A stretch of 64,000 bases of DNA, from positions 1-64,000 of the forward strand of contig NZ_NBXB01000001.1 in assembly GCF_003399635.1 (NCBI RefSeq). The letters run 5' to 3'. A program made the position numbers and the translations under genes. Below, in pieces: positions 1 to 64,000 of the stretch (the stretch's first letter is position 1; each line of letters begins with the position of its first letter). A model generated the notes under the pieces. That model searched no databases. It saw nothing but the letters and a program-made list of their open reading frames with translations, and had not been told where the DNA came from. Origin of the DNA: Subtercola boreus (GTDB lineage: Bacteria > Actinomycetota > Actinomycetes > Actinomycetales > Microbacteriaceae).

Positions 1-183
1 AGCAGCCACCACAAAGTCAAACACCACACCGAATGGTCGGTAGAACAAGCACCTCACGGCACCATCACCTGGACCTCACCCGCCGGACACGAATACACCG
101 TCGAACCCACCCCCATCGCACCACCCATCGCACCACCCACCATCCGGTTCGACAACAGACCCACCACACCACCACCCTTCTGA
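1..183 (+). CDS. DUF222/HNH endonuclease family protein, C-terminal fragment
   Basis: Frame 1 is open from the window edge to a TGA at 181. The 60 visible residues contain HHKVKHHTEWSVEQ followed by TWTSPAGHEYTVEP and a proline-rich end. This matches the C-terminus of the DUF222/HNH endonuclease (13E12-repeat) proteins that are multicopy in Microbacteriaceae; the His-rich start is the tail of the HNH motif. The N-terminus lies outside the window. Codon use is C- and A-rich, as in other members of this family. The identification rests on motif recognition only. Confidence 0.65.
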   Translation, partial: SSHHKVKHHTEWSVEQAPHGTITWTSPAGHEYTVEPTPIAPPIAPPTIRFDNRPTTPPPF

Positions 184-253
184 CAGGGGCCCCGCCAGAT
201 CCAGGAGAGTTTTGAACAGAGGCGCTCCTGCAGCACGGGCAGGGCTCGGCGCG

Positions 254-748
254 TCAGACGGAGGCGGCGACCGAGCCCGCGGCGGCGGGGAGGTCGCGGG
301 CGAAGCAGAGCGATCCTTCCGAGTGCACGTAGTGGCCGAAGAGGGGGATGCGCGTGTATCCCTCTCGCGTGTAGAAGCGCACGGCGTCGGGCTGGGCGGG
401 GCCCGTTTCGAGTTTGAGCGTCGTGATTCCTCGCGCGGCGGCCTCCGCTTCGAGGGCTCGGAGGATCGCCGTCGAGACGCCGCTTCCCCGCGAGGCCTTC
501 ACCACGAACATCCGCTTCACTTCGGCTTCGGACGGTCCGAGCATCCGGAGCGCACCACAGCCCACGGCCGAACCGTTCTCGTCGCGGGCCACCAGGAACA
601 CTGCGATGTCGTCGGCTGACGGCTTCACGCCCGGTTCTGTGTCGGCACCGTACCGGGTGTCGAGTTCGTCCCGTTGGGCGCGGCGCAGGGTCTCGCCGTC
701 GGGGTGGTTCCAGTCGGTGGGCAGGATTGTCAGGGTCACAGGATCCAT
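254..748 (-). CDS. GNAT family N-acetyltransferase
   Basis: Encodes 164 residues, the usual size of a single-domain GNAT enzyme, which transfers an acetyl group from acetyl-CoA to an amine. The acetyl-CoA binding motif A is visible as VKRMFV (77-82) running into RGSGVS (87-92), followed by the helix of that motif. The C-terminal part has the EKxGF-like element FYTREGYTRIP. The substrate cannot be read from sequence. The ATG at 748 follows a GAGGATGAG stretch. It is convergent with the DUF222 fragment on its left and divergent from a second, unrelated GNAT gene. Confidence 0.85.
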   Translation of the reverse strand: MDPVTLTILPTDWNHPDGETLRRAQRDELDTRYGADTEPGVKPSADDIAVFLVARDENGSAVGCGALRMLGPSEAEVKRMFVVKASRGSGVSTAILRALEAEAAARGITTLKLETGPAQPDAVRFYTREGYTRIPLFGHYVHSEGSLCFARDLPAAAGSVAASV

Positions 749-867
749 TTTCGCTCATCCTCGAGGCTCCCCCGTCTGCCCCACGCATCGCACAGCCGAC
801 CAGCCCGCTCCGCACAGCCGACCAACCCGCCCCAGCACGCGAGGCCGCGCGAGTTTAGGCTGGGTGG

Positions 868-1377
868 GTGAACACCCCGTCGATCACCGTGCGCCGCACC
901 GCAGAGAGCGACTGGGCCGCGGTGCGCACGCTGCGGCTCGAGATGCTCGCGGACACGCCCATCGCTTTCGGCGAGACGCTCGCGGCCGCCGAGTCACTCG
1001 GGGAGGCGGCGTGGCGCGAGCGGGCCCGCCGGGGTGAGAACCCGCGCGGTACGGCACTGGTTGCGATCGACGAGAGCGCGGGCGGGCGGTGGGTCGGCAC
1101 GATGGGCGGGTACCGCGATCCGGTGGGTCCGATGCTGGTGGGCGTCTACGTGACGCCCGACTATCGCGGGCGCGCGTCGGGTGTCACAGATCTGCTGCTC
1201 CAGGGCATCGAGGAGTGGGCGCGCAGCGAGTCCGATGCCCTCTACCTGCACGTGCACACGGAGAACGCGCGGGCGATCGCAGCGTACGAGCGCCGTGGGT
1301 ACATCGCCACGGGAGTGCTCTTTCCGTACATCCTGAACCCGCACCAGCGCGAGATGGAGATGCGCAAGGCACTCTGA
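868..1377 (+). CDS. GNAT family N-acetyltransferase
   Basis: Encodes a 169-residue single-domain acetyltransferase. Motif A is VGVYVTPDYRGRASG (91-105), with the C-terminal NARAIAAYERRGY signature typical of RimI/PhnO-like GNATs. Substrate is unknown. The start is GTG at 868; a TAGGCT hexamer at 856-861 lies exactly 7-12 nt upstream and there is no Shine-Dalgarno, so the mRNA is probably leaderless. It ends 16 bp before the stop of the convergent sugar permease gene. Confidence 0.85.
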   Translation: MNTPSITVRRTAESDWAAVRTLRLEMLADTPIAFGETLAAAESLGEAAWRERARRGENPRGTALVAIDESAGGRWVGTMGGYRDPVGPMLVGVYVTPDYRGRASGVTDLLLQGIEEWARSESDALYLHVHTENARAIAAYERRGYIATGVLFPYILNPHQREMEMRKAL

Positions 1378-1392
1378 GTGCCGAAGCCGGGC

Positions 1393-2214
1393 TCAGCGGA
1401 TCCCGCTCCGCGCAAAGCCCTGCACGAAGTACCGCTGGAACACCAGGAACAGCACCACCATCGGCAACACGTTGATGAGCGCGAAGGCCATGGTTCCGCC
1501 GTAGTCCGCACCGAACTGGCCCTGCAGGTAGAGCAACCCGATCGGCAGCGTGAACAGCGCGTTCTGCTTCAGAGCGATCAGCGGCCAGGCGAAGTCGTTC
1601 CAGGTCTGCAGAAGGCTCATGAAGAACAGCACCGCGATCAGTGGTTTCGAGAGCGGCAGGATGATTCGGGTGAACACCCGCCAGTTGCCGGCCCCGTCCA
1701 TCCGTGCCGCCTCGATCAGGTCGCGCGGAATGGCGAGGATGAACTGTCGGGCCAGGAAGAGCCCGAACGCCGAGGCGGCCGTCGGCAGGATGACGGCCCA
1801 GTAGCTGCCGTAGAGCCCGAGCCCGGTGACCAGCCCGAAGAGCGGGACCATGATGACCTGCACCGGGATCATCAGCGTCGCGAGCGCGATCAGGAACAGC
1901 ACGGTCGAGCCCCGGAAGCGCAGGTCCGCGAGCGCGTACCCGCCCAGCAGGTTGACGGTCACGGTGATGATCGCCACGCTGACGGCGATCGCGGTCGAGT
2001 TGCCGAACCAGGTCGCGATGGGGAAGGCCGCGAACACCCGCTCGAAGTTCGCGAACGTGAGGTTCTCGGGCCAGAGGCGGAGCTCACCGCCGAGCAGGTC
2101 GGAGCGGGTCGAGAAGGCGACCACGATCATCCAGTAGAGCGGAAAGATCACAATGATCGAGATGATGACGGCGAGGGCGACGCGCACCATGCGCCAGCGG
2201 AGCGTTTCGGTCAC
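1393..2214 (-). CDS. carbohydrate ABC transporter permease (MalG/CUT1 type)
   Basis: Encodes 273 residues with about six hydrophobic segments and the cytoplasmic EAA loop (EAARMDGAGNWRVF) that docks the ATPase in binding-protein-dependent importers. The N-terminus (TETLRWRMVRVALAV) and single EAA loop fit the MalG-type second permease of CUT1 sugar importers. It is the last gene of a three-gene operon, 10 bp after the MalF-type permease. No ATPase is encoded here; CUT1 systems of actinobacteria commonly use a shared MsiK/UgpC-type ATPase encoded elsewhere. The sugar is unknown. Confidence 0.9.
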   Translation of the reverse strand: MTETLRWRMVRVALAVIISIIVIFPLYWMIVVAFSTRSDLLGGELRLWPENLTFANFERVFAAFPIATWFGNSTAIAVSVAIITVTVNLLGGYALADLRFRGSTVLFLIALATLMIPVQVIMVPLFGLVTGLGLYGSYWAVILPTAASAFGLFLARQFILAIPRDLIEAARMDGAGNWRVFTRIILPLSKPLIAVLFFMSLLQTWNDFAWPLIALKQNALFTLPIGLLYLQGQFGADYGGTMAFALINVLPMVVLFLVFQRYFVQGFARSGIR

Positions 2215-2224
2215 GGCGGCTCTC

Positions 2225-3205
2225 CTAATCGACCAGGTCGCGGGTTCGGCTGACCCGCCACTGCACGGCGGTGAAGACGAGCGTGATCACCAGCAGCACG
2301 ACTCCGATGGCGGCCGCGTAGCCCTGGTCCCGGGTGACGAACCCGTTGTTGTAGGCGTAGGTCACGAGAACGGATGTCGCGTTCTGGGGCCCTCCGCCCG
2401 TGAGGACGAAGACGATGTCGAACACCTGGAACGAGTAGATGACGTTCATGATCAGCAAGAAGAACGACGACGGACCGACCAGGGGAACGGTCACGAACCG
2501 AAAACGCTGCCAACCACCGGCCCCGTCGAGCCGGGCCGCCTCGTAGAGCCCGGGGCTGATCCCCTGCAGGCCCGCCAGGTAGATCAGCATGTTGAAGCCC
2601 ACCCGCCACCACAGTGTCACGATGACCACGGAGGCGAAGGCGGCGGCACCGCCCGACTGCCATTCGACCGCGGGCAGACCGACGAATTTGAGCAGCTTGT
2701 CGAGCACCCCGTTGTTCTGGTCGAAGACCAGCACACCGATGAGGGCCGTCGCGACTCCGGAGATCGCCATCGGCAGGATCAGGATGCTGCGGAAGAGCCC
2801 CCGCGCCGGCAGCACCGAGTTCATCAGCACGGCCGCCCCGAGGCCGAGCAGCATCGACAGCGGCGTGACGATCGCCGTGAAGAGAGCGGTGTTGATGGTC
2901 GAACGCCAGAACACGGGGTCTGTCGCCAGTCGGGCGTAGTTGTCGATCCCGGTGAATGTTCCGGTACCGAATCCGTCGGTGCGCTGGAAGCTGATGACGA
3001 CAGCCGAGACCAGCGGCACGATGACGAAGAGGCCGAGCAGCAGGAGGTTCGGTGTGAGGAAGGCGTAGCCGGCAAGGGTCTCGCGGGCACGACTGCGGCC
3101 GCGGCGCCGGGGGCTCGCCGTGCGGGCGCCCGCTGCGGAGGGGGTACCCGGCGCGGCAGAAGCAGCGGCGGCAGCCCCCGCGCCGAGGCCGACGGCAGCG
3201 GTCAT
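2225..3205 (-). CDS. carbohydrate ABC transporter permease (MalF/CUT1 type)
   Basis: Encodes 326 residues: an Ala/Pro-rich cytoplasmic head of about 40 residues, a first membrane segment at TLAGYAFLTPNLLLLGLFVIVP, and five further segments. The EAA loop is EAARLDGAGGWQRF. Forms a heterodimeric inner-membrane channel with the MalG-type partner. Its start overlaps the stop of the substrate-binding protein gene by 4 bp (3202-3205), which indicates translational coupling in one operon. Confidence 0.9.
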   Translation of the reverse strand: MTAAVGLGAGAAAAASAAPGTPSAAGARTASPRRRGRSRARETLAGYAFLTPNLLLLGLFVIVPLVSAVVISFQRTDGFGTGTFTGIDNYARLATDPVFWRSTINTALFTAIVTPLSMLLGLGAAVLMNSVLPARGLFRSILILPMAISGVATALIGVLVFDQNNGVLDKLLKFVGLPAVEWQSGGAAAFASVVIVTLWWRVGFNMLIYLAGLQGISPGLYEAARLDGAGGWQRFRFVTVPLVGPSSFFLLIMNVIYSFQVFDIVFVLTGGGPQNATSVLVTYAYNNGFVTRDQGYAAAIGVVLLVITLVFTAVQWRVSRTRDLVD

Positions 3206-4530
3206 GACCCGGCCGTCGCGGCCGCGATCCCCGACGTCATCGCGGCGAGCGTGTCGGATGTGCTCTGGCCGCCGACGAAGGCCTGCTCGAGCTGGTCCTG
3301 CAGCACCGTGATGATCTTCGACATCGACGGTGACGTGACCTGCCCGGAGTCCTTGGCCTGCACGCTCGACGCCTGGCCGACGAACACCGGCGAGAGTTCG
3401 GGGCGCACCGCGAAGTCGATCCCGCTCGCCGTGAGGTCGGCGCGGGTCGGCAGCAGCGAGGCTCCCGCGCAGAACTGCCGCATCTCCTCCTCCTGGGTGA
3501 CGAACTGCAGGAACGCGCTGGCGAGCTCCGGGTTCGCCGTGGCCTTGGTGGCGACCAGGGCGTTGCCGCCGAAGTCTCCCGCCGAGCGCACGTTACGGGG
3601 GGAGAACGTGGCTCCCCATTCGAAGTCGAGTGTCGACGTAGCATCCGGAACCAGGAAGGCACCCGCCGACACCATCGCCGAGGTCTGGGCGTACCAGATG
3701 TCGCTGGCGAGGGTCGTCGACTTGACCGAGTTGTTCTGCGGCACGAAATTCGAGCTGAAGAAGTTCTTCGTGTAGTCGACCGCCTTGCGGCCGGCGTCCG
3801 AGTCGATCGCCGGGGTCACGAGGTCGTCGTTCAGGAACGCACCGTCGGATTCGAACAGCCAGCTGAGCCAGCGGGTGACGCCGTTGCCCTGCCAGTTCGC
3901 GGCGTACGGATACTTGTCAGCCGGCAGGGATCCGCGGAGCTTCTGCAGCACGGAGCCGAATTCATCCCAGCTCCACGCGTCGTCGAGGGTGGTCGGAATC
4001 GAGGTAATGCCGGCCGTCTCGAGGGCGGCCCTGTTGTACAGGATGACCGAGGTGTCGGTGTGGTGGGGAACACCGTATGGGGTCTTCCTGTTCTGCACAG
4101 CAGCCCAGGCCGCGGGCGTGAACGCATCGCTGAAGCCTGCGGGCAGGTAGCTACTCAAGTCGAGGAGCTGGTCGCGCCCGGCGTAACTGCCGAACGTGTA
4201 GTAAGGCACGCGGAAAATGTCCGGCGGGTTGCCCGCCTGCAGCTGGGCATCGATGTTGGTGAACATCTGGCCGTAGGGAACGGAGTTCAGGGAGACGGTC
4301 GCCCCGGCGTTCGCCTGCTGGAACCGGTCGATGGCCGACTTGAAGCCCGCCAGTTCGGCGTCGGTGCCCCAGGTCGTGAAGGTGAGGGTGCCCGTGGCGC
4401 CCGAGCCGCCCGAGCCGGTTGCTCCGCCGCCCGACGTGGTCGCGGGGGGCGCGAACCCGCAGCCCGCGAGGAGGAGCGGGAGGGATGCGGCCGCCGCACC
4501 GATCAGGATTTGGCGTCGAGTGAGCTCCAT
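3202..4530 (-). CDS. extracellular solute-binding lipoprotein of sugar ABC transporter
   Basis: Encodes 442 residues of the SBP_bac_1 (CUT1) type that captures a sugar outside the membrane. The N-terminus has twin arginines (LTRRQILIG) and a lipobox LLAGC at about residues 20-24, so it is probably exported by Tat and lipid-anchored. A Gly/Ser/Thr linker follows, then the TWGTDAELAGFKSAIDRF start of the mature fold. First gene of the operon with both permeases. It lies downstream of and codirectional with a TetR gene, but that regulator's operators are far upstream, so control of this operon is not evident. Confidence 0.9.
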   Translation of the reverse strand: MELTRRQILIGAAAASLPLLLAGCGFAPPATTSGGGATGSGGSGATGTLTFTTWGTDAELAGFKSAIDRFQQANAGATVSLNSVPYGQMFTNIDAQLQAGNPPDIFRVPYYTFGSYAGRDQLLDLSSYLPAGFSDAFTPAAWAAVQNRKTPYGVPHHTDTSVILYNRAALETAGITSIPTTLDDAWSWDEFGSVLQKLRGSLPADKYPYAANWQGNGVTRWLSWLFESDGAFLNDDLVTPAIDSDAGRKAVDYTKNFFSSNFVPQNNSVKSTTLASDIWYAQTSAMVSAGAFLVPDATSTLDFEWGATFSPRNVRSAGDFGGNALVATKATANPELASAFLQFVTQEEEMRQFCAGASLLPTRADLTASGIDFAVRPELSPVFVGQASSVQAKDSGQVTSPSMSKIITVLQDQLEQAFVGGQSTSDTLAAMTSGIAAATAGS

Positions 4531-4633
4531 GGGGGATCCTTCCGAGTACGCGTGTGCGTGCGCGTGTGCGAGACAAGCAGTCTCACCCGCGCGCCCCGGA
4601 CTCCGACAGGGCTTGCGCGCCGCGCAGAATCCG

Positions 4634-5200
4634 TCAGGATGCCGCGGTCAGCTCGCGCAGCTCCGCGAGCGCCATGCGGATGCACTCGGCGAAATCGCCG
4701 GGCGGATCGGCGCCCACCCAGGTGTCGAACCCGATCGAGAACACGCTGACCCCGGTGTGGGCAGCGAGCCGAGCCGGAAGGGCCGCGACCCCGCGCAGGC
4801 GGAGGGCATCCGCGGCCGCCTCCCCCAGCGCGGACAGTTTGAGCAGCTCCCGCTCCATCAGGCTGGGGTTCGCCGCGAGCAACGCGGCTCGCTGGCAGGA
4901 CCAATCGCGGTTGCCGCCGATGCGCTCTGCCCCCGCGAACATCCCGGCGAGCACCGCATCGACCGGCGACGCCTCGGTCGGCGCGGCCTCGATCGCTTCC
5001 AGCACAATTCGCTGCAGCTCACTCGCACCCCCGAAGAGCACCTCGCGCTTGTCGGCGAAGTAGCGGAAGAAGGTGCGCTCGGTCACCCCGGCCCGCTCGG
5101 CGATCTCCGCCGCGGTCGTCTGCTCGAATCCCCGCTCGACGTACAGCTCCATGGCACTCTGCATCAGGCGGCCCTCGGCGCCCGGTTTCCATCGTCCCAT
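4634..5200 (-). CDS. TetR/AcrR family transcriptional regulator
   Basis: Encodes 188 residues. The N-terminal helix-turn-helix is clear (TAAEIAERAGVTERTFFRYF, about 29-48) and is followed by a ligand/dimerisation domain without a recognisable ligand. The ATG at 5200 is preceded by TAGACT at 5207-5212 on the minus strand, 7-12 nt upstream, so translation is probably leaderless. It is divergent from an NAD-dependent epimerase-like gene, and two palindromes sit in the gap. By analogy with this family it most likely represses itself and that neighbour. Confidence 0.9.
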   Translation of the reverse strand: MGRWKPGAEGRLMQSAMELYVERGFEQTTAAEIAERAGVTERTFFRYFADKREVLFGGASELQRIVLEAIEAAPTEASPVDAVLAGMFAGAERIGGNRDWSCQRAALLAANPSLMERELLKLSALGEAAADALRLRGVAALPARLAAHTGVSVFSIGFDTWVGADPPGDFAECIRMALAELRELTAAS

Positions 5201-5230
5201 CTATCCAGTCTAGCAATCGGGCGAACAAAC

Positions 5231-5249
5231 GATGTCGGTGACTGACATC
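5231..5249. promoter_or_regulatory. TetR operator 1 (palindrome)
   Basis: The 19-bp element reads GATGTC-G-GTGAC-T-GACATC, with 6-bp outer arms that are exact inverted repeats and a pseudo-symmetric centre. It shares the GTC and GAC arm core with the second palindrome 16 bp downstream. It lies where the -35 of the + strand gene would be (about 5233-5238, relative to TACGGT at 5256-5261) and close to the -35 of the divergent tetR. Confidence 0.7.
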
Positions 5250-5265
5250 GCGTGTTACGGTTCTG

Positions 5266-5282
5266 ATGTCAGCAACTGACAT
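5266..5282. promoter_or_regulatory. TetR operator 2 (perfect palindrome)
   Basis: ATGTCAG-CAA-CTGACAT is a perfect 7-3-7 inverted repeat. It covers the predicted transcription start (about 5268) of the SDR/epimerase gene, assuming TACGGT at 5256-5261 is the -10. With operator 1 it brackets the promoter, a normal arrangement for TetR repression of a divergent target. Confidence 0.7.
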
Positions 5283-5320
5283 GGATGTCCGGCCCACGAG
5301 CCGGAGGAATGGAGAACATC

Positions 5321-6220
5321 ATGCGCGTATTCGTCACCGGCGCTTCCGGCTGGATCGGCTCAGCCGTCGTCCCCGAGCTTCTGGATGCCGGCCACACCGT
5401 GACCGGACTCGCCCGCAGCCAGGCGTCGGCGGACGCCCTCACCGCGGCCGGTGTCACGCCGCTCGCCGGGAGCCTCGACGACCTCGAGAGCCTGAAGGCC
5501 GGCGCAGCCGACTCCGACGGCGTCATCCACCTCGGCTTCAAGCACGACTTCAGCGACATGGCAGGCGCCGGGCGCACCGAGCGGGCCGCCGTCACCGCGC
5601 TCGGCGACACCCTCGCAGGCTCCGACCGCCCCCTGCTGTTCGCCGCCGGAGTCGCCGGCCTCACCCCGGGCCGCGCCGTCACCGAGAACGACCCGTCACC
5701 CGCGGTCGGCCCCGATGCTCCCCGCGGCGGCGGCGAGAACTTCGCCTTCGAGTACGCCTCGCGCGGTGTTCGCCCCGTCTCGCTGCGATTCGCCCCCACC
5801 GTGCACGGCGAAGGCGACCACGGCTTCATGTCGACGATCGCCGGTGTCGCGCGCGATCGCGGCGTCTCGGGATACGTCGGCGACGGGTCGAACCGCTGGG
5901 CGGCCGTCAATCGCAGCGACGCCGCCAGGCTCGTGCGTCTGGCACTCGAGCAGGCCGAAGCCGGCGCGATCGTGCACGCGGTGGGAGAGGAGGGCATCAG
6001 CGCCCGCGAGATCGCCGAGACCATCGGACGCCAGCTCGGTGTGCCGGCCGAGTCGGTGGCTCCGGATGCCGCAGCCAGCCATTTCGGCTGGATCGGCATG
6101 TTCTTCGGGCTCGACATGTCCGCCTCGAGCGTGCTGACCCAGCAGCGGTTCGGCTGGTCGCCCACCCACCCCGGCCTGGTGGCCGAACTCGAGGCCGGCT
6201 ACTACACCCGCCGCGCGTAG
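5321..6220 (+). CDS. NAD-dependent epimerase/dehydratase-like SDR family oxidoreductase
   Basis: Encodes 299 residues of the extended short-chain dehydrogenase fold. The Rossmann motif GASGWIG is at 7-13. The usual catalytic YxxxK is not obvious, which is common in the atypical subgroup that acts as NAD(P)-binding reductases of unknown substrate. The start is ATG 5321, 13 nt after GGAGG at 5303-5307; upstream in-frame ATGs at 5285 and 5309 overlap or follow the operator poorly. It is divergent from and probably repressed by the TetR gene. Its end overlaps the convergent diiron protein gene by 19 bp. Confidence 0.85.
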   Translation: MRVFVTGASGWIGSAVVPELLDAGHTVTGLARSQASADALTAAGVTPLAGSLDDLESLKAGAADSDGVIHLGFKHDFSDMAGAGRTERAAVTALGDTLAGSDRPLLFAAGVAGLTPGRAVTENDPSPAVGPDAPRGGGENFAFEYASRGVRPVSLRFAPTVHGEGDHGFMSTIAGVARDRGVSGYVGDGSNRWAAVNRSDAARLVRLALEQAEAGAIVHAVGEEGISAREIAETIGRQLGVPAESVAPDAAASHFGWIGMFFGLDMSASSVLTQQRFGWSPTHPGLVAELEAGYYTRRA

Positions 6221-7008
6221 CCCGCGAAGTACTCGCGGGCCTCCACCCCGGGGCCGAACGCCGGAGGCTCGGCCCCGAGACGGAAGGCCGCGGGAACGGC
6301 TCGCCCGAACTGGCCGAGCGCCCGTCGCCAGAACACGGTCGGCGAGAGCCCCAGGGCGCGCATCGCGGCACCGTGGTCGACCGCGAGCACGGTGGCCGCA
6401 CCGACGGCGACGATCCATGCGGCGCCGGCCGCGAGCATCCGCGCCGCCCGGGGAGTGCGCGCGAAACCGGCCCGCAGCTGGTCGATCTGGAACTTCACGT
6501 GCTCCACCTCGTCGGTCAGCACCCGGCGCGCCACGCCGTGGATGACCGGATCGCTCGACCGGCTGAGCGCTCCGAAGTACTCCATCGCCGTCGTCTCTGC
6601 GATGAGGAACAGCGTCACCTCGGTGCGGAGGCCGAGTACTCGGCGCAGGACGACAAAGCAAGCATCCGACCAGTGCGAGGTCAACCGGCTCTCACCGAAC
6701 CGTTCCAGAGCGGCGGCGAACAGCGCGGAATGCTTCTGCTCCTCGCCGATGAAGCGGATGAGCGCCGATTCGTACGCGGGGTCGTGGCGGCGTGCTGCCT
6801 TGCCGAGCAGCCCCTGGCCCTCACCGCTCTCGCCGAGCTCGAAGCGCTGCAGCGAGCGCGCTATCGCCACCACGTCGGCGGGCGGGAGCAGGCACACCGA
6901 CTGCCAGGGAATCAGCGCATCCAGCCGATCGTGTCTCGCGGTATTGGCTTCGAAATAGGCGTCCCAGATGCCGAAGTCTGGCGTCTGGAAAGGTGTGGGC
7001 GTGGGCAT
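6202..7008 (-). CDS. ferritin-like/AurF-type diiron protein
   Basis: Encodes 268 residues, mostly helical. Candidate metal ligands are present as EEQKH (ExxxH-like, near residue 90), ETTAMEYF, and DEVEHVKF (ExxH), the pattern of diiron oxygenases of the p-aminobenzoate N-oxygenase AurF family and related ferritin-like proteins. The substrate cannot be predicted. The start is ATG 7008, behind AGGAG at 6 nt; an upstream ATG at 7074 lacks a ribosome site. The 3' end overlaps the convergent SDR gene. No partner reductase is adjacent, although an FAD siderophore-interacting protein remnant lies just upstream. Confidence 0.7.
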   Translation of the reverse strand: MPTPTPFQTPDFGIWDAYFEANTARHDRLDALIPWQSVCLLPPADVVAIARSLQRFELGESGEGQGLLGKAARRHDPAYESALIRFIGEEQKHSALFAAALERFGESRLTSHWSDACFVVLRRVLGLRTEVTLFLIAETTAMEYFGALSRSSDPVIHGVARRVLTDEVEHVKFQIDQLRAGFARTPRAARMLAAGAAWIVAVGAATVLAVDHGAAMRALGLSPTVFWRRALGQFGRAVPAAFRLGAEPPAFGPGVEAREYFAGYARRV

Positions 7009-7138
7009 CCGGTCTCCTGTCGTCGGGCAGGTCCTCGGTGGCCGGGTGGCGATCGAGGAGGGCCTGCCATTCACTTGCAGGCCTCAAACTATCGAATATC
7101 GATATGAATTGCACGCTTTTCGATATGGAAAGGCGTGG

Positions 7139-7932
7139 TCAGTCAGAGACAGGCGCGATGACCCCCACCGGTTCGCGCTTCTCGGCCTGGAACCGGTCCT
7201 CGGTGCGGCCGGCGGCCCAGTACCCCGAGAGCGACAGCTCCGAGCGCAGCACGCCGCGGCGCTTGAAGACATCGCGGAGCTCCTTCATCGACTCCCGCTC
7301 GCCGTGCGCGAACACCTGCGGCCGGCCCGCGAGCCAGTCGGCGCCGTCGACTGCCGCTGCGAGCGTCAGACCGGGGGCGCTGTGGATCCAGACCACCGTC
7401 ACGTCGGCCGGAACATCCAGAACCAGCTCGTCGGCGGCATCCGTCACCTCCACGAACGCGAGGCCGCGAGCAGTGCGGGGCAGGCGGCGAGCGCAGATGC
7501 GATGGCGGGCAGGACGGACTGGTCGCCGGCGAACAGATGCCAGTCGGCAGCGGGATCGGGCGCGTAACCGGCACCCGGGCCGGCAAAGGTCAGCAGGTCG
7601 CCGGGCTCTGCCGCAGCTGCCCACGGCCCGGCGAGTCCCTCGTCGCCGTGCACCACGAAGTCGATGGAGAGCGTGCGCGCGACGGGGTCGACCTCCCGCA
7701 CGGTGTAGGTGCGCGTGACCGGCAGCTCCCCCGGTGCGGCGAACGCGATCTTGACATATTTGTCGGTGGAGTCGTTCGCCTGGAACGCGTCGAACTCGTC
7801 GCCGCCCAGCACGATGCGAACAAGGTGGGGGCTGAGCTGCTCGCGGCGCACGACGGCGAGGGTGATCTGCGGGCGCGCAGGGCGCTGGGTCTGGGATGGG
7901 GTCGGGGTCGGGGTCGGGGTCGGGAATGTCAT
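7139..7932 (-). pseudogene. siderophore-interacting protein (FAD/NADPH ferric reductase family), frameshifted
   Basis: The N-terminal half is read from ATG 7932 (AAGGAG 6-7 nt upstream) and has the SIP FAD domain with RTYTVREVD and DFVVHGDEGLAGPWA, then HLFAGDQSVLPAIASAL. That frame stops near 7444. The rest of the family (GLAFVEVTDAADEL, the NADPH-binding domain, ending SGYWAAGRTED and EKREPVGVI) continues in the next frame to a TGA at 7139. The shift lies around 7463-7480. This is either a true pseudogene or a one-base sequence error; the full length (about 264 codons) is normal for the family. Intact, the protein would release iron from imported siderophores in the cytoplasm. Confidence 0.8.
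7898..7921. repeat. hexanucleotide tandem repeat inside the SIP gene
   Basis: Four exact copies of GGGGTC (plus strand) encode a Pro-Thr run at the N-terminus of the siderophore-interacting protein. The unit is 6 bp, so copy-number change would lengthen the tail without shifting the frame. Confidence 0.8.
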
Positions 7933-7950
7933 CGGCTTGCTCCTTCGAAG

Positions 7951-7969
7951 TAAGGCAAGCCTGACAAGC
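7951..7969 (-). promoter_or_regulatory. possible DtxR/IdeR iron box upstream of the SIP gene
   Basis: On the minus strand the element matches the 19-bp IdeR consensus TWAGGTWAGSCTWACCTWA at about 13 positions, mainly in the right half, around an AGGC-TT-GCCT core. It lies 19 bp before the SIP start. It is weaker than the box before the heme oxygenase gene, but the target family fits iron control. Confidence 0.45.
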
Positions 7970-7973
7970 CGCC

Positions 7974-8597
7974 TCAGGATGCCCGGGGTGCCGTGACCCG
8001 GCGAACGAGGTCCTCCCAGCCGTCGGCCACCCGCTCCATCGTGACGTTCTGGCTGCGGTTCTCGTAGAGCACCAACGTGGCGTCGAGGCTCGCGAGCAGG
8101 TTGAACGCCATCACGGCCGAGTCACCGTCGTAACCCGCCCGGTTCAACAGCATGTGGATGTGCAGTGCGCTCGCCGAGCGTGGGGCCGACGCATATCGCT
8201 CGTCCGGGCGATCCTCGGCCGCCCGCAGCAGGTCGCCCTGCACCTCGAGCATCGCGATCCGCTCGCGACCGAAGGCTACGAGACGATCGGTCGGGGACGC
8301 TCCCGGCCCGAGTGGTGGTTCGCCGCTCATGAACCGTCGCTGAAAATCGGTCTCGATGTCGTTCACCAGCGCGAGCATGAGCCCGGTTCGGGATCCGAAT
8401 CGCCGGAAGACGGTGCCCTTGCCCACACCGGCCTCCGACGCGACCAGGTCCATGGTCAGCCCGTCGACCCCCCGCTCGGCGAGGATCCGGCGGGCGGCGG
8501 CGATCACGAGGGCGCGGTTGCGCTCGGCGTCGGCACGCGGCGGAACGGCAGGCTCCCCCACGAGCAGAGGCCGTGGCGGCAGCGGCCGGGCATCCAT
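7974..8597 (-). CDS. TetR/AcrR family transcriptional regulator
   Basis: Encodes 207 residues. The HTH is at about 45-65 (DLVASEAGVGKGTVFRRF), after the ARRILAERGVDGLT helix. The start is ATG 8597: TACGGT (minus strand, 8604-8609) lies exactly 7-12 nt upstream, indicating a leaderless message; the frame extends further upstream but through the promoter. It is divergent from an FMN reductase gene, with a perfect 20-bp palindrome between them. It probably represses that gene and possibly responds to a quinone or electrophile, as relatives next to such reductases do; that last point is inference. Confidence 0.9.
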   Translation of the reverse strand: MDARPLPPRPLLVGEPAVPPRADAERNRALVIAAARRILAERGVDGLTMDLVASEAGVGKGTVFRRFGSRTGLMLALVNDIETDFQRRFMSGEPPLGPGASPTDRLVAFGRERIAMLEVQGDLLRAAEDRPDERYASAPRSASALHIHMLLNRAGYDGDSAVMAFNLLASLDATLVLYENRSQNVTMERVADGWEDLVRRVTAPRAS

Positions 8598-8658
8598 CCC
8601 TCGACCGTAGCACCTGGGCCGCGGGGGCCCCGCGAAGAAAAGTGGACAAGCCGGGAAT

Positions 8659-8678
8659 AACCGGACCACAGTCCGGTT
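8659..8678. promoter_or_regulatory. TetR operator between divergent tetR and FMN reductase genes
   Basis: AACCGGAC-CACA-GTCCGGTT is a perfect 8-4-8 inverted repeat, 41 bp before the reductase start and 61 bp before the tetR start. Its size and GC-rich arms are typical of TetR-family operators. Confidence 0.75.
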
Positions 8679-8719
8679 GCACCCATTGACACCCCAGCCG
8701 CCCTTTCTCAGGAGAAACA

Positions 8720-9286
8720 ATGTCAGACACCTCGATCCTCGTTCTCGTCGGAAGCCTCCGCACCGGATCAACCAACCGCCAGCTCGCAGAGGCCGCCATC
8801 GGCGTCGCCCCCGAGGGAGTCGACCTGACCATCTTCGAAGGCCTCGCCGACATCCCGTTCTACAACGAGGACATCGACGTCGAGGGCTCCGTTCCCGCCG
8901 CGGCCACCACCTTCCGCGATGCTGTCGCCGCGGCCGACGCCGTGCTCGTCATCACCCCCGAGCACAACGGAACCATCCCCGCCGTGCTGAAGAACGCCAT
9001 CGACTGGGCCTCGCGCCCCTTCGGCTCGAGCCCCATCTCAGGCAAGCCGGTCGCCGCCATCGGCAGCGCCTACGGCCAGTTCGGCGGCGTCTGGGCCCAG
9101 GACGAGGCCCGCAAGGCTCTGACCATCGCCGGCGCCTCGGTGCTCGAGGAGATCAAGCTCGCGATCCCCGGCTCCGTCGTGCGCTTCGCGGAGATCCACC
9201 CGAAGGACGACGCCGAGGTCGTCGCCCAGCTCGAGGCCGTCGTGCGTGACGTCGTCGCCGCTGTCTCCGTGAAGGCTGCGGCGTAA
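8720..9286 (+). CDS. NADPH-dependent FMN reductase family protein
   Basis: Encodes 188 residues with the flavodoxin-like fold of the NADPH_dep_FMN_red family (SsuE/chromate or quinone reductase-like). The FMN phosphate loop is GSLRTGSTNRQLAE (11-24), followed by the second FMN contact TPEHNGTIPAVLKNAIDW. Catalyses NAD(P)H-dependent reduction of flavin, quinones or metal oxyanions; the physiological acceptor is not evident. ATG 8720 follows AGGAG at 6 nt. It is single-gene, divergent from TetR, with a GC-rich hairpin after it. Confidence 0.9.
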   Translation: MSDTSILVLVGSLRTGSTNRQLAEAAIGVAPEGVDLTIFEGLADIPFYNEDIDVEGSVPAAATTFRDAVAAADAVLVITPEHNGTIPAVLKNAIDWASRPFGSSPISGKPVAAIGSAYGQFGGVWAQDEARKALTIAGASVLEEIKLAIPGSVVRFAEIHPKDDAEVVAQLEAVVRDVVAAVSVKAAA

Positions 9287-9329
9287 CCCGCACCCCCGCC
9301 TTCACCCCCGCCTCCACCCCAGCGACACT

Positions 9330-9372
9330 GCGGCCCCGGATGCCCGACCCACGTCGGCGCGCCCGGGGCCGC
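9330..9372. terminator. GC-rich hairpin between convergent genes
   Basis: GCGGCCCCGG at 9330-9339 pairs perfectly with CCGGGGCCGC at 9363-9372 across a 23-nt loop. It lies between the end of the FMN reductase gene and the end of the convergent export permease gene. There is no clear T tract on either side, so it may be a bidirectional, U-poor terminator. Confidence 0.5.
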
Positions 9373-9429
9373 CTCTGTATCGGGGGATCGCCTGTCCGTG
9401 CCGTCACTCTGCTCAGGCAGCGCGCGACT

Positions 9430-10659
9430 TCACCCGGCCTTAAGCGCGGTCGTGGGCGGCACGCGCGCTGCGCGCGTGGCGGGCTGAAGACCGGCCAACA
9501 CTCCGACGATCACGGCGACGGCTGGGAACAGGCCCGCCGAATAAAGCGGAAGCACGAACGCCTGGCCACTAACTGTTGTCGCGACTCCCACGACGACCGC
9601 TCCGGCAGCCCACCCGGCCAGGCCTCCCACCCCGGACAAGACGATGCACTCGAGGAGAAACTGCCGGGCGATGTGATTCGCGCGGGCCCCGAGTGCCCGT
9701 CGCAGGCCGATCTCTCCGCGACGTTCGAGCACCGCGACCACCATGGTATTGGCGATTCCGATGGCGCCGACCAGCAGAGCGACGGCTGCCAGACCGGCGA
9801 CGAGCACCGACATGCTGTCGTCGACAATGGCCCTCGTCGAGACCAGTGCTGACGGGTTCGACACACTCACAGTGCGAGGGTTGGACGGGTCGACAGTCGG
9901 TGCGAGCATCCGGCGAACCGTGTCGAGGCTCTCCGCTCCCACCCTCATCGTCATCGAGATGATGTGCGAGGCGTCGTGATCGGACCAGAGCCGTTGCTCG
10001 GCCCAGACGTCACCGAGCAGCACGGAGGTGTCGAGGCCGGCTACCCGCGGCCGTGGGTCGAGGATGCCCGAGACCGCGTACCACTCGGAGCCCACCCAGA
10101 TGCGCTGATTGGCTTGGTCCACACCGAGAAGACGGGCCGCTTCGTACCCCAGCACCACCTCGGGGAGGGCACGCCCACCCTCGCTGAACGATTCCCCTTG
10201 GCCGAACTCTGCACCAACGGCATCGAAGTACCCGGGGTCGACGGCCGCGACCGTCAGCCCGTTCGACTCCCCCGCTGGCACGAGGTCGTTCCGGTAGGCA
10301 TGCACCTCGCGGGGAACGGACCGGAGAACCGCCACCGATTCGACCGCTGGCATGCGTGAGATCATCGCGGGCGCACTGGAGGGCAACTCGGCGGCCTCGC
10401 CGTCGACCCCGGCAACCGGCGTGACGACCACGAGGTTGGCACCCTGTGCGTCGAGGTCAGCTAGGACATCTGCCTGGTTCGATGCCGAGAGCCCCAGTAT
10501 GGCGGTCAGTGCGGCAATGCTCACGGCGATGCCGAGGGAGGAGAGCAACGACCGCGTGGAACGTGATCGGATACCGCTGAGGGCGGTACGCCAGGCATCG
10601 AGGTGTCTGAGGCGTGAGGGAGCAACACACCCTCCCGTTGGAGCACGAAGCTCTCCCAT
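9430..10659 (-). CDS. MacB/FtsX-type ABC transporter permease
   Basis: Encodes 409 residues: one membrane segment near the N-terminus (SSLGIAVSIAALTAILGLSA), a large external MacB periplasmic core domain, and three C-terminal segments with the FtsX motif VLERRGEIGLRRALGARANHIARQF. The start is ATG 10659, overlapping the ATPase stop as TGATG; the frame is open for ten more codons. It is the last gene of an export operon with the ATPase, adaptor and lipoprotein. Probable role: efflux or sensing of peptide-like antibiotics or envelope stressors, as for other MacB systems; substrate unknown. Confidence 0.9.
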   Translation of the reverse strand: MGELRAPTGGCVAPSRLRHLDAWRTALSGIRSRSTRSLLSSLGIAVSIAALTAILGLSASNQADVLADLDAQGANLVVVTPVAGVDGEAAELPSSAPAMISRMPAVESVAVLRSVPREVHAYRNDLVPAGESNGLTVAAVDPGYFDAVGAEFGQGESFSEGGRALPEVVLGYEAARLLGVDQANQRIWVGSEWYAVSGILDPRPRVAGLDTSVLLGDVWAEQRLWSDHDASHIISMTMRVGAESLDTVRRMLAPTVDPSNPRTVSVSNPSALVSTRAIVDDSMSVLVAGLAAVALLVGAIGIANTMVVAVLERRGEIGLRRALGARANHIARQFLLECIVLSGVGGLAGWAAGAVVVGVATTVSGQAFVLPLYSAGLFPAVAVIVGVLAGLQPATRAARVPPTTALKAG

Positions 10660-11420
10660 CAGACGCTCCCTTCTGGTTCGGGCAGACAACCGACGCCCGC
10701 GGCGTGCGCCGCATCAACCCGTCGCGTCTCGTCGCTCAGAATCCGCCCATCGCTCAGCACGATGCGACGATCCAGTGCTTCTGCGATCTCACGGTCGTGC
10801 GTAACCACGACGACGGCCGTGCCTGCGCCGGCGACCGATCGGAGCAACCGCATGACTCTGGCGCCAGAGACGGAGTCGAGCGCCCCCGTCGGTTCGTCGG
10901 CAAGCACGAGCGAGGGTTCCCCGACGAGCGACCGCGCGACAGCGACCCGCTGCTGCTCTCCGCCTGACAACTGCGACGGGCGATGTGCGAGGCGAGCACC
11001 GAGTCCCACCCTCTCCAAGGCGAGAGCAGCCCGAGAGCGCCGGGTACGGGCATCCGTTCCCGTATAGAGGAGCCCGAGTGCGACGTTCTCGACAGCGCTG
11101 AGGGTGGGCAGTAGAAAGAACTGCTGGAAGACGAAACCGACGAACCGTGCACGTACTGCCGAGCGGTGCGCGTCCGTCATGCCCGATACGTCATGTCCTG
11201 CAATTCGCACCGCGCCGTGGTCTGCAACATCAAGCGCGCCCATGAGTGCCAGAAGTGTGCTCTTCCCTGAGCCCGACGAACCGACCAGCGCGACGATCTC
11301 GCCGGCCCGAACCGTGAGGCTCACATTGTCGACCGCCCTGACGGGAACCGCGCCACCGAAGCTCCGGCTGACCCCGGCGAGTTCGAGGACAGTCTCCGCC
11401 TCGATGGATTCGCCGTTCAT
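10659..11420 (-). CDS. ABC transporter ATP-binding protein (MacB/LolD class)
   Basis: Encodes 253 residues. Walker A GSSGSGKST, Q-loop FVFQQFFLLP, signature LSGGEQQR, Walker B LVLADEPTGALD and H-loop VTHD are all intact. The TGALDS element after Walker B and the RFVGFVFQ segment are typical of the MacB/LolD/FtsE group that powers FtsX-type permeases by mechanotransmission rather than transport through a channel. It overlaps the adaptor gene by 4 bp upstream (11417-11420) and the permease start by 1 bp downstream. Confidence 0.95.
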   Translation of the reverse strand: MNGESIEAETVLELAGVSRSFGGAVPVRAVDNVSLTVRAGEIVALVGSSGSGKSTLLALMGALDVADHGAVRIAGHDVSGMTDAHRSAVRARFVGFVFQQFFLLPTLSAVENVALGLLYTGTDARTRRSRAALALERVGLGARLAHRPSQLSGGEQQRVAVARSLVGEPSLVLADEPTGALDSVSGARVMRLLRSVAGAGTAVVVVTHDREIAEALDRRIVLSDGRILSDETRRVDAAHAAGVGCLPEPEGSV

Positions 11421-12529
11421 CCGGGAACCACCACCCTGTCGCCCTCGTGGAGGTCGCCTGCCGTGATTTGTACACGCGAGTCGGCGATAAGACCGATCTC
11501 GACGGGCACGGTGCGCGAGCGGGAACCGGCAGGCACGGAAGCGCTTGCCGGAGAGCTGTCGGGGGAGTTGGCAGGAGGGCTGGCCGCATCCACGATCTCG
11601 ACGCCGTATCCGCCACCGGCCAGCGCGACCAGTGCCGTCACCGGAACCACAAGGGCGTTCTCGGCGCCTCCTGTTCCCACGGTCACACGCAGCGCAGGAA
11701 GCCCCAGACCCTCGAGGAGCGACTGGTCGGGGAACTCGACGCGCGCAGTCGGCGTCGTCGTCTTCGCCGGATCAGTCGTGGCCACCCCTTCCGGGTCGAG
11801 CGCAGCAATCGTCGCGGGAGTCTCCACGCCGCTCGGCAGCCTGACCGTGACGGCCATCCCGGGGGCCAGTTGCGTCAGCTGCGCTGCCGTCACCTTCATT
11901 CGGCCGTGGATGCCCGGCTCCGTGTACGACAGGACGGGGCCTGCCGCACTGGCCCCGACGAGGGCGCTGATCGCGTTGATCCTGACGGCGGGCGCCGAGA
12001 CCATCACCACGTCTGCCTGTTCGATGACACCGCTCCTCTCCCTGCCGGCCGCCTTCTGCCATGCACGGATCGCCCGTTCGGTCGCCGCCGTGAACGTGTT
12101 GTCGATCGTGAGTCCGTCGCCGAAGCCGAGGTCGGCCAAATTCTGCTCCACCTGCTGCACGTCGGGCCCGTCGCTCATTCCGCTCTCGACAGATCGCCAG
12201 AGTGGCCGCGCTCCCCGGAACGCGACGACCGCGTGCCCGTCGACCTCGTAGAGTGCCTGCCCGACGCCCACGACCTCACCCGGTTGCGGTAGCCGGGTGA
12301 GGGTTCCACCGACCCCGACCAGCACGGTCGGCGCCGAATACTCCAGTGATGCATTCAGGATGAGATGGGCGGAGAGTGTGGTGCGTTCGGCGACTGCGGT
12401 CTGACGCGGCGCTTCGGGGCTGCTGCCAGCACCGGCCCATGGCTGCCAGAGCGCGGCAACGAGTCCTCCCCCGAGGAGGAGGCCGACAGCGGCGACACCC
12501 GCTATCCGCACAACCGGATGAGTGCTCAC
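11417..12529 (-). CDS. efflux adaptor (MacA/HlyD-like) with peptidoglycan-binding domain
   Basis: Encodes 370 residues. A single N-terminal membrane anchor (VVRIAGVAAVGLLLGGGLVAAL) is followed by a biotinyl/lipoyl-like hairpin, a PG_binding_1-type segment (DVQQVEQNLADLGF ... RAIRAWQKAAG) and a C-terminal beta-barrel/membrane-proximal domain. This arrangement is common in actinobacterial MacA-like adaptors, where the wall-binding insert links the ABC exporter to peptidoglycan. Its ends overlap both flanking genes by 4 bp. Confidence 0.85.
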   Translation of the reverse strand: MSTHPVVRIAGVAAVGLLLGGGLVAALWQPWAGAGSSPEAPRQTAVAERTTLSAHLILNASLEYSAPTVLVGVGGTLTRLPQPGEVVGVGQALYEVDGHAVVAFRGARPLWRSVESGMSDGPDVQQVEQNLADLGFGDGLTIDNTFTAATERAIRAWQKAAGRERSGVIEQADVVMVSAPAVRINAISALVGASAAGPVLSYTEPGIHGRMKVTAAQLTQLAPGMAVTVRLPSGVETPATIAALDPEGVATTDPAKTTTPTARVEFPDQSLLEGLGLPALRVTVGTGGAENALVVPVTALVALAGGGYGVEIVDAASPPANSPDSSPASASVPAGSRSRTVPVEIGLIADSRVQITAGDLHEGDRVVVPG

Positions 12530-13239
12530 TGTCCGGTGCCTTCGGCCGGCTCAAGAGCGGCGAACAAGAGTGAAGTGACCTCCGGGGCCCAGGCTTTGTC
12601 GTAGGCTCCGCCGAACTGGGGCATCGCAATGCTGAAGGTCTGTCCCTGACCTGCCTGAGCGTTGGCGTCGACGCTCGGGTCGGCGATCTGGGTGCCCTGC
12701 CCGAACGCTGGAGCACACGCCGTGACCACAGCAAGGAACGCTGACTTGGTCGTGCCCTCGGGTACCAGCAGAGTGCCCTCAGTCGCTCCGTCGGGGTCAG
12801 GGAAGTCGGAGAGACCGTTCTGCCGCGCGCAGGCAGCAAACGCGCGGCTCTGTTCGATCATCTGGGCCGCGACCACGGGGTCTTCGTCGAAGACTTCGGC
12901 GTGGTACTCGGGCAATCGCGCGGAACATGCTTTCTCTGCCTCACCATAGGCACCGTCGGCGGAGGCATCCATGAAGATGCTGGAGTCGCCGCCATCCCCC
13001 GCCTCGCCGCTCCCGCCCGGCTTGGCCTCCACGCTCACCCCGACGAAATTCGCATCGTTGACGAACACCCCGTCGATACCTTCGCCGGTGAGGCAGTCGG
13101 CGTAGGCCCGGGCGACCTCGGGCGAATTGGCTGGCGCGGATGCAGCGGTCTCGCCCGATGAGCTGCAGCCCGCCAGCGAGAATGCGGCGACAAGTGCGAA
13201 CGGAACCAGGAGGAGTGGTACGTGTCGGAGGGGTTTCAT
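12526..13239 (-). CDS. secreted lipoprotein of the export operon, function unknown
   Basis: Encodes 237 residues with a lipoprotein signal peptide ending LAGCSS (Cys at about 25). The mature part has cysteines in a repeated arrangement (YADCLTGEG, KACSARLPEY, FAACARQNGL, VVTACAPAF), the pattern of small actinobacterial lipoproteins found with MacAB-like operons. It is first in the operon, divergent from the two-component system, and overlaps the adaptor start by 4 bp. It may be a substrate-sensing or capture component; that is inference. Confidence 0.75.
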   Translation of the reverse strand: MKPLRHVPLLLVPFALVAAFSLAGCSSSGETAASAPANSPEVARAYADCLTGEGIDGVFVNDANFVGVSVEAKPGGSGEAGDGGDSSIFMDASADGAYGEAEKACSARLPEYHAEVFDEDPVVAAQMIEQSRAFAACARQNGLSDFPDPDGATEGTLLVPEGTTKSAFLAVVTACAPAFGQGTQIADPSVDANAQAGQGQTFSIAMPQFGGAYDKAWAPEVTSLLFAALEPAEGTGQ

Positions 13240-13311
13240 GACGGAGTTCCTTTTTTTCTGTGGGTTCTCAACCGTTCTAGATGACCGACCAGTGGTAATT
13301 TAGCCGAAACT

Positions 13312-13330
13312 TTCTCATGTTCTTCTCATG
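13312..13330 (+). promoter_or_regulatory. direct-repeat binding site for the OmpR-type response regulator
   Basis: TTCTCATG occurs twice, at 13312-13319 and 13323-13330, so the repeat period is 11 bp (one helical turn). OmpR/PhoB regulators bind such tandem direct repeats. The site is 15 bp before the response regulator start and in the gap shared with the divergent export operon, which suits control of both. Confidence 0.6.
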
Positions 13331-13344
13331 AATGGATCGCTAGA

Positions 13345-14007
13345 TTGCTCCGTGTGCTGATAGCCGAAGACGAGACCGACCTCGCCGATTCCGTTGCCGA
13401 GGGTCTCCGCGCCGAACGGCACGTGGTCGAGGTCGCCTACGATGGAGCCTCCGCGTTGTCGCTCGCGGAAGCGTTCTCCTTCGACGTGATACTCCTCGAC
13501 CGCGACCTGCCCCTGCTGAGTGGCGACAGCGTCTGCCGCGCCCTGACCGCCCTGCGGCATCCGGCTCGCATCATCATGGTGACCGCCGCGTCACTACCGG
13601 GTGCGAGTGTCGAAGGGCTCGACCTCGGTGCCGACGAATACATCACGAAGCCATTCGGCTTCGACGACCTGCTCGCACGGCTCCGTGCCGTCGAGCGGCG
13701 GCAGGCGAGCGCGGCACTCGACTTGACCTGGCGAGACCTCTCCCTCGACTCTGCGGCCCGGCGGGTGACTCGGTCAGGCAGACCGATCGAACTCGCGCCC
13801 AAGGAGTTCGACTGTCTGCGCGTACTCCTGGCATCGGCAGGCCGGGTGGTGCCCTTCTCCGAGTTTGCCGATCGCGTGTGGCCCGTGGACTCCGAACCGT
13901 CCAGGGGTGCGGTCAAGGCGGTCATCCACTCCCTCCGCAGAAAGCTCGGGCAACCCGACCCTCTCGAGACCCAGCACGGTCTCGGCTACCGGCTGGGACA
14001 ACCGTGA
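13345..14007 (+). CDS. OmpR/PhoB-family response regulator
   Basis: Encodes 220 residues. The receiver domain has acidic EDE at 8-10, the phospho-acceptor Asp in VILLDRDLP and Lys in YITKPF. The C-terminal winged helix runs from about 125 (LAPKEFDCLRVLL ... AVKAVIHSLRRKLG ... THGLGYRL variant). The start is uncertain: TTG 13345 gives the normal RVLIAEDE beginning, and GTG 13354 is possible; no Shine-Dalgarno is seen. It overlaps the kinase gene by 4 bp (GTGA). It most likely controls the divergent MacAB-like operon. Confidence 0.92.
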   Translation: MLRVLIAEDETDLADSVAEGLRAERHVVEVAYDGASALSLAEAFSFDVILLDRDLPLLSGDSVCRALTALRHPARIIMVTAASLPGASVEGLDLGADEYITKPFGFDDLLARLRAVERRQASAALDLTWRDLSLDSAARRVTRSGRPIELAPKEFDCLRVLLASAGRVVPFSEFADRVWPVDSEPSRGAVKAVIHSLRRKLGQPDPLETQHGLGYRLGQP

Positions 14008-15251
14008 GCGGTGGTCGGTTCACTGTGCGACCCGGTTTCCGCCTCCGCCTCACGTTCGTGTTCTTCGCCGTCTTCGTTGTCGCGGCCGCTGCGCTGCTGA
14101 TCATCGAATACGGTGTCGTCTCGGCCTTGTTCGATCGCTCGCTCGCCAACGGGTTCGTCATAACACCGGCTGAGATGATCGATCCGTCCGCGGTGTCCGA
14201 CCCGTCCGCCACTTCATGGATCGTCCAGAGCGGCGACGGATCGTCGCGCAATTCAGACCTGGTGGCTACCTTTTCGATCGTCGCCGATGCCCAGGCCGCC
14301 ACCCGGGACGAAGTGCTGAACGGACTGGTTCTGTGGTCGGCGCTCTCGCTCGCCGTCTTCTCGGGCCTCGGCTCCGCGGTCGCCTGGTGGCTGGCGGGTC
14401 GACCGCTTCGCCGCATCCGGGACGTGACCGCTCTCGCCCAGAACATCTCCGAACACGACCTGACAGATCGGCTCGCTCTGGCCGGTCCCCGGGACGAGAT
14501 CCGCGTACTCGGTGACACCTTCGACGACATGCTCGCCCGACTGCAGGTCGCCTTCGAGTCGCAGGGCGTGTTCATCGCGAACGCCTCCCACGAATTGCGG
14601 ACTCCGATCGCCGTGATTCGAACAAGCCTCGAGGTGGCGCTTCGACGACCGTCCGTCTCCCCGGAGGTGCGAACCGGAATCGAGCGGGCGCTCCGCGCGA
14701 ACCAGCGGAGCGAGTCGCTGATCTCGTCACTCCTCACGCTCGCTGGGGTGCAGAACGCCGATCGCCCCTCGAAGAGCTCCCAGCGGATCCTCCCTCTGGT
14801 GTGCAGCGAGATCGAAGCGTACGCCGGCCAGGCCCTTCTTCGCGACATCGTCGTGCTGAACGCCTGCCCGGCATCGATCACAGCGGTGATCGACACCTCG
14901 CTCTTCGAGCTGCTGTTCACCAATCTGTTGTCGAACGCGATTCGCTACAACCACTACGCAGGGTCGATCACGATCGAGTGCGAAGAGCGACCGAATGCCG
15001 CGATCCTCGTCATCACGAACACCGGCGACATCCTCGGGGAACCCGTGTCCGACCTGCTGAAACCGTTCCACCGTGGTGCGTCGACGCGGCTCGCCAACCA
15101 GATCGGGGGCTCGGTCAGCGTCACGCCCGGGTCAGGCCTCGGCCTGGCCATCGCAACATCGGCGGCTGATTCTTTGGGCGGCACACTGCGCCTCCAGCCA
15201 CGGGAAGGCGGCGGCATGCGCGCCGAAGTCGTGCTGCCCCGCTTCGAGTAG
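14004..15251 (+). CDS. sensor histidine kinase
   Basis: Encodes 415 residues: TM1 at about 15-38, an external loop of about 65 residues, TM2 at about 106-130, HAMP (RPLRRIRDVTALAQNI), HisKA with ASHELRTP (His196), N-box LLSNAIRYN and G-box GSGLGLAI. The GTG start at 14004 overlaps the regulator stop as GTGA, so the two are translationally coupled. The short external loop could sense an envelope signal or the exporter's substrate. Its partner is the adjacent response regulator. Confidence 0.92.
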   Translation: MSGGRFTVRPGFRLRLTFVFFAVFVVAAAALLIIEYGVVSALFDRSLANGFVITPAEMIDPSAVSDPSATSWIVQSGDGSSRNSDLVATFSIVADAQAATRDEVLNGLVLWSALSLAVFSGLGSAVAWWLAGRPLRRIRDVTALAQNISEHDLTDRLALAGPRDEIRVLGDTFDDMLARLQVAFESQGVFIANASHELRTPIAVIRTSLEVALRRPSVSPEVRTGIERALRANQRSESLISSLLTLAGVQNADRPSKSSQRILPLVCSEIEAYAGQALLRDIVVLNACPASITAVIDTSLFELLFTNLLSNAIRYNHYAGSITIECEERPNAAILVITNTGDILGEPVSDLLKPFHRGASTRLANQIGGSVSVTPGSGLGLAIATSAADSLGGTLRLQPREGGGMRAEVVLPRFE

Positions 15252-15312
15252 AACGTTCTCGCGAGCACTCCGCGTACCAGAATGGTCGTACGTGCTCGAC
15301 AGGAGGTTCCGG

Positions 15313-15900
15313 ATGCTGTTCACCATCGTTCCCGGTAGCGGGAGTTCGGGCCCGGAGCACTGGCAGACACTCTGGGAGGCGGAACTGCCCGTCGCCGTGC
15401 GCATCGCACCGCCCTCGTGGGACGACCACGACCCGGCCGACTGGAGCCGGGCGCTCGATGTCGCGGCCGACCTACATGGCTGCGAGCGCGCGGTTCTGGT
15501 CGCGCACAGCTTCGGGTGCCTCGTGGCGGTGGACTGGGCGGCACGAAATTCCTCGCGGGTGGCCGGGCTGTTCCTCGTGGCGCCGCCCGACCGGCGCGGC
15601 ATCGCCAGCGACATCATCACGGGCCTCGACCACACCGACGACATCCGGCTCGTCGTTCCAGCGGAAGTGCTGGTCAGCACTGATGATCCGTACTGTTCGA
15701 CCGGGCGGGCGCTCGAACTCGCGCGCGCGTGGGGTGCGGTTCCGCGGGTGCTCGGCGCGCTGGGGCACATCAATGCGGCAAGCGGCCTCGAGGCCTGGCC
15801 GGAGGGGCGGCGGATGCTCGATGAGTTCGTTCTCACGGCAGCCGGTCGCCCGGCGGTGCCACCCTCGTTCCGAACCTCTCCTCCCCAGAGCGCTTCCTGA
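15313..15900 (+). CDS. RBBP9/YdeN-type alpha/beta hydrolase
   Basis: Encodes 195 residues of the small serine hydrolase (DUF1057/Hydrolase_4-like, RBBP9) family. The beginning IVPGSGSSGPEHWQTLWE is diagnostic. The nucleophile elbow is AHSFGC (GxSxG variant with Ser), the acid is in VLVSTDDPYC and the base in LGHINAASG. AGGAGG at 15301-15306 lies 6 nt before ATG 15313. It follows the kinase gene by 61 bp and may be a separate unit. Substrate unknown. Confidence 0.85.
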   Translation: MLFTIVPGSGSSGPEHWQTLWEAELPVAVRIAPPSWDDHDPADWSRALDVAADLHGCERAVLVAHSFGCLVAVDWAARNSSRVAGLFLVAPPDRRGIASDIITGLDHTDDIRLVVPAEVLVSTDDPYCSTGRALELARAWGAVPRVLGALGHINAASGLEAWPEGRRMLDEFVLTAAGRPAVPPSFRTSPPQSAS

Positions 15901-15966
15901 CACACTTCTCCACAGATCCCGCGGGCAGCCGCCCGGACGGTGGATGACCGGGCCATTCTTCTCGGT

Positions 15967-16428
15967 ATGAACACTCTTCTGGCCGCCACGGCCCACCGAA
16001 CCCCGCTCACCACCGATGCCCAGATCGAAGACCGCGTGCTCGCCCTGATCGGCACCGCCGGCCACCGCCAGCTGTGGCTGATGTTCCTCGATCACGACGA
16101 CGACCAGCTGCCGGTCGTGATCCCGCTCGACGATCTGCCCCGGGTACCGGATCGTGCGCAGACCGACGTGCTCGTCGGGCACCTCGCCGGGGTGCTCCAT
16201 CAGGTGGCGGCAGTGCAGATCGTGCTGGTGTGGGAGCGCCCCGGCAAGGGCAAACTGACCGAGCTCGACCAGGCCTGGGCTCGGTCCATCGCAGAGAACT
16301 GTTCCCGTCGCGGGGTGCGCCTCCGAGCACAGCTCCTCAGCCACACCCGCGGCGTGACGATCCTCCACCCCGCGGACTACGCCCTCACGCCGACAGCCGC
16401 TTCCAGTACGGGCGGAACTGAATGCTGA
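15967..16428 (+). CDS. conserved hypothetical protein
   Basis: Encodes 153 residues with no recognised domain. The middle alternates beta-strand-like (LWLMFLDHDDDQLPVVIPL, AVQIVLVWERPG) and helix-like stretches, suggesting an alpha/beta cytosolic protein; there is no signal or membrane segment. Composition resembles small actinobacterial proteins of the DUF4192 neighbourhood, but I cannot assign it. The start ATG 15967 begins MNTLLAATAHRTP; an upstream start at 15940 is also open. Its last 44 bp overlap the convergent AlkB-like gene. Confidence 0.65.
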   Translation: MNTLLAATAHRTPLTTDAQIEDRVLALIGTAGHRQLWLMFLDHDDDQLPVVIPLDDLPRVPDRAQTDVLVGHLAGVLHQVAAVQIVLVWERPGKGKLTELDQAWARSIAENCSRRGVRLRAQLLSHTRGVTILHPADYALTPTAASSTGGTEC

Positions 16429-17026
16429 TGCGCGGGCCGACAGCCTGCTTCGATTTGAGGATGGCGTGCTCGTGCGTTCGCTGGCAGCTGCCGCCCATCA
16501 CGAGCAGGTCTCCATGACCGACGGGAAACCGCTGCACCTCTCCTCCGCCCTTCGGACGCAGCGACAGGGTGCGCGCCGCCCCGACCGAGACGATCGCCAC
16601 CATGGTGTCCCGGTTGATCGCCCGGCCGACGCGGTCGCCGTGCCACGCCACACTGTCGTCTCCGGTGCGGTAGAAGCACAGGCCTGCGGTCTCGAAGACC
16701 TGGTCTGCCGGGCGGCGGTAGTGATCGTTGAGGTCGTTCTGAGCGCGCTCGAGCACCGGGTCGGGAAACGTCGCCTCCGGACCGAACCACGACACGAGCC
16801 GCGGCACCTCGACCACCCTGTCGTACATCTCCCGCTTGTCTGCCTGCCACGGAACGTGCTGCGCCAGGCGCTCGAAGAGCGCGTCGGAGTTCGTCACCCA
16901 CCCGGGCCGGATGTCGAGCCAGGCACCCACGCCCAGCACGATGCGGCGCACGGAGTCACCGAGCGTCTCGAGTTCGGGCTCGGCGTCGATGTCGTCGAAG
17001 AGGGAGGACTGGAATGCGATGCTCAT
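16385..17026 (-). CDS. AlkB-like 2-oxoglutarate/Fe(II) dioxygenase
   Basis: Encodes 213 residues. The iron facial triad is visible as AWHGDRVG (HxD) and the later His of CQRTHEHAI. The 2-oxoglutarate-binding arginines are in [10 protein letters not shown] (RxSxxFR). This is the AlkB family, which oxidatively removes alkyl groups from DNA or RNA bases. The upstream TAGGCT (minus strand, 17033-17038) lies 7-12 nt before ATG 17026, so the gene is probably leaderless. It overlaps the convergent hypothetical gene by 44 bp. No Ada-type regulator is nearby. Confidence 0.9.
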
Positions 17027-17145
17027 CCCGCCAGCCTACAGACATTCGAACATGTGTTCTAGAGATCCGCGCACAGGCGTAAACAGCGGGCGTCGAGTCG
17101 GGGGGAGGGGTATCGCCCGGACCTCCAGTGGGATAGACCGGAGGA

Positions 17146-17490
17146 ATGACGAACCCCGGTTCCGACCGACCACCCGACCTCGACCCGACAAAGGTCACGA
17201 GCCAACCCTCGCTGACCACGTCGACGGGTCGCATCTGGCTGGTCGTCGGCGGCCTCTTCGCCCTGATTGCAGCCGTGATGCTGTTCGCGCTGATGTCGTT
17301 CGCCCCGCACGGGCTCGCGGCGGTCGCGCTCGTGATCGTCGTGCTGCTCTACGTCGCGATGGTCATCACGCAATTGCTCACCCGCCGCGGACGACCCCGG
17401 CTCGGCATCCTTGCGGCACTGATGATCCTGATGGCCCTCGTCGCACTCGGCAGTGTGCTCGTTCTCGCCGCATCCCAGACAACCACCTAG
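17146..17490 (+). CDS. small membrane protein of unknown function
   Basis: Encodes 114 residues: a polar N-terminus of about 28 residues, then three hydrophobic segments (about 30-52, 56-77, 85-107) and a short tail. There is no motif pointing to a function. The ATG follows CCGGAGGA, and TAGACC lies 7-12 nt upstream. It lies 32 bp before the phosphoketolase gene on the same strand and may be cotranscribed. Confidence 0.75.
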
Positions 17491-17522
17491 AAGATCCCGG
17501 CAACGCCCGAAGGAAGGTTCCC

Positions 17523-19991
17523 ATGAACACCCCCACGACCTGGCCGCACCTCGAACCGCAGAAGCTCGAAGGCGAGGAGCTCCGGCGAGTCGATGCCTGG
17601 TGGCGTGCTGCCAACTACCTCTCGATCGGGCAGATCTACCTGCTCGACAACCCGCTCCTGCGGCAGCCGCTCAGCCGGGACGACATCAAACCGCGCCTGC
17701 TCGGGCACTGGGGCACCACCCCGGGGCTGAATTTCGTCTACGCACACCTCAACCGCATCATCCAGCAGCGCGACCAGGCCACGCTCTACATCACCGGGCC
17801 CGGCCACGGCGGCCCTGGGATGGTCGCAAACGCCTGGCTCGACGGCACGTACAGCGAGGTCTACTCCCCCATCACGCAGAACGAGAAGGGCATGCAACGA
17901 CTCTTTCGTCAGTTCTCGTTCCCGGGCGGCATACCCAGCCACAACGCACCGGAGACCCCGGGTTCCATCCACGAGGGAGGCGAACTCGGGTATTCGCTGT
18001 CCCACGCCTACGGTGCCGCATTCGACAATCCGAATCTGCTCGTCGCCTGTGTCGTCGGCGACGGCGAGGCCGAGACGGGCCCGCTTGCCACCAGCTGGCA
18101 TTCGAATACGTTCCTGGATGCCGCCCAGGATGGCGTCGTGCTGCCGATCCTGCACCTCAACGGCTACAAGATCGCCAACCCCACGGTGCTGGCCCGGATG
18201 CCCGAGGAGCAGCTTCTCGCCCTGATGCGCGGCTACGGGCACAACCCGCACCTCGTCTCCGGTGGATTCGACGGCGAAGACCCACTCCTCGTTCACGAAC
18301 GGATGGCCGAGACCCTCGACCTCGTGCTGAACGAGATCGCCGACATCAAGCAGCAGGCCGCCGACGGAACACTCGAGGGCACGCCGAACTGGCCGATGAT
18401 CATCCTCCGCACCCCGAAGGGCTGGACGTGCCCGGCCGAGATCGACGGCCTCCCCGTCGAGAACACCTGGCGCGCACACCAGGTTCCGCTGGCGAATGCG
18501 AGGGACACCGAAGCGCACACGCGCATCCTCGAAGACTGGATGCAGAAGTACAAGCCCGAGGAACTCTTCGACGAGTCGGGCAAACCTCTCGACTTCATCA
18601 CCTCGCTCGCACCGGCCGGCGAGCTGCGCATGAGCGCCACCCCGTTCGCCAACGGCGGCGTGCTGCGAAAGGAGCTCGACCTGCCCGACTTCCGGAAGCA
18701 CGGCGTCGAGGTTCCCTCCCCCGGGGCGACGAGCGAATCGGCGACCCGGATCCTCGGAGACTGGCTGGCGGGGGTGATCGAACAGAACCCTGACAACTTC
18801 CGGATCTTCGGGCCCGACGAGACGGCATCCAACCGCCTGCAGGGTGTCTATGCAGCCACCGACAAACAGTGGAACAGCGCGATCTGGCCTGTGGACGAAC
18901 ACCTCGCCAGAGCCGGGCGGGTCATGGAGATGCTGTCGGAGCACCAGTGCGAGGGCTGGCTCGAGGGCTACCTGCTGACCGGGCGGCACGGTCTGTTCAA
19001 CTGCTACGAGGCGTTCATCCACATCATCGACTCGATGGCAAACCAGCATGCGAAGTGGCTGAAGGTCTCCCGTTCGATTCCCTGGCGACGATCGATCTCC
19101 TCATTGAACTACCTGCTCTCGTCCCATGTCTGGCGCCAGGACCACAACGGTTTCAGCCACCAGGATCCCGGGTTCATCGACCATATGGTGAACAAGAAGG
19201 CCGATGTGGTGCGCATCTACCTTCCGGTCGACGCGAACACCCTGCTGTCGACCTACGACCACTGCCTCCGGTCGGTCGACTACATCAACGTCGTCGTGGC
19301 GGGCAAACAGCCCGCTCCCAACTGGCTGACGATGGACGAAGCCGTCGCGCACTGCACCCGGGGTCTCGGCATCTGGGACTGGGCCGGCACCGAGGTGCAG
19401 GGCGAGGAGCCCGACGTCGTGCTGGCCTGTGCCGGCGATGTGCCCGCCCTCGAGACGCTGGCTGCGGCGGCCCTGCTCCGCGAGCATCTCCCCGACCTCG
19501 CGGTGCGCGTCGTGAACGTCATCGACCTGATGCGCCTGCAGTCCGCCACCGAGCATCCGCACGGGCTGCCCGACCCGGAATTCGACACGATCTTCACCAC
19601 CACGAAACCCGTGGTGTTCGCCTATCACGGCTATCCGTCGCTCATCCACCGTCTGACCTACCGGCGCATCGGTCACAACAACCTGCACGTGCGCGGCTAC
19701 AAGGAGGAGGGCACGACGACAACGCCGTTCGACATGGTGATGATGAACGACCTCGACCGGTATCACCTGGTCATCGACGTGATCGATCGGGTTCCCGGGC
19801 TTGCCGTGTGCGCAGCCACGCTCCGCCAGCAGATGCAGGATGCCCGTATGCGCGCCCGGGCATACACCCGTGAGCACGGGGAGGACATCCCCGAGGTGGC
19901 CGAATGGAGCTGGGGGCGGGGCGGTGGCGTCGGCATCTCGCAGCAGAGCACGACGGCCGACGACACCGGCGACGACAACGCGGTCGCGTAG
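17523..19991 (+). CDS. xfp: phosphoketolase (Xfp)
   Basis: Encodes 822 residues, the normal length. Thiamine-diphosphate enzyme that cleaves xylulose 5-phosphate (and often fructose 6-phosphate) with phosphate to acetyl phosphate plus an aldose phosphate. Family signatures are intact: [55 protein letters not shown] and [23 protein letters not shown] 17523 is preceded by GGAAGG. Acetate kinase or phosphotransacetylase are not in the window, so the acetyl phosphate is processed by distant genes. Confidence 0.95.
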
Positions 19992-20008
19992 CGCAGCCCG
20001 GTTGTGGC

Positions 20009-21340
20009 TCAGCGAGCGGAGGTCGCCGGCCGGCGCCGCTCGCTGAGAGCGCCGACGACACCGAACACGCCGACCACGAGCGCCGCCCACGCTGCGACCT
20101 CGAATGCGCTGTAGGCCGAACCGCGGTCGATCGCGGCTCCGACCACGGCGCCGCCGAGCGTGACCCCGACCGAGAGCCCGATAGAGGGCCAGGTGAGCGC
20201 TTCGGTGAGCCGGGAATCTTCGACCAGCCCGGCGATGAGCGAGGTGCCCGAGATCAGCACCGGAGTCGTGACCAGCCCCGCGACGAAGATGAGGCTCGCG
20301 AGCGCGACCGGCGTCTGGAGCACGAGCAGGCACGGCACCACCACCGTGTAGGCGAGCGTCGCCACGAGCACCCGGCGGGCCGGTGCCCAGCGGGCGCTCA
20401 GCGGCCCGAACGCGAACCCCGCCACGACACTTCCGGTGGCAAAGACAGCCAGGATGACACCCGTGAGCCACGGCTCCCCCGCCTGGCGGGAGATGCTGAT
20501 CGCTCCCACATCGACCGAGGCGAAGACCACCCCGACTCCGAGGTAGACCGGCAGCAGTCCGAGCACACCGGCGGGCAGGCGGAAGCGCTGCCGCAGAGGC
20601 AGAGGCAGAGCAATCGCAGGCGGCGGGACCGGCACCACCGGCGGCATGGTGCTGCGCTGCATCCACAGGGCGACCCCTCCGACCAGCGTCACGAGCACCC
20701 CCGCCGTGAATCCCGCAAGCGGTCCCGCTGTCGCGGCGATCAGCGTCACGGCGGGTGGGCCGACCACGAACACCAGTTCGTCGTTGACCGCCTCGAGAGC
20801 GAGCGAGGTGTGCCGGCTCTCATTCGACTCCAGCACTCGACGCCAGCGCGCCCGAACGAGAGAACCCATGTCGAGGGAGCCTGCCCCGAGCGCGAACGCA
20901 CACACGAACCAGCTCCATACCGGGGCTCCGAGCACGATCGTCAGGGCGAGAGCCGCTGCCGCGACCACGGTGGCGGCGAGGCTGACCGGCAGCACCAGGG
21001 CCTGGCCCCGCGCATCCGCCGCCCGCGACCACAACGGGCCACCCACCGCGATACCGAGCACGATGGTTCCGGCAACGGCGCCTGCCAGAGTGAAGCTGCC
21101 GGTCTGCGCGGAGATGAGCAGGATGGTCGCGATTCCGCTCGTCGAACGGGCGAACCGACCGAGCCAGCCCGCAAGCGTGAACTGCCACGATCCGGGCACG
21201 CCCAGAATGTCGGCATACGACCCGAACACGCGCAGGCGCTCCCGCGGGCGCTCCCCCCGGCGCAGTGAATCCGACGAGACCAACGAACCCTCACCGCCCT
21301 GCCCCGAAGGCAGGTGAGCCTGCCGGCCACTCGGGGCCAC
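20009..21340 (-). CDS. major facilitator superfamily transporter
   Basis: Encodes 443 residues with about twelve hydrophobic segments. The region after TM2 (GGPLWSRAADARGQA) resembles the MFS loop 2-3 signature, and the overall pattern fits the YfcJ/drug-efflux-like subgroup. Substrate unknown. The start is GTG 21340: TAAACT (minus strand, 21347-21352) lies exactly 7-12 nt upstream, so the gene is leaderless despite a GGAG nearby. It ends 18 bp after the phosphoketolase stop, convergent. Confidence 0.85.
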   Translation of the reverse strand: MAPSGRQAHLPSGQGGEGSLVSSDSLRRGERPRERLRVFGSYADILGVPGSWQFTLAGWLGRFARSTSGIATILLISAQTGSFTLAGAVAGTIVLGIAVGGPLWSRAADARGQALVLPVSLAATVVAAAALALTIVLGAPVWSWFVCAFALGAGSLDMGSLVRARWRRVLESNESRHTSLALEAVNDELVFVVGPPAVTLIAATAGPLAGFTAGVLVTLVGGVALWMQRSTMPPVVPVPPPAIALPLPLRQRFRLPAGVLGLLPVYLGVGVVFASVDVGAISISRQAGEPWLTGVILAVFATGSVVAGFAFGPLSARWAPARRVLVATLAYTVVVPCLLVLQTPVALASLIFVAGLVTTPVLISGTSLIAGLVEDSRLTEALTWPSIGLSVGVTLGGAVVGAAIDRGSAYSAFEVAAWAALVVGVFGVVGALSERRRPATSAR

Positions 21341-21419
21341 GGCTCCAGTTTAGACGACAGGCCGTTCGGACGGCGGGCGAAGTAGAGTTGACCAACCGAC
21401 AACGCCTGGTGGGAGTCTC

Positions 21420-21965
21420 ATGGAGCGCGAGCAACTGGTCATGTTCACTGTGGTCGGAGTGAGCTTCTCGCCACCCGACGTCGCGTTCGACATCGTCGTT
21501 CCGCGTGACGACAGCACCCTCTTCAAGGGGTACCTCAAGGTGCTCCCCGCCGTGGTCGACACGGTCGACTTTGAAGGCGGCGACTACGACCACCCCGGGG
21601 CATCCAGAACCGTGAAGCTCTCCGACGGCGGCTCGTTCCGCGAGGAGATCGTGCGCTACGAGCGCCCGGGAACGACCGCTCCGGATGCCGCGGGCCACTT
21701 CGACTACGACGTCACGCTGTTCACCGGCATCCTCAGCCGCATCGTCTCCGAGGGCATCGCCCGCTGGACCTACGCACCCGGCTCGACAGGCCGCACCCAC
21801 ATCATGTGGACGTACGGCTACCGCCCGCTGCCCGGTCGACGGTTTCTCGTGAAACGCGTCATCGGCCCGCTCTGGATGCAGTACATGCGTCGTGGCATGG
21901 CCGCCGCCCTCACCGCCGTCGCCGAATCCCGCCCCGCAGAGGTCGCCCCGCCGGATGAGTCGTGA
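21420..21965 (+). CDS. SRPBCC-like conserved protein
   Basis: Encodes 181 residues. Alternating beta-strand-rich segments, a central RTVKLSDGGSFREEIVRYE strand pair and a long C-terminal helix (VKRVIGPLWMQYMRRGMAAAL) fit the START/SRPBCC (polyketide cyclase-like) fold that binds hydrophobic ligands. No function can be named. A -10 candidate TAGAGT lies at 21383-21388, giving a leader with GGGAG before ATG 21420. It overlaps the following hydrolase-like gene by 4 bp (GTGA), so the two are coupled. Confidence 0.6.
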   Translation: MEREQLVMFTVVGVSFSPPDVAFDIVVPRDDSTLFKGYLKVLPAVVDTVDFEGGDYDHPGASRTVKLSDGGSFREEIVRYERPGTTAPDAAGHFDYDVTLFTGILSRIVSEGIARWTYAPGSTGRTHIMWTYGYRPLPGRRFLVKRVIGPLWMQYMRRGMAAALTAVAESRPAEVAPPDES

Positions 21966-22630
21966 GCGCGTTCATCGACATCCCCTCCCCCGGCTGGCCC
22001 CTCACCTTCGGCACGCCGGGCAATCCCTGCGTGGTGATCGTCCATGACCGTTTCGGTCGATTGCCCTACCTCGAGTCCTACGCCACAGCACTGGCGAACC
22101 GTGGGTTCTTCGTCGTCGTTCCAGACCTCTTCAACGGACTCGCCACGATCGACGGGCCGAGCGCCGACGAGCTGCGCGGTGGCTTGGATCTGGGTTTCGC
22201 GCTGGCGACCCTCGACGATGCCATCGAGCTCGGGCGGGGTGGCTCGGCGGCCACCTCCACGTCGGCGGGGGCGAAAGTCGGCATCCTCGGGTTCGAGGTC
22301 GGCGGCTGGCTGGGGCTCCAGGCCGGGCAGGCAGGCTCGGCGGACGCCGTCGTCTCGTACGCCGGGGGCCTGGCTGAGAGCGAATCGGGCATCCTGCCCT
22401 GCCCCGTGCTGCTGAACTACTCCGACCTCGGCGAGTGGGGAACCGGCACCGAAGCCGACCAGTTCGTCAGCCGGCTGAAGGAGATGGGAACGCCGGTCAC
22501 TCGGCACACCTACATCGGCACGAACGACATCTTCGCGAACGCAACCCTGATCGAGCGCCTCGACAAGAACGCTGCTGCGTTGGCGTTCGCCCGGTCGACG
22601 AACTTCCTGCAGGAGCAGCTGACTGACTGA
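21962..22630 (+). CDS. dienelactone hydrolase-family protein lacking the nucleophile
   Basis: Encodes 222 residues with the alpha/beta hydrolase order of the DLH family: VVIVHDRFGRLPYLESYATAL near the N-terminus, VVVPDLFNG and a predicted strand-turn-helix GILGFEVGGWLG. In active members the elbow reads GxCxGG or GxSxGG; here residue 112 is Glu, so the usual Cys/Ser nucleophile is absent. An Asp and a His (TRHTYIG) are present late in the protein. It may be a pseudoenzyme or binding protein. GTG start overlaps the SRPBCC-like gene. Confidence 0.75.
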   Translation: MSAFIDIPSPGWPLTFGTPGNPCVVIVHDRFGRLPYLESYATALANRGFFVVVPDLFNGLATIDGPSADELRGGLDLGFALATLDDAIELGRGGSAATSTSAGAKVGILGFEVGGWLGLQAGQAGSADAVVSYAGGLAESESGILPCPVLLNYSDLGEWGTGTEADQFVSRLKEMGTPVTRHTYIGTNDIFANATLIERLDKNAAALAFARSTNFLQEQLTD

Positions 22631-22635
22631 ACTCC

Positions 22636-23154
22636 CTAGCCCCTCACATCGTGGAGGTGGTGCACCGGGTCGTGGATGAAGTAGCAGGCGAGGCTCTCGA
22701 CCGTGAACGACGAGCCGTCGCCGCGGCGACCGGTGCGCTGCCGCGAGCCTCCGGGTACGGCTTCGAACGCTCGGGCGGCCTTCTCGGCAGCCTCGGTCAG
22801 TTCGCGCAAGACGGTCGCCGGGTCCTGCTCGCTGTAGCGTTCCTCGAGCGCCGTCGCGTCCTGGTCCCAGTTTGGGAAGGCCGGATCGTCTTCGGCCAGC
22901 ATCAGCTCGAGTCGCCCCCGGAAGATCCGGAACACGTCGCGCACGTGCGCAGCGTACTCGAGATCGGACCAGGTCGACGCGTCCGGCCTGTCGCCGACTC
23001 CCGGCCGGACGAGCACGGCTGGCCAGGCCGCCGCATTCTCCCTGACCAGGCCGGGAACCTCATCGAGCGTGATCGCCCCCGAGTCGAAACCGCATTCGGA
23101 GCATTCGCGCTCGAGCACCCAGGTCCAGTTCTTCGTGTCGGGAACGATAGTCAT
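22636..23154 (-). CDS. DinB superfamily protein
   Basis: Encodes 172 residues of the DinB/maleylpyruvate-isomerase-N four-helix fold. It has LEYAAHVRDVFRIFRGRLELML with the first metal His, and the C-terminal CYFIHDPVHHLHDV with the remaining histidines expected for metal binding. The exact reaction is unknown; related proteins transfer or accept thiols such as mycothiol or bacillithiol. TAGGAT (minus strand, 23161-23166) lies 7-12 nt before the start, so it is leaderless and divergent from the DUF2470 gene. Confidence 0.85.
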   Translation of the reverse strand: MTIVPDTKNWTWVLERECSECGFDSGAITLDEVPGLVRENAAAWPAVLVRPGVGDRPDASTWSDLEYAAHVRDVFRIFRGRLELMLAEDDPAFPNWDQDATALEERYSEQDPATVLRELTEAAEKAARAFEAVPGGSRQRTGRRGDGSSFTVESLACYFIHDPVHHLHDVRG

Positions 23155-23160
23155 GCGCTC

Positions 23161-23256
23161 ATCCTATGAAGCCGCCAGCCGCAGCGCGTCCCGGTTCGGG
23201 CCAGCGCCCGACGACTTCCTGCCAACCCGGACACACCGGGCCGATTCCGCTACGGT
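23161..23256. promoter_or_regulatory. divergent leaderless promoters, DinB gene and DUF2470 gene
   Basis: TAGGAT on the minus strand (23161-23166) serves the DinB start at 23154, and TACGGT on the plus strand (23251-23256) serves the ATG at 23264. Both -10 hexamers end about 7-8 nt before their start codon, as expected when transcription begins at the start codon. Confidence 0.55.
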
Positions 23257-23263
23257 TGCCCCC

Positions 23264-23575
23264 ATGACTGCATTCGAACCCGATGTCGTGGCTGCCATCC
23301 TCTCCCACATGAACAACGACCACCCCGACGACAACCTCGTGATCGTGCGGGCCTTCGGTGCGCCGGATGCCGAACGGGCCGCCATGGTCGACCTCGACAC
23401 GGTCGGGGGCACGTGGACAGCGTGGCTGGTCCCCGAAGACGAGACGGTTCAGGTGGTCATCCCGTGGCCCGCCGGCACGATCGCCACCCGAGGCGAGGTC
23501 CGCCGGGAGATCGTGGCGCTCTACGACGCAGCATCCTCGGCCCTCGGTCTTCCTGCGCGCGACCACGTCGGGTAA
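23264..23575 (+). CDS. DUF2470 domain protein
   Basis: Encodes 103 residues: a free-standing DUF2470 domain, with HMNNDHPDDNLVIVRAFG near the start and VVIPWPAGTIATRGEVRREIV later. In HugZ-like heme-degrading proteins this domain is C-terminal and helps bind heme. Here it is followed after 29 bp by a heme oxygenase gene, so a role in heme handling is a reasonable inference. Start ATG 23264 is leaderless-type (TACGGT 8-13 nt upstream). Its stop codon lies inside the iron box of the next gene. Confidence 0.85.
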   Translation: MTAFEPDVVAAILSHMNNDHPDDNLVIVRAFGAPDAERAAMVDLDTVGGTWTAWLVPEDETVQVVIPWPAGTIATRGEVRREIVALYDAASSALGLPARDHVG

Positions 23576-23591
23576 GGTAAGGGCAACCTAA
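23573..23591 (+). promoter_or_regulatory. DtxR/IdeR iron box before heme oxygenase gene
   Basis: TAAGGTAAGGGCAACCTAA matches the 19-bp IdeR/DtxR consensus TWAGGTWAGSCTWACCTWA at 17 positions (mismatches at 11 and 12). It overlaps a TAACCT -10 candidate (23589-23594) just ahead of the GTG at 23605. The first three bases are the DUF2470 stop codon. Iron-loaded IdeR would repress heme oxygenase. Confidence 0.8.
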
Positions 23592-23604
23592 CCTAGGAGT
23601 CGCT

Positions 23605-24258
23605 GTGTCGAATGTGATCCCCTTCTCGCAGGCCCTCCGCGAGCGCACCTGGTCGGGGCGCGGCGCGAGTGAGAGCGCCGGGTTCATGACCGACCTCATG
23701 AACGGCAAGGGCAACCGCGACGACTACATCGCGGTTGTCGCCCAGCACTTCTTCATCTATGAGGCCATTGAGGCTGCCGCCGAGCGCATGAAGAACGACC
23801 CCGTGGCGGCATCGTTCATCTCACCGAAGCTGACGCGGCTGCCGGCGATCACCGAAGACCTGCGCTTCCTGATCGGCGACGACTGGGCGGAGCAGATCAC
23901 GCCGCTGCCGACGACAGCCCGTTACGTGGCCCGCATCAACGAGGTCGGGGCGACGTGGAGCGGAGGGTTCATCGCCCACCACTACACCCGGTACCTGGGC
24001 GATCTCTCGGGCGGCCAGTTCATCCGCACCCTGATGCAGCGCCAGTTCGGCTTCGAGACGAACGGCGTCGGCTTCTACCTCTTCGCCGACATCGCCGAAC
24101 CGCGGGAGTTCAAGGACACCTACCGTGCCCAGCTCGACGCCGTCGGCTGGAGCGACAACGAGCGCGAGCGTGTCATCGACGAGGTCGTCGCCGCGTACGG
24201 TTTCAACACCGACCTCTTCCTCGACCTCGCCCACGCGAAGGCAGTCGCTGCGGCCTGA
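23605..24258 (+). CDS. heme oxygenase family protein with Arg at the proximal ligand position
   Basis: Encodes 217 residues of the HmuO/biliverdin-producing heme oxygenase family. The early helix LRERTWSGRGASESAGFM aligns to the canonical TxxxH...E...FM, where His (20 in HmuO) ligates heme; here residue 19 is Arg (CGC). The distal helix GDLSGGQF (132-139) is intact. His48 on the next helix is a possible substitute ligand, but that is speculation. GTG 23605 has AGGAG upstream. The iron box and the DUF2470 neighbour support a role in heme iron acquisition. Confidence 0.85.
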   Translation: MSNVIPFSQALRERTWSGRGASESAGFMTDLMNGKGNRDDYIAVVAQHFFIYEAIEAAAERMKNDPVAASFISPKLTRLPAITEDLRFLIGDDWAEQITPLPTTARYVARINEVGATWSGGFIAHHYTRYLGDLSGGQFIRTLMQRQFGFETNGVGFYLFADIAEPREFKDTYRAQLDAVGWSDNERERVIDEVVAAYGFNTDLFLDLAHAKAVAAA

Positions 24259-24261
24259 CCC

Positions 24262-25536
24262 TCAGCCGCGGCGCATGAAGCGCTGCACGTTCGCGTCGAC
24301 GATGATGTCGGCCGGCCGGAGCGGTCTCGTCAGGTAGAGCCCCTCCAGGGAGGTGAGCCTGCTGAGTGCCACGTAGGTCTGGCCAGAACTGAACACCCGT
24401 GACCCGAGGTCGACGATCGCGGAGTCGTAGGTCTTTCCCTGCGACTTGTGGATGGTGACAGCCCACGCCAGCCGCAACGGGAACTGGGTGAACTCCCCCA
24501 CCACGTCTTTCGTGAGCTCCTTGCTCGTGGCCGAGTAGGAGTACTTGTACTTCTCCCAGCTCACCGGCTCCACCTCGTGCACGTCGCCGTCGACCTCCAC
24601 CCAGACGGATCCCGCGATCTTCGTCACCGTGCCGACGGTGCCGTTCACCCAGCGCTGCTCGGAGTCGTTGCGGAGGAACATCACCCGCGCACCGGCCTTC
24701 AATTCGAGGCTCTCGTCGGCCGGGAAGGTGCGGCCGGCGAAGTCACCGGAGACCTCTGCCCGAGCTGTCTTCACCGGGCCCTTCAACCGCTTCAGCGCCT
24801 CCGCGTTGATGCGGTTGACCGAGTCGTTGCGGGTCGCGAGGGTGATCGTGCCGTCATTCGGCGGCGTACGCGCTCCAGCACCGTTCAGAACGTCGGCGAT
24901 CTCCTTGGTGACCATGCCGTGCCGCACCGCATTCAGCATGAATTTGAAGTCGTCGTCGCTCTGCCGGTGGATCTCCGTCAGTTCGACGATGTTCAGCTGC
25001 GTCTCGCCCCAGACCTTCGCGTCGAAGAACCACATCGAGGCGTAGTGGTCGGAGAAGTACGCCCGTTCATCGGAGTCGCCCGGCACCGGAGCCAGCTGGT
25101 AGGGGTCGCCGAACAGCACCACCTGCACCCCACCGAAGGCTTCGAGCGGTCGTTGCCTGGCTTGTCTCAGGCTTCGGTCGATCGCGTCCATCAGGTCGGC
25201 ATTGACCATCGACACCTCGTCGATGACCAGAGTGTCGATCGTGTTGAGGAGCTTCCGCACCTCGGCGTTCTGGTCGATGTCGTGGTCGGCGATCACGCCG
25301 ATCGGCAGCCGGAAGAGCGAATGGATGGTCTGGCCGCCCACATTCAGGGCGGCGACGCCTGTCGGGGCAGAGATCACCAGTTGCTTCTCGGTGTTCCAGG
25401 CGAGATGGTTCAGCAGCGTGGACTTGCCCGTGCCCGCCCGACCGGTCACGAAGACGTGCTTCTTGGTGCTCTCGATGAGCTCGAAGACCCGCTGCTGCTC
25501 GGCCGAGAGCGTCTTTGCGCCGACCGGGCCACTCAC
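24262..25536 (-). CDS. PIF1-like ATP-dependent helicase/AAA protein
   Basis: Encodes 424 residues. Walker A GRAGTGKST (about 25-33), SAPTGVAALNVGG (motif Ia), Walker B VIDEVSM, motif III VVLFGDPYQLAPVP, and the C-terminal UvrD/RecD-like element AWAVTIHKSQGKTYD and SRLTSLEGLYL mark a superfamily 1B (PIF1/RecD2-like) 5'-3' DNA helicase. It probably acts in DNA repair or G-quadruplex/R-loop resolution; the specific role is unknown. Start GTG 25536 overlaps the stop of the CopD/CtaG gene as GTGA; the frame is open far upstream but that extension is a shadow. Confidence 0.9.
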   Translation of the reverse strand: MSGPVGAKTLSAEQQRVFELIESTKKHVFVTGRAGTGKSTLLNHLAWNTEKQLVISAPTGVAALNVGGQTIHSLFRLPIGVIADHDIDQNAEVRKLLNTIDTLVIDEVSMVNADLMDAIDRSLRQARQRPLEAFGGVQVVLFGDPYQLAPVPGDSDERAYFSDHYASMWFFDAKVWGETQLNIVELTEIHRQSDDDFKFMLNAVRHGMVTKEIADVLNGAGARTPPNDGTITLATRNDSVNRINAEALKRLKGPVKTARAEVSGDFAGRTFPADESLELKAGARVMFLRNDSEQRWVNGTVGTVTKIAGSVWVEVDGDVHEVEPVSWEKYKYSYSATSKELTKDVVGEFTQFPLRLAWAVTIHKSQGKTYDSAIVDLGSRVFSSGQTYVALSRLTSLEGLYLTRPLRPADIIVDANVQRFMRRG

Positions 25537-27491
25537 CGCCGGGTGTCCAATCGCTCCAACATGCGGTTGTACTCGGTGAGTTCGGCATCGTTGGTGCGAT
25601 CGGCGTTCCGGTCGAGCCGCTTGGTCTCCTTGGTGTCGTTCCTCCCCCACTGGATCGCCACCGCGATGGCCAGGATCAGGGTGGGGATCTCGCCGATGCT
25701 CCAGGCGATGCCGCCGCCGGCTTGCTGGTCGGCGATGGCACTCGCCCCCCAGGGCCGGCCCATCGAGCCGTACCAGTCGGCCAGCAGCAGCCCGGATCCT
25801 GTCATCAGCGTGAGACCGAAGAAGGCGTGGAACGCCATCGTGGCGAGCAGAAGCAGCAGACGGAACGGGTACGGCAGCCGATACGGAACGGGGTCGACGC
25901 CGATCAGCGCCTGTGCGAACAGATAGCCCACGATGAGGAAGTGCACGATCATCCACTCGTGCCCGATGTGGTCGGTCGTCGCCCAGCGGAACAGAGGCGT
26001 GTAGTAGAAGGTGAGGAGGCTCGTCGCGAAGAGCACGGCCGCGACGACGGGGTTCGCGAGGAAGGTGCCGGCCTTCGAGTGCACTGCGAGGAGGATCCAT
26101 TCGCGACCGCCGCGCGTACCGTCGGTGCGCTTGTGGATGGCGCGGAGCGCAAGCGTCACCGGCCCGGCCGACACCAGCAGGATCGGGATCATCATGGCGA
26201 GGATCATGTGCCCGAGCATGTGGATGCTGAACAGGTACTTCTCGTACACGTTCATGAATCCGTTGGTGACGAAGAGCAGCAACAGCATGCCCAGCACCCA
26301 GAGGATCGTACGGTGCAGAGGCCAGGAGTCGCCGCGCCGGCGGAGCCGCACCACCCCGGCGATGTAGAAGAAGATGCCGAAACCGCAGATGAGGATCCAG
26401 AGCAGGTCGAAGTTCCAGGCCGAGAGGAAGTTGCCGTAGGTGAGCTCTACCGGAAGCGGCGATCCGGTCAGGATCTGTGCGGGGGTCGCCTCGGGCGGAA
26501 CCGTCTCGGGCACGGGCGTGGCGGTTCGCGCCAGGGCCACCGCGACACCGGAAGCGACACCCATGAAGGCGAGCTCAGCGACGACCACCTTCCAGAAGGT
26601 GCGGCGGCCGGCTCCGTCGGCGAGACGGCGGATGAGCATCCGGCGGTACATCGCGCCGATGAGCCCGAGCACGATGAGGGCACCGACCTTGATGAGCACG
26701 AGCACGCCGTAGGGCGTGAGCAGCCGGTCGAGCGAGCCGACCCGCAGCTCCGCGCTGACGTACCCCGACGCCGCGACAGCGATGAAGCAGACCAGTGTCA
26801 CGCTGGAGTACCGCGAGACCACCTCGACGAGCCGTGCATTGTCGAGCTGCATCGAGAGCAGGGCGAGCACCGCCAGCCCGCCGAGCCAGACTGCGGCGAA
26901 CAGAATGTGGATGAACAGGGCGGTGACCGCTGCGTCGTGCCCGTCGGCTCCCGCGGCATGCCCCTGCTGTGCCATCGGAACCAGCGTGACGACGGCGAGC
27001 ACGGCGACGAAGACCAGGGCGGTGAGATTGCGCACGGCGAAACACAGCACCGTGACGGCCGCCGCGAGAAGAGTGGTCTCGAGCCAGGCCTGGCCGAGCG
27101 GCACGGACACCAGGAACTGGCCGAGGATCTCGCCGAACTTCGAATCGAGACTGGCTGACGACGACGTCACGTTCAGAAAACTCAGGAAGCCGGTTATCGC
27201 CGATGTCGCCGTGAGCAACGCGGCACCGGCGGCGGCGACATCCATCGCCCGGTCGAACTCCGGCTTGTCGGAGCGGAGGGCGAAGAGCGCGAGAACGAGC
27301 GCACCGATCGTGAGGGCCACGCTGAGGTTCACGAGCATGGTCGCGATCGGCAGGCCGAAGCGCACGAGCGGCCCTGGGTCCGACAGCAGGAGCGCGGTCG
27401 CGCCTCCCCCGAATTCGAGACCCAGAATCAGCGCGACGAAAGCCACCCCGACCAGAGCGGCCGGGCCGGCGACTCGGATCATTTTCGGCAC
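25533..27491 (-). CDS. CopD/CtaG bifunctional copper membrane protein
   Basis: Encodes 652 residues with about fifteen hydrophobic segments. The N-terminal half (to about 340) is the CopD copper-resistance domain (HDAAVTALFIHILFAAVW); the second half (about 370-630) is the caa3-type CtaG domain (VRLRRRGDSWPLHRTILW; FSIHMLGHMILAMMIPILL). Such fusions are usual in actinobacteria and deliver copper for cytochrome c oxidase assembly. GTG 27491 has TAGGGT 7-12 nt upstream (27498-27503), so it is leaderless. Coupled by 4 bp to the downstream helicase gene, without an obvious functional link. Confidence 0.92.
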   Translation of the reverse strand: MPKMIRVAGPAALVGVAFVALILGLEFGGGATALLLSDPGPLVRFGLPIATMLVNLSVALTIGALVLALFALRSDKPEFDRAMDVAAAGAALLTATSAITGFLSFLNVTSSSASLDSKFGEILGQFLVSVPLGQAWLETTLLAAAVTVLCFAVRNLTALVFVAVLAVVTLVPMAQQGHAAGADGHDAAVTALFIHILFAAVWLGGLAVLALLSMQLDNARLVEVVSRYSSVTLVCFIAVAASGYVSAELRVGSLDRLLTPYGVLVLIKVGALIVLGLIGAMYRRMLIRRLADGAGRRTFWKVVVAELAFMGVASGVAVALARTATPVPETVPPEATPAQILTGSPLPVELTYGNFLSAWNFDLLWILICGFGIFFYIAGVVRLRRRGDSWPLHRTILWVLGMLLLLFVTNGFMNVYEKYLFSIHMLGHMILAMMIPILLVSAGPVTLALRAIHKRTDGTRGGREWILLAVHSKAGTFLANPVVAAVLFATSLLTFYYTPLFRWATTDHIGHEWMIVHFLIVGYLFAQALIGVDPVPYRLPYPFRLLLLLATMAFHAFFGLTLMTGSGLLLADWYGSMGRPWGASAIADQQAGGGIAWSIGEIPTLILAIAVAIQWGRNDTKETKRLDRNADRTNDAELTEYNRMLERLDTRR

Positions 27492-27589
27492 TCGTCAACC
27501 CTACGTCAGCACAGCTGGGAACCCCGCCGCAGCAGGGATTGTGGAGAACTCCGTCACTCGGGGCAGCTGTGGAGGAGCATCCGTAACGC

Positions 27590-27625
27590 AGAGAGGGCCC
27601 CGCGTGTGTACGCGGGGCCCTCTCT
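27590..27625. terminator. strong hairpin after the HU gene
   Basis: A perfect 16-bp stem (AGAGAGGGCCCCGCGT paired with its complement, GTGT loop) lies 14 bp beyond the HU stop (27640). It lacks a T tract on either strand but is long and GC-rich, as many actinobacterial terminators are. It separates the HU gene from the divergent-running CopD/CtaG unit. Confidence 0.75.
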
Positions 27626-27639
27626 GCATCAGGTAGTGA

Positions 27640-27927
27640 CTACTTGACGGCTGCCTTCAGCTTGCTGCCGGCGCTGATCTTGACCGAGTTGCCTGCGGCG
27701 ATCTCGATTGCCTCACCCGTCTGCGGGTTGCGGCCGGTGCGGGCGGCACGGGAGGTGCGCTCGACGGCGATCCAACCCGGGATCGTGACCTTGACGCCGT
27801 TCGACACCGAGTCGGCGAGGGTTGCGAACAGGGAGTCGAGCACCTCGTTGACGGCGGTCTGCGTCTGGCCAGATGAAGCGGCGACTGCAGCGACGAGCTC
27901 GGTCTTGTTCAGTGACTTGTCAGCCAT
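27640..27927 (-). CDS. hup: HU-family DNA-binding protein
   Basis: Encodes 95 residues, the size of a plain HU without the Lys-rich tail seen in many mycobacteria and streptomycetes. The fold elements are clear: LNKTELVAAVAASSG, then IPGWIAVERTSRAARTGRNPQTGE (the beta-arm) and a C-terminal helix ending SKLKAAVK. It bends and compacts DNA. AGGAGGACACTAA precedes ATG 27927. Its own short transcription unit ends at the 16-bp hairpin. Confidence 0.95.
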   Translation of the reverse strand: MADKSLNKTELVAAVAASSGQTQTAVNEVLDSLFATLADSVSNGVKVTIPGWIAVERTSRAARTGRNPQTGEAIEIAAGNSVKISAGSKLKAAVK

Positions 27928-28032
27928 TTAGTGTCCTCCTCGGACCATCCTGCTGCTGAAGCAGCAATTCGTGTGGATCTCATGATTCTGTCGTGCGGGT
28001 GCGCCACTTCAGAAGCGACGCGCGAGGGTAAC

Positions 28033-28338
28033 CTACCAGCTTGACTTCGTGATGCCCGGCAATTCGCCCCGGTGAGCCATCTCACGGAAGCGAACACGGG
28101 AGATCCCGAAGTTCGAGAGGTGACCGCGGGGACGACCGTCGACGGCGTCGCGGTTACGCACGCGCACCGGCGAAGCGTCACGGGGAAGCTTCTGGAGGCC
28201 CAGGCGAGCTGCCTCGCGGGACTCGTCGGTGCCGTTCAGGTCGACGAGGGCCTTCTTCAGTTCGAGGCGCTTGGTTGCCCAGCGCGCCACAATGACCTTG
28301 CGCTGCTCGTTCTTTGCGATCTTGCTTGTCTTAGCCAT
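28033..28338 (-). CDS. rpsN: 30S ribosomal protein S14, zinc-free form
   Basis: Encodes 101 residues ([14 protein letters not shown] ... [28 protein letters not shown]). The length is that of the long S14 form, and no Cys-rich zinc site (CxxC ... CxxC) is present. Part of the 30S head. Third gene after L28 and L33 on the same strand, starting 3 bp past the L33 stop. Such zinc-free sets are Zur-controlled in mycobacteria and streptomycetes; here no Zur box is seen upstream of the operon. Confidence 0.95.
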
Positions 28339-28341
28339 GTG

Positions 28342-28509
28342 TTACCGCTCCTCTCTGAAGTCGACGTGCTTGCGGATGACCGGGTCGTACTTCTTCAGCA
28401 CGAGGCGGTCGGGGTTGTTGCGGCGGTTCTTGCGGGTCACGTAGGTGTACCCGGTTCCGGCCGTCGAGCGCAGCTTGATGATCGGGCGTACGTCTTGTGC
28501 TTTAGCCAT
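28342..28509 (-). CDS. rpmG: 50S ribosomal protein L33, zinc-free form
   Basis: A 55-residue gene, too short for simple ORF calls. The protein starts [18 protein letters not shown] and contains [15 protein letters not shown] and ends HVDFREER; no CxxC zinc ribbon is present. The ATG at 28509 overlaps the L28 stop by one base (TAATG), so L28 and L33 are coupled. Stop TAA is followed by 3 bp and the S14 start. Confidence 0.95.
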
Positions 28510-28745
28510 TAGATCTTCACCCCACGAGCCAGGATGTCTTTGACGACAGACTCGATACCGCGGGCATCAATGACCTTGATGCCTTTGGCCGAGAGGGTCA
28601 GGTTCACGTTGCGCTTCAGCGACGGAACATAGTAGGTCTTCTTCTGCACATTCGGGTCGAAACGACGCTTGGTGCGTCGGTGCGAGTGCGAGATTGCGTG
28701 ACCGAAGCCGGGAACGGCTCCAGTCACCTGGCACACTGCGGCCAT
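28509..28745 (-). CDS. rpmB: 50S ribosomal protein L28, zinc-free form
   Basis: Encodes 78 residues with [21 protein letters not shown] and the C-terminal [17 protein letters not shown] typical of L28. The zinc-binding CxxC of the C+ form is reduced to a single Cys5 (CQVT), making this the zinc-independent type. ATG 28745 follows GGAGG. First gene of rpmB-rpmG-rpsN. A perfect 7-bp stem lies in its leader. Confidence 0.95.
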
Positions 28746-28763
28746 GATTTTCCTCCAATTACC

Positions 28764-28781
28764 GTAGAGCGGATGCTCTAC
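28764..28781 (-). promoter_or_regulatory. leader hairpin before rpmB
   Basis: GTAGAGC-GGAT-GCTCTAC (plus strand) is a perfect 7-4-7 inverted repeat, 18 bp before the rpmB start and immediately ahead of its Shine-Dalgarno. In the mRNA it would form a compact hairpin. It resembles the D-arm of a tRNA but the rest of a tRNA is absent. It may be a ribosomal-protein binding or stability element; not a terminator, as no T tract follows. Confidence 0.45.
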
Positions 28782-28919
28782 CCAAGTTCTCTTGTCGGCA
28801 TGAGTCACCCGAGACTCGCTGGGGCGCGCATACGAAGGCAGGCGGAGATACCGCCGACCAGCGACCCACACTAGCACCCCCTCGCGTACTCTGGTAATCG
28901 AGAGGATGGAAAGCGACTG

Positions 28920-29898
28920 GTGACCGTGAACACTCCCCGGAAGCCGGAGGTGAACGCCTACCGCCGCTGGTACTCGACCCTGCACCCCTCCCTCCAGCTC
29001 ATCGGCCTGCAACTGTGGCTGCCTCTCTTCTTCATCGTGGCGTTCTGCCTCTGGTATGTCGCCACTTTCCACGCCCCCATCCGCACGATGTGCCCGTCGG
29101 GATCGTCGGCGCCGCGCAGCAGTTCGTGTCCGACCTCGACCGCACGGTGCCGGGCGTCGTCTCGGTAGAGAGCCTGGCGACGGTCGACCTCGCCCCGCTC
29201 CCGCCCTACGACGAGTACGGCACCGTCTCGATGTACCTCATGCTCGCCTGGTGCATCGGCGGCTACATGGTGGCGATGTTCATCGGACTGATGGGGCGCC
29301 GCTTCGCCACAGGTCCCGGATGGCCGTGATCGTCGTTGGCGGAGCGCTGATCTCCCTTATCACCAACGTTCTCGCCGGCCCCGTGGTGGGCGCTGTCGGC
29401 GGGCACTTCGGCGCACTGTTCCTCGTCGCGTGGGGCTGGATCGTCGCGGTCGGCTTGGCCGTGAACGGGCTCAGCTACTTCGCCGGGTGCTTCATCGCGG
29501 TTCCGGCGATGATCATCTTCGTCTTCCTCTCGATGCCCTCCTCCGGCGCCGCGTATCCGTCATGGTTCATGCCGGAGCCCTTCGCGTGGCTCAACCACGT
29601 CGTGGTCGGTCTTGTGCTCATGTTCGTCGGCAAGCCGTACCTCGAGATCCTGTCCCGGCACGGGCTGCTCACCACGGACACGGGAACGATCCACACGATC
29701 TCCGCAGGCGAGCGGGAAGAACTCGACGAGCCCACCACCGCGAGCATGCTCCTCGGCACCCCAGGGGGGCTCGAGCCCGAACTCCCCGACGATCGGCAGA
29801 ACCCGCATGGTCCGCATGGTCCGCAGGGTCCGCAGGGCCGGCAGAGTCCGCGGGTGAAGCCGGCTCAGTCCACCGTCGGCACGCACGCGGAGCAGTAG
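28920..29898 (+). pseudogene. DUF3533-like multi-pass membrane protein, twice frameshifted
   Basis: Three overlapping reading frames together give one YhgE/DUF3533-like protein: an N-terminus from GTG 28920 (TM near [20 protein letters not shown]), a middle part ([17 protein letters not shown], ending in a TM) and a C-terminus with four more segments and the tail. The first shift is at 29075-29090, in or next to a run of C (gccccca); the second at 29315-29325, near CCC. Two indels indicate a decayed gene or sequencing errors in short homopolymers. Near the end, five 9-bp repeats encode GPHGPHGPQGPQGRQ-like residues. Ends overlap the convergent zur gene by 34 bp. Confidence 0.7.
29803..29847 (+). 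repeat. 9-bp tandem repeat, collagen-like Gly-Pro tail
   Basis: Five copies of a CCGCATGGT/CCGCAGGGT-type unit (two exact pairs and one diverged) lie in the C-terminal tail of the broken membrane protein and encode Gly-Pro-His/Gln triplets. Confidence 0.75.
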
Positions 29899-30254
29899 CC
29901 GAACACATCGACGACGTGCTCGGCCTGTGAGAAGCCGTGCAGGGCCGCGACGCTCTTCGCCCACTGCTCCACGTCGTCAGCCTCGATTTCGACGGCGAGT
30001 CCGCAGCCGCGGCAGATCAGATGGTGGTGGTGGCCCGTCGAGCACGCCCGGTAGAGGCTCTCGCCCTCGGGCGACTGCAGAGAGTCGGCCTCTCCCTCTG
30101 TGGCGAGGTCCCCGAGGGCGCGGTACACCGTGGCAAGACCGATCTGCGAGCCGGTTCCCTTGAGGTTCGAGTGCAGGTCCTGGGCGCTGACGAAGCCCAT
30201 CTGGGTGCCGAGGGCTGTGCGCACGGCCTCACGCTGCCAGGTGTTCCGCTTCAT
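29865..30254 (-). CDS. zur: Fur family regulator, probably Zur
   Basis: Encodes 129 residues: an N-terminal winged helix (LATVYRALGDLATEGEAD) and a metal domain with HHHHLICRGCGLAVEIE and GYCSACV (two CxxC pairs for the structural zinc). It lies directly downstream of the znu genes on the same strand, which argues for zinc sensing. The start is ATG 30254 with AGGAG 6-7 nt upstream; an upstream GTG at 30260 is also open. Zinc-bound Zur represses the transporter. The leader contains a duplicated 18-bp unit. Confidence 0.88.
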   Translation of the reverse strand: MKRNTWQREAVRTALGTQMGFVSAQDLHSNLKGTGSQIGLATVYRALGDLATEGEADSLQSPEGESLYRACSTGHHHHLICRGCGLAVEIEADDVEQWAKSVAALHGFSQAEHVVDVFGYCSACVPTVD

Positions 30255-30264
30255 CGCCACTCCT

Positions 30265-30300
30265 CTCCTCCACTATGCCGATCTCCTCCACAATGCCGAT
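30265..30300 (-). repeat. 18-bp tandem duplication in the zur leader
   Basis: CTCCTCCACTATGCCGAT and CTCCTCCACAATGCCGAT lie head to tail (17 of 18 identical). On the minus strand each copy carries GTGGAGGAG, so the zur leader has repeated Shine-Dalgarno-like sequences before the true one. Effect on translation is unknown. Confidence 0.75.
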
Positions 30301-30321
30301 CTCCGTCAGTTGTGCACAATT

Positions 30322-31212
30322 TTAGCCCCGGGCCAGCAGCGGTTCGGCAGTGCGCCCACTATTGCCATGGCGCTTCCGAACAGCGGCGATGACGCGGCAG
30401 ACCACGTAGATGAGAAAGGAGATCGTGGTCACGTAAGGGCTGATCGGCACCGAACCGCCGAGGGCGAGCATGATCCCGCCCACCAGCGACACGACGGCGA
30501 ACAGGGAACTGAGAAGCGGCACCAGAACCGGCGATGACGACAGCCGGAGGGCCGCCGCAGCGGGAGTCACGAGGATCGACAGCACGAGCAGAGAGCCGAC
30601 CACCTGCACGGAGACGGCCACTGCCAGACCGAGGAGAAGCATGAAGTACAGGGAGAGGAACCGGGTGGGAACACCGCGGGCCGATGCGACGTCCACGTCG
30701 ACACTGGCGAACATGAGCGGCCGCCAGACGACGGCGAGCCCGACGACCACAACGATCGAGATGGCGATCAGCGAGCCGAGGCGGGGGTTGTCCACCGCCA
30801 CGATCTGGCCGGTCAGCAGCCCGAACTTGTTCGCCGAACGCCCCGGGTACAGGGCGAGACAGAGAATACCGAGTCCGAGTCCGAAGGGCATCAGCACCGC
30901 AATGATCGAGTTGCGATCGCGTGCCCGGGTGCCGAGCAGGCCGATCAGGGCTGCCGCGACGAGAGAGCCCACCAGCGACCCCTCGACCACGCCCACGCCG
31001 AAGAGCAGGCCCGCGGATGCCCCGGCGAACGAGAGCTCGCTGATTCCGTGTACGGCGAAGGCCATGTCGCGCGACATCACGAAAACGCCGATGAGGCCGC
31101 CGACGACACCCAGCACGGCACCGGCGATGATCGAGTTCTGCAGCAGCACGAGCAGCTCGCCGTAGTTCGTGAAGTTGAAGATCTGCGACCAGAAGTCGGC
31201 ATCCGCCGTCAT
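30322..31212 (-). CDS. znuB: zinc ABC transporter permease ZnuB
   Basis: Encodes 296 residues with about eight or nine hydrophobic segments, of the ABC-3 (ZnuB/TroC) family, including the cytoplasmic DMAFAVHGISELSFAGASAGL motif. It imports zinc with ZnuA and ZnuC. ATG 31212 overlaps the ZnuC stop (TGATG); GTG 31215 is a possible alternative. The downstream Fur-type regulator follows after 67 bp. Confidence 0.92.
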   Translation of the reverse strand: MTADADFWSQIFNFTNYGELLVLLQNSIIAGAVLGVVGGLIGVFVMSRDMAFAVHGISELSFAGASAGLLFGVGVVEGSLVGSLVAAALIGLLGTRARDRNSIIAVLMPFGLGLGILCLALYPGRSANKFGLLTGQIVAVDNPRLGSLIAISIVVVVGLAVVWRPLMFASVDVDVASARGVPTRFLSLYFMLLLGLAVAVSVQVVGSLLVLSILVTPAAAALRLSSSPVLVPLLSSLFAVVSLVGGIMLALGGSVPISPYVTTISFLIYVVCRVIAAVRKRHGNSGRTAEPLLARG

Positions 31213-32105
31213 CACGATGCCTGTCCGTCGGGTGTGGGGTGCCGGTCGTGGTGGGCGGTTTCGCCGGTGGCATCCGGATGCCCGTGGCTGCCGTCTGGCG
31301 TGCCGACGACGATGACCCGGCCTCGCGTGCGGATCACATCGACCGGTGAGCCGTAGAGCGCGGAGAGCACCGACGACTGCAGCACCTCATCGGGCGTGCC
31401 GATGCGAAAGCGCCCGTTGGCGAGATAGAGCACACGATCGACCATGTCGAGGATGGGATTGATGTCATGGGTCACGAAGAGCACACCGAGATCGCGCGCC
31501 CTGCGCTGGGTGTCGATCAGCTCACTCACCGTGCGCTGGTAGTTCAGGTCGAGCGAGAGCAGGGGTTCGTCGCAGAGCAGCAGGCTCGGGTTGCCGGCCA
31601 GAGCCTGACCGACCCGCAGGCGCTGCTGCTCGCCGCCCGAGAGAGACGAGATGGGGGCGTCGGCGTAGCGGGTTGCTCCGACGGCAGCGAGGAGTTCGTC
31701 CACCTGGTGGCGGCGCGACGCAGAGGGCAGGGGCACGCCGAAGCGGTGCCCGCTGATGCCGAGCCCGACCAGGTCGCGGGCGCGGAGCGGCGTGCCGTCG
31801 TCGGCCAGCTTCTGTTGCGGAATGTACCCGATACGGCGATTGCCCCGTCGAAGCGGAGCGCCCAGAAAGCTTGCCGTGCCCCCGCTCAGGCGTTGCTGGC
31901 CGAAGATCACCTTGAGCAGGCTCGTCTTTCCCGAACCGTTCGCCCCGATCACGGCGATGAACTCCCCGGCGGAGACCGTGAGGTCGAGCCCGCTCCAGAG
32001 CATGCGACTGCCGAACCCGAGCGTCGCGTCGCGGAGGGCCAACACCGCATCGGCCGGCGCCGCGGGGGCACCGGCCGAAGGGGAGGTCGAAGTCGACGGA
32101 GTCAT
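31212..32105 (-). CDS. znuC: zinc ABC transporter ATP-binding protein ZnuC
   Basis: Encodes 297 residues. Walker A GANGSGKTS, Q-loop YIPQQ, signature LSGGEQQRLRV, Walker B LLLCDEPLLSLD and H-loop VTHD are intact. The C-terminal 30 residues are His-rich (GSHGHPD, AHHDRHP), which may bind zinc. The N-terminus is Ser/Ala/Pro-rich. It overlaps znuB and starts 10 bp after znuA. Confidence 0.92.
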   Translation of the reverse strand: MTPSTSTSPSAGAPAAPADAVLALRDATLGFGSRMLWSGLDLTVSAGEFIAVIGANGSGKTSLLKVIFGQQRLSGGTASFLGAPLRRGNRRIGYIPQQKLADDGTPLRARDLVGLGISGHRFGVPLPSASRRHQVDELLAAVGATRYADAPISSLSGGEQQRLRVGQALAGNPSLLLCDEPLLSLDLNYQRTVSELIDTQRRARDLGVLFVTHDINPILDMVDRVLYLANGRFRIGTPDEVLQSSVLSALYGSPVDVIRTRGRVIVVGTPDGSHGHPDATGETAHHDRHPTPDGQAS

Positions 32106-32115
32106 CTACCGAAGA

Positions 32116-33060
32116 TTACTGCGAAAGCGCGCTCTTCAGCGCCGCCAGGTTGCCGCTCATCCAGTCGAGATAGCTGGTGCCGGTGGGCAGGGTCTCGGTC
32201 ACGGGAACCACGGGAACGTTCCCCGCCCTGGCCGCCTCGAGGACCGCGTCGGTCTGCGGGCCGCTCGTCTGCTCGTTGTAGACGAGCACCTTCACCTGGC
32301 CCGCGGAGAAGAGCGCGAGGGTCTGGGCGAGCACGTCTGGAGCAACATCCGTGCCCCCCTCGATGGCTTCACTGAACTCGGCCGGGGTCTCGTCGACAAG
32401 GCCGGCGGCGTCCATCAGGTACAGCGGCACCGGCTCGGTGATCGCTGCGCCGGTGCCCTGGAAACTCGACTTCAGTTCGGCCTCCGAGGCGACGAGCGCG
32501 TCGAGCTTCGTGGTGTACGTCGAAGCGTTGGCGGTGAAGGTCGCGGCGCCCGCCGGATCGATGGCCGCGAACGAGGTCGCAAGCTGGTCGACGACCTTCT
32601 TCACCGTCGGGAAGTCGTACCAGAGGTGCTCATTGAAGGCGCCCGTTGTCGGTGCGAGATCGTAGCCCGACACGGTGGCCGCATTCACGATCGTCGCGCC
32701 CGCGTTCTTCGAACTCGAGAGCATCGTGTCGACGAAGTCGTCGTATCCGCCGCCGTTCTCGACGACGACAGCGGCCTTCGACAGGGCGAGCTGGTTCTGA
32801 GCGTCGGCCTCGTACTCATGCGGATCCTTCGACGGGTCGTCGATGATCGACGTGACGGAGACGAGATCCCCGCCGACCTGGGCGGCGATGTCGCCCCAGA
32901 CATCGGTCGAGGCGACGACGGCGATCTGGCCGGAACCGGAAGCGGCTGTCGAAGCGCCGTCAGCGGCGGGTGACCCGGACGAGCAGCCGGCGAGCGTCAC
33001 CGCAGCGAGCGCGGTTGCGACGACGAGAGCGAGCCTGGTGGGGGTACGGAATGAGCGCAT
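32116..33060 (-). CDS. znuA: zinc ABC transporter substrate-binding lipoprotein ZnuA
   Basis: Encodes 314 residues with a lipobox LAGCSS (about residue 25) and the cluster A-I (ZnuA/TroA) fold: VVASTDVWGDIAAQVGG, DPHEYEADAQNQ (metal His), NEHLWYDFPTVKKVVDQLA (second His) and a late acidic ligand. Captures zinc outside the cell. Start ATG 33060; an out-of-frame ATG lies nearby. A -35 (TTGACA) and -10 (TAGCAT) with a Zur palindrome precede it. First gene of znuACB-zur. Confidence 0.92.
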   Translation of the reverse strand: MRSFRTPTRLALVVATALAAVTLAGCSSGSPAADGASTAASGSGQIAVVASTDVWGDIAAQVGGDLVSVTSIIDDPSKDPHEYEADAQNQLALSKAAVVVENGGGYDDFVDTMLSSSKNAGATIVNAATVSGYDLAPTTGAFNEHLWYDFPTVKKVVDQLATSFAAIDPAGAATFTANASTYTTKLDALVASEAELKSSFQGTGAAITEPVPLYLMDAAGLVDETPAEFSEAIEGGTDVAPDVLAQTLALFSAGQVKVLVYNEQTSGPQTDAVLEAARAGNVPVVPVTETLPTGTSYLDWMSGNLAALKSALSQ

Positions 33061-33128
33061 GGCTGGAGGGATCCATCTAGACGTGGGGGAACGCGCCACG
33101 TGCGGGCGCCCTCCGATGCTAGAGCTTA

Positions 33129-33145
33129 TTGATAATGATTGTCAA
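33129..33145 (-). promoter_or_regulatory. Zur box over the znuA promoter
   Basis: TTGATAATGATTGTCAA is a 17-bp near-palindrome with the NNATAATNATTATNN core typical of Zur sites. On the minus strand it overlaps a -35 TTGACA (33140-33145) and the spacer; the -10 TAGCAT is at 33116-33121 (spacing 18). This is a strong candidate for zinc-dependent repression of znuACB-zur. Confidence 0.85.
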
Positions 33146-33172
33146 AAGCAATAACGAGCCGAGAGAACAGCG

Positions 33173-34624
33173 TCAGTCGAGCAGCAGCGCGGGTTCCTCG
33201 ACGATCGCCGCGACATCCGCGAGGAATCGGCTCGCCACGTCGCCATCCACCACACGGTGGTCGAAACTCGCACCCAGCGTCGTGACGAACCGGGGGCGCA
33301 CCTCGCCGTCAACGACCCAGGGCTTCTGCTTGATCGTGCCGAGGGCGACGATGGCCACCTCGCCCGGATTGAGGATCGGCGTGCCGGTGTCCATGCCGAA
33401 GACGCCGATGTTCGTGATCGTGATCGTTCCATTGGCCATGTCGGCCGGGCTCGTCCGACCCTCTCGCGCCGTCAGAGTGAGGTTCTCGAGCGCGATCGCG
33501 AGCTCCCGGAGCGTCATCGACTGCGCCTCTTTGACGTTCGGCACCAGCAGGCCCCGGGGAGTGGCCGCAGCGATGCCGAGGTTCACGTAGTTGCGCACGA
33601 TGATCTCCGTGTCGGTCCACGCCGAGTTGACCATGGGGTTCCGCCGGACCGCCCAGATGATCGCCTTGGCGAGGATGAGCAGGGGAGACACGCGCACGCC
33701 CACGAAGTCGGCGGAGTCCTTCAGCCGCTTCACGAACTCCATCGTGCGGGAGGCGTCCACATCCACGAACAGACCCACGTGCGGGGCGGTGAAGGCACTC
33801 GAGACCATCGCTTTGGCGATCTGTTTGCGCACGCCCTTGACGGGGATGCGCTCCTCGCGCTCATCCGCCCACTGGGGGGTCTCGATGTTGTGGAAGACCT
33901 TCGCCTGGGAGGCATGCCTGATCACGTCGTCGCGTGTGATATCGCCGATCAGGCCCGTGGGCGTGACCTCGTTGAGGTTCACGTCGAGGTCTTTGGCGAG
34001 CTTGCGGATCGGCGGCTTGGCGATCACCGGCAGGCCCGTCACCGCGGGTGAGGAGTGCCCGACGGGCCGGGTGGCCACAGGTGCGGCGCCGGTCGCGGCA
34101 GGCGTCGGGGCAGACGGGGCAGCCGCGGCAGCAGCCGGTGCGGCAACCGCTCGGGAAGCCGGCGTGCCCGCCGTGGGTGCCGAAGCGCTGCGGGGCCGAC
34201 GGCGGCTGGTGACATGGCCCTTGATGCCGTAACCCACCAGCACCGCTCCCGCGGACTCCTCGGGCTCCGCAGGCGCCGCGGGCTCTGCCGACACCGCGGG
34301 CTCTGCCGACACCACGGGCGTGACCTCGGCGACGACTTGCTGCGGGCTGGCACCAGCACCGGCGCCGACACCAGTACTGGCACCGCTGCCCGTGACCCGG
34401 ATGATCGGGGTACCGACCTCGACGGTCATCCCCTCGCTCACCATGAGCTCGCCCACGACACCCTCGAACGGAGACGGCAGCTCGACCAGCGACTTCGCCG
34501 TCTCGATCTCGACGATGACCTGGTTGACCTCGATGGTGTCGCCGGCGGCCACCCGCCAGGAGACGATCTCTGCCTCGGTCAGGCCTTCGCCCACATCGGG
34601 CAGCCTGAACAGTGAATCACTCAC
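33173..34624 (-). CDS. branched-chain 2-oxoacid dehydrogenase E2 component
   Basis: Encodes 483 residues: an N-terminal lipoyl domain ([17 protein letters not shown]; the lipoyl Lys in ETAK), an Ala/Pro-rich linker, an E1/E3-binding domain ([20 protein letters not shown]) and a C-terminal acyltransferase core ending with [13 protein letters not shown] (HxxxDG). A dihydrolipoamide acyltransferase that passes the branched acyl group to CoA. GTG 34624 follows AGGAG. E1 genes lie upstream on the same strand; no E3 gene is in the window. Confidence 0.92.
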
Positions 34625-34696
34625 GGGAACTCCTGGGATCGACGGGGTGGATGGTGGACGGAGGGATGACCGGCGGGTGAACCGGAGCGGCTGGGG

Positions 34697-35683
34697 TCAG
34701 AACGCGAGCGCCCGGTCGACTGCCTCGAGCACCCTGTCGGCGTCGGGGAGGTAGAACGACTCGATCTTCGACGCCGGATAGGGGGTGTCGAAGCCCGACA
34801 CCCGGAGCACCGGTGACTCGAGCGAGTAGAAGGCCCGTTCGGCCACGGTCGCGGCGATCTCTGAGCCCACGCTCGCGAAGCCGGTGGCCTCCTGGCAGAC
34901 GACCAGCCGACCGGTCTTCTCGACCGACCTGAGGATCGGGCCGTAGTCGACAGGGCTCAGCGAGCGAAGATCGAGCACCTCGATGCTGATGCCCTCATCC
35001 GCGGCGACCTGCGCGGCCTGGAGGAGGTTGGCGACCATCGCGCCGTGGCCGATCACCGTCACATCGGTGCCTGTGCGAACCACGCGGGTCGAGTGCAGGG
35101 GCGCCGCACTCAGGGCGAAGTCGACAGGCCCCTTCGGCCAGTAACGACTTTTCGGCTCGAAGAACATCACCGGGTCGTTCGAGGCGATGGCCTCCTGGAT
35201 CATCCAGTAGCCGTCGTTCGGTGTGCTCGGGCTCACTACGCGAAGGCCGGCCGTGTGAGCGAAGTACGCCTCGGGGCTCTCCTGGTGGTGTTCGACCGCG
35301 CCGATGTGCCCGCCGTAGGGCACGCGGATCACCACGGGCATCGGCACCGCGCCCGCCGTCCGCGCCGTGAACTTGGCCAGTTGGCTGGTGATCTGGTCGA
35401 AGGCCGGGTAGATGAATCCGTCGAACTGGATCTCGCAGACCGGTCGGTATCCGCGCATCGCGAGGCCGATCGCCGAGCCGACGATACCGGACTCGGCGAG
35501 AGGCGTGTCGATGACCCGATTCGTGCCGAACTCGGCCTGCAGGCCCTCGGTGACCCGGAAGACACCACCGAGCGTGCCGATGTCCTCACCCATCAGGAGC
35601 ACGCGGTCATCTGCTGCCAGCGCAGCCCGCAGGCCCGCGTTCAACGCCTTCGCGAGGGGGAGTTCTTCTGTTGCCGCTACCAT
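34697..35683 (-). CDS. branched-chain 2-oxoacid dehydrogenase E1 beta subunit
   Basis: Encodes 328 residues with the transketolase-like pyrimidine domain (LLMGEDIGTLGGVFRVTEGL), PVCEIQFDGFIYPAFDQI and a C-terminal domain (VVCQEATGFASVGSEIAATV). Forms the alpha2beta2 E1 with the alpha subunit. ATG 35683 overlaps the alpha stop (TGATG), so the two are coupled. Seventy-two bp separates it from E2. Confidence 0.93.
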   Translation of the reverse strand: MVAATEELPLAKALNAGLRAALAADDRVLLMGEDIGTLGGVFRVTEGLQAEFGTNRVIDTPLAESGIVGSAIGLAMRGYRPVCEIQFDGFIYPAFDQITSQLAKFTARTAGAVPMPVVIRVPYGGHIGAVEHHQESPEAYFAHTAGLRVVSPSTPNDGYWMIQEAIASNDPVMFFEPKSRYWPKGPVDFALSAAPLHSTRVVRTGTDVTVIGHGAMVANLLQAAQVAADEGISIEVLDLRSLSPVDYGPILRSVEKTGRLVVCQEATGFASVGSEIAATVAERAFYSLESPVLRVSGFDTPYPASKIESFYLPDADRVLEAVDRALAF

Positions 35684-36804
35684 CAGGCGCCTTCCGCAAG
35701 CGAGGACTCATAGGCCTGGAGCCAGGCCTTCTGTTCATCGATGACCGGGTGGGCTTCCGAATAGGCGTTGTCGAAGATCGTCGAGAGCGGGGGGGCGCCG
35801 AGCTCGAGCGTGCGACGACGGAGGTCGGCAGAGAAGTCCTCCGCCTGCGTGTGCACCTCGTCGAAGAACGCATCGTCGGCCCCCTGCGAACGCAGGTAGG
35901 TCTCGAACCGGATGATCGGATCCCTCGCCACCCAGTACGCCAGTTGCTCGGGCGTCTGGTACCTGGTCGGGTCGTCGGAGGTCGTGTGCGCGCCGATCCG
36001 GTAGGTCAGCGCCTCGATGAGCTGCGGGCCGCCGCCGGCTCGAGCATCGTCGAGGTGCTTTCTCGAGGCCGCGTAGCTCGCGAGCACGTCGTTGCCGTCG
36101 ATCTGCACGCTCGGGATGCCGAAACCCTGGGCACGGAGGTAGAGCGGAGTGCGCGATTGGGTGGTGACCGGGACCGAGATCGCCCAGTGGTTGTTCTGGA
36201 GGAAGAACACCTGGGGGTTCTGGCCGCTTGCCGAGAAGACGAACGCCTCGCTCACGTCACCCTGGCTCGTGGCCCCGTCGCCGAAGTATGCCATCACGGC
36301 TATATCCGACTCGGCGTTGCCCGTCGCATATGCCCCGTCGAACCGGACACCGGTGGCGTACCCAGTCGCGTGCAGGGTCTGGGAACCGATCACGAGGCAG
36401 TAGTTGCGGAAGTTGCCGTTGGCGGGATCGGTGGCATCCCATCCACCCATGCTCACACCGCGCATCACCTTCACGATGTCGACGATGTCGACTCCGCGCA
36501 CCAGCGCCACCGCGTGCTCGCGGTAGCTCGGAAAGATGACGTCCTGCGCGCGGGCGGCACGTGCAGAGCCGACCTGCGCGGCCTCCTGGCCGTGGCTCGG
36601 TGGCCAGAGGCCCATCTGCCCCTGGCGCTGGAGGTTGGTGCACTCCTCGTCGAAGCGCCTTGTCACCGCCATGTCTGTGTAGAAGCGGCGGTGATCCGCT
36701 TCATCCAGCTCCTGCAAGTAGGGGAGGTACTCCTCAGCCGCCTCGTTCGGGGCGAATTCGCCATCGATCGAGAGGAACTGTACGGCTGGCGAAACTTCTG
36801 CCAC
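35683..36804 (-). CDS. branched-chain 2-oxoacid dehydrogenase E1 alpha subunit
   Basis: Encodes 373 residues. The TPP-binding motif is YFGDGATSQGDVSEAF, with NN (FLQNNHWAIS) closing it. Decarboxylates 2-oxoacids of Val, Leu and Ile, supplying primers for branched fatty acids. The start is GTG 36804, behind GAGG at 8 nt; a GTG at 36843 overlapping the hisC stop (GTGA) is also possible. Codirectional with the aminotransferase upstream and E1 beta/E2 downstream. Confidence 0.9.
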   Translation of the reverse strand: MAEVSPAVQFLSIDGEFAPNEAAEEYLPYLQELDEADHRRFYTDMAVTRRFDEECTNLQRQGQMGLWPPSHGQEAAQVGSARAARAQDVIFPSYREHAVALVRGVDIVDIVKVMRGVSMGGWDATDPANGNFRNYCLVIGSQTLHATGYATGVRFDGAYATGNAESDIAVMAYFGDGATSQGDVSEAFVFSASGQNPQVFFLQNNHWAISVPVTTQSRTPLYLRAQGFGIPSVQIDGNDVLASYAASRKHLDDARAGGGPQLIEALTYRIGAHTTSDDPTRYQTPEQLAYWVARDPIIRFETYLRSQGADDAFFDEVHTQAEDFSADLRRRTLELGAPPLSTIFDNAYSEAHPVIDEQKAWLQAYESSLAEGA

Positions 36805-36839
36805 GTGGCTTACCTCGTGCTTCTGTGTTGGGGCCAGCT

Positions 36840-37946
36840 TCACAGTATCGGCTGGGCGACGGGCTGGTTTGAGAGGAAATCCACAATCTCTTGGGTCGAT
36901 GCCAAGAGTTTGTCTACAGATTCCGACTCCCCGATGGAGATGCGGATGCCCTCCGGCGAGAAGGGTCTCGCCATGATGCCGTGGCTGAGGAGGATGGCCG
37001 CTGCAGCATCCGTGTTCTCGCCGGTCGACAGCCAGACGAAGTTGCCCTGCGGTTCGGGCACCGTCCAGCCCTGAGCCAGGAGGCCATTCCAGATGGTCGT
37101 GCGGAGCTTCGCGATGTGCCCGACACGCTCGAGCAGCTCGGCCTCCTGATCGAGCGAGGCCATTGCGGCACGCTGGGCCTGGTGCGTCACCGCAAGAGGG
37201 ATGCTCGCACTCCGGGCCGCATCGATCACCGGCACAGGGCCGATCCCGTAGCCGATACGCAGCCCCGCGAGCCCGTAAGCCTTCGAGAAGGTGCGGAGCA
37301 CCACCAGGTTCGGATAGCGCGAGAGAAGAGGTATGCCACTCACGGCATCGGGGTCCGTCACGAATTCGGCATATGCCTCATCGAGAATGACCAGCAGGTC
37401 GGTCGGCACCTGCGCCATGAAATCGGCGAACTCACGGTTCGTGACGATCGTGCTGGTGGGATTGTTCGGCGTACAGACGATGACGAGGCGTGTGCGTTCA
37501 GTGATCGCCCTAGCCATAGCGGGGAGGTCGTGCCCGTGATCGGCCCGGTTGGGCACTTTCACACTGGTGGCACCGCTCATCACGGGCAGAAGTGGGTAGG
37601 CCTCGAACGAGCGCCAGGAGTACACCACCTCGTCGCCGACCCCGGCCGCCGCGATCACGAGCTGCGCGAGAAGCGACACCGAACCCGCACCGATGATGAC
37701 CTGCTCAGAGCTGACACCGAACCTCTCGGCGAGCCGAGCGGAGAGTTCGGGCGCGTGACCGTTCGGGTAGCGGTGCAGCACCTCCGAGGCATCCTGGACC
37801 GCCCTCAGAACACCCGGAAGGGGTGGGAACGGATTCTCGTTGGCCGACAGCTTGAAGCCGCCCTCGACCGCCTTCCCCTGTCGGTAGGCCGGCAGCGCGA
37901 CGATCTCCGGGCGCAGCTTGACGGGGGAAGTCTGGGGTACATCCAT
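36840..37946 (-). CDS. HisC/aromatic aminotransferase family
   Basis: Encodes 368 residues, class I/II PLP aminotransferase of the histidinol-phosphate aminotransferase group. The internal aldimine Lys is in [17 protein letters not shown], and the start [14 protein letters not shown] is family-typical. Could be HisC or an aromatic (Pat/ArAT) aminotransferase; coupling to the oxoacid dehydrogenase suggests a branched-chain or aromatic 2-oxoacid source, which is inference. ATG 37946 is leaderless-type, with TAAACT 7-12 nt upstream (37953-37958). First gene of the E1/E2 operon. Confidence 0.85.
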
Positions 37947-38071
37947 GGGCACAGTTTATGGGTTCCACCTGTCATGACCTCCCGTTCCCCCCAACGGAGG
38001 ATTTCTGTGCTCAGCCGTGCATTGTCAAGGTGTTGCCGGTTCTCAGCCGGATGAGCTTCACTTGATGAATC

Positions 38072-40351
38072 ATGGAACTTGAACAGGCACTTGCACGACT
38101 GAACGAGACACCGTTCATCCTCGATGTGCTGAGATCGGCCGATGTTCTTGCCGATGCCGTCGATCGGTTCGGCGCCGACTCCGTACCGACGCTCATGTCG
38201 CTCATCGCCGATGACTCGGATGCCCTCACGTCGATCGCCGCAGTCCATGCTCTGGCCCGTATCTACGACGACGAGGCGGAGTTCGCCCTCTCGGAACTGC
38301 TCTCCTCAGACCGGGCGTACCTCCGCGAGCACGCGGCCTGGGCCTTCTGGACCCGCCTGCCCCGCCTCGACGCCGTCTCCCGACTCGTCGGGGGAGTGAT
38401 CGGCGGAGGGTTCACAGGTGCCTTGGCGGAGCGCACCCTGCAGCAGTGGGCCCTCACCACACCCGACCACATCGCCCTGGCTCTCGAGGGGGCGCTGGCC
38501 AGCGAGGAACGGCCCGCGCCGCGCGCACGTCTGGCGGAGACGCTCGGGCTGATCCCGGGCCCCGTAGCCGGTCGCGCCCTGTGCGTTCTCGCCGCCGACG
38601 CCGGTGAGAACGAGCTCGTGCGTGTCGCCGCCATGGCGGCGCTCGGCGACCGGTCGGTGGATGCCCGTGCCCGCGCAGTGGTGCAGGAGTTCGCCGAGCA
38701 GAAGGGGCTCCTCGGGGATGTTGCGCGTCTTGCCGCCTACGACATCGACCTCTCCCTGAACCCGGCCGGCCCCCTGCCCGGCGGCTTCCGCACGGCAGCC
38801 GCAGAGCGCCCCGGCCGACAGCGCGGGCTGACCGTCGCCCAGCTCTTCCTGCACGCCGACATCGACAGGGGTCTCACGCGGGCCGGAGCCGGTGACAACG
38901 GCGGAATCGCCACTCTCCTCGTGCGACTCGGGGACTCCCTGCTCGCCGAGCCGGGGATAGACAGGGTCATCACGCTCTCCAGGGGCAGCGCTGCTGCCTC
39001 ACTGGCCGCGCTGCCGGGCGAGCACACGTGGCTCTCAGAAGCGCCGGAGGAGAGCCACGAGCGTCACATCCTCGCGCCCGTTCCTCTGCTTGCCGAGGCG
39101 ACGTCGACCGCGAGCGCCTGGCCCACCCGCGTCGCTGCCGAACGGGGCATCCGGCGAGCCCTGCTCGCCCTTGGTCCCGTCGACGTTCTGCACCTCCGGA
39201 TGGCGGACGTCGGCAGCATGGCGGCCGCCACGGTCGCCTCCCGGCTCGGTATCCCTGTGGTGTTCACCCTCGCGCCCGATCCGCACGGCGTCATCCATGC
39301 CCTTGACATGGCCGGCACGCTCACCCGCGAGTCGTTCGGCGTCGTCGACGAGCACGAGCACTACTGGTTCCGAACGCGTCTCGTGCAGCGGCTGGCCGGC
39401 CAGGCCGGCCACACGGTGCTGTTCCCGCGGCCCGAGCTGCGGAACGACCTCCGAGAGCTGCTCGGCATCGACATCGATGACGACCCCGGGCGGTTCACGG
39501 TGGTGCCCGAGGGCATCGACGTCTCCGTGATCGAAGCGGCGCTCATCGAGGCCGAGGAGCGACCAGCGTCGGGCACTGAGGGTCCTGCGGAAGTGGCAGG
39601 CCCGTACTCCGCGACCGCGGCCTTCGACCTCCTCGACGAACTGGTGCGCGCCCTGCCGCCCCACCGCCACGGTCTGCCGCTCGCCATCACCGTCGGCCGG
39701 CTGCACCACGTCAAGGGGATGGCCACCATCGTCGAAGCGTGGGCAGCGGATCCGGCGCTCCGAGAGGCGAGCAATCTCGTTCTCGTGGGCGGCGATCTCG
39801 CGAACCCGTCGGCCGACGAACAGGGCCAGCTCGACCGGATCGAGCGCACCCTGCTCGAACACCCGGCCGCCCGCGACGGGCTCATCCTCGCCGGCCACCG
39901 CCCCAATGACGTCGTCGCACGGTGGCTCGGTGCGACGCGCTTCGGGAGCGCACGCGACGGGCACCAGCCCGCTCGGCCCCTCATCGCTGCGCACGGTGTG
40001 TATGTCTGCGGCAGCCTGAAGGAGGAGTTCGGCATCGCCCTGCTCGAAGCCCTCGCCGCCGGCCTGGTTGTCATCGCGCCGAACGGGGGAGGCCCCGCCA
40101 CGTACATCGATGACGGTGTCACCGGGTTCCTGGTGGACACGCGGGCGCCGGCCGGCATCCGCAACGGCCTCCGCAACGCCTTCGAGCTCGCCGCCGCTCC
40201 GGACGACGCCGACAGCGACAGAGTCAGCCGTGCCCAGAACCTGGTGCACGCCGAGTTCACCGTGAGCGCGATGGCCCACGCCCTCACGGCCGTCTACAGT
40301 GACGTCGCCGGCCGCTCGAGCGAGCCCGTGCAGACGGAGTACGCCCAGTGA
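38072..40351 (+). CDS. HEAT-repeat/GT4 glycosyltransferase fusion
   Basis: Encodes 759 residues. The N-terminal third (about 1-220) is alpha-helical with HEAT-like units (TSIAAVHALARIY, YLREHAAWAFWTRL, ELVRVAAMAALGD). Then comes a GT4 glycosyltransferase (about 230-740): DVLHLRMADVGSM, VVPEGIDVSVI, the central ITVGRLHHVKGMATIVEAW and the EFGIALLEALAAGLVVIAPN C-terminal nucleotide-sugar motif. There is no signal peptide, so it acts in the cytoplasm. Its stop overlaps the next glycosyltransferase start by 4 bp (GTGA). Sugar donor and acceptor are unknown. The HEAT part could recruit a partner. Confidence 0.8.
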   Translation: MELEQALARLNETPFILDVLRSADVLADAVDRFGADSVPTLMSLIADDSDALTSIAAVHALARIYDDEAEFALSELLSSDRAYLREHAAWAFWTRLPRLDAVSRLVGGVIGGGFTGALAERTLQQWALTTPDHIALALEGALASEERPAPRARLAETLGLIPGPVAGRALCVLAADAGENELVRVAAMAALGDRSVDARARAVVQEFAEQKGLLGDVARLAAYDIDLSLNPAGPLPGGFRTAAAERPGRQRGLTVAQLFLHADIDRGLTRAGAGDNGGIATLLVRLGDSLLAEPGIDRVITLSRGSAAASLAALPGEHTWLSEAPEESHERHILAPVPLLAEATSTASAWPTRVAAERGIRRALLALGPVDVLHLRMADVGSMAAATVASRLGIPVVFTLAPDPHGVIHALDMAGTLTRESFGVVDEHEHYWFRTRLVQRLAGQAGHTVLFPRPELRNDLRELLGIDIDDDPGRFTVVPEGIDVSVIEAALIEAEERPASGTEGPAEVAGPYSATAAFDLLDELVRALPPHRHGLPLAITVGRLHHVKGMATIVEAWAADPALREASNLVLVGGDLANPSADEQGQLDRIERTLLEHPAARDGLILAGHRPNDVVARWLGATRFGSARDGHQPARPLIAAHGVYVCGSLKEEFGIALLEALAAGLVVIAPNGGGPATYIDDGVTGFLVDTRAPAGIRNGLRNAFELAAAPDDADSDRVSRAQNLVHAEFTVSAMAHALTAVYSDVAGRSSEPVQTEYAQ

Positions 40352-41700
40352 CCGTGCTTGTCATCAGCCCGGACTACGCCTCGCACCTTCTGCCCCTTGC
40401 CACCCTTGCCACCGCCTGGCGGGAGCGCGGCGAGGAGGTGGTCGTGGCGACCGGGCCGGCCACCTCATCCATCGTGTCGGACTTCGGGTTCTCACGGGTC
40501 AACCTCCAACTGGGCCGGGGGTCCAACCCCGGTGTCATTCGTGCGGAAGACCAGCCGGTCGGCGAAGACGAAGCCCTGCGAGGCTTCTTCGACGCCACGC
40601 GCTCCGGCATGATCGAGACCCTCCGTTTCCAGGCCGAGGGCCGCAGCAGTGACCTGTTGTACAAACCTGTGGAGAAAGCTCGCGAAGTGCTCGCTGTGGT
40701 GGAGAAGACGCAGCCGAACCAGATCCTCGTCGATCACCTCGCGTTCGGAGCGCGACTCGGGTTGGACGCCGCCGGTCTGACCTACGGAGACGTCGTGCTC
40801 GGGCATCCGAGTGCCCTCCCGATCGGCGAGGAGGTGTACGGCCACCCGCCCTTCTGGCCCGCGGCCTTCACGCCGTCAGCGCAGGAGCTCGGAGAACTCC
40901 GCACGCTGAATGAGAGGATCCGCGATCGATTCACAGCCGAGTGGAATGCAGCCCTCGCCATTTTGAATCCGGATGCCCGACCCACGACCGACGCGTTCGC
41001 CGAGCACGGCGACCTGCTGATGCTGAACTACCCCGAAGCGCTCCATCCCCCGCACCGCACCGCCGACCTGCCGCGGCATGTGTTCCTCGGGTCAGCCGTG
41101 CGCACCGAGCCCGCCGACCAGGAGGTCGAGACGTGGCTCGCCGCCAGCGACCGACCCGTCGTCTATGTGAGCTTCGGCAGCTTCCTCTCGGTACGCTCCG
41201 ACGTGCTCCGGCGGGTCGCGGATGCCCTGCAGTCGCTCGACGTGAGGGTCGCCCTGGCGACTGGGTCCTCGGATCCCGCCGCCTTCGCCGGCGTTCCCGC
41301 CGACTGGCTCGTGCGGGGCTTCCTGCCCCAGGTGACCCTGCTCGAACGAGCCAGTCTGATCGTCACCCATGGGGGCAACAACAGCGTGACAGAGGCTGCG
41401 ACGGCGGGCGTCCCCCAGCTCGTGCTGCCCTTCAGCACCGACCAGTTCGCCGGGGCGGCCGGTGTCGTCGACGCCGGGATCGGGATCGCACTCGACCCGA
41501 ACACGGCCAGCGTGGCCGAGCTGCGTGCGGCGAGCATCCGCCTGCTGGGGGATACCAGCGATGAAGCCCAGTCCGCACAGTCGCGTGCCCGGGCCCTCGG
41601 CGAGCAGCTCCGCGCCTGGCCCGGCCCCCAGCGGGCTTACGACTTCCTCGCGTCGCAGGGCACGCCGCACGCACGACCGGCTACCGCACCCCGGCATTAG
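40348..41700 (+). CDS. UDP-glycosyltransferase-like (GT1/GT28-type) glycosyltransferase
   Basis: Encodes 450 residues. The N-terminus LVISPDYASHLLPLATLATAW and the C-terminal SFGSFLSVRSDVLRRV and THGGNNSVTEAATAGVPQLV match the UDP-glucuronosyl/macrolide glycosyltransferase-like (MurG/UGT) fold. It is coupled to the HEAT-GT4 gene, so they may act on the same molecule, for instance a glycolipid or wall glycan; that is inference. Nothing indicates the acceptor. Confidence 0.85.
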   Translation: MTVLVISPDYASHLLPLATLATAWRERGEEVVVATGPATSSIVSDFGFSRVNLQLGRGSNPGVIRAEDQPVGEDEALRGFFDATRSGMIETLRFQAEGRSSDLLYKPVEKAREVLAVVEKTQPNQILVDHLAFGARLGLDAAGLTYGDVVLGHPSALPIGEEVYGHPPFWPAAFTPSAQELGELRTLNERIRDRFTAEWNAALAILNPDARPTTDAFAEHGDLLMLNYPEALHPPHRTADLPRHVFLGSAVRTEPADQEVETWLAASDRPVVYVSFGSFLSVRSDVLRRVADALQSLDVRVALATGSSDPAAFAGVPADWLVRGFLPQVTLLERASLIVTHGGNNSVTEAATAGVPQLVLPFSTDQFAGAAGVVDAGIGIALDPNTASVAELRAASIRLLGDTSDEAQSAQSRARALGEQLRAWPGPQRAYDFLASQGTPHARPATAPRH

Positions 41701-41717
41701 CTGGGATAGTGGGGGGC

Positions 41718-42128
41718 ATGCGCAGATTCCTCGTCTCCCTGGTCGCGAATGCCATCGCCCTCTGGGCCACCGTGCAGATCGTCGGGGGAGTGAATCTCGT
41801 CGCCTACGACACCGGTGTCCTCGCCGCGATCCTCTCGTACCTCTTCGTCGCTCTCATCTTCGGGATCGTCAACGGCATCATCGGCACCGCGATCAGGGTC
41901 GTGGCGTTCCCGCTCTACATCCTGAGCCTCGGCCTCATCTCGCTGGTCGTCAACGCCGTGCTGTTGCTGCTGGCGGGCTGGATCACCAGTCTCTTCGGGT
42001 TCGGTCTCGAGGTCGACGGGTTCTGGTGGGCTGTGCTCGGCGCCCTGGTGCTCGCCGTGCTCTCCGCCATCATCGGCGCGATCCTCAAGGCGATCTTCCG
42101 CGTCGGCCGGGGCGCCAACCGAGCCTGA
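41718..42128 (+). CDS. phage holin family/YvlD-like membrane protein
   Basis: Encodes 136 residues with four hydrophobic segments (LVANAIALWATVQIVGGV; VALIFGIVNGIIGTAIRVV; LISLVVNAVLLLLAGWI; ALVLAVLSAIIGAILKAIF). It matches the DUF360/Phage_holin_4_2 family, widespread in bacteria and not necessarily phage-related. GATAGT at 41705-41710 lies 8-13 nt before ATG 41718, so it is probably leaderless. Function unknown. Confidence 0.8.
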   Translation: MRRFLVSLVANAIALWATVQIVGGVNLVAYDTGVLAAILSYLFVALIFGIVNGIIGTAIRVVAFPLYILSLGLISLVVNAVLLLLAGWITSLFGFGLEVDGFWWAVLGALVLAVLSAIIGAILKAIFRVGRGANRA

Positions 42129-42179
42129 ACCCCTGCCCAGCCGCCACACCGGGCAGCGCCCGGCTGAGACAATGGACAT

Positions 42180-42770
42180 ATGCCCGCCGACACCGCACCG
42201 CGACCCGACGGAGTGTTCCGCGTCTGCATGGTCTGCACCGGCAACATCTGCCGCTCCCCGATGGCCGAAGTGGTGCTGCGCGACCTCGTTCTGAAGAGCG
42301 GGCTGGATGATCGGATCGTCGTCTCCTCGGCCGGAACCGGCGACTGGCACGTGGGTGAACAGGCCGACCCGCGCACTCTCGCCTCTCTGACCGAGCACGG
42401 CTACGACGGTCAGGCGCACCGGGCGCGCCAGTTCGATCCCAGCTGGTTCGAGGGGCTCGATCTCGTCGTGGTGCTCGACCGGAGCCACGAACGGGTCGTG
42501 AGGGACTGGGCCGACAACGACGCCGACCGCTCCAAGATCCGCCTGCTTGCCAGCTTCGACCCCGAAGCAGGCACACAACTCGACGTACCCGATCCGTACT
42601 ATTCGAACGCCGCTCTCTTCGACCGAGTGCTCCTCACGATCGAGCGGTCGTGCCGCGCACTGTTCGCCCAGCTCGAGCCGGCGCTCCGCCACACCCCGCA
42701 CACTTCGCCCACCCGACCGCCCACACCCGCCGCCGACGCGGCCGCAGCCCTCTTCGGAGTACAACCATGA
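42180..42770 (+). CDS. low-molecular-weight protein tyrosine phosphatase
   Basis: Encodes 196 residues. The P-loop CTGNICR (Cys19 to Arg25, CX5R) and the general acid Asp in VPDPYY are intact. It is longer than the usual 150 residues through a Pro/Thr-rich C-terminal tail. Removes phosphate from tyrosine, or acts on polysaccharide-linked kinases. GACAAT at 42168-42173 fits a leaderless start. Overlaps purB by 4 bp (ATGA). Confidence 0.92.
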   Translation: MPADTAPRPDGVFRVCMVCTGNICRSPMAEVVLRDLVLKSGLDDRIVVSSAGTGDWHVGEQADPRTLASLTEHGYDGQAHRARQFDPSWFEGLDLVVVLDRSHERVVRDWADNDADRSKIRLLASFDPEAGTQLDVPDPYYSNAALFDRVLLTIERSCRALFAQLEPALRHTPHTSPTRPPTPAADAAAALFGVQP

Positions 42771-44149
42771 CCCTTCCCCTCCAGCCCCTCAGCCCGCTCG
42801 ACGGCCGTTACCGGGCGGCCGTCTCCGGCCTCGGCGAGTTCCTCTCAGAGGCCGGCCTGAACCGCGCGCGGGTCGAGGTCGAAGTCGAATGGCTGCTCTA
42901 CCTCACCGACCACGAGTTCTTCGGCTCATCCAGACTCACAGAAGACCAGCGCCGCAGCCTCCGTCAGCTCGTCACCGACTTCGGGCAGCCCGAAATCGAC
43001 GAGCTGGCCGGCCTCGAAGCCGTCACCCGGCACGACGTCAAAGCCGTCGAATACCTCGTGCGCAACAAGCTGAAGCAGCTCGGCCTCACCGCCGTCGAAG
43101 AGCTCACCCACTTCGCCTGCACCAGCGAGGACATCAACAACCTCTCGTACGCGCTCACCATCCGAGAGGCGGTCACCGGAGTCTGGATGCCCGCCCTCCG
43201 TCTCGTCGTCGCCGAACTCCGGAGCCAGGCGTTCGAGCACCGCGCCGTGCCGATGCTCGCGCGCACCCACGGCCAGCCGGCCACGCCGACCACCATGGGC
43301 AAAGAGTTGGCGGTGTTCGTCTACCGGTTGGAGCGCATCATCCGCCAGCTCGAACAGACCGAGTACCTCGCCAAGTTCAGCGGGGCGACCGGAACGTTCG
43401 CCGCGCATCTCGCAGCGTCGGAATCGACCGACTGGCCGCATGTCTCCGAAGAGTTCGTGACCTCGCTCGGCCTCACCTGGAACCCGCTCACCACCCAGAT
43501 CGAGTCGCACGACTGGCAGGCAGAGCTCTACCAGCGCGTGGCACATGCCAACCGGGTGCTGCACAACCTCTGCACCGACATCTGGACGTACATCTCGCTC
43601 GGCTACTTCACGCAGATCCCGGTAGCCGGAGCCACCGGCTCGTCGACGATGCCGCACAAGATCAACCCGATCCGGTTCGAGAACGCCGAAGCGAACCTCG
43701 AGCTCTCGAGCGCGCTGCTCGACTCACTCAGCCAGACCCTCGTCACCTCGCGCCTCCAGCGCGACCTCACCGACTCGAGCACCCAGCGGAACGTCGGCGT
43801 CGCACTCGGCCACTCATTGCTCGCGCTCGACAACATCCTCGGTGGACTCGGCCAGATCTCGCTGAACGCAGAGCTGCTCGCCGAAGACCTCGACGGGAAC
43901 TGGGAGGTGCTCGGTGAGGCGATCCAGACTGTCGTGCGCGCTGAGATCGCCGCAGGCCGCAGCTCGATCAGCGATCCGTATGCACTGCTCAAGGAGCTCA
44001 CGCGCGGAAAGCGGATCGGCCAAGCCGAACTCGTGGCGTTCGTCTCAGGCCTCGACATCGGCGCCGAGGCCAAGGCACGACTCGTCGCCCTGACCCCCGC
44101 CACCTACACGGGGCTGGCGAGCGAACTGGTCGACTACCTGTCTCAGTGA
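42767..44149 (+). CDS. purB: adenylosuccinate lyase
   Basis: Encodes 460 residues of the fumarase/aspartase superfamily. The signature SSTMPHKINPIRFENAEAN and the TSEDINNLSYAL region are present, as is the family start MTLPLQPLSPLDGRYR. Cleaves SAICAR and adenylosuccinate in purine biosynthesis. Start ATG 42767 overlaps the tyrosine phosphatase stop (ATGA). Its last 7 bp overlap the convergent membrane protein gene. Confidence 0.95.
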   Translation: MTLPLQPLSPLDGRYRAAVSGLGEFLSEAGLNRARVEVEVEWLLYLTDHEFFGSSRLTEDQRRSLRQLVTDFGQPEIDELAGLEAVTRHDVKAVEYLVRNKLKQLGLTAVEELTHFACTSEDINNLSYALTIREAVTGVWMPALRLVVAELRSQAFEHRAVPMLARTHGQPATPTTMGKELAVFVYRLERIIRQLEQTEYLAKFSGATGTFAAHLAASESTDWPHVSEEFVTSLGLTWNPLTTQIESHDWQAELYQRVAHANRVLHNLCTDIWTYISLGYFTQIPVAGATGSSTMPHKINPIRFENAEANLELSSALLDSLSQTLVTSRLQRDLTDSSTQRNVGVALGHSLLALDNILGGLGQISLNAELLAEDLDGNWEVLGEAIQTVVRAEIAAGRSSISDPYALLKELTRGKRIGQAELVAFVSGLDIGAEAKARLVALTPATYTGLASELVDYLSQ

Positions 44150-44451
44150 GCCTTCGGGCCCGGGCCGAGGTACGGGCCCGCCACACCGCCGGCACCCGAC
44201 CCCGCCTCGTCTTCGTCGTGAAGCTCCTGCTGCTCAGCCGCGTTCGGCTTGAACGTGAGGGTGAACATCGCGATCACGACCAGTGACACGATGAATGCGA
44301 TGCCGAAGAAGACCACGGCCAGCAGGGGCTGGCGAGTGGACAGCAGCACCACGACGCCCACGAACAGTGCGAGGCCCGCAGAGAGCAGCACCAGTTCGAC
44401 GGGCTTCAGGATTTCGCGGCGGGTGGGAGGTTTCGGGTCTTCAGAAGTCAC
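44143..44451 (-). CDS. small membrane protein
   Basis: Encodes 102 residues: a basic N-terminus, two hydrophobic segments (about 19-41 and 46-67) and a Gly/Pro tail ending PGPKAH. No known domain. It follows the DUF308-like gene with a 4-bp overlap (44448-44451), so the two are one operon. Overlaps the convergent purB end by 7 bp. Confidence 0.75.
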   Translation of the reverse strand: MTSEDPKPPTRREILKPVELVLLSAGLALFVGVVVLLSTRQPLLAVVFFGIAFIVSLVVIAMFTLTFKPNAAEQQELHDEDEAGSGAGGVAGPYLGPGPKAH

Positions 44452-45131
44452 GAGATTGTTTCCTGGTTCAGCGGAGCAGTGTGGTCGACGTGCTGTCCCC
44501 AGCGGAGGGACAGCCCACCGATCACGAGGAAGATGGCGAGGATGACGGCGTAGCCGCCGAAGAGACCCACCGCGGTGACGATGTCGAGGGGCAGCACAAG
44601 GAACACCAGGGCGAGCACGGCCGTGAAGCCACCGACGGCGAGCCAGTCCTTCGACGCGAGCGCATCGGTCTCACGCTCGTCGGCGGCTCCATCCCGGGAA
44701 CCCCGGTCGACGACCGTGCGGCGGGGCCGGCTGCGGAGGCCCGCGTAGAGCTCCAGGAAGCCCGTGAGCGCCGCGAACAGCGTGACGAGGTAGAGGAAGT
44801 ACGGAACCCCGCCCTGGTTGAAGACCAGAGCGAGAACACCGACGACGACGCCGACGATGCCCTGCGCCACGAAGAGCCGCCGGGTGACCCGAACCGCGAC
44901 ATACCGCGGCGAAAGGAGCAGCACCAGCACACCGGAGACGACGGCGTAGGCACCGAACACGAACAGACCGACCTGCGCGGAATGGTTGAGGCTGAAGGCG
45001 AGGAACATACCCACCACGAGTGCCGGAATCGCCCGGGCGACCGGAACGCCCCAGTAGGGCGATCGACCTTCCGTGCGTGCTGCCTGGCTGCTCACCTGAA
45101 ATGGCCTCTTCTCGAAGTGCTGACCATCCAT
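44448..45131 (-). CDS. DUF308-like multi-pass membrane protein
   Basis: Encodes about 227 residues with six hydrophobic segments in a HdeD/DUF308-like pattern (IPALVVGMFLAFSLNHSAQVG; YAVVSGVLVLLLSPRYVAV and others), with a charged loop after TM4. The start is uncertain. ATG 45131 begins MDGQHFEKR, but TACAAT (45130-45135, minus strand) overlaps it and would be a -10; GTG 45095 behind AGAGG may be the real start. Function unknown. Confidence 0.7.
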   Translation of the reverse strand: MDGQHFEKRPFQVSSQAARTEGRSPYWGVPVARAIPALVVGMFLAFSLNHSAQVGLFVFGAYAVVSGVLVLLLSPRYVAVRVTRRLFVAQGIVGVVVGVLALVFNQGGVPYFLYLVTLFAALTGFLELYAGLRSRPRRTVVDRGSRDGAADERETDALASKDWLAVGGFTAVLALVFLVLPLDIVTAVGLFGGYAVILAIFLVIGGLSLRWGQHVDHTAPLNQETIS

Positions 45132-45190
45132 TGTATTGCGCCCGGCCTGTGAGCTCCCCGCCCCGGGGCGCACCTTCCGCTCTGTCTCGA

Positions 45191-46864
45191 TCAGCGCGAG
45201 CCCTTCGTGACATAGTGGGCCGTACGTCGCTCACCGCGAAGTTCGAGCCGCCCTGAGTCGACCAGCCTCCTCAATACCACCCTTGCCTGGTCGGGGCTCA
45301 GTCGACACAGTTCTGCCACCTTCCGGCGAGTGATGCTGCCGTACTGGTCGACGTAGGCGACCACCATCCGATCCTGCTGGATGGGGTCCGTGTCTTGAAG
45401 ACGCACATATTCGCTCGACTGGGCGATCCGGTAGAAGGCTGCCGTCAGGTGGTTCCGCCGATGCCTACCGGATCCACGAGCCTCGACGAGCCCTTGCTCA
45501 GTCAGACGCGTGAGTAGTACCCGCACACGTGCGCTCGATTCTTTCAGTCCGGTTGCCAGTTCATCAGCGGATTGGGGACCCGTCGACTTCAGTTCCTGGA
45601 TCATTCGCAATTGAAGGAGTGTCAGTCGTTGCCCGGTGCTCTCTTCGAAGTCGAGCACGAATCGAACCGTCTCCACATCCGATCCACTGGTGGGAACGGA
45701 GACAACCACAGAGGAGGTGGTGGATCGCGAATAGTCAGGCTCACCACGCCCCGCACGCAGAAGCTGGTCGAAGATCTCGCGCACACCGCGCCCTGCCCGG
45801 TCTACGATTCCGGCGCGTTTGAAGGCATCCGCGATGATGGGGCTGCGTGGACGGGAGTCTTCGAGGAGGTTGTCCAGGGTGATCCCCGCCGGAAACCCTC
45901 CCGGACTCGACACGCGGAAGGTGTCATCATCCAACTCCACGGAGATCGGACCGAGGGATGCGTAGTCCCGATGTACGAGAGCATTCGCGACGACCTCGCG
46001 GATTACCGGCTCAGGCACGCGGCGGATCCCGACCCGGTGGAGGCCCACGAAGACCTCTTGTTCTGTGTTGCGTGTCTCGATTAAGTCATAGATGCGGGCG
46101 GCGGCTCTGAAGAGGGGGGCACGAACGACCTCGGACGTCACGATTTGGCCTTCTCGCAGTTCAGTGAAAACGACTTCCGACGTCGGAACAAAACGCGCCA
46201 GGGCACCTTCCGTTCCGAAGACCAGAATCGCGCCCAGGGTCAGCGGGTCCGGGCCCGGAACAATGAGACGGAGTGCGCGAAGCACATCCTCGTCACTGGC
46301 CGAAGCCAGAACCCCGTCACCCCTCCGTGAACCGCACATCACGCGGAAGCGTTCGAACTCCTGCGGGTCGAGGTCATCCCACGTGGCCCCACGCGCAGGA
46401 GTCGATGCATAGTCACGGCCCTGTGCGGAGAGTCCGGTGGAGAGCATCTCATGAAGGGGGTAGGGAACGCACTCAGGTTCACCCTTGGCATCGAGCCGGC
46501 GCCGAAGATATCTGCCTCCGGACGTGCCGACTGGGGAAACTTCATTCGGCACGTCGATCACCGCAACCGTGTGATTCCCGACGGTGACCAGCTCGACGAG
46601 CGTCGCAACCGGAGGCTCGGTCCGGTTGAGGATCATCGCTTGTAGAAGATGCGGTTCTGTCGTCGGGCCGTGCCGGGCATCCAGTCCCGTGATTGAGCCA
46701 TCGTCCTCAACGCCGAGGAACAGGATTCCACCCTCACCGTTCGCCAGGCAGGTGACAGCCTCGACGATCGTGTCGTCTCTGAGGTGCTGGCGGGTTCCAC
46801 GCTTGAACTCGGTTCGCAACGTCTCACCGGCTGCAGCGATTTCCTGAAGTTCCCTCGGCGTCAT
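45191..46864 (-). CDS. AlbA_2/HATPase-domain transcriptional regulator
   Basis: Encodes 557 residues: an N-terminal AlbA_2 (Schlafen/AAA_4) domain (ETLRTEFKRG ... LANGEGGILFLGVEDDGSITG), a HATPase_c_4-like segment (VIREVVANALVHRDYASL) and two C-terminal winged-helix parts (SADELATGLKESSARVRVLL; RKVAELCRLSPDQARVVL). Such proteins are DNA-binding regulators, some linked to phage defence; the role here is unknown. ATG 46864 is leaderless-type (TAACTT 46871-46876). A repeat-rich promoter suggests self-control. Confidence 0.82.
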   Translation of the reverse strand: MTPRELQEIAAAGETLRTEFKRGTRQHLRDDTIVEAVTCLANGEGGILFLGVEDDGSITGLDARHGPTTEPHLLQAMILNRTEPPVATLVELVTVGNHTVAVIDVPNEVSPVGTSGGRYLRRRLDAKGEPECVPYPLHEMLSTGLSAQGRDYASTPARGATWDDLDPQEFERFRVMCGSRRGDGVLASASDEDVLRALRLIVPGPDPLTLGAILVFGTEGALARFVPTSEVVFTELREGQIVTSEVVRAPLFRAAARIYDLIETRNTEQEVFVGLHRVGIRRVPEPVIREVVANALVHRDYASLGPISVELDDDTFRVSSPGGFPAGITLDNLLEDSRPRSPIIADAFKRAGIVDRAGRGVREIFDQLLRAGRGEPDYSRSTTSSVVVSVPTSGSDVETVRFVLDFEESTGQRLTLLQLRMIQELKSTGPQSADELATGLKESSARVRVLLTRLTEQGLVEARGSGRHRRNHLTAAFYRIAQSSEYVRLQDTDPIQQDRMVVAYVDQYGSITRRKVAELCRLSPDQARVVLRRLVDSGRLELRGERRTAHYVTKGSR

Positions 46865-46869
46865 CTCCC

Positions 46870-46899
46870 AAAGTTACCTAAAGTTATGGTACTCCGCAA
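46870..46899 (-). promoter_or_regulatory. promoter with direct repeats, AlbA-type regulator gene
   Basis: On the minus strand -35 TTGCGG (46894-46899), a 17-bp spacer and -10 TAACTT (46871-46876) precede the start at 46864. The 7-mer AAAGTTA (plus strand) occurs at 46870-46876 and 46880-46886, spaced 10 bp, and a related AAAGTTT lies at 46920-46926. The repeats overlap the -10 and may be an operator. Confidence 0.6.
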
Positions 46900-46967
46900 G
46901 GGTTTCGATATTGACTACCAAAGTTTTGCAAACATTGGTGTGAAACAGCGACGAGGCCAACGCCGCA

Positions 46968-48344
46968 CTAGGCGTGCGGCATGTCCGCGAAGCGCGAGAA
47001 GTGCCCGTGGAAACCGACGGTGACCGTCGCCGTCGGGCCGTTCCGGTGCTTCGCCACGATGAGGTCGGCCTCGCCGGCTCGCGGGTTGTCCTTCTCGTAG
47101 GCACTCTCGCGGTGCAGCAGGATCACCATGTCGGCGTCCTGCTCGAGGGAGCCCGACTCGCGGAGATCGGAGAGGGCCGGCTTCTTGTCGGCGCGCTGCT
47201 CTGGGCCACGGTTCAGCTGGGAGAGCGCGATGACGGGAACCTGCAGCTCCTTCGCCATCAGCTTCAGGGCCCGGGAGAACTCACTGACCTCCTGCTGCCG
47301 GGACTCGACGCGCTTGCCCGACGTCATCAGCTGCAGGTAGTCGATGATGACCATCTTCAGACCCACGCGCTGCTTCAGCCGCCGGCATTTGGCGCGGATC
47401 TCGACGAGCGTCATGTTGGGGCTGTCGTCGATGTAGAGCGGCGAGTCGTTGATGCGGCCGCGGGTGGCGGCGATCTTGGTCCAGTCGTTGCTCTCGACCG
47501 TTCCCTTTCTCATGTTCTGCAGGGGAATGGATGATTCGGCGGAGAGCAGACGCATGGCGATCTCACTCCGCCCCATCTCGAGCGAGAAGAAGATCGAGGG
47601 CATGTCGTGCTTGATGGACGCCGCACGGGCGAAGTCGAGCGCGAGGGTCGACTTACCGAGAGCGGGGCGCGCAGCGACGATGATGAGCTGACCCGGGTGC
47701 AGGCCGTTGGTCAGCATGTCGAGTTCGGCGAAGCCGGTCGGGACACCCGTCATCTGGCCCTCGCGGCCCTTCGCCGCCTCGATCTCGTCGATGGCCGCGC
47801 TCACGGCGGTCGTCAGAGGCACGTAGTCCTCGGTCTCCGTGTTGCCGTTGACGGCGTAGATCTCGGCCTGGGCGTTGTTCACCAGGTCCATCACCTCGCC
47901 CTCGCTGGCGTAGCCCATCTGCACGATGCGCGTGCCAGCCTCCACGAGACGCCTGAGGATGGCCTTCTCCGCCACGATCGACGCGTAGTACCCGGCGTTC
48001 GCTGCGGTCGGCACGAGGCTTGTGAGCGTGTGCAGATACTCGGCTCCGCCGGCCCGCGTGAGGTCGCCGGATTTCGTGAGCTCGTCGGTCACCGCGATGA
48101 CGTCGGTCGGCTCGCCGTGCGAGTACAGGTTCAGGATCGCGTCGAACACGAACTCGTGCTTGGGGATGTAGAAGTCCGCGCCACGCACGACCTCGACGAC
48201 GTCGGCCACAGCGTCTTTGCTGAGCAGCATTCCGCCGAGGGCACTCTGCTCGGCCAGCAGGTCGTGCGGGGGAGTACGTTCGTGACCCCGGGTCTCGCCG
48301 ATCGACCTCGTGTCGCCTGTCAGGCCGAGATGCGCTATCGACAC
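46968..48344 (-). CDS. dnaB: replicative DNA helicase DnaB
   Basis: Encodes 458 residues. The N-terminal domain HDLLAEQSALGGMLL, Walker A ARPALGKST, Walker B VIIDYLQLM and the C-terminal SDLRESGSLEQDADMVI are intact, with no intein. Hexameric helicase that opens the fork. The start is GTG 48344 (VSIAHLGLTGD) behind GAGGAG; a longer frame to 48392 exists but fits neither ribosome site nor family start. The 330-bp gap upstream is described separately. Confidence 0.95.
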   Translation of the reverse strand: MSIAHLGLTGDTRSIGETRGHERTPPHDLLAEQSALGGMLLSKDAVADVVEVVRGADFYIPKHEFVFDAILNLYSHGEPTDVIAVTDELTKSGDLTRAGGAEYLHTLTSLVPTAANAGYYASIVAEKAILRRLVEAGTRIVQMGYASEGEVMDLVNNAQAEIYAVNGNTETEDYVPLTTAVSAAIDEIEAAKGREGQMTGVPTGFAELDMLTNGLHPGQLIIVAARPALGKSTLALDFARAASIKHDMPSIFFSLEMGRSEIAMRLLSAESSIPLQNMRKGTVESNDWTKIAATRGRINDSPLYIDDSPNMTLVEIRAKCRRLKQRVGLKMVIIDYLQLMTSGKRVESRQQEVSEFSRALKLMAKELQVPVIALSQLNRGPEQRADKKPALSDLRESGSLEQDADMVILLHRESAYEKDNPRAGEADLIVAKHRNGPTATVTVGFHGHFSRFADMPHA

Positions 48345-48462
48345 CCGAACTCCTCTTCTCGTGATCTCAGGCTTACCGCCACCGTCTGACATCCGGGCGA
48401 CATGACACGCGAGCGATGCTGGCTAAGACTAGGAACCGCGTGTGACCGTGCACAAATCAGGC

Positions 48463-48659
48463 TGTGTATAACTCTGTGGAATTAAACGGGTAAACGCGGC
48501 GAGTCTTGTGCACAACATGTGGAATCAGCTGTGTAGAACAAAGAATTTTTTGCCGCAAAAGAGCCCTTGATCAGGCTTTTAATATTCCCACAGCCTGTGG
48601 ACTGATGAATGTTTGAATGCGGAGTTGAATGTTGGTAACCCGACACGCCCTGTGTACAA
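48463..48659. promoter_or_regulatory. DnaA-box-like cluster between dnaB and rplI
   Basis: The 330-bp gap 48393-48723 has no gene. It holds many near-matches to TGTGGATAA/TGTGGACAA (reverse of TTATCCACA): TGTGTATAA 48463-48471, TGTGCACAA 48507-48515 and TGTGTACAA 48651-48659 differ by one base; TGTGGAATT 48475-48483, TGTGGAATC 48518-48526, TGTGTAGAA 48530-48538, TGTGGACTG 48596-48604 and TTCCCACAG 48585-48593 differ more. The stretch 48539-48587 is AT-richer. It may bind DnaA for dnaB regulation or be an ori-like relic. Confidence 0.45.
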
Positions 48660-48678
48660 AACACTTGACAAAAACGAC

Positions 48679-48713
48679 GAAGGAGGGGAGCGCTCGAAGC
48701 GCCCCCCTCCTTC
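48679..48713 (-). terminator. Rho-independent terminator after rplI
   Basis: A 16-bp stem with one mismatch (48679-48694 with 48698-48713, loop CGA) lies 11 bp beyond the rplI stop. On the minus strand it is followed by GTCGTTTTTG, a short U tract. Ends the rpsF-ssb-rpsR-rplI operon. Confidence 0.85.
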
Positions 48714-48723
48714 GGGTTACAGA

Positions 48724-49176
48724 CTATTTTGCGGCTACGACCTGGATGGTGATGGTCGCGCTGAGGTCGTCACGGAGGCGGATGGAAGCCTCGTGGGTAC
48801 CTGTCGACTTGATCGGCGTGGTGATCTCCACCTTGCGTCGATCGATCGATCCGAAGCCCGCAGCAGCGACCGCGTCAGCGATAGCGCTCGGCTTGACGGA
48901 ACCGAACAGGCGTCCTTCTTTGCCCGCCTTGATGGCGAGCTTGACGACGTTGTTCTCGAGAACCTGCTTGAGGTGCTGGGCCTCTTCGATCGTTGCGAGT
49001 TCGCGGGCGGTGCGGGCAGCCTTGATCGATTCGATCTGCTTCTCGCCACCGCGGCTCCACGTCACCGCGAAGCCCTGGGGGATCAGGTAGTTGCGCGCGA
49101 AGCCGTTCTTGACCTCGACGACATCACCTGCGGAACCGAGGCCGGAGACCTCGTGCGTGAGAATGAGTTTCGACAT
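48724..49176 (-). CDS. rplI: 50S ribosomal protein L9
   Basis: Encodes 150 residues of normal length. The N-terminal domain [20 protein letters not shown], the long connecting helix and the C-terminal RNA-binding domain are present. The ATG is preceded by AGGAAC, 9 bp after rpsR. Last gene of the operon, followed by the terminator. Confidence 0.95.
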
Positions 49177-49185
49177 TGTGAGTTC

Positions 49186-49449
49186 CTACCTGCCCGAGCC
49201 GGCGTAGGGCAGCAGGGCCATCTCGCGGGCGTTCTTGACTGCACGGGCGATGAGACGCTGCTCCTGCACGGAGACGCCGGTGATGCGACGAGCACGGATC
49301 TTTCCGCGCTCGGAGATGAACTTGCGGAGGGTGTTGACGTCTTTGTAGTCAATGACGCCGACGCGGATCGACTTCGCGGGGGCGGCATTCTTGCCGTCTT
49401 TCCCCTTGCGGATCGGCTTGCGGCGGTCGCCGCTGCTCTTTCCAGCCAT
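49186..49449 (-). CDS. rpsR: 30S ribosomal protein S18, zinc-free form
   Basis: Encodes 87 residues. The core [26 protein letters not shown] is present. No cysteine occurs anywhere, so it is a zinc-free (C-) form, matching the L28, L33 and S14 genes. Binds next to S6 in the 30S platform. The N-terminus is rich in Lys, Arg and Gly. ATG 49449 follows AGAAAGC. Confidence 0.95.
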
Positions 49450-49479
49450 GGTTGTTCTGCTTTCTGAAAAAGGTGAAGT

Positions 49480-49998
49480 TTAGAAGGGGGTCTCGTCGCT
49501 GAAGCTGCCTGGAGTGTTCCAGACATCAGCGCCGCCACCGGAGGTAGCCGTTGCGGGCGCGCTTGCGGCCCACGGCTCGTCGCCGCCACTGGCAACCTGG
49601 CCACGCCCGCCGCCGCCACCGGCGGAGCCGGAGGATGAGGCACGGGTGACCTGGGCCGTCGCATAACGGAGGCTGGGACCGATCTCGTCGACCTCGAGCT
49701 CGATGGAGGTGCGCTTTTCGCCCTCTTTCGTCTCGTAGGAACGCTGGCGCAGGCGACCGGTCGCAACGACACGGGAACCCTTCGTCAGCGAACCGGCCAC
49801 GTGTTCAGCGAATTCACGCCAGACACTTGCACGAAGGAACAGTGCTTCGCCGTCTTTCCAGTCGTTCGACGCACGATCGAACGTGCGCGGCGTGGAAGCG
49901 ATGGTGAAGTTGGCAACCGCCAGCCCATTCTGCGTGTAACGCAGCTCAGGATCTCCGGTGAGGTTGCCGACCACGGTGATGACGGTTTCGCCAGCCAT
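49480..49998 (-). CDS. ssb: single-stranded DNA-binding protein
   Basis: Encodes 172 residues. OB fold to about 110 ([34 protein letters not shown]), a Gly/Ser/Ala linker and the acidic tip DETPF that recruits partner proteins. Cotranscribed between rpsF (6 bp upstream) and rpsR, the usual arrangement. Confidence 0.95.
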
Positions 49999-50004
49999 GG
50001 TCGA

Positions 50005-50586
50005 CTACTCGGCGGTTGCAGCGGCAGGCGCGGCCGGAGCAGCAGCTGCCGGAGCGGCATCGGCAGCAGGAGCGGCATCGGCAGCAGGAGCAGCGTCAGC
50101 AGCAGGCTTCGACGCAGCCTTGACCGCAGCAGCGGCACGAGCCGCGGGTGCAGCAGGAGCAGACGACTTGCCGGCGGTCGCGGACGACGAGGAGGGAGCC
50201 GACGAAGACGACGAAGCCGAAGAGGACTTCGGGTTCGCGGCAGCGCGGGCAGCCTTGGCCTCGGCGAGCTTCGCAGCCTCGGCGACCTGGGCGATGGCCT
50301 CTTCGGCACGCAGCACCTTGGTGCGCATGACGGCTTCGGACAGCTTCAGCTGGCGGTCGAGCTCCTTGGTGGAGTCGGCCGTTGCGGTCAGCTTCACGAC
50401 GGCGTAGATGCCTTCGGTCTTCTTGTTGATCTCGTAAGCCAGGCGACGGCGTCCCCAGATGTCGACGTTGTCGACGGTGCCGCCATCCTTGCGGATGACG
50501 TTCAGGAACTTGTCGAGGCTCGGAGCCACGGTGCGCTCATCGATTTCTGGATCGAGGATGACCATGAGTTCGTATTTGTGCGTCAC
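50005..50586 (-). CDS. rpsF: 30S ribosomal protein S6 with long Ala-rich tail
   Basis: Encodes 193 residues. The fold is complete by about 100 ([38 protein letters not shown]). The rest is a low-complexity tail of Ala, Ser and Pro with ADAAPA-type repeats; normal S6 has about 95-100 residues. GTG 50586 follows AAAGGAGG. First gene of the operon. The repeats are near-perfect 18-bp copies in DNA. Confidence 0.93.
50051..50104 (-). repeat. 18-bp tandem repeat in the S6 tail
   Basis: Three copies of an 18-bp unit (GGAGCGGCATCGGCAGCA twice exactly, then a diverged copy) encode the AADAAP repeats of the S6 tail. In-frame copy-number change is possible. Confidence 0.85.
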
Positions 50587-50612
50587 TAACCCACCTCCTT
50601 TGGACTAGATCG

Positions 50613-50631
50613 GTCACAGACGTTCTGTGAC
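50613..50631 (-). promoter_or_regulatory. leader hairpin before rpsF
   Basis: GTCACAGA-CGT-TCTGTGAC is a perfect 8-3-8 inverted repeat 27-45 bp upstream of the rpsF start, so it would be in its mRNA leader. In other bacteria S6:S18 binds such a leader stem with a CCG element; a CCG follows directly on the mRNA strand (TGTGACCGAT). Function is inference. Confidence 0.4.
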
Positions 50632-50733
50632 AGGAGGGTGTGTGCAGCAGTCATGACCCGCGTGGGAGAACCCCACTGGGTGTAGACAACCTGTAGAGCT
50701 TACCAGATCTGGTCTTCGATCGGGGGGCGCCAC

Positions 50734-50739
50734 TAGAGT
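50734..50739 (+). promoter_or_regulatory. -10 element, leaderless MshA-like gene
   Basis: TAGAGT lies 8-13 nt before GTG 50747 and overlaps the alternative GTG 50738, which argues for the downstream start and a leaderless message. Confidence 0.5.
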
Positions 50740-50746
50740 GACCCTC

Positions 50747-51988
50747 GTGGGTCTCAAACGGGTCGGTCTGGTGTCGTTGCACACCTCCCCTCTTGCGACT
50801 CCCGGATCGGGTGATGCCGGTGGGCTGAACGTCTACGTGGTGGCTCTGGCGGAGCAGCTCGCAGCGCTCGGGCTCGAGGTCGAACTCCTCACGCGCGCGG
50901 CCAGCCCCGATCATCCGGAGACCGGGTACACCAGTGCCGGAGTTCCGGTGCGGTTCCTGCGGGCGGGCCCTGCCGAGCCCGTGCCGAAAGACGATCTCGC
51001 CCGCCACATGAACGCGTTCCGGGATGCCCTGAGGGCTCTGCCGCGGTTCGATCTCCTGCATTCCCACTACTGGTTGTCGGGTGCCGGCGCCCTGATGGTG
51101 GCCGAGGAGCAGGGGATTCCGCACATCCAGAGCCTGCACACGGTCGCCGCCCTCAAGAACGAACACCTTGCGCCCGGAGACCGGCCGGAGCCGAACGAAC
51201 GGCTCTGGGCGGAGCAGAGGCTCGTGCAGGATTCGGCGGCGACGATTGCCTCGACCCTCGAGGAGGCCCGCGCGATCGTGCAAGCCTACGACGCGGAGAC
51301 CCTGCGTGTGAAGATCGTTCCCCCGGGGGTCGACACCGGACTGTTCCACCCGGTCAGGCAGGTGGACGGGCCGAGGATCTTCGACTGGCCGGCCCCTGTG
51401 GACGAGGAGAGGAGACGCGGCATACTCGTGCTCGGCCGCATCCAGCCGCTGAAGGGCCAGGATCTCGCCATCCGGGCTCTCGCTGAAATACCCGCCGAAC
51501 GCCGGCCCCTGCTCACCATCGCGGGGGCGCCGACGCCGGGTGAGAAGAAGTACGAGAAGTCGCTGCACACTCTCGTCGACGAACTCGGCCTGGCGGATGA
51601 CGTCGTGTTCGTCGGAACCCAGACCCGGGATGTCGCGGCCGAGCTCATCAGGCAGTCCGCACTGCTGCTCATCCCGTCGCACTCCGAGACGTTCGGGCTG
51701 GTCGCTCTCGAAGCGGCTGCATCGGGTACCCCTGTCATCGCCTCCCGCAGCACGGGAACGGGCAGTTCGGTCATCCACCGCTCCACAGGAGTGCTGCTCG
51801 GAACCCGCGACCCGGCCGCCTGGGGGCAGGCCATCGACGAGCTGCTCTCCGACCCCAGGCAGCTCGGTGCCCTCTCGCTCAAGGCGACCCGGCACGCGTT
51901 GCAGCACACCTGGAAGCTCACCGCCGAGCTCACGATGGTGGCCTACCGGGATGCCGTCAGGGAGAACCAGTGGCTTCGGCCGAGATGA
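50747..51988 (+). CDS. GT4 glycosyltransferase, MshA-like
   Basis: Encodes 413 residues. The N-terminus GLVSLHTSPLATPGSGDAGGLNVYV and FDLLHSHYWLSGAGALMVAEE are characteristic of the D-inositol-3-phosphate glycosyltransferase (MshA) branch; the C-terminal VLGRIQPLKGQDLAIRAL and HSETFGLVALEAAASGTPVIAS bind the sugar donor. Mycothiol biosynthesis is a reasonable guess, but related proteins have other roles. Start GTG 50747 is leaderless-type. Confidence 0.85.
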   Translation: MGLKRVGLVSLHTSPLATPGSGDAGGLNVYVVALAEQLAALGLEVELLTRAASPDHPETGYTSAGVPVRFLRAGPAEPVPKDDLARHMNAFRDALRALPRFDLLHSHYWLSGAGALMVAEEQGIPHIQSLHTVAALKNEHLAPGDRPEPNERLWAEQRLVQDSAATIASTLEEARAIVQAYDAETLRVKIVPPGVDTGLFHPVRQVDGPRIFDWPAPVDEERRRGILVLGRIQPLKGQDLAIRALAEIPAERRPLLTIAGAPTPGEKKYEKSLHTLVDELGLADDVVFVGTQTRDVAAELIRQSALLLIPSHSETFGLVALEAAASGTPVIASRSTGTGSSVIHRSTGVLLGTRDPAAWGQAIDELLSDPRQLGALSLKATRHALQHTWKLTAELTMVAYRDAVRENQWLRPR

Positions 51989-52064
51989 GCTGACGGAGCC
52001 AGGCATCCAGATCGGCCGCGGTCATCCTCGTTTACAACGACGGCGGCGACGACGACGAGCGCGA

Positions 52065-53501
52065 CTACGGCGAAGACGCGCGCGCAGCGAACCAGGCGAG
52101 CAGGCGGCGGGTCGCCTCCTGCTCGCCGAGCGGGCCCTCTTCGAGGCGCAGTTCCAGGAGGAAACGGTAGGCCTCGCCGACGTCACGGCCGGGCGTGAGG
52201 CCCAGGATCGCCATGATCTGTTCGCCGTTGAGGTCGGGCCGCGTCGAATCGAGCTCCTCCTGCGAGGCGAGCTCGGCGATCCGCGTCTCGAGGTCGTCGT
52301 AGGCAAACGACAGGCGATCGGCCTTCCGAACGTTCCGAGTGGTCACGTCTGCCCGCACCAGGATGTGCAGTCGCTCGAGGAGTGGGCCAGCATCCCGTAC
52401 ATAGCGGCGAACGGCTGAGTCGGTCCAGGCGCCGTCGGTGTAGCCGAAGAACCGCAGGTGCAGTTCGATCAGCCGCGCCACCGCCGCGATGGTGTCGTTG
52501 TCGAAACGCAGCGCCTTCAGCCGCTTCTTCGCAAGCTTCGACCCGACCAGGTCGTGGTGGTGGAACGACACGACCCCGCCGGGCTCGAGTCGCCTCGTTG
52601 CCGGCTTTCCGATGTCGTGGAGCAGCGCTGCGAGTCGCAGCACGAGATCGGGGGCGCCGTCGAACTGTCGCGAGCGCTCGAGGTCGATCGCCTGGTCGAG
52701 CACCGTCAGGCTGTGCTGGTAGACGTCTTTGTGGTGGTGGTGTTCGTCCATCTCGAGGCTGAGTGCGGGGATCTCGGGCAGCACGAAGGCGGCGAGCCCC
52801 GACTCGACCAGCAGTTCGATGCCGCGGCGAGGGGCCGGTGAGAGCAGCAGTTTACTCAGCTCCTCGTTGACGCGCTCGGCGCTGATGATCTCGATCCGAC
52901 CGGCCATCTCGTCGAGGGCGAACCGCGTCTCGTCGTCGACCGTGAAATCGAGCTGGGCGGTGAAACGCACGGCCCGGAGCATTCGGAGCGGGTCGTCGCC
53001 GAACGACACCTCGGGCGTCGACGGGGTTCGGAGCACACCGGCGAGCAGGTCATCCATTCCCCCGGAGGGATCGACGAGAACCAGCTCGGGGAGCTTCAGC
53101 GCGAGCGCGTTCACCGTGAAGTCACGCCGCAGCAGGTCGGCCTCGAGTGAGGTGCCGAACTCCACGGAAGGCTTACGACTGGCCTGGTCGTAGACATCCG
53201 AACGGTACGTCGTGATCTCCACCGTCTCACCGGCGATCCGCGCGCCGATCGTGCCGTAGGCCCGGCCGATGTCCCAGTGGGCGTCGGCGAGCGGCTTCAC
53301 GATCCGGAGGATCTCGTCGGGCGTCGCGTCCGTAGTGAGATCGAGGTCGTGCACGGTGCGGCCGAGGAAGGCATCGCGCACCGGCCCGCCGACGAGCGCG
53401 AGGTCGAAACCCGCCGCCCGGAACGCACCGGCGAGCTCGGAGATGGGCGACGATGCCGCCAGTTCGGCCAGGAAGCTGAGGGAGTCTGCCACGGAACGCA
53501 C
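52065..53501 (-). CDS. CCA tRNA nucleotidyltransferase
   Basis: Encodes 478 residues. The class II nucleotidyltransferase core LALVGGPVRDAFLGRTVHDLDL is followed by the RNA-binding neck and an HD-domain (MDEHHHHKDVYQHSLTVL; AALLHDIGKPAT). Adds or repairs the 3' CCA of tRNA. GTG 53501 follows TAGGGT by 7-12 nt (53508-53513), so it is leaderless. Divergent from the DUF6049 gene. Confidence 0.93.
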   Translation of the reverse strand: MRSVADSLSFLAELAASSPISELAGAFRAAGFDLALVGGPVRDAFLGRTVHDLDLTTDATPDEILRIVKPLADAHWDIGRAYGTIGARIAGETVEITTYRSDVYDQASRKPSVEFGTSLEADLLRRDFTVNALALKLPELVLVDPSGGMDDLLAGVLRTPSTPEVSFGDDPLRMLRAVRFTAQLDFTVDDETRFALDEMAGRIEIISAERVNEELSKLLLSPAPRRGIELLVESGLAAFVLPEIPALSLEMDEHHHHKDVYQHSLTVLDQAIDLERSRQFDGAPDLVLRLAALLHDIGKPATRRLEPGGVVSFHHHDLVGSKLAKKRLKALRFDNDTIAAVARLIELHLRFFGYTDGAWTDSAVRRYVRDAGPLLERLHILVRADVTTRNVRKADRLSFAYDDLETRIAELASQEELDSTRPDLNGEQIMAILGLTPGRDVGEAYRFLLELRLEEGPLGEQEATRRLLAWFAARASSP

Positions 53502-53507
53502 CCCGTC

Positions 53508-53573
53508 ACCCTACTGGCCGAAGCTGCCGACCAGCGAGGCCTACGTGCCCTCCTCAGGCCGACACCCTAGAAT
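53508..53573. promoter_or_regulatory. divergent leaderless promoters, CCA-transferase gene and DUF6049 gene
   Basis: TAGGGT (minus strand, 53508-53513) precedes the CCA-transferase GTG, and TAGAAT (plus strand, 53568-53573) lies 8-13 nt before the DUF6049 ATG at 53581. Both genes appear to be read from back-to-back promoters in an 79-bp gap. Confidence 0.6.
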
Positions 53574-53580
53574 CACTGGC

Positions 53581-56010
53581 ATGGATGCGGCGTTAGATTC
53601 GGGCGTCCGCCGCAGCCCGAGACGTGACTTCCGGCTGGCCCCGGCGGGCCGGTTCGGTCGTCTGGCGGCGGTTGTCGCGGTCGTCACGCTTGCACTGCTC
53701 TGGATGCTCGGCGGCACCGTCCCGGCCGAAGCCGCAAGCACGCCCGCACCCTCTGCGCCTGTCACCGCTGCGCCCGCGACCACCTCCCCCACCGGCGATG
53801 CGAACACCGGCCCCGCCGCTCCGACCGGCAGCACAGCCGCGACCGGCACCGTCGTCGTGTCTCTCGCCCCCGACAGCGCCGGAGTGCTGGCGGCCGGAGC
53901 CGACCTGGCCGTCACAGTGAGCATCGCCAACACGACGGGCTCCGCGCTGCCACCGGGGAGCATCCACCTCTGGCTCGACCGCACCCCCCTCAGCACCCGG
54001 GACGATCTGAGCACCTGGCTCACCCCCTCGACGAGCTCGACGCAGTCACGCGACTCCGTGGCGACAGACGTGGCCGCACCCGGGCTGGCTGCTGGCGCGA
54101 CCGGCACCTTCCGGGCGACGCTTCCCGCCGCCGAGCTCAGGCTCAACACCTTCGGGGCCTACGGGATCGAGGCCACCTACACCGCTGAGACAACCCTCGT
54201 CGACACCCGGAACACCGTCGTCTGGTCGGCCGGTTCTCCCGAACGGGAGACCTCGGTCGCGGCGATCATGCCGCTCACCGCCCCCGCCGGCGCGCAGGGG
54301 CTGCTCACCGCAGCAGAGCTCAACACGTACACCTCAGCCGGCGGTGTGCTCGCCCGCAAGCTCGACTCGGTCGTCGACCGGCCTGTCACGCTCGCGATCG
54401 ATCCGATGGTCATCGTCTCGATCCGGGTGCTCGGCACTGCTGCACCGCAGTCGTCGCTCGACTGGTTGGCCCGGCTCGCGTCCGCCACGAACCCCACGTT
54501 CCCGCTGTCGTACGCCGACTCCGACATCGCGATCGAGCGCCAGGCCGGCGCCGCGAACCTGCTCACGCCGACGTCCTTCGACTACGCACTCTCGAGCGCC
54601 AACTTCCAGGTCACGCCGACACCCGATCCGTTCGCCCTGCCGGGGCAGGTGGCGACGGATGCCGCGGGCACGGGCTCCGGCTCGGCGACCACCACCACGA
54701 CCAGCACGTCGACCAGCACCGGTGCCACCGCGGCCCCCGCCACCCCGGGCTCCACCCCTACACCCACCACCGCGCCGGCGCCCGGCTCACTGCCCACCCT
54801 CGCCGACCTCACCGCCTGGAACTACACCCGCACCGACGTCGCCTGGCCCGCAGCCGGCACCGTGACGACCGACGACCTCAACTTCTTCGCAGCCGCAGGG
54901 CTCGGAACGAGCATCCTGAGCACCGACAACGTGGCCCTGCCCGCCTCAGAGGACAACCTCACGCCCAGCGCCCCAGCCACCATCGGTGACAAGAGCGCCG
55001 TGCTCGTCGATGCCGGGCTCTCGGATGCCCTGCAGACGGCCGCCGCAGCAACGACCGACACGGGGCTCGACGCGGCCCTGGCCGAAGTGTCCGGCATGCT
55101 CGCGATCGCCGACGCCGAGGGCGGCCAGGGGCCGCCAGCACTCGTGGTCGACCTCGGCAGGCAGGCTCCCGCCACGGCGTTCGGTGTCGGCCGGGCCCTC
55201 GACCTCGTCGAGTCGCTGCCCTGGTCGGCGAACCGCGGGCTCTCCGACGTGCTCAGCGTGCCGAGCCTCGGCGTCAGCGTGAAGAACAGCGACGAGCCGG
55301 CCACGCGGCGGGACACCGTTGCCGCAATGCTCGACTTCGAGCGCCAGGTCGGGGACTTCGCCTCCGTGCTGGCCACGCCCGAACTCCTCACCGGCAGACA
55401 GCGCGCAACCCTGCTCGCGGTGCTCGCGCAGTCCTGGTCTGCTGACCCGACCGGCCGCACGGCGGCCGAGGCCGACTACGCGAACCTCACGACGACGACG
55501 CTCGACTCGGTCAAGATCATCGACGGCAGCAACATCAACCTCTTCGCCACGAGCAGCGAGGTGCCCGTGCTCATCAGCAACGATCTCAACCAGCCCGTCA
55601 CCGTCGAGCTGCAGGTCACCCCCTCGAACGGTCGCCTCGTCGTGGAACCGGGGCGCATCGAGGTCGTGGTCGAGGCGAAGTCGCAGAAGACGGCCCGCGT
55701 GCCCGTGAAGGCTGCGGTGGCGAGCGGCCAGGTCGACCTGCGCCTCGAGATCTTCAGCCCGTCAGGTGTCTCCATCAACCAGGCAGCACCGCGCCAGATC
55801 AATGTGAGCGCGGACTGGGAGGGCATCGGCACGATCGTGATCGGCGTCCTGGCCGCCGCCCTGCTGGCTTTCGGCATCGTGCGGCAGGTTCTGAAGCGCC
55901 GACGGGCGAAGGCCGCGTGCGCTGCCGAGTCGGTGTCTCCCGCGAGGGCCTCGGATTCTCCCCCCGCGGCTCCGGATGCTCCCCCCACCGAAAGCGGATC
56001 CGATGGCTGA
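53581..56010 (+). CDS. DUF6049 family surface protein
   Basis: Encodes 809 residues: N-terminal membrane segment (LAAVVAVVTLALLWMLGG, about 30-47), a long Ala/Thr/Ser-rich extracellular region with a TTTTTSTSTSTG linker near 375-390, and a C-terminal segment (GTIVIGVLAAALLAFGIV) followed by a basic tail. This domain sits next to murJ in many actinobacteria; its role is unknown, possibly in wall synthesis or export of a murein factor. Leaderless ATG 53581. Overlaps murJ by 8 bp. Confidence 0.85.
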   Translation: MDAALDSGVRRSPRRDFRLAPAGRFGRLAAVVAVVTLALLWMLGGTVPAEAASTPAPSAPVTAAPATTSPTGDANTGPAAPTGSTAATGTVVVSLAPDSAGVLAAGADLAVTVSIANTTGSALPPGSIHLWLDRTPLSTRDDLSTWLTPSTSSTQSRDSVATDVAAPGLAAGATGTFRATLPAAELRLNTFGAYGIEATYTAETTLVDTRNTVVWSAGSPERETSVAAIMPLTAPAGAQGLLTAAELNTYTSAGGVLARKLDSVVDRPVTLAIDPMVIVSIRVLGTAAPQSSLDWLARLASATNPTFPLSYADSDIAIERQAGAANLLTPTSFDYALSSANFQVTPTPDPFALPGQVATDAAGTGSGSATTTTTSTSTSTGATAAPATPGSTPTPTTAPAPGSLPTLADLTAWNYTRTDVAWPAAGTVTTDDLNFFAAAGLGTSILSTDNVALPASEDNLTPSAPATIGDKSAVLVDAGLSDALQTAAAATTDTGLDAALAEVSGMLAIADAEGGQGPPALVVDLGRQAPATAFGVGRALDLVESLPWSANRGLSDVLSVPSLGVSVKNSDEPATRRDTVAAMLDFERQVGDFASVLATPELLTGRQRATLLAVLAQSWSADPTGRTAAEADYANLTTTTLDSVKIIDGSNINLFATSSEVPVLISNDLNQPVTVELQVTPSNGRLVVEPGRIEVVVEAKSQKTARVPVKAAVASGQVDLRLEIFSPSGVSINQAAPRQINVSADWEGIGTIVIGVLAAALLAFGIVRQVLKRRRAKAACAAESVSPARASDSPPAAPDAPPTESGSDG

Positions 56011-57622
56011 GCGCAGCATCGTCCGTTCCAGCACCCTGCTCGCCGGTGGCACGATCATCTCGCGCATCCTCGGGTTCATCAAGGCCATCGTTCTGGCGGG
56101 AGCCATCGGCCTCGCCGCATCCGGTGACGCCTTCGCAGCGGGAAACCAGCTGCCGAACACGATCTACGTCATCGTCGCCGGCGGCGCCCTGAGCGCCGTT
56201 CTGGTCCCACAGATCGTCCGCAGCGCCCTGCACTCAGACGGCGGGGTCGCATACATCAACAAGCTCGTCACCATCGCCCTCCTGGTGCTCGCCGCGGCAG
56301 CGCTTGTCGCCACGCTGCTGGCTCCCCTGCTGGTGCGGGTCACCGTGTCGGGGCTCACACCCGAGCAGACCGACCTGGCCATCGCCTTCGCCTACTGGTG
56401 CCTTCCCCAGATCTTCTTCTACGGGGTCTACACGATCCTCGGCGAAGTGCTGAACGCCCGCAACTCCTTCGGTCCCTTCACTCTGGCGCCGATCCTCAAC
56501 AACATCGTCGCGCTCGCCGGGCTCGTCGTGTTCATCGCGGTGTTCGGCTCCGACCCGAACGGTTACCTGCCACTCAGCTGGTGGACGCCCTCCTCCATCG
56601 CCTTGCTGGCCGGCTCAGCCACACTCGGCATCGGCGTTCAGGGGCTCGTTCTGTTCTTCTTCTGGCGGCGCGTGGGCCTCCGCTACCGGCCCGACTTCCG
56701 CTGGCGCGGGGTGGGGCTCAAGGAGACAGGCAGGATTGCCAGCTGGTCGTTCGGCATGATCCTCGTCACCACTGCCGCAGGGCTGGTCGAGACCAACGTG
56801 GTCTCGACCGCATCCGGAGACGGCAAGGCCTCGCTCGCCGTGCTGGCGAACGCGTGGCTGATCTTCATGCTGCCGCACTCGGTTGTCGCCGTTTCGATCG
56901 CCACCGCCTACTTCACGCGGATGAGCGAGAACGCCTCGATCGGCAGTACGGAGGGTGTGCGGGCCGACCTCTCGGCCTCGATCCGGCAGATCACCGTCAT
57001 CATGTTGCTGGCCGGCACGGTTCTGGTCGTTGTGGCCTTCCCGTTCGGACGCGTGATGATCGACTCGTTCTCCGGGGCGACCGGCATCGGCTCCGTGCTC
57101 ATCGCTTTTCTTCTCGGCCTACCCGCCTTCAGCATTCTGTTCGTTCTCCAACGGGCCTTCTTCGCCCTCGGCGACACCCGCACCCCGTTCTTCACCAACC
57201 TGTTCCAGGCGATCGTCTTCTCGATCGGCAGCCTGCTCGTACTGGTTCTCGTGCCCAAGGAGTTCGTCGGCGTCGGCGTGGCGCTCTGCCTCTCCGGCGC
57301 CGGCACCCTCCAGACACTTCTGGCGGCGTTCATCATGCGTCGAAAACTCGGCGGCGGCGGTCGCCGGGTGGTTTCGAGCTTCGGCAAGGATGCCCTCGCC
57401 GCCGTTCCCGCCGCGGCGACGGGTGTCGTGGTGTTCCTGCTCTTCGGCGGGGCGTCGGCCGACGGCTTCGCCCTCTCCGGCCGACTCCAGGCCATCGTCG
57501 TGATGGTGATCGTTGGCGCTGCCATGGCGCTGGTGTATCTCGGCGGTCTGCGGGTGCTGCGCTCATCCGAGCTGACGGATGCCCTGCGACCCATCCTCGG
57601 CCGACTCAGACGGAGCGCGTAG
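56003..57622 (+). CDS. murJ: lipid II flippase MurJ
   Basis: Encodes 539 residues with about fourteen hydrophobic segments of the MviN/MOP family. RILGFIKAIVLAGAIGLAASGDAFAAGNQLPN near the start, WCLPQIFFYGVYTILGEVLNARN and FALGDTRTPFFTN later are conserved. Flips lipid II for peptidoglycan synthesis. ATG 56003 lies inside the DUF6049 end, so the two are coupled. Overlaps the convergent hydrolase gene by 17 bp. Confidence 0.92.
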   Translation: MAERSIVRSSTLLAGGTIISRILGFIKAIVLAGAIGLAASGDAFAAGNQLPNTIYVIVAGGALSAVLVPQIVRSALHSDGGVAYINKLVTIALLVLAAAALVATLLAPLLVRVTVSGLTPEQTDLAIAFAYWCLPQIFFYGVYTILGEVLNARNSFGPFTLAPILNNIVALAGLVVFIAVFGSDPNGYLPLSWWTPSSIALLAGSATLGIGVQGLVLFFFWRRVGLRYRPDFRWRGVGLKETGRIASWSFGMILVTTAAGLVETNVVSTASGDGKASLAVLANAWLIFMLPHSVVAVSIATAYFTRMSENASIGSTEGVRADLSASIRQITVIMLLAGTVLVVVAFPFGRVMIDSFSGATGIGSVLIAFLLGLPAFSILFVLQRAFFALGDTRTPFFTNLFQAIVFSIGSLLVLVLVPKEFVGVGVALCLSGAGTLQTLLAAFIMRRKLGGGGRRVVSSFGKDALAAVPAAATGVVVFLLFGGASADGFALSGRLQAIVVMVIVGAAMALVYLGGLRVLRSSELTDALRPILGRLRRSA

Positions 57623-58412
57623 CGTCGATCCCGGCCAGGAACGGCTGCACGAGCTCCAGCACCGGGCCCGACGGGAACAGCGTGTCACCGTGCCCGCGCC
57701 CGGGGAGCGGCTCGAAGCGCGCGTGCGGCATCAGCTCCGCGGCACGCTCGGAGTCGATGTAGCGCTGCCGGTCATCCGTGCCCGCCAGCAGCAGAGCCGG
57801 GGTCTGGATGCTCGCAAGCCTCTTCTCGTCCACACCCTGTTCGACAGCCAACTGACGGAAGTACGCCTGCAGCGCGACCGGGTCGTTCGCGAGGAAGGCG
57901 TTCGTCGTGGCCGGATCGATCGTGACACCCGCCTCTGCCTCCCAGCCGTCCAGGAACGCACGCATCCCGCCCGATTCGAGCGCCTCGTCGTAGCCCGGAA
58001 AGAACAGAGAGCTCACGGTTCCCTCCCCCAGGCGGTAGGTCCCACCGGCCGAGATGAGCGAGAGCATCCGTTCGGGGTGCGCGTCGGCCAGGGAGAACCC
58101 CACCCGGGCGCCGAACGAGTAGCCCATGAAGTGCGCGGCGTCGATTCCGGCGGCGTCGTACACCGTGAGGAGATCCTGGATTACGAGCGTCATCGCGTAG
58201 TCGGCGGGGCCGTGCGGCTTGCCGCTCAGGCCGTGCCCGCGCATGTCGACGAGGATCAGCCGGTAGTCGTTCCGGAGCGCCTTCACGTAGCCGAACCCGC
58301 GCCAGATGGCCCGCGACAGGGCCGACCCGTGCACGAGCACGAGCGGCGTGCCGGTGCCGGCCTCCTGGTACGCAATGCGTGTGCCGTCGACGGGATTGAA
58401 TGCTTCGCTCAC
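57606..58412 (-). CDS. alpha/beta hydrolase
   Basis: Encodes 268 residues. Oxyanion-hole VLVHGSALS, nucleophile elbow GYSFGAR (Ser), Asp in LLLAGTDDRQR and His in GRGHGDT give a full triad. Substrate unknown. Start GTG 58412 with CATGAT at 58419-58424 is leaderless-type; the frame upstream is open but passes through the promoter. Convergent with murJ. Confidence 0.88.
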   Translation of the reverse strand: MSEAFNPVDGTRIAYQEAGTGTPLVLVHGSALSRAIWRGFGYVKALRNDYRLILVDMRGHGLSGKPHGPADYAMTLVIQDLLTVYDAAGIDAAHFMGYSFGARVGFSLADAHPERMLSLISAGGTYRLGEGTVSSLFFPGYDEALESGGMRAFLDGWEAEAGVTIDPATTNAFLANDPVALQAYFRQLAVEQGVDEKRLASIQTPALLLAGTDDRQRYIDSERAAELMPHARFEPLPGRGHGDTLFPSGPVLELVQPFLAGIDATRSV

Positions 58413-58531
58413 CCTCCCATCATGCCTGTGCGCAAACCCCGAGCGCTGGAATACGCGACGGTTAGGATGTGTTGAAGCCTTCAGTACCACAGAAGCCGGT
58501 GACGCCGTCGCCGCAATCAAGGAGCTTGTCG

Positions 58532-59533
58532 ATGCGACAGATCATCATCATCGGGTCCGGTCCTGCCGGGTTCACTGCAGCAATCTACGCCGCGCGCGCG
58601 GGCCTCGAGCCTCTGCTGATCGCGTCGAGCGTCGAAGCCGGCGGTGAGCTCATGAAGACCACGGAGGTCGAGAACTTCCCGGGCTTCCCCGAGGGCATCC
58701 AGGGCCCCGACCTCATGACCAAGCTGCAGGAGCAGGCCGAGAAGTTCGGCACAGAGGTTCTTCTCGACGATGTGACGAGCGTCGACTTCTCCGGCGACAT
58801 CAAGAAGGTCTCCACGGGCTACAGCGGCGACTTCGAAGCCCAGGCCATCATCTTCTCCACGGGTTCCGCCTACCGCAAGCTCGGTCTTGACGACGAAGAG
58901 CGCCTGAGCGGCCGTGGAGTCTCCTGGTGTGCCACCTGCGACGGGTTCTTCTTTAAGAAGAAGACGATCGCCGTGATCGGCGGCGGCGATTCTGCAATGG
59001 AGGAGGCGACCTTCCTCACGCGCTTCGCCGACAAGGTCTACCTCATCCACCGCAAGGACACCCTGCGGGCATCCAAGATCATGCAGGAGCGTGCGTTCGC
59101 GAACGACAAGATCGAGTTCGTCTTCAACTCGGCCGTCGTCGGTATCAGCGGCGAGAACACGGTCGAGAGCCTGAAGCTCGAGAACACGGTCACCGGTGAG
59201 CTGAGCGAACTTCCCGTACAGGGCCTGTTCGTGGCGATCGGCAACGACCCGCGCACCCACCTGGTGCACGGCCAGCTCGACCTCACGACGTCCGGCACGA
59301 TCGCGGTTGCCGGCCGCTCGTCGAAGACCAACATCGCGGGCGTGTTCGCGGCCGGCGACGTCATCGACGACACCTACCGCCAGGCTGCGACTGCTGCGGC
59401 CTCCGGTACCGTTGCTGCCCTGGACGCCGAGCACTACCTCGCCGGTCTCGCCGAGGCGTCGGCGATCGCCGAGTTGCGCGACGCAGAGGCTGAGATCGAG
59501 CTCATCGATTCCCTGCAGTCCACCCAGTCCTGA
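58532..59533 (+). CDS. trxB: thioredoxin-disulfide reductase
   Basis: Encodes 333 residues. FAD motif GSGPAGFTAAIYAARAG, the redox CATC and the NADPH motif GGGDSAMEEA are all present. Reduces thioredoxin with NADPH. The start ATG 58532 follows AAGGAG; an upstream ATG is in frame but lacks a site. The trxA gene follows after 44 bp. Confidence 0.95.
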   Translation: MRQIIIIGSGPAGFTAAIYAARAGLEPLLIASSVEAGGELMKTTEVENFPGFPEGIQGPDLMTKLQEQAEKFGTEVLLDDVTSVDFSGDIKKVSTGYSGDFEAQAIIFSTGSAYRKLGLDDEERLSGRGVSWCATCDGFFFKKKTIAVIGGGDSAMEEATFLTRFADKVYLIHRKDTLRASKIMQERAFANDKIEFVFNSAVVGISGENTVESLKLENTVTGELSELPVQGLFVAIGNDPRTHLVHGQLDLTTSGTIAVAGRSSKTNIAGVFAAGDVIDDTYRQAATAAASGTVAALDAEHYLAGLAEASAIAELRDAEAEIELIDSLQSTQS

Positions 59534-59577
59534 ATCCCCCGATCACAATCGTTTTCAAACAAGAGAGTGAGTAAACA

Positions 59578-59904
59578 ATGTCAAATGCGTCAGCAGTGAC
59601 CGATGCCAGCTTCGAAGCCGATGTACTGAACTCGGACGAAACGATCCTCGTCGACTTCTGGGCCGAGTGGTGTGGCCCCTGCCGCGCCGTCTCGCCCATC
59701 CTCGACCAGATCGCATCTGAGCACTCGAGCAAGATCAAGATCGTCAAGCTCAACGTCGACGAGAACCCGCAGACGGCTGCGAAGTACCAGATCACGTCGA
59801 TCCCCGCCATGAAGGTGTACCGCGGCGGAGAGGTCGTCAAGACCATCATCGGTGCCAAGCCGAAGGCTGCGCTCGAGAGCGACCTGGCCGCCTACCTCGC
59901 CTAG
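59578..59904 (+). CDS. trxA: thioredoxin
   Basis: Encodes 108 residues. The active site WCGPCR and the ILVDFWAEWCGPC start and the cis-Pro (TSIPAMKVY) are intact. Electron donor for cytosolic disulfides. Adjacent trxB supplies electrons. Followed by a strong terminator. Confidence 0.96.
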   Translation: MSNASAVTDASFEADVLNSDETILVDFWAEWCGPCRAVSPILDQIASEHSSKIKIVKLNVDENPQTAAKYQITSIPAMKVYRGGEVVKTIIGAKPKAALESDLAAYLA

Positions 59905-59966
59905 AGCGAGGGTCACGACAGAACCGCACGAGCCCGATCGGCAGCACGACCGCCCGTCAGGCCCCC

Positions 59967-60010
59967 AGGGTCCGGACCACACGATGTGGGTCCGGACCCT
60001 TTTTCTTTTT
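59967..60010 (+). terminator. Rho-independent terminator after trxA
   Basis: AGGGTCCGGACC (59967-59978) pairs with GGTCCGGACCCT (59989-60000) around a short loop, followed by CTTTTTCTTTTT (T-rich, 60000-60010). Ends the trxB-trxA unit. Confidence 0.9.
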
Positions 60011-60047
60011 CGATAGCATGGAATTTCGCCTCTTGATGGAAGTGCAC

Positions 60048-61370
60048 GTGAGCAGCCAAAACACCCCGTCGTCATCGGGAACCAACCTCGATCCCTGGTA
60101 CAACAACTACGCCGAGCGGGCAGCCGGCCTGTCGGTGTCCGAGGTGCGGGCCCTGTTCGCCGTGGCCTCCCGGCCCGAGGTCGTCTCCCTGGCCGGTGGA
60201 ATGCCGTACGTGTCGGCGCTTCCCCAGGATCTGGTGATCGATGCCATGAACCGTGTGATGGTCGACCACGGTCCCGTCGCGCTCCAGTACGGTTCGGGCC
60301 AGGGTGTGCCGAAGCTCCGCGAACACATTCTCGAAGTGATGGCTCTGGAGGGCATCCGGGGCAGCGTCGATGACGTGGTCGTGACCACCGGATCGCAACA
60401 GGCACTCGACCTCATCACCAAGCTGTTCATCAACCCGGGCGATGTCATCCTGGCCGAGGCACCGAGCTATGTGGGGGCGATCGGGGTGTTCCGCTCCTAC
60501 CAGGCCGACGTCGAGCACGTGCTCATGGACGACGACGGTCTGATTCCGGATGCTCTGCGAGAGGCGATCGTGCGCGTCAGGTCCTCCGGGCGCACCATCA
60601 AGTTCCTGTATACGATCCCGAACTTCCACAACCCGGCCGGGGTGACGCTCTCCGCCGAACGGCGTGAGGAAGTGCTGCAGATCTGTGGGTCCGAGGGGAT
60701 CCTCGTGCTCGAAGACAATCCTTACGGCCTGCTCTACTTCGACGGGCCCCCGCCCCAGGCGCTACGCAGCACAGAAGACGAGGGCGTCATTTACCTCGGC
60801 TCCTTCTCGAAGACCCTTGCACCAGGATTCCGCATTGGATGGGCCATTGCACCGCACGCAATTCGGGAAAAGCTTGTTCTGGCCGCAGAATCCGCGATTC
60901 TCTGCCCTAGTTCCTTCAGTCAGCTCGTCATCTCGGAGTACCTCGAGACGGCCGATTGGAAGGGCCAGATCAACACCTTCCGGGGTGTCTATGAAGAGCG
61001 CAAGAACACGATGCTCGCGGCCCTCACCGAGTATCTCCCGGAGCTCAGCTGGACCAAGCCCAACGGCGGCTTCTACGTGTGGCTGACGCTGCCCGACTAC
61101 CTCGACACCAAACAGATGCTGCCGCGTGCGGTGAAGGAACTCGTCGCCTACACCCCGGGAACCGCCTTCTATGCCGACGGGGTCGGACGCAACAAGATCC
61201 GGCTCTCGTACTGCTACCCGACACCCGATCAGATCAAGCTCGGTATCCGCCGCCTGACCACCGTCATCAATGGCGAGATCGACCTCCTCGAGACCTTCCA
61301 CGCCACCGGCCCGCTCGCCACCATCCGATCCGCGCAATCGTTCTCTGCCCCACCACCAGACATGGACTGA
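60048..61370 (+). CDS. class I/II PLP aminotransferase (MocR-type fold, 2-aminoadipate transaminase-like)
   Basis: Encodes 440 residues. PLP Lys in LGSFSKTLAPGFRIGW, with SYVGAIGVFRSY and YTIPNFHNPAGVTLS of the 2-aminoadipate/kynurenine aminotransferase group. No HTH is fused. Substrate unknown; close relatives act on aromatic or branched amino acids. The start is GTG 60048 with GGAAG upstream; ATG 60018 and 60036 are less well placed after the TAGCAT -10 (60014-60019). Followed 2 bp later by ddl. Confidence 0.85.
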   Translation: MSSQNTPSSSGTNLDPWYNNYAERAAGLSVSEVRALFAVASRPEVVSLAGGMPYVSALPQDLVIDAMNRVMVDHGPVALQYGSGQGVPKLREHILEVMALEGIRGSVDDVVVTTGSQQALDLITKLFINPGDVILAEAPSYVGAIGVFRSYQADVEHVLMDDDGLIPDALREAIVRVRSSGRTIKFLYTIPNFHNPAGVTLSAERREEVLQICGSEGILVLEDNPYGLLYFDGPPPQALRSTEDEGVIYLGSFSKTLAPGFRIGWAIAPHAIREKLVLAAESAILCPSSFSQLVISEYLETADWKGQINTFRGVYEERKNTMLAALTEYLPELSWTKPNGGFYVWLTLPDYLDTKQMLPRAVKELVAYTPGTAFYADGVGRNKIRLSYCYPTPDQIKLGIRRLTTVINGEIDLLETFHATGPLATIRSAQSFSAPPPDMD

Positions 61371-61372
61371 CA

Positions 61373-62335
61373 ATGACCGACACCAGAGCAACTCGAACCG
61401 CCGTCGTACTGGCCGGCGGGATCTCCCATGAGCGCGACGTTTCCCTGAGGTCGGGAAGGCGTGTTGCGGATTCTCTCCTCGCTCGCGGGCATCGGGTCAG
61501 CATGCGTGAGCCGGATTCGTCCCTGCTCGCCTTTCTGGAAGCCACTGCCCCCGACCTGGTCTGGCCGGCGCTCCACGGGGCGAGCGGAGAGGACGGTTCC
61601 CTCCGGGCATTGCTCGACGCCCAGGGGATCGCCTATGTCGGTTCAGAAGCCGCCGCCGCACAGCTGGCCTGGCACAAGCCCACCGCGAAAGTGCTGGTGT
61701 CCCGTGCCGGATTCAACACCCCGGATTCAGTCACGCTGCCGCGCGAGACCTTTCGCGAGCTCGGCGCCACTCAGGTACTCGACGGTGTACTGAAGCACCT
61801 GGGTACGTCCCTCGTCGTCAAGCCGGCCATGGGTGGATCGGCACAGGGGGTGACCGTCGTCGCCGAGGCGTCCGATCTGCCTAGAGCAGTCGTCGACGCC
61901 TATACGTACGGCGACATCGCCCTGATCGAGAAGGAGGTTCTGGGCACAGAAGTCTCTGTCGGAGTCATCGACACCGGCGAGGGTCCTTTTGCCCTTCCGG
62001 CGGTAGAAATAGTGCCACGATCAGGGGTTTATTCTTTCGAGGCACGCTACAGCGCGGGGGAGACGCAGTTCTTCACCCCCGCTCGACTGGACGAGAGCGT
62101 CGCTGCCGCCGCTTCCGAAGCGGCCCTCGCAATCCACCAGACGCTGGGTCTTCGACACCTCTCCCGCATCGACCTGATCATCGACGCCTCGGGTGCACCC
62201 TGGTTCCTCGAGGCCAACGTGATGCCTGGCCTCACCGAGACATCCCTGGTGCCCCAGGCCATCGTTGCTGCTGGTCTCGACCTCGGTTCGGTCTACGAGG
62301 CGCTCGGCGAGGTTGCGATTCGCGACGCCCGCTGA
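61373..62335 (+). CDS. ddl: D-alanine-D-alanine ligase
   Basis: Encodes 320 residues of ATP-grasp fold. The start VLAGGISHERDVSLRSGRRVADSL, VVKPAMGGSAQGVTVV, the late LSRIDLIIDASGAPWFLEANVMPGL (Mg/ATP site, catalytic Glu) are conserved. Makes the D-Ala-D-Ala of lipid II. Follows the aminotransferase gene by 2 bp, so probably one operon. Confidence 0.92.
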   Translation: MTDTRATRTAVVLAGGISHERDVSLRSGRRVADSLLARGHRVSMREPDSSLLAFLEATAPDLVWPALHGASGEDGSLRALLDAQGIAYVGSEAAAAQLAWHKPTAKVLVSRAGFNTPDSVTLPRETFRELGATQVLDGVLKHLGTSLVVKPAMGGSAQGVTVVAEASDLPRAVVDAYTYGDIALIEKEVLGTEVSVGVIDTGEGPFALPAVEIVPRSGVYSFEARYSAGETQFFTPARLDESVAAAASEAALAIHQTLGLRHLSRIDLIIDASGAPWFLEANVMPGLTETSLVPQAIVAAGLDLGSVYEALGEVAIRDAR

Positions 62336-62416
62336 CGCGGACCACCGCAGGGCCACTTGACCCGTCAGTCCACGCGAACCGCGGTCCTCGACAGCTCTAC
62401 TTGTATCGGGGGCCTT

Positions 62417-63385
62417 CTACTCGAATCGGGGGCCGGCCGAGCCGAAGGTCGGCTCTCCCATCTCTGCCAGGATCCGGTTGAGGTCCTGGATCGTCGCGAA
62501 ATCGATGACGATCTGACCTCTAGTGGCGCCGAGGCTCACCTTGACCCGCGTGTTCAGGCGGTCGCCCAGGCGTTCAGCGATCTCGTCGAGGTGATCGTTT
62601 CGTCGGCCTGCGGTGGGGCGCACACGTTTCGCCCGCGGCGCCCGGGATGCGACAGCCTCTGCAGCGCGCACAGAGAGATCTTCGTTGACGATCTTGTCCG
62701 CGAGCCTGCTCATCTCCTCCGCGTCGACCACCGACAGGATGGCGCGAGCGTGTCCGGCGCTCAGCACGCCGGCTGCGACCCGCCGCTGCACGCTGGTGGG
62801 CAGCTTAAGAAGCCGGATCGTGTTGGTGATCTGAGGCCGCGATCGCCCGATCCGGGTCGCCAGCTGGTCCTGGGTGATGTCGAAATCAGCCAGCAGCTGT
62901 TGATAGGCCGACGCCTCTTCGAGCGGGTTGAGCTGCGACCGGTGCAGGTTCTCCAGTAGTGCATCGCGCAGCATGTTCTCGTCCGCGGTCTCTTTGATGA
63001 CCGCCGGGATCGTTTCGAGGCCCAGTTCCCGACTTGCTCGGAGTCGACGCTCCCCCATGACGAGTTCGTACTGCTGATCGGCGGTACCGACCTTCGTCAG
63101 CTCACGCACCACGATGGGCTGCAAGACGCCGACTTCGCGGATGGAGGCGACCAATTCGGCCAGATCGTCCGCGTCGAACTCGATTCGGGGCTGTTTCGCG
63201 TTCGGAACGATGCTTTTCGGGGCCAGATTGGCCAAACGAGCGCCGGGGACGGAGACCAACTCCGGCTCGGTCTCGCTGCGCTCGGCGAAGAAGACGTCGA
63301 CGGGGCTCACCGAGCGGGTCTCGTCCAGTGTGGGAATCAGGGATCCGATTCCCCGACCCAGACCCGTGCGCTTGGGGTTAGCCAT
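62417..63385 (-). CDS. parB: chromosome-partitioning protein ParB
   Basis: Encodes 322 residues. ParB N-terminal box (PRIEFDADDLAELVASIREVGVLQPIVV), GERRLRASRELG, NLHRSQLNPLEEASAYQQL and the HTH (ITQDQLATRIGRSRPQITNTIRLL) are present. Binds parS and loads ParA/SMC to segregate the origin. Its ATG overlaps the parA stop by 8 bp. No parS site (TGTTTCACGTGAAACA) was seen in the window. Confidence 0.95.
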   Translation of the reverse strand: MANPKRTGLGRGIGSLIPTLDETRSVSPVDVFFAERSETEPELVSVPGARLANLAPKSIVPNAKQPRIEFDADDLAELVASIREVGVLQPIVVRELTKVGTADQQYELVMGERRLRASRELGLETIPAVIKETADENMLRDALLENLHRSQLNPLEEASAYQQLLADFDITQDQLATRIGRSRPQITNTIRLLKLPTSVQRRVAAGVLSAGHARAILSVVDAEEMSRLADKIVNEDLSVRAAEAVASRAPRAKRVRPTAGRRNDHLDEIAERLGDRLNTRVKVSLGATRGQIVIDFATIQDLNRILAEMGEPTFGSAGPRFE

Positions 63386-64000
63386 TTTTTCGTGCTCCTC
63401 TTCGTGCTATTTCTGATGCGGCCTCGAGATACGAGAGTGCGCCTGTCGACTGCGGATCGTAACTGATGACGGTCTGGCCGTAACTGGGGGCCTCGGAGAT
63501 CCGTACGGTGCGGGGGATGATCGCTGCGAGTGTCTCAGCGGGAAAGTGATTCCGCACATCTTCGGCGACCTGCGTGGCGAGACGGGTACGACCGTCGTAC
63601 ATGGTCAAGAGGATCGTGGAGACACCGAGATGCGGGTTGAGGTGTTTCTCGATGAGCGCGATGTTCGAGAGCAGCTGGCTGAGCCCTTCCAGGGCGTAGT
63701 ACTCGCACTGGATGGGAATGAGAACTTCGCGGGCTGCCACGAACGCGTTGATCGTCAACAGGCCGAGGGACGGTGGGCAGTCGATGAAGACGTAGTGGTA
63801 TGGCGTGTCGTCCGCCGCCGCTCGTGACAGGAACCCTTCGAGGCTCTCCCGCAGGCGGAGTTCGCGTGCCACCATGGGCACCAGCTCGATCTCCGCTCCG
63901 GCCAGGTGGATGGTGGCGGGTACACAGTAGAGAGAAGGGAACTCTGCACTCTGCTGAACGACGTCCTCCAGAGGAGTGTCGTGGATCAGCACGTCGTAGA
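63378..64000 (-). CDS. parA: chromosome-partitioning ATPase ParA (partial)
   Basis: The last 207 or so residues are visible; the N-terminus (Walker A) is beyond the right edge. Seen are YVFIDCPPSLGLLTINAFVAA (Walker B-like), CEYYALEGLSQLL and the C-terminal GQTVISYDPQSTGALSYLEAA. Works with ParB to segregate replication origins. Stop overlaps the parB start (ATGGCTAA). Confidence 0.93.
   Translation of the reverse strand, partial: YDVLIHDTPLEDVVQQSAEFPSLYCVPATIHLAGAEIELVPMVARELRLRESLEGFLSRAAADDTPYHYVFIDCPPSLGLLTINAFVAAREVLIPIQCEYYALEGLSQLLSNIALIEKHLNPHLGVSTILLTMYDGRTRLATQVAEDVRNHFPAETLAAIIPRTVRISEAPSYGQTVISYDPQSTGALSYLEAASEIARRGARKNG

Follow-up and report, generated by a model that had tools for sequence, protein, structure and literature searches.

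Recurrent loss of the proximal heme-ligand histidine from heme oxygenase-family proteins of Microbacteriaceae

In Microbacteriaceae, the proximal histidine of heme oxygenases has disappeared on three to five separate occasions, and one of these losses, to arginine, is found in a gene of Subtercola boreus located in the 64,000-nucleotide stretch of contig NZ_NBXB01000001.1 analyzed here (hereafter, the window; Table 1). On balance, we lean towards the interpretation that, in this gene, an iron-regulated heme oxygenase has been turned, naturally and recently, into a pseudo-heme-oxygenase, which would bind a tetrapyrrole rather than degrade it.

Table 1. Coordinates of the features discussed in the text (positions in the window)
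Feature	Position	Strand	Remarks
DUF2470 (DRI) gene, directly upstream of the heme oxygenase gene	23264..23575	+	PF10615, E 9e-16
Iron box (DtxR/IdeR-like) TAAGGTAAGGGCAACCTAA	23573..23591	+	Overlaps the DUF2470 stop codon
Heme oxygenase-family gene without the proximal His	23605..24258	+	GTG start, 217 aa; PF01126, E 3e-54
Codon 19, CGC (Arg), heme-ligand position	23659..23661	+	Aligned to HO-1 His25; CAC in sister G347
Codon 23, Glu, retained in the window	23671..23673	+	Asp and Gly in the Gln and Glu relatives, respectively
Codon 44, Val (GTT), aligned to HO-1 residue 50	23734..23736	+	His-type genes: Leu 119/121, Met 2/121
Codon 48, His, candidate ligand of the sequence-only reading	23746..23748	+	Clade of 30: His 22, Asn 8
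GDLSGG distal-helix motif, intact, residues 132-137	23998..24015	+	Sequence
Codon 201, Asn, retained in the window	24205..24207	+	Thr/Ser in 31 His-less genes outside Subtercola
PIF1-like helicase gene (named from sequence reading), downstream neighbor, synteny marker	24262..25530	-	

The window gene and its iron box

The product of the window gene matches the PF01126 Heme_oxygenase profile with 184 bits (cut-off, 23) over residues 7-206 and is the only PF01126 match in the 3.85 Mb genome; a comparison with NCBIfam yielded no match. Residue 19 aligns without gaps to residue 25 of human HO-1, a position occupied by His in wild-type chains and by Arg in deposited structures of the H25R mutant, so that a sequence-only reading of this stretch had located the missing heme ligand correctly. 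The same reading considered the rest of the family pattern to be intact, and this is indeed the case: in addition to the profile match and the GDLSGG motif, the equivalents of Asp140, Arg136, Tyr134 and Tyr58, namely D133, R129, Y127 and Y52, are all present. With zero internal stops in its frame, the gene does not resemble a pseudogene, for which stops, frameshifts or dN/dS near 1 would be expected.

The AlphaFold2 model of the window protein displays TM scores of 0.87-0.92 to HO-1, HO-2 and HmuO chains. Its first structural matches are the H25R mutant of human HO-1 in biliverdin-free and biliverdin-bound form (PDB 4wd4 and 5btq, the latter described in its title as H25R crystallised with biliverdin bound), practically level with wild-type HO-1. 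The proximal segment is predicted to form a single helix (residues 7-23), whereas in the model of a member of the His-less clade described below, built with 12 sequences behind it and with a pLDDT of 67 in the proximal block, a helix covering residues 7-16 is followed by a loop to residue 24. The best structural matches of the latter model are heme oxygenases as well.

A strong iron box had also been proposed to control the gene, and such a box was recovered immediately upstream. It differs at 2 positions from a DtxR/IdeR consensus; it is the sole match with 3 or fewer mismatches in the 64 kb, and 100 shuffles gave 0 matches. Iron boxes with at most 4 mismatches precede 33 of the 34 His-less genes of the family and 78 of the 119 His-type genes for which enough upstream sequence was available, with shuffled upstream sequence giving 9 mismatches on average. 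In a separate part of the window (28033-30260), ORFs resembling ribosomal proteins (L28 among them) are grouped with ORFs resembling a metal ABC transporter permease and a Fur-family protein, an arrangement that may represent a zinc-limitation cluster.

Comparison with Subtercola relatives

The nearest named relative of the window genome is Subtercola boreus P27444. The heme oxygenase of the sister species (G347) is 98.6% identical at the protein level and has His (CAC) at codon 19; the two genes are separated by 3 amino-acid changes (H19R, L44V and D185N) and 25 synonymous codon changes. Because CAC and CGC are one transition apart and the nearest relative carries CAC, the Arg codon might be regarded as a sequencing or assembly error. 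However, two congeneric species also depart from His at this column, S. boreus P27979 with Gln (CAG) and Subtercola sp. Z020 with Glu (GAG; this protein also carries GDLSGS), 31 further genes are His-less, and the window protein bears another unusual replacement, of Leu44 by Val, which required two base changes. Judging from these comparisons, an error at codon 19 is unlikely, and we give it very little weight.

The first comparison set comprised 110 loci, with the window genome included and some species represented twice, and contained 90 distinct sequences. At column 19, His was present in all 87 sequences other than the Arg, Gln and Glu proteins of Subtercola. Among the 80 columns invariant in these 87 His-type sequences, the Arg, Gln and Glu proteins have 2, 4 and 5 breaks, respectively, compared to a mean of 0.16 and a maximum of 2 for His-type sequences, and 8 of the 11 breaks fall at positions 19, 22, 23 and 137. 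The window protein retains Ser22, Glu23, Gly137 and Asn201 beside Arg19. It thus looks like the earliest stage observed, with Arg in place and most pocket residues as well as the DUF2470 gene retained.

Recurrent loss of the histidine in Microbacteriaceae

PF01126 matches were present in 239 of 398 genomes, and the better-scoring ones, 155 genes from 154 Microbacteriaceae genomes, were read; weaker matches, second copies, L296 (a duplicate of L030) and repeats among L187-L216 were left out of the census. A gene was considered His-less if residues 15-28 of its product included no His. By this definition, 121 of the 155 heme oxygenases are His-type and 34 are His-less. The latter are distributed over 7 genera: Subtercola (g1, 3 of 10 genes), g5 (7 of 7), g34 (9 of 9), g35 (5 of 5), g45 (8 of 9), g68 (1 of 3) and g84 (1 of 1). 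Thus, inspection of this column across the family, which the sequence-only reading had recommended, revealed a recurrent loss rather than a peculiarity of one gene. In an order-level sample of 155 genomes with a match, from which 70 genes were read, His was found in 70 of 70, including all 61 genes from outside Microbacteriaceae. Hence, within the order sample, the loss of His is confined to Microbacteriaceae.

In a heme oxygenase tree built without columns 15-28, 137 and 201, 30 of the 34 His-less genes formed one clade (bootstrap 81), whereas the gene of G185 and the three Subtercola genes were placed separately. A single origin for all His losses is therefore rejected. The number of losses is given as three to five because G185 sits on a very long branch (1.0) whose placement has weak support (75), and because one gene tree pairs the Gln and Glu species of Subtercola as sisters whereas another separates them.

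The His-less gene lies beside the PIF1-like helicase gene, as the His-type gene does, in 3 of 3 Subtercola and in 8 of the 10 other His-less loci fetched; both exceptions belong to g34. Given that His-less and His-type genes occupy the same locus, paralogy is an unlikely source of the His-less genes for most genera. Furthermore, in 32 of the 34 His-less genomes, the His-less gene is the sole PF01126 match; a second match was identified in G383 (contig 1, 1408517-1409098; strong) and in G318 (contig 1, 85554-86096; weak).

Some His-less loci have additional neighbors. In one g34 locus (L299, 3410-5841), the gene is found near genes for ALAD (hemB) and a class-III aminotransferase resembling hemL; a second g34 locus (L307) contains other genes in place of the hemB/hemL-like pair. 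A gene for a small membrane protein, DUF4383 (PF14325), is located upstream of the heme oxygenase gene in two His-less genera (L297, 6384-6794; L298, 5290-5799), and similar ORFs occur in further genera.

Loss of the DUF2470 partner

In Actinomycetota, the genes for single-domain DUF2470 (DRI) proteins and for heme oxygenase often share a putative operon, according to an excerpt of a study of these proteins (PMC11014987). The DUF2470 gene is present in 7 of the 12 Subtercola genomes, namely, the six with a His-type heme oxygenase and the window genome, and is absent in the Gln and Glu species, in which the intergenic stretch fits the iron box only. Family-wide, 111 of 120 His-type genomes carry DUF2470, versus 1 of 34 His-less genomes, the one being the window genome (Fisher p 3e-24, uncorrected for relatedness). 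When events were placed on the heme oxygenase tree, His was lost 5 times and DUF2470 9 times, and 4 of the 5 His-loss branches coincided with a DUF2470 loss (3 of 4 should the Gln and Glu changes be one event). In 200,000 random placements, four coincidences occurred 0 times and three or more at a frequency of 0.0007.

The nine His-type genomes without DUF2470 (five g55 genomes, G284, G008, G354 and G118) indicate that some lineages can do without the partner. Nevertheless, most genomes with the His have DUF2470 and all but one of the His-less genomes lack it, suggesting that DUF2470 serves heme cleavage or its products; the co-occurrence pattern thus constitutes an evolutionary test for this partner. 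Compared with its counterpart in the sister species, the window DUF2470 gene has 7 nonsynonymous and 6 synonymous codon changes, as against 3 and 25 for the heme oxygenase gene, and was perhaps relaxed after the change to Arg. The DinB gene near the window heme oxygenase gene evolved equally fast (14 nonsynonymous and 16 synonymous changes relative to the sister).

Selection on the His-less genes

Using a codon model with 14 species on a fixed tree, in which the Gln and Glu species were set as sisters, we estimated omega at 0.032 on the background branches, 0.021 on the window branch and 0.041 on the Gln/Glu branches; these Subtercola values average the time before and after the loss of His, and the short window branch is weak evidence on its own. 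The fit was not improved by separate omegas over one ratio (lnL -4194.3 versus -4194.8), whereas omega fixed at 1 on the His-less branches was rejected (lnL -4294.3 versus -4194.6). Inside the His-less genera, omega was 0.035 (g45), 0.083 (g5), 0.032 (g34) and 0.074 (g35), and in three His-type genera it was 0.027, 0.013 and 0.034. Thus, the His-less genes are under strong purifying selection, with the iron box and the distal pocket kept, and a pseudogene is not supported. The impression gained from the letters of the window, that the gene looks selected, is accordingly upheld.

A related scenario is recent inactivation, by which the window enzyme would be left without function and its gene would be heading for loss. 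In its favor, G286 and G248, both single-contig Subtercola genomes (98% and 96% complete, respectively), lack the heme oxygenase as well as the DUF2470 gene, and the slot between their DinB and PIF1 genes (L136 and L137, respectively) is filled by an alpha/beta-hydrolase-like ORF, named from sequence reading; G398 (88% complete) also lacks both genes. Moreover, all 12 Subtercola genomes carry an EfeB-type gene, so that heme oxygenase may be dispensable, and the ratio of nonsynonymous to synonymous changes in the window DUF2470 gene would fit decay. Considering, however, that the frame is open, that the iron box is intact and that omega is low both on the short window branch and in the four His-less genera, we regard impending loss as improbable.

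The remodeled pocket and candidate replacement ligands

Ten residues, R12, Y52, E56, H125, Y127, R129, G132, D133, G136 and R174, are constant in 30 of 30 members of the His-less clade. They align to HO-1 residues K18, Y58, E62, H132, Y134, R136, G139, D140, G143 and R183, some of which have roles in the pocket. Other positions changed. Residue 137, which closes the GDLSGG motif, is Gly in every one of the 121 His-type proteins; among the 34 His-less proteins it is Cys in 18, Gly in 15 and Ser in 1 (loci with GDLSGC include L157, L153, L171 and L166). Similarly, residue 201 is Asn in all 121 His-type proteins and Thr in 25, Ser in 6 and Asn in 3 of the 34 His-less proteins, the last being the three Subtercola. 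In the older His-less cases, residues 22, 23, 201 and often 137 are changed, and the former His-bearing segment of the clade contains both insertions and deletions. None of the changes at 22, 23 and 201 by itself marks lost activity, since all of them occur in His-type genes too: 10 of the 121 His-type proteins of Microbacteriaceae do not have Ser at 22 and 6 do not have Glu at 23, and Ala or Ser occupies position 201 in 11 of the 70 His-type genes of the order sample, these 11 being from outside Microbacteriaceae.

His48, suggested earlier as the nearest replacement ligand, is present in the window, Gln and Glu proteins, but it is equally usual in His-type proteins (111 of 121); within the clade it gives way to Asn in 8 of 30 members, and G185 has Tyr. 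From its distribution, His48 is unlikely to be a general substitute ligand, although it may serve as one in the window protein itself. A search for a newly gained common ligand (Cys, His, Met or Tyr) in the clade found none present in at least 24 of 30 members that was not also usual in His-type proteins. Cys137, which would lie at the heme face, could act as a ligand or as a covalent anchor.

These data bear on the possibility that the His-less proteins are still heme-degrading enzymes that use another axial ligand: water or hydroxide, a small base or, for some clade members, the Cys137 of GDLSGC. The complete retention of the ten distal and pocket residues exceeds what binding alone might require and keeps this explanation alive. 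The iron box of 33 His-less genes, the 32 genomes with no second PF01126 match and the presence of Cys137 in 18 of 34 His-less versus 0 of 121 His-type proteins are likewise consistent with it, as is a title cited in the excerpted text of PMC5623701, according to which exogenous bases restore activity to HO-1 His25Ala. Conversely, Cys137 is missing in 16 of the 34 His-less proteins, a clade-specific His, Cys, Met or Tyr was not detected at the above threshold, the old His segment carries indels and is predicted, with modest confidence, to form a loop in one clade member, and human HO-1 H25A is inactivated, as stated in an excerpt (PMC5623701). Overall, catalysis with an alternative ligand appears rather unlikely, while retaining appreciable weight.

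Discussion

For the window protein, we thus lean towards tetrapyrrole binding in place of degradation. Given that HO-1 H25A is inactive and that Arabidopsis HO2, with Arg for the His, has undetectable activity (excerpt of PMC11634067), little or no normal heme cleavage is expected; the Plasmodium heme oxygenase, without the His, does not degrade heme either (same excerpt). Normal cleavage would have been lost with the proximal ligand, whereas a tetrapyrrole, be it heme, porphyrin or biliverdin, would still enter the pocket via the retained residues. Such binding is plausible given these residues and the solved HO-1 H25R-biliverdin complex. Under iron limitation, the protein may then buffer, carry or sense heme or porphyrin. 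Supply of biliverdin for a phytochrome was considered as an alternative purpose and dismissed, as a PHY-domain match is absent from the 12 Subtercola genomes; this absence, together with the finding that 32 of the 34 His-less genomes contain no further PF01126 match, led us to choose an iron-regulated heme or porphyrin binder. The window gene would represent the first step, with Arg in place and DUF2470 and most pocket residues remaining.

A broader proposal, which we put forward only tentatively, is that Microbacteriaceae harbor a class of iron-regulated, DUF2470-free proteins of the heme oxygenase fold which work without the proximal His in a rebuilt pocket (Asn201 replaced by Thr or Ser and, often, Cys at Gly137). 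If true, a new mode of tetrapyrrole binding or of chemistry on this fold would have been reached several times, with its birth visible in Subtercola.

In an excerpt of a published survey (PMC5623701), the proximal His is described as fully conserved across all heme oxygenases. The 34 of 155 Microbacteriaceae genes read contradict full conservation, and yet are intact and selected. His-less heme oxygenases are already known from plants and malaria parasites, as related in an excerpt of PMC11634067. Among the literature matches listed for heme oxygenases of the pseudo or inactive kind, and for the enzyme in combination with Subtercola or other Microbacteriaceae, the bacterial group described here was not reported, subscription journals being mostly outside the search. 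With near-identical His and natural Arg, Gln and Glu proteins at hand, the function of pseudo-heme-oxygenases becomes testable in free-living bacteria.

Compared with canonical heme oxygenases (HmuO of Corynebacterium diphtheriae and human HO-1), the window protein is alike in profile, predicted fold, distal GDLSGG and pocket residues, and differs by Arg19 in place of the proximal His. As in the DRI-heme oxygenase pairs of Actinomycetota (PMC11014987), a single-domain DRI gene is located directly upstream; the excerpt of that study makes no mention of a joint loss of the DRI partner and the His. With pseudo-heme-oxygenases of the plant HO2 and PfHO kind, the window protein shares a predicted heme oxygenase fold without the His ligand and a gene kept under selection. 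PfHO of Plasmodium falciparum likewise lost the His while the gene was retained, but, as excerpted from PMC11634067, it carries Lys-Glu for the distal Gly-Gly and has distant homology only, whereas the distal motif of the window protein is intact and its His-type sister is nearly identical. Arabidopsis HO2 is closer in having Arg for the equivalent His (excerpt of PMC11634067), but accompanies three active heme oxygenases; the window protein is bacterial, is preceded by an iron box and is the sole PF01126 match of its genome. Finally, the human HO-1 H25R mutant (PDB 4wd4 and 5btq) has the identical substitution at the identical position; there it was engineered, whereas in Subtercola it is natural.
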